Assembly: GCA_003697105.1 (NCBI GenBank)
Contig: RFFQ01000116.1
Location: 1-8,506, forward strand
DNA length: 8,506 bases
From: Gemmatimonadota bacterium
GTDB taxonomy: Bacteria > 4572-55 > J002
Direction: 5' to 3'
The position numbers were made by a program, and so were the translations under genes. Below, piece after piece: positions 1-8,506 of the stretch. The notes below the pieces were generated by a model. The model searched no databases, was not told the origin of the DNA, and saw only the letters and a program-made list of their open reading frames with translations. Each line of letters begins with the position of its first letter. The stretch's first letter is position 1.

Positions 1-1389
1 GGGGATCACATCCACCGCACCATTCAGCCACTGCACCCGTACGGAATCTATGAGGTCAGTCATGCCGAGACCAAATTCCGCAATTAAATGGTTCTGCCCG
101 CCACGTCCGGTAAGCCCGCTGACTTCGCGATATTGCCTTCCTGCTGTCGTAAATAGGGTAATTTTTGCGCCGATAGTGCTGGCATCGGCGGTTTGTGTCC
201 GGCATTCCACTTGTAACCAATTATGGCCATTCCCATTATTTTGGTACAGCAGGTTATTCTCACCCGCCCCGTTGGCAATAAAAATATCGGTATCGCCGTC
301 ACCATCATAATCGGCACAACTGATGCCGTGATAGGGAGCTTCCAGAAGGAGCAACTCCTCATTTTCATCAATAACGAGATCAAATGTGCCATCACCGTTA
401 TTGTGATAGAGATGGCACAAGCGCGTATCACCACTATTCGCAACGATCATATCGAGCCAGCCATCATTATCATAATCCAGCCACGCACTGCTAAACGAAG
501 CACCGATAGTGGTCACAATATCACCCGCATCTGCAGGGCTGAAGGTGCCATCACCATTATTTTGGTAGAGATTATTGGGCGTGCCGTTCGAGGGTCCATA
601 GTTGATCACGTACAGATCGAGATCACCATCATTATCATAATCACCCCAATTTCCACCTTGTGAACTAAAAGCGTCGGTGGCAATCGCACCGGAAGTGACG
701 CGAGTAAAATTGCCATTTCCCTGATTTTCATAGAGAAAATTAACGGCATCCCCGGTATTTGCTACAAACAGGTCAAGATCGCCATCATTGTCATAATCCG
801 CCCAAATGCAGTTGCGTGAATTTCCGCCATCATTCACAATCCCACCTGTGGTGATTCGCTCAAAGGTGCCATTTCCCAAGTTATGAAATAGCATGTTGTT
901 TTCACCATTGTTTGCCACAAATAGGTCGAGCCAGCCATCATTGTCATAATCTCCCCATGCCGCCCCTTGTGAATTGGCACCATCATTGACAATTTCACCT
1001 GAAGTAACCGCCGTAAAATTCCCATTACCGGTATTTGTATATAACGCATTATCTCCCTCGTTCGGTACAAAGAGGTCGAGGTCACCGTCATTATCATAAT
1101 CCCCCCAAGTACCGGCATAGGAAACGGTATTCTCCTGCACAATCGACCCGCTGGTGATACGGGTAAACGTGCCATCTCCATTATTGACATATAACAAATT
1201 TTCACTTTGACGATTCGCCCCAAACAGATCGGGATGACCATCGCCATTAAAATCGCCCCAAGCACAGCCCCACGTATTACCACCGTTATTGACAATATCC
1301 CCGCTGGTGGTGCGCGTAAACTGTTGCCCAAAGGCAGACGCCGTAAAACAGAAAAGAACAAACCATAACCAGATCATGTACTTAGACAT
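1..1389 (-). CDS. Secreted FG-GAP/VCBS repeat protein with ASPIC/UnbV-like domain (partial, runs off left edge)
   Basis: The frame is open for 463 codons from ATG at 1389 to base 1 with no stop, so the 3' end lies outside the window. GAGG sits 7 nt before the ATG. Residues 1-21 look like a signal peptide (hydrophobic core MIWLWFVLFCFTASA). Residues 44-391 hold seven repeats of 50-55 aa, each opening with a Ca-binding-type loop such as WGDYDNDGDLDLF and containing an LYxNNGDGTF segment; they begin near residues 44, 95, 145, 196, 248, 303 and 358. This is the FG-GAP/VCBS pattern, which folds as a beta-propeller. Residues 390-463 (GAKITLFTTAGRQYREV, FGLGMTDLIDSVRVQWLNG) match the ASPIC/UnbV domain that follows such propellers in the CRTAC1-like family. 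The protein is probably exported; its ligand is unknown. A sorting tail may lie beyond the edge. It follows the DUF1648 gene after 51 nt, with no clear promoter between them. Confidence 0.9.
   Translation of the reverse strand, partial: MSKYMIWLWFVLFCFTASAFGQQFTRTTSGDIVNNGGNTWGCAWGDFNGDGHPDLFGANRQSENLLYVNNGDGTFTRITSGSIVQENTVSYAGTWGDYDNDGDLDLFVPNEGDNALYTNTGNGNFTAVTSGEIVNDGANSQGAAWGDYDNDGWLDLFVANNGENNMLFHNLGNGTFERITTGGIVNDGGNSRNCIWADYDNDGDLDLFVANTGDAVNFLYENQGNGNFTRVTSGAIATDAFSSQGGNWGDYDNDGDLDLYVINYGPSNGTPNNLYQNNGDGTFSPADAGDIVTTIGASFSSAWLDYDNDGWLDMIVANSGDTRLCHLYHNNGDGTFDLVIDENEELLLLEAPYHGISCADYDGDGDTDIFIANGAGENNLLYQNNGNGHNWLQVECRTQTADASTIGAKITLFTTAGRQYREVSGLTGRGGQNHLIAEFGLGMTDLIDSVRVQWLNGAVDVIP
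217..1260 (-). repeat. Seven in-frame ~150-165 bp coding repeats (FG-GAP/VCBS units)
   Basis: These are the DNA counterpart of the propeller repeats in the secreted protein. Near-identical runs such as ccatcattgtcataatc recur about every 150-165 bp because each unit encodes DYDNDGDLDLF. The later units (residues 303 and 358 on) diverge most. The nucleotide similarity could support unit gain or loss by recombination. Confidence 0.85.
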
Positions 1390-1440
1390 TATCAAACCTC
1401 ATAAATTAGGGATTAGAACTCAGGATTCGGAGCTTAGGGT

Positions 1441-1959
1441 TTAGGAAGTTGAAGACGGATTTGAGCCTTCCGGTACACTGGAAAAAATGACCACAAACCG
1501 GATACCCCACCCGACAGTAAACGCCATAAATATCCCTAAAATGCTCCAAAAAGCAACACCTGGTAATACCGGTGGTGGGTTGAGATTCGCTCGAAAGATG
1601 AGTTCAACTACAATCATCAGGAAAAGCAACGTGAAAACTGCCATTAGATGCATTTCCCGTTGAATCACGTTCATAGTGGTTTCAGACCGTTCTGGAGCGA
1701 GCCAATAGTCTTTGTTTGGTAAATTGATAACAGTGTTGGGAAGGTGGCGCATTAAACCGCCCATCATTACAAATAGAATCGCTAATCCGCCCATCAATAT
1801 CAGATACAAATTGATGAACTCAGACTTACTGCACCAACCATCCGGTTGATTTTGAGCGTCAAAATGGGATGCCACCACATCCGGTAGTTGCGGCGCGTAA
1901 TAAAGGCACTGAACGGCCGCTAAAATTAAGATTAAATATATCAGTAACGTCATTTTCAT
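1441..1959 (-). CDS. DUF1648 domain membrane protein
   Basis: A 172-aa protein starting at ATG 1959, with GGAGG 8 nt upstream (TGGAGGTTATCTTATG); the second Met two codons later is less well placed. Four membrane segments are visible: about residues 3-21, 51-70, 103-123 and 134-160. After the first, the stretch LPDVVASHFDAQNQPDGW is the hallmark of DUF1648, seen in SdpI-like and other small membrane proteins. The following NLPNKDYWLAPE segment is also typical of this group. The biochemical role of the family is mostly unknown; some relatives act in immunity to secreted toxins, but nothing here shows that. The tail (EGSNPSSTS) is short and polar. It lies 91 nt after the C25-like gene and 51 nt before the FG-GAP gene, so it may be cotranscribed. 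A TATAAT-like hexamer lies in the upstream gap but without a good -35. Confidence 0.85.
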   Translation of the reverse strand: MKMTLLIYLILILAAVQCLYYAPQLPDVVASHFDAQNQPDGWCSKSEFINLYLILMGGLAILFVMMGGLMRHLPNTVINLPNKDYWLAPERSETTMNVIQREMHLMAVFTLLFLMIVVELIFRANLNPPPVLPGVAFWSILGIFMAFTVGWGIRFVVIFSSVPEGSNPSSTS

Positions 1960-2050
1960 AAGATAACCTCCATCAATGATGAAGGATGAAGGCGAAAGGA
2001 TAACCCCCTCGCCCTGAAAATTATAAAATCCACAAACTCACGAACTCAGA

Positions 2051-5000
2051 TCATTTTAAGAGTAACATTCGGCGGCTTTCGGTGGTATCACCGGTTTGCA
2101 ACGTATAGAGATAAAGACCGCTGGAAACTCCCAAACCGTTATTATCCGTACCATCCCATGTGATTTGATATGTGCCAGTCGATTGCTGGTCAAGGTCGAT
2201 CAATGTACGAATCAGATGACCTGAAATATCGTAAATACTAAGATTGACCGGCATCGCCTGTGGCAGTTGGTAGCGGATCGTAGTTTGCGGATTAAACGGA
2301 TTCGGATAGTTTTGATACAACGTCACTTGTTGAGGGACATGTAAGGTCAGGTCTGTTTGTTCCACATCTACGGTTTGGTCACTGCCGTAGATCACAAAGC
2401 GGTCAATAAACCAGCCCCGATGGTCATCTGTATTCGTGCTAGCAAACCGGAATTTGACTTGAATCCACTGTCCCATAAACGCACTCAAATCAAAGCGGAT
2501 TTGTTCCCATCCCTCACTGGAGCCGGTAAAACCGGGTTGGCCCGCTAATCCCACAACGGAATTGTCGGGATAACCGCCTTCCGGTACGACAATCACGCCT
2601 GCCGGATTCGCCGCAGTAGAAATCCGCACATGACCTCCATCCCAACCGGGATTTGTTTCATACCAATGGTGTAGAATTAGATGATAATCCAGTAAAGAAT
2701 CAATCGGCACATAAAAGGCGGGGCTCACAAGGTCTGAGTTTGCTTGAGGTTGGTAATTTCCATCCAGATTAAAGCCCCATAGATACTCGCCTTCGTACGC
2801 TTCTGCGGGACCACCTGCGGGTGTCGGGCTACCATACTCCCAACCACATCCGCCATTGGCGCACTCTTCCGTAAAATTGCCATCATCGGCTTCAAAACCT
2901 TGAATGCCGGCAAGGGCAAAATTGACCATCACCGGCTGATTTTCCGGTACGGTGGCTTGAATCATTCGCATTTCATGGGTGGGGTCTGCGGCGTAAACCT
3001 CGTAGGTGTATGATCCCGGGCAGATAATCTCATAAAATCCCTCGCTATCGGTGAAGACTGGGGGCAACTCAACACCATCTTGTACCGCCATCACCGCCAC
3101 ACCTGCCAAATGCACCTGATTCATATCCCAGACATAGCCTTGAATCCGTCCAGAGGGTAATGGGTTCAGGGGAATATCCACTTGCAAGGTCTCGTCTTCT
3201 GCTACGGTCAACATCCCGGACTCAAAAATTTCGTAACCAAAATGTTGGGCTGTAATTTGGTATTCACCGGCACCCGGCACATAAATCCGGTAGAAACCCG
3301 TTTCATCAGCTTGGACGGAATATTGATCGACTAAGGTGACCCTCGCCGGAACCGGATCGCCGTTTTCACTATTGGTGATGGTGCCCTCAATCGCTTCACC
3401 GGAAAGCGCTTCAATGGTGCTGATATATGGAATAAAATTGTGCCCGTCCACCACAAGGTCATAAGTGCCCATTTCAGAGGCATGGGTGTAGATGGTGGCA
3501 TCGCCATTCTGGTTGGTACGTCCAGTGTAAAATTCGTCTTGCTCTATGTTGGTGATTGCTACGGTGGCACCCCAAACTGGATTTCCGTCGCTGTCTTCCA
3601 CGTGGATTATCGTTTGGGAATCCCCAATGGGAAAGATCGGGTCATGTGTCACCACAAATTCTGTAGGGGTTTCGGTGTAAATCTCACACGTGGGATCACC
3701 CATCAGGGCAAAGTGATTGTAGGTATCTTCCGTGTAAATATCGGGTAACGGATAATCAATCACAACCACTTCTTTGCCCCAAAGCAGCGCACCCCCCATC
3801 GTAAAAATACCCTGTTCAAACATCGCCTCATAAATTCCCCGGTCGAGTGAATCCCGGCGACGGGCATACGGTTCCGGGGTAGTTACTTGCGATCCGGCAA
3901 TGGATCCAATCGAGCCTTCTGGGTCGGTAGAACTACCATCGCGCATCCAGCGGACACAAAAATCGTTGTTGTTATAGTTACACTTCCCGCAAGTCAGCCA
4001 CGTGACAAAGGGGTATTTCCCATCGGGGTCGATCATTTCCATCGTGATGCCATATTCCCCGATGTAACCTCGGTAGTTCAGAAACGCCCGTCCGTCATTG
4101 ACATTATCTACCACATCTCCCGTGTGGCCATTGGTGCGATATTCATTGATCTCAATATAACCGCCGGCTTCCTGCAACAACCGGGTCCCCACTTCATCAT
4201 ATTTGGTTTCAAAAGAGGATTCCTGCGAGCAGACCAAGGTTGCCCGCTTGTTCCAATCGGTACCATCTACCACCGGATTTTGTTCGTATTGAAGTGTCCG
4301 GTTGACCATTGTCAGCAAAGAAAGCGGTGAATTGGTGCAGGGAAAACGCCCGATAATCACATCTAATTTTTCATCGTCACCTTCCAAGTACCCATACGGG
4401 TTATCCCCGAGATATCCCGTCGTCGTCCAGCCGGGCAGTACATTACCATCCCCAATTAATAGGATGTATTCGGGACGGGTAGCCGGATCATCATACACAC
4501 TTTGAATATAAGCTTTAATTTCGTTATTCGAGTCTCCCGTCTCAGAGAACGGCGCCACATACGTCCGAATACCTTTTTTATTTTTCCATGCCGCAAAGGG
4601 ACCCAGCGCACCGGCTAACGCATCCGGGGAGATAATTAAAAACGACAACCCATCCGGCGCTTCCCGTAAACCCGAAAATAAATGAGGTTTAAGCGCCTCA
4701 TAATTGACAATCGCCTTCCGATAAAAGTCCTCAAATGTGGGAGAAGGTATTGACAGAATTGATTTTGGATTCTGGGTGCTAGTACCCGTAGTTTGAATTT
4801 CAATCTGCAAATCGGTGTAAACCCGTACATCTTTCGTCACTGGATTTACCTGAATCGGACATACTTGGAGAGCAACAACCCGCACATCGCGCCAGATTTC
4901 CGGCGAACCGAGTGTTGCCAGTTCTGCGGGATAGAACGCATCCCGCTCATAGATATGCGAATCCAAAAAATGCAGTTCCGGCTCGATGTAATCCGAATAG

Positions 5001-5350
5001 GGCAGAACATCTAAACCCGGTAAAATCTCATACGCACCGGCACGGACAGAAATTTCGGCATTTGCAGTTGGGGGGATGGCAATCAGGGTGGAAATCATCG
5101 GTAACCGGGGTGCTCCCGGTTCAGAAAGATGAGGCGTTTGAGGGAAGCTTATTTTGGCATACTCAAGTTGATCGATAGAGACAAAATCAAGGTTCACCCC
5201 GGCAACATCCACTCTTAGTGTTGTACCATTTAAGTTGGCTTCCGTAACCGTCACCTGAGGCGAAGCGGGTATCTCACTGGTCAGCGGCAACCAATCCGCA
5301 AACACCACCGGTGATAAAAAAATAAGAATAATGGTAATCCAATAGCGCAT
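2051..5350 (-). CDS. Gingipain-like C25 family protein with T9SS C-terminal sorting domain
   Basis: A 1099-aa protein starting at ATG 5350, with AAGGAGG 6 nt upstream. Signal peptide about 1-18 (ITIILIFLSPVVFA). Residues about 30-225 resemble a C25 propeptide. Residues about 236-558 are C25-like: FLIISPDAL, YILLIGDGNVLPGW, DVIIGRFPC, AFLNYRGY, VTWLTCGKCN with candidate nucleophile Cys454, and the closing FALMGDPTCEIY that matches the gingipain FGDPS region. The gingipain catalytic His (NYTGHGS) appears replaced by Tyr429, so activity is uncertain. Next come an Ig-like domain (562-645), two carboxypeptidase-regulatory-like beta domains (653-729, 735-813) and a jelly-roll or MAM-like domain (817-990). 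Residues 1010-1099 are a Por/T9SS type A tail (YQNYPNPFNPQTTIRY ... GLYLYTLQTG ... RRMLLLK). I infer export by the type IX system to the cell surface or medium. It is first after promoter 5433-5460. Confidence 0.92.
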   Translation of the reverse strand: MRYWITIILIFLSPVVFADWLPLTSEIPASPQVTVTEANLNGTTLRVDVAGVNLDFVSIDQLEYAKISFPQTPHLSEPGAPRLPMISTLIAIPPTANAEISVRAGAYEILPGLDVLPYSDYIEPELHFLDSHIYERDAFYPAELATLGSPEIWRDVRVVALQVCPIQVNPVTKDVRVYTDLQIEIQTTGTSTQNPKSILSIPSPTFEDFYRKAIVNYEALKPHLFSGLREAPDGLSFLIISPDALAGALGPFAAWKNKKGIRTYVAPFSETGDSNNEIKAYIQSVYDDPATRPEYILLIGDGNVLPGWTTTGYLGDNPYGYLEGDDEKLDVIIGRFPCTNSPLSLLTMVNRTLQYEQNPVVDGTDWNKRATLVCSQESSFETKYDEVGTRLLQEAGGYIEINEYRTNGHTGDVVDNVNDGRAFLNYRGYIGEYGITMEMIDPDGKYPFVTWLTCGKCNYNNNDFCVRWMRDGSSTDPEGSIGSIAGSQVTTPEPYARRRDSLDRGIYEAMFEQGIFTMGGALLWGKEVVVIDYPLPDIYTEDTYNHFALMGDPTCEIYTETPTEFVVTHDPIFPIGDSQTIIHVEDSDGNPVWGATVAITNIEQDEFYTGRTNQNGDATIYTHASEMGTYDLVVDGHNFIPYISTIEALSGEAIEGTITNSENGDPVPARVTLVDQYSVQADETGFYRIYVPGAGEYQITAQHFGYEIFESGMLTVAEDETLQVDIPLNPLPSGRIQGYVWDMNQVHLAGVAVMAVQDGVELPPVFTDSEGFYEIICPGSYTYEVYAADPTHEMRMIQATVPENQPVMVNFALAGIQGFEADDGNFTEECANGGCGWEYGSPTPAGGPAEAYEGEYLWGFNLDGNYQPQANSDLVSPAFYVPIDSLLDYHLILHHWYETNPGWDGGHVRISTAANPAGVIVVPEGGYPDNSVVGLAGQPGFTGSSEGWEQIRFDLSAFMGQWIQVKFRFASTNTDDHRGWFIDRFVIYGSDQTVDVEQTDLTLHVPQQVTLYQNYPNPFNPQTTIRYQLPQAMPVNLSIYDISGHLIRTLIDLDQQSTGTYQITWDGTDNNGLGVSSGLYLYTLQTGDTTESRRMLLLK

Positions 5351-5432
5351 AGACGCCTCCTTGAGAGAAAACAGAAAAGAATACGATGGGAAAAATGGGG
5401 AGTAAATTATGTGGGGAGTTCAAGCAAGTTGA

Positions 5433-5460
5433 ATTATACCGAAATGCGCGGAAACGTCAA
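5433..5460 (-). promoter_or_regulatory. Sigma70-type promoter of the C25-like gene
   Basis: On the minus strand TTGACG (5455-5460), a 16-bp spacer and a perfect TATAAT (5433-5438) are present. The predicted start near 5426 leaves a leader of about 76 nt before the ATG at 5350. It lies just past the stop of the upstream small membrane gene (5475), so the large gene can be expressed independently. Confidence 0.75.
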
Positions 5461-5474
5461 GCAAAAAATGAGAA

Positions 5475-5735
5475 TTATGATGGGCTATCATTTTTGGAAG
5501 AAGGCGTCTCTGGATAAATGGGTTGCCCGACCAACGCATCCTGCCCATACAAAACAGCGTTAAGATAGCCACTTATCAGGACAAGCAAAAGGTACGTCAC
5601 CTCAGCCGCACCAACCGCCAAGATCAGGATAATCACCATATGGAAGGCAAAAAAATGATGAAACAGCCATCCCCAAATGACGGTCAACATCAATTTGAGC
5701 GGACAGCCCAAAGCGATCAACGCATTGCCATGCAT
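5475..5735 (-). CDS. Small hypothetical membrane protein (86 aa)
   Basis: Starts at ATG 5735 with GGAG 8 nt upstream. That site sits in the 15-nt gap after the stop of the preceding gene, so the two are probably translated from one transcript. The protein is mostly hydrophobic: a first segment at about residues 5-25 (ALIALGCPLKLMLTVIWGWL), a His/Phe-rich patch HHFFAFH, then one or two further segments at about 32-62 (MVIILILAVGAAEVTYLLLVLI). The polar tail (PIYPETPSSKNDSPS) probably lies outside the membrane. I recognise no family. Its partner on the transcript is another small membrane protein, which suggests a joint envelope role; this is inference. Confidence 0.65.
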   Translation of the reverse strand: MHGNALIALGCPLKLMLTVIWGWLFHHFFAFHMVIILILAVGAAEVTYLLLVLISGYLNAVLYGQDALVGQPIYPETPSSKNDSPS

Positions 5736-5750
5736 AGCAATTCTCCGGCA

Positions 5751-6071
5751 CTAATATTCCAGCGGTTCTGGATTGACCCGGCGACGAATTTCGCGGAAAA
5801 TTCGCCGGTCAACCCGGTCACCCACAAAAAACGTCAAGATAAAACTCAGGAGAATCATAAAAACCGACCGGAATTTAGGGATAAAAAAGCCGGCTCCGAG
5901 AGCTAACATCGTCGGAATCACACCTGCCGTAATTACAGTTTCACCGGTATTTTCGCGGCTAAACTGTTTGGGGTCTTCCAGATACAAGCGGAGCATGTTT
6001 CCGGCAGCAGAAGCCAGCGCGACTAAAACCAAAATCAGGAGTGATTTGAAAAGTTTGATTAAAAATGCCAT
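5751..6071 (-). CDS. Small hypothetical membrane protein (106 aa)
   Basis: I chose ATG 6071 (MAFLIKLFKS) because GAGG lies 9 nt before it. An in-frame ATG at 6086 would add MRFKV but has no ribosome site. A hydrophobic segment at about residues 8-24 (FKSLLILVLVALASAAG) is followed by a soluble stretch (RLYLEDPKQFSRENTGE), then two close hydrophobic segments at about 46-64 and 69-84. The C-terminus is strongly basic (RVDRRIFREIRRRVNP), which by the positive-inside rule puts it in the cytoplasm. No family is recognised. It is first of a two-gene unit with the gene at 5475-5735, behind the promoter at 6143-6172. Confidence 0.7.
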   Translation of the reverse strand: MAFLIKLFKSLLILVLVALASAAGNMLRLYLEDPKQFSRENTGETVITAGVIPTMLALGAGFFIPKFRSVFMILLSFILTFFVGDRVDRRIFREIRRRVNPEPLEY

Positions 6072-6142
6072 GACCTTAAACCTCATTATTTATGTACCAT
6101 TGGTGGCTTAATTTCACATTCGCAACCACTTACTGGGTATAT

Positions 6143-6172
6143 ATGATAGCACAAAGAAGAATAGTTTGTAAA
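6143..6172 (-). promoter_or_regulatory. Extended -10 promoter for the small membrane-protein pair
   Basis: On the minus strand TTTACA (6167-6172), an 18-bp spacer and TATCAT (6143-6148) preceded by TGC, an extended -10 signature. The start near 6136 leaves a leader of about 65 nt to the ATG at 6071. It lies immediately after the terminator of the lexA operon, which fits a new transcription unit. Confidence 0.6.
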
Positions 6173-6176
6173 GACA

Positions 6177-6208
6177 AAACCCGTTTTCCGGTACCGGAAA
6201 ACGGGTTT
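6177..6208 (-). terminator. Perfect 32-bp palindromic terminator closing the lexA operon
   Basis: The 16-bp half AAACCCGTTTTCCGGT (6177-6192) is followed directly by its exact complement (6193-6208), with no spacer. On the minus strand the hairpin starts 9 nt after the 69-aa gene's stop and is followed by TGTCTTT, a modest U-rich tail. The RNA loop must open a few central pairs (the GGTACC core). The symmetry means it could also stop plus-strand transcription, though that side lacks a U tract. Confidence 0.75.
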
Positions 6209-6217
6209 CAAGGTGCG

Positions 6218-6427
6218 TCATAAGATACGTAGCCACCAGCCAACGGCATATTGAGGCAAATCTCCCCCGCCGGAAGGCAGTTCATGTTTGCCGTAGCCTT
6301 TACCTCCAAAAAAAATGGGTTCGTAGCCGAGATATTCAGTGACCTTCTTTCGGGCTTTGGTCTCGCTACTGGCATCTTCCACAATGAAGACCCGTGGCTG
6401 GTTCTGTTTATTTTTTAAAATGATCAT
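6218..6427 (-). CDS. Hypothetical 69-aa protein cotranscribed with lexA
   Basis: I place the start at ATG 6427 (MIILKNKQNQ) because AGGAG sits 7 nt upstream; an upstream in-frame ATG at 6457 would overlap the end of lexA and has no such site. The gene begins 19 nt after the lexA stop and ends 9 nt before the terminator, so it is the last gene of that operon. The N-terminal half is charged and looks alpha/beta (RVFIVEDASSETKARKKVTEYLGYEP). The C-terminal half is rich in Gly and aromatics (FFGGKGYGKHELPSGGG, then YAVGWWLRIL). No signal peptide or membrane helix is visible. I recognise no family. Its place suggests LexA-controlled, damage-inducible expression; a function cannot be assigned. Confidence 0.7.
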   Translation of the reverse strand: MIILKNKQNQPRVFIVEDASSETKARKKVTEYLGYEPIFFGGKGYGKHELPSGGGDLPQYAVGWWLRIL

Positions 6428-6446
6428 GGGCTTCTCCTGGTAACAA

Positions 6447-7064
6447 TTAAATATCACGACGAAATAGGCGCACTACTTTTCCGATGATCTGCACATCGTT
6501 TGCGGAGTCGATTTCAATGGGCTCCATCAAGTCATTCTCGGGAATGAGCCGAATGTTATCGGGTGTTCGTTCCACCCGTTTTAAGGTAACGGTATCATTA
6601 ACCCGAACCACAGCCACATCCCGTTCGGTCACGGTGGGTTGCATCCGTACAATCACAATGTCCCCATCCCGAATACCCCGATTAATCATGGACGACCCTT
6701 TCACCCGGAGAGCAAACATCTGCCCATCCGAATTATCAAGCCCCATCGCTTCCCAATCAAACTGTTCCTGAATATCGGAAATCAGGGACTGTAACACCTG
6801 TAAATTACCGGCGGGAATCTCGTACAACAAAGGTATGTGCGGCATGGTAGGAATCCGTTTGGGAATAATCCCTCGGCTTTGCTTGCGGATATATTCAATA
6901 TAGCCCTTTTTGGAAAGGCGGGTGAGATAATCCGTAACCGAATTGAGGGACTTGAACCCAAAATGAACCATAATATCCTGAAACGAAGGGGAATGCCCCT
7001 GTTCCATGTAGTACGATTCAATAAACTTTAATACTTCACTCTCACGAGCGGTTAAGTTTTTCAT
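6447..7064 (-). CDS. lexA: LexA repressor (S24 family self-cleaving SOS regulator)
   Basis: I chose ATG 7064 (MKNLTARESEVLKFIESYY) because AAGGGGG lies about 6 nt upstream; the longer frame from 7148 would overlap the upstream gene and lacks a site. The 205-aa product is close to the usual ~200 aa. Residues 1-70 are the LexA winged helix-turn-helix. Residues about 76-205 are the S24 domain, with Ala85-Gly86 in YEIPAGNLQ as the self-cleavage site, Ser125 in VKGSSM as nucleophile and Lys162 in VTLKR as general base, equivalent to E. coli A84-G85, S119 and K156. LexA represses SOS genes until RecA-ssDNA triggers its cleavage. The recognition region (FGFKSLNSVTDYLTRL) departs from the common S-x-N-A-V-x-x-H pattern, so its operator may differ. 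A phage-type LexA-like repressor is the alternative. Confidence 0.92.
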   Translation of the reverse strand: MKNLTARESEVLKFIESYYMEQGHSPSFQDIMVHFGFKSLNSVTDYLTRLSKKGYIEYIRKQSRGIIPKRIPTMPHIPLLYEIPAGNLQVLQSLISDIQEQFDWEAMGLDNSDGQMFALRVKGSSMINRGIRDGDIVIVRMQPTVTERDVAVVRVNDTVTLKRVERTPDNIRLIPENDLMEPIEIDSANDVQIIGKVVRLFRRDI

Positions 7065-7077
7065 GAAAACCCCCTTT

Positions 7078-7284
7078 TTAATGAGCGACCGCAAAAGCCG
7101 AAACCGGTACCCGCTGTAAATACCGCTTATCTTTAAGTGCCTGAACATAATATGCCGCCAGATTGTTGGAACGCAACTTCAACTGCTGGCTGATTTCCTC
7201 AAAAGAGGGAAATACACCGGTTTTCACGCGGTAGGACTCGATAAAAAGCAGAACTTCTTGCTCCCGACGGGTTAAATTCCTCAT
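7078..7284 (-). CDS. LexA-type winged helix-turn-helix protein without peptidase domain (68 aa)
   Basis: ATG 7284 has a strong AAGGAGGTG 6-8 nt upstream. The product aligns with the N-terminus of the LexA encoded next: MRNLTRREQEVLLFIESY against MKNLTARESEVLKFIESY, with 19 of the first 31 residues identical by eye. It covers helices 1-3 of the DNA-binding domain (PSFEEISQQLKLRSNNLAAYYVQALKDKRYL) and then stops after VPVSAFAVAH. No Ala-Gly cleavage site, Ser or Lys dyad is present, so RecA cannot inactivate it by self-cleavage. Its TAA at 7078-7080 abuts the ribosome site of lexA (13-nt gap), so the genes are coupled. Its intact start, strong ribosome site and clean stop argue for a functional short protein, not a recent break. 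It is probably a DNA-binding co-regulator; this is inference. Confidence 0.8.
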   Translation of the reverse strand: MRNLTRREQEVLLFIESYRVKTGVFPSFEEISQQLKLRSNNLAAYYVQALKDKRYLQRVPVSAFAVAH

Positions 7285-7322
7285 GGTAGCACCTCCTTAG
7301 ATTGGAACGGTGGAATAGGATA

Positions 7323-7338
7323 CTGTATGAATATATAG
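7323..7338 (-). promoter_or_regulatory. SOS/LexA-box-like operator over the -10 region
   Basis: CTGTATGAATATATAG (plus-strand reading) matches the E. coli-type CTGT-N8-ACAG LexA box at 7 of 8 fixed positions, with an AT-rich centre. It covers the -10 and the predicted transcription start of the lexA operon, as expected for autorepression. The LexA operator of this lineage is not known, so this rests on similarity to gammaproteobacterial sites. Confidence 0.45.
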
Positions 7339-7358
7339 TGTAATTATATACATGTCAA
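7330..7358 (-). promoter_or_regulatory. Promoter of the lexA operon
   Basis: On the minus strand a consensus TTGACA (7353-7358), a 17-bp spacer and TATATT (7330-7335). The predicted start near 7323 gives a leader of about 40 nt before the ATG at 7284. This near-consensus promoter would need strong repression, consistent with the overlapping dyads. Confidence 0.75.
7339..7352. promoter_or_regulatory. Second dyad TGTA-N6-TACA in the promoter spacer
   Basis: TGTAATTATATACA has perfect 4-bp half sites and lies entirely between the -35 and -10 of the lexA operon promoter, directly next to the LexA-box-like site at 7323-7338. It is a plausible operator for LexA or for the single-domain LexA-like protein. 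Confidence 0.4.
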
Positions 7359-7491
7359 GCCTAAATTTTTTGAATACCCATCGAATAATTCTCGACAGAG
7401 CGCCGTCTGCTGGGTTGGCGATACTGGCACACCGCTATGCGCCGGAAAATAAAATGGACACCATCACCCCTAAAACCAACTCGAATAAAAC
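7359..7491. other. Intergenic stretch with no supported gene
   Basis: Between the lexA promoter and the terminator of the next gene there is no reading frame with a ribosome site, and no repeat or hairpin I can support. It separates two minus-strand transcription units. Confidence 0.6.
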
Positions 7492-7520
7492 AAAAAACGC
7501 ACCCTATTAAACAGGGTGCG
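7492..7520 (-). terminator. Rho-independent terminator of the ~102-aa orphan gene
   Basis: On the minus strand an 8-bp stem CGCACCCT/AGGGTGCG (7498-7505 with 7513-7520) with a 7-nt loop, followed by six T residues (7492-7497). It lies 38 nt after the stop of the gene at 7559-7867. Confidence 0.88.
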
Positions 7521-7558
7521 AAAAAAAATACATCTACCTGCTGGATAACCAACACCGG

Positions 7559-7867
7559 TTAAACAGAACTACGAATTCGGCCAAGAACCCGAACATTATC
7601 GGTACCCGGAACCAAATCACTTAAGTTCACGGTGGCATCTACCGTTATTTCCCAACCATTGCTTCCTTTAGAAGGTACAAAATTATCGGCATGTTCTTGC
7701 GCCCACTGGTTGGATGTAGCCTTACTCCGGTAAATCCAAGCATCTAGCACCGTTAATTCATCAACCGTGCTGGGAACAGGGGTGCCTTGATCATCGTGCA
7801 ATGTACCAGTGAGTTGGGTTTGGGAAATTTGAGCATAATACATTTTCTCTTGTGTTTCTGCCGCCAC
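7559..7867 (-). CDS. Hypothetical protein of about 102 aa, GTG start
   Basis: I chose GTG 7867 because AAGGAGG lies 9 nt upstream; a TTG at 7873 would leave only about 3 nt. The product reads VAAETQEKMYYAQISQTQL, then TGTLHDDQGTPVPSTVDELT, LDAWIYRSKATSNQWAQEHA, NGWEITVDATVNLSDLVPG and a basic end (VLGRIRSSV). It has no signal peptide or membrane helix and looks like a small, mainly beta soluble domain. No family is recognised. The TGTLHDDQGTPVP segment recalls beta-sandwich modules that begin with G-x-V-x-D-x-x-G, as in phage structural and secreted proteins, but this is weak. It is a single-gene unit with its own terminator, beside mobile-element debris; no convincing promoter was found upstream. 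Confidence 0.7.
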   Translation of the reverse strand: MAAETQEKMYYAQISQTQLTGTLHDDQGTPVPSTVDELTVLDAWIYRSKATSNQWAQEHADNFVPSKGSNGWEITVDATVNLSDLVPGTDNVRVLGRIRSSV

Positions 7868-7962
7868 TATCAAACACCTCCTTTCTCGACAAAGTTTTAA
7901 TGACTTCTGTAAAATACGTAACTCCCTGAAATTTATGGCGTTACGGTGTTGATTTTTACTGG

Positions 7963-8034
7963 ATTTACCTCCTGCAATGTATTATCTTTAAGGTGTTGAA
8001 AACAAAAAAGTTAACATCACCACAGGAGGTAAAT
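7963..8034. repeat. 12-bp perfect inverted repeat enclosing a 48-bp loop and a ribosome site
   Basis: ATTTACCTCCTG at 7963-7974 is the exact complement of CAGGAGGTAAAT at 8023-8034. The right arm is the Shine-Dalgarno region of the reading frame that starts at GTG 8036, so any plus-strand transcript starting left of 7963 would hide that site in a stem. A direct repeat GGTGTTGA (7945-7952, 7992-7999) lies in the same region. Confidence 0.8.
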
Positions 8035-8035
8035 T

Positions 8036-8194
8036 GTGAATAACTATTTTTTCGATCATCCCCAACTTCCACTCGTTTCCGATAAGGATATTTCCAAGCT
8101 CCCCATCGTCACGAAATACGAGGCGTTGTTTGCCCAGTTGAACCTGTTCTGGCGTATTTTACAGCGTATTTTTCTGATTTATCGCCAACGTTAA
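8036..8194 (+). CDS. 52-aa reading frame, possibly the N-terminal remnant of a transposase
   Basis: GTG 8036 has GGAGG 6 nt upstream (CAGGAGGTAAATTGTG), and the frame runs to TAA at 8192-8194. The product begins MNNYFFDHPQLPLVSDKDIS and continues KLPIVTKYEALFAQLNLFWR before a basic end (IYRQR). The part up to QLNL resembles, from memory, the N-terminus of some DDE transposases, where a KYxALFxxLDL segment precedes a helix-turn-helix. If so, the gene is cut after about 40 residues. The ribosome site caged in an inverted repeat fits this, since many insertion sequences block read-through translation that way. It is the only gene call on the plus strand in the window. It could equally be a genuine short protein or a chance frame. 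Confidence 0.4.
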   Translation: MNNYFFDHPQLPLVSDKDISKLPIVTKYEALFAQLNLFWRILQRIFLIYRQR

Positions 8195-8303
8195 ATTCTA
8201 TCCGCTGTTGCCCCGGATAACCCCCCACAAGCCTGTTGCGAAGGGGGAAACGATGATTATCACAGCTCTGTATAAACGGGGCTGAGCAATGATGGATAGA
8301 ATT
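8194..8303. other. Highly structured 110-bp segment, possible IS91-type end (oriIS-like) or structured RNA
   Basis: Nested complementary arms: an outer 10-bp pair AATTCTATCC (8194-8203) with GGATAGAATT (8294-8303); then GCT (8204-8206) with AGC (8285-8287); GCCCCG (8210-8215) with CGGGGC (8277-8282); GATAA (8216-8220) with TTATC (8257-8261); and CCCCC with GGGGG (8243-8247) inside. Together they form one long branched structure. It lies directly past the 3' end of the IS91-type pseudogene, where such elements carry their subterminal hairpin origin. A noncoding RNA is an alternative; the strand is undetermined. Confidence 0.5.
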
Positions 8304-8321
8304 CAGTTGTACGAAGCCGTG

Positions 8322-8506
8322 CTATGTGGATAATATCCAAGTTTTGCGCCCAACCCTAAAATAGCGAATCCGGACAAAATTCGGCGGCAGGATATGCCGT
8401 AAAAACCGCCGGATGAACTCCGTGACCTCCCGTGACATCACCTTCCCAGATACGACAATACCTGTTCGGGACCGCCAAAGGAAGGTCATCCCGAATCTCC
8501 GACTCA
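8322..8506 (-). pseudogene. IS91-family transposase remnant (frame-disrupted, partial)
   Basis: Two pieces of the C-terminal half of an IS91-type transposase (HUH Y2, rolling-circle) are read in different frames. The first (8441-8482) gives SFGGPEQVLSYLGR and is bounded by TGA at 8486-8488 and TGA at 8438-8440. The second (about 8426 down to TAG at 8322-8324) gives VTEFIRRFLRHILPPNFVRI, then RYF. In intact relatives GGPEQVLxYLxRYTHRxAIS is followed some tens of residues later by EFIRRFLxHxLPxGFxRIRHYG. Here the intervening YTHR/AISN block is missing and the frame changes, and the tail after RIRYF is short and unlike the family (RVGRKTWILST). The gene is therefore dead. The upstream half, with the catalytic tyrosines, would lie beyond the right edge. 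Confidence 0.78.

Follow-up and report, generated by a model that had tools for sequence, protein, structure and literature searches.

The window analysed here is the whole 8506-base contig C189 from the genome of an uncultured Gemmatimonadota bacterium (4.18 Mb, 97% complete, 199 contigs) and contains three closely spaced genes on the minus strand. The first gene (7284–7078) encodes a 68-aa stand-alone LexA-type helix-turn-helix (HTH) protein, identified by Pfam PF01726 and an AlphaFold2 model. The next gene, lexA2 (7064–6447), encodes a complete 205-aa LexA recognized by TIGR00498, PF01726 and PF00717. The last gene encodes a 69-aa orphan protein with no match in Pfam, NCBIfam or PHROG; a third gene following lexA2 had been listed by the first-pass annotation, and its start is corrected here to give the coordinates 6427–6218. 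The gaps are 13 bases between the short gene and lexA2 and 19 bases between lexA2 and the third gene.

Upstream of the short gene is a sigma-70 type promoter (TTGACA-17-TATATT, minus strand, 7358–7330), which agrees with the consensus at 11 of 12 positions and is the top match of the region. Each of the three genes is preceded by a Shine-Dalgarno sequence on the same strand: AAGGAGGTG for the short gene (7290–7298), AAGGGGG for lexA2 (7070–7076, within the 13-base gap past the stop of the short gene) and AGGAGAAG for the third gene (6431–6438). The operon ends with a terminator-like hairpin of 15 pairs on the minus strand (6176–6209; -23.9 kcal/mol, z -5.1), which has a weak T tail and is absent from the terminator scan listing. 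That scan identified a terminator-like site at 7498–7520, also on the minus strand, which would set the operon apart from the upstream gene (104 aa, 7559–7873). With the promoter, the end hairpin and the upstream site taken together, the three-gene unit therefore looks independently transcribed, and the short gene, lexA2 and the third gene are apparently co-transcribed from one promoter.

The neighbours of the operon within the 8.5-kb contig are secreted and membrane proteins, and domain searches recognized no phage genes in it. The region 2051–5350 encodes a 1099-aa gingipain-like C25 peptidase with carboxypeptidase-regulatory repeats and a C-terminal secretion sorting domain. The contig edge (8322–8504) contains the end of an IS91-type (Y2) transposase gene (PF04986, E=1.8e-6), and a fragment of a similar-looking transposase is present on contig C119.

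The 69-aa protein encoded by the third gene is predicted by AlphaFold2 to adopt a beta-beta-alpha-beta-beta fold (pLDDT 88.3), and a fold search in the PDB gave no match (best E 0.54). A paralogue of 80 aa with 51% identity is encoded on contig C29 (18232–18471), with no lexA nearby. The two proteins share conserved LGYEPxFF and W/Y-WLRI motifs. Members of this family are absent from 385 other genomes; searches of viral contigs returned no close relative, and those of phage and plasmid proteins no relative. Contig C189 is assigned to this genome because the family occurs in it alone, on two contigs.

The short protein and LexA2

Residues 1–61 of the short protein match the Pfam LexA_DNA_bind domain (PF01726) at E=2.5e-12, and the score of 46.8 bits is far enough above the cut-off of 23.7 that the frame is not a chance one. 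A LexA protein reduced to its DNA-binding part and encoded directly ahead of a complete LexA, as the first-pass annotation had described, is thus confirmed along with all three reading frames. No match to the S24 cleavage and dimerisation domain was found in the short protein by Pfam; the frame ends at residue 68 and the protein scores 41.2 bits against TIGR00498, below the cut-off of 110.95, which bears out the earlier statement that the self-cleavage and dimerisation domain is missing. The protein had also been called a winged helix. The AlphaFold2 model (mean pLDDT 91.8) contains the three HTH helices with confidence and no beta wing, so the model supports the helical half of that description and not the wing. 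The model superposes on the LexA-DNA complex 3jso with 1.2 Å over 52 residues. The wing region and the last nine residues of the short protein are degenerate.

LexA2 is recognized as a full LexA (TIGR00498, 150.2 bits against a cut-off of 110.95) with both the DNA-binding domain (PF01726, E=5.8e-18) and the S24 domain (PF00717, E=2.2e-27). The cleavage site is P84-A85-G86 and the catalytic dyad is S125/K162, 37 residues apart, so that the residues earlier reported as intact are found at those positions. With the Ala-Gly site and the Ser/Lys dyad both present, LexA2 is predicted to be a self-cleavable LexA. A second lexA, which could not be seen from the window itself, is encoded on contig C66 and is flanked by a PIN-domain gene and a type III pantothenate kinase gene (both named by eye from sequence). 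Its product, LexA1, is 48% identical to LexA2 and scores 168.7 bits against TIGR00498, compared with 150.2 bits for LexA2. No close relative of LexA2 was found among the genome contigs and viral contigs scanned, and comparison with phage and plasmid proteins gave nothing beyond ordinary LexA proteins at about 35% identity.

E. coli LexA contacts DNA through S39, N41, A42, E44 and E45 (PMC3091678). These five positions read S, N, L, A, Y in the short protein and S, N, S, T, D in each of LexA1 and LexA2. The short protein therefore departs from both LexA proteins at three of the five contacts (42, 44 and 45), with the acidic residue D/E45 replaced by tyrosine. We infer that the short protein should bind DNA, probably not the sequence bound by LexA with the strength of LexA. 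This binding could be weak, since the model has no wing and the protein has no dimerisation domain.

The SOS box and control of the operon

The SOS box of this genome appears to be E. coli-like (CTGT-N8-ACAG), because this motif precedes lexA1, uvrA and the operon containing recA. The lexA1 promoter carries it without mismatch. Copies with a single mismatch lie a short distance upstream of uvrA and about 150 bases upstream of dnaJ, which opens the gene run dnaJ-rsmE-recA-recX. A candidate LexA-box-like operator with one mismatch, CTaT-ATATTCAT-ACAG, is located on the minus strand at 7323–7338, where it overlaps the -10 element of the operon promoter and the start site. The 4.18-Mb genome contains six sites within three mismatches of ACTGTATATATATACAGT, this one included (the reversed control gave 0), and shuffled 80-bp upstream DNA matched the quality of this site in about 0.16% of cases (P about 0.0016). 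A weaker candidate operator, aTGT-ATATAATT-ACAc, lies on the minus strand at 7338–7353 between the -35 and -10 elements and retains six of eight half-site positions. The E. coli consensus was not found in the window at up to three mismatches over 20 bases. Across the whole window, CTGT-N8-ACAG with one mismatch occurs no more often than expected by chance; support for the operator therefore comes from its location at the promoter and from the count across the genome.

Other strong copies of CTGT-N8-ACAG precede genes without an SOS link, for example hypD and a PAS histidine kinase gene, and a regulator other than LexA may therefore use the motif too. On contig C24 (4173–4216) two strong sites are found 28 bases apart, between a gene for a PAS-domain histidine kinase and a divergent gene. 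Since the one-mismatch box overlaps its -10 element, the operon in the window is probably a LexA-repressed SOS unit.

Distribution and origin of the short gene

The comparison sample consisted of about 390 genomes (386 in the short-protein search, 385 besides the genome of the window), one of which belongs to the same class; all others are related at the domain level only. The tandem of a short gene and lexA was found in no other genome of this sample, and the same-class genome had no LexA DNA-binding domain among the matches listed from the PF01726 search. Apart from the short protein itself, all matches found with it in the 386 genomes lie in open frames of at least 199 aa, corresponding to full-length LexA or longer. 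The matches listed from the PF01726 search include at least three other short frames, none of which is a tandem; weaker cases may have gone unlisted. The frame in genome G182 (L080, 1672–2300) belongs to a lexA in two overlapping frames, with 84 aa of DNA-binding domain and 126 aa of S24 domain, and represents either a frameshift or a truly split LexA. The frame in G051 (L081, 2035–2490) encodes a 151-aa LexA-HTH protein with another C-terminus and no obvious S24 peptidase, and that in G302 is located at a contig end. A second genome sample, centred on G218, contained almost the same genomes and added nothing. Viral contigs scanned with the short protein and the third protein gave no close relative. 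The best phage match to the short protein is a stand-alone LexA-HTH protein of PHROG 362 (40% identity, E=2e-4). Relatives of the 106-aa mEp390 protein were found in 44 phage records, mostly enterobacterial, and include some full LexA-like proteins.

The similarity between the N-termini of the short protein and LexA2 that had been noted earlier is present, with 25 of the first 60 residues identical (42% over 59 residues), mostly within the first 31. The local duplication that had been suggested from it is a possibility that the comparisons do not establish: the short protein is as close to the LexA proteins of unrelated genomes from other phyla (32–44% identity) as it is to LexA2. The tree built from 24 DNA-binding domains is poorly supported; it does not join the short protein with LexA2 and does not settle where the short protein came from. 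Synonymous sites between the short gene and lexA2 are near saturation, with the same codon used at 13 of 24 shared residues where 9.8 are expected at saturation; if the two did arise by duplication, the split is thus old.

An open frame in which 42% of residues are kept at near-saturated synonymous divergence fits long-term function. In a neutral-decay simulation, 6% of copies survived when the divergence was shared equally, and 23% or more survived when most of it fell on lexA. A decaying unselected copy is therefore weakly rejected by the simulation; such a copy would usually, not always, have been broken by now.

Proposed function and comparison with known systems

Our tentative reading, the likeliest of those considered, is a three-gene SOS operon in which the short protein would be a damage-induced, uncleavable regulator with its own sites, similar to gp6 of GIL01, a tectivirus of Bacillus thuringiensis. 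Before damage, LexA1 and LexA2, which have the same five contact residues, would occupy the operon box and keep expression low. Damage would lead to cleavage of both and the operon would fire, until newly made LexA2 shut it again. The short protein has no cleavage domain and would persist, regulating at sites of its own in keeping with its changed contacts at 42, 44 and 45, as gp6 does in GIL01.

The uncleavable competitor for LexA operators put forward by the first-pass annotation, which would bind LexA boxes and set basal repression or dampen SOS induction, would be consistent with the LexA fold of the short protein, its retention of S39 and N41, and the apparent co-transcription of its gene with lexA2. 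It is nevertheless unlikely. Three of the five contacts are unlike those of both LexA proteins, including tyrosine in place of D/E45, the dimerisation domain is missing, and LexA without its C-terminal domain binds more weakly (PMC4807011); simple competition is for these contacts and this missing domain less likely than a separate binding site. The stop of the short gene is only 13 bases from the start of lexA2, a spacing that might instead suggest a role in the level or activity of LexA2, either through binding of the short protein to LexA2 or its operator complex or with the gene acting as a translational leader. The gp7 protein of GIL01 shows that small phage proteins can act on LexA (PMC6182141). 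This explanation is quite improbable, however, as lexA2 has its own Shine-Dalgarno site, and the HTH helices and fold that the short protein has kept would be unneeded by a leader.

The short gene could also be what is left of a lexA gained by duplication or acquisition, still translated but functionless and decaying. Its degenerate wing region and last nine residues, its occurrence in one genome and the IS91-type transposase fragment at the contig end are what decay after duplication or acquisition might leave behind, but the strong Shine-Dalgarno site and a frame still open despite near-saturated synonymous divergence make it improbable. The operon might otherwise have served immunity or lysogeny in a mobile element that is now defunct, with LexA2 as an SOS-sensitive repressor and the short protein as a Cro-like or late-gene regulator. 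Lambdoid phages commonly carry stand-alone LexA-HTH proteins of 106 aa, and the lexA2 of Leptospira sits in a prophage-like region (PMC3789691). Against this very unlikely origin are the contig itself, where no phage gene was recognized among the secreted and membrane proteins, the third gene, for which no relative turned up in phages or plasmids, and LexA2, whose only kin there are ordinary LexA proteins.

The timing of the damage response is usually set by operator strength and the speed at which LexA is rebuilt. If the short protein is indeed a damage-induced and damage-resistant regulator derived from LexA, it would add a second, delayed layer to this response, and the operon would show a repressor domain freed of its sensor becoming a new regulator. 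The fuller form of this idea is doubtful: a chromosomal two-stage SOS switch, with damage clearing the cleavable LexA proteins while also inducing a LexA-derived regulator that cannot be cleaved and that acts on operators of its own. Such a switch would impose a second, delayed round of gene control after the damage, or a memory in that control. Within the literature searched, a delayed-layer regulator of LexA origin has so far been shown only in a phage.

Several known systems share parts of this arrangement. LexA2 resembles canonical autoregulated LexA in having the LexA_DNA_bind and S24 domains, the cleavage site, the dyad and a candidate box over its own promoter, and differs in lying between the short gene and the orphan gene. 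A second cleavable LexA per genome is also found in Leptospira and Xanthomonas, where LexA2 binds its own promoter (PMC3789691) and no short HTH gene is described alongside; the Leptospira LexA2 recognizes a different palindrome, whereas LexA1 and LexA2 of the genome studied here have identical contact residues. The LexA-HTH proteins of lambdoid phages (PHROG 362; mEp390 gp43, SfV) are, like the short protein, a single LexA-type HTH without an S24 peptidase, but they are 106 aa long and are encoded beside rusA or dam-type genes with no full lexA adjoining; the literature searched yielded no functional test of them.

The closest counterpart is gp6 of GIL01, a truncated LexA homologue encoded by a gene of 201 bases and 44% identical to the matching part of LexA (PMC6182141). 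In that phage LexA represses the promoters P1 and P3, and gp6 binds its own palindrome and activates the late promoter P3, switching on late genes once damage removes LexA (PMC6182141). The short protein, at 68 aa and with the LexA HTH only, falls within the same class of about 66–70 aa, and the candidate LexA box over the -10 element of its gene suggests that it too may be made from a LexA-repressed promoter beside a full LexA. The likeness is drawn from the published description of gp6, which was shown to activate a promoter, and from the sequence of the short protein. GIL01 gp6 further differs in being a phage gene that uses the LexA of its host, is not in tandem with lexA and belongs with Bacillus-type operators.

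Neither the literature searched nor the genomes sampled offered another operon that combines a truncated LexA with a second LexA behind a likely SOS box, so the earlier remark that no SOS circuit with this layout had been described stands for the tandem itself and needs qualifying for GIL01, where gp6 is a truncated LexA beside a LexA-controlled promoter. Each element has precedent, a second LexA (PMC3789691) as well as a truncated LexA regulator, and the two together in one operon are apparently undescribed. The operon in the window would repeat the apparent logic of GIL01 gp6 on a bacterial chromosome, where a cleavable LexA is encoded in the operon itself.
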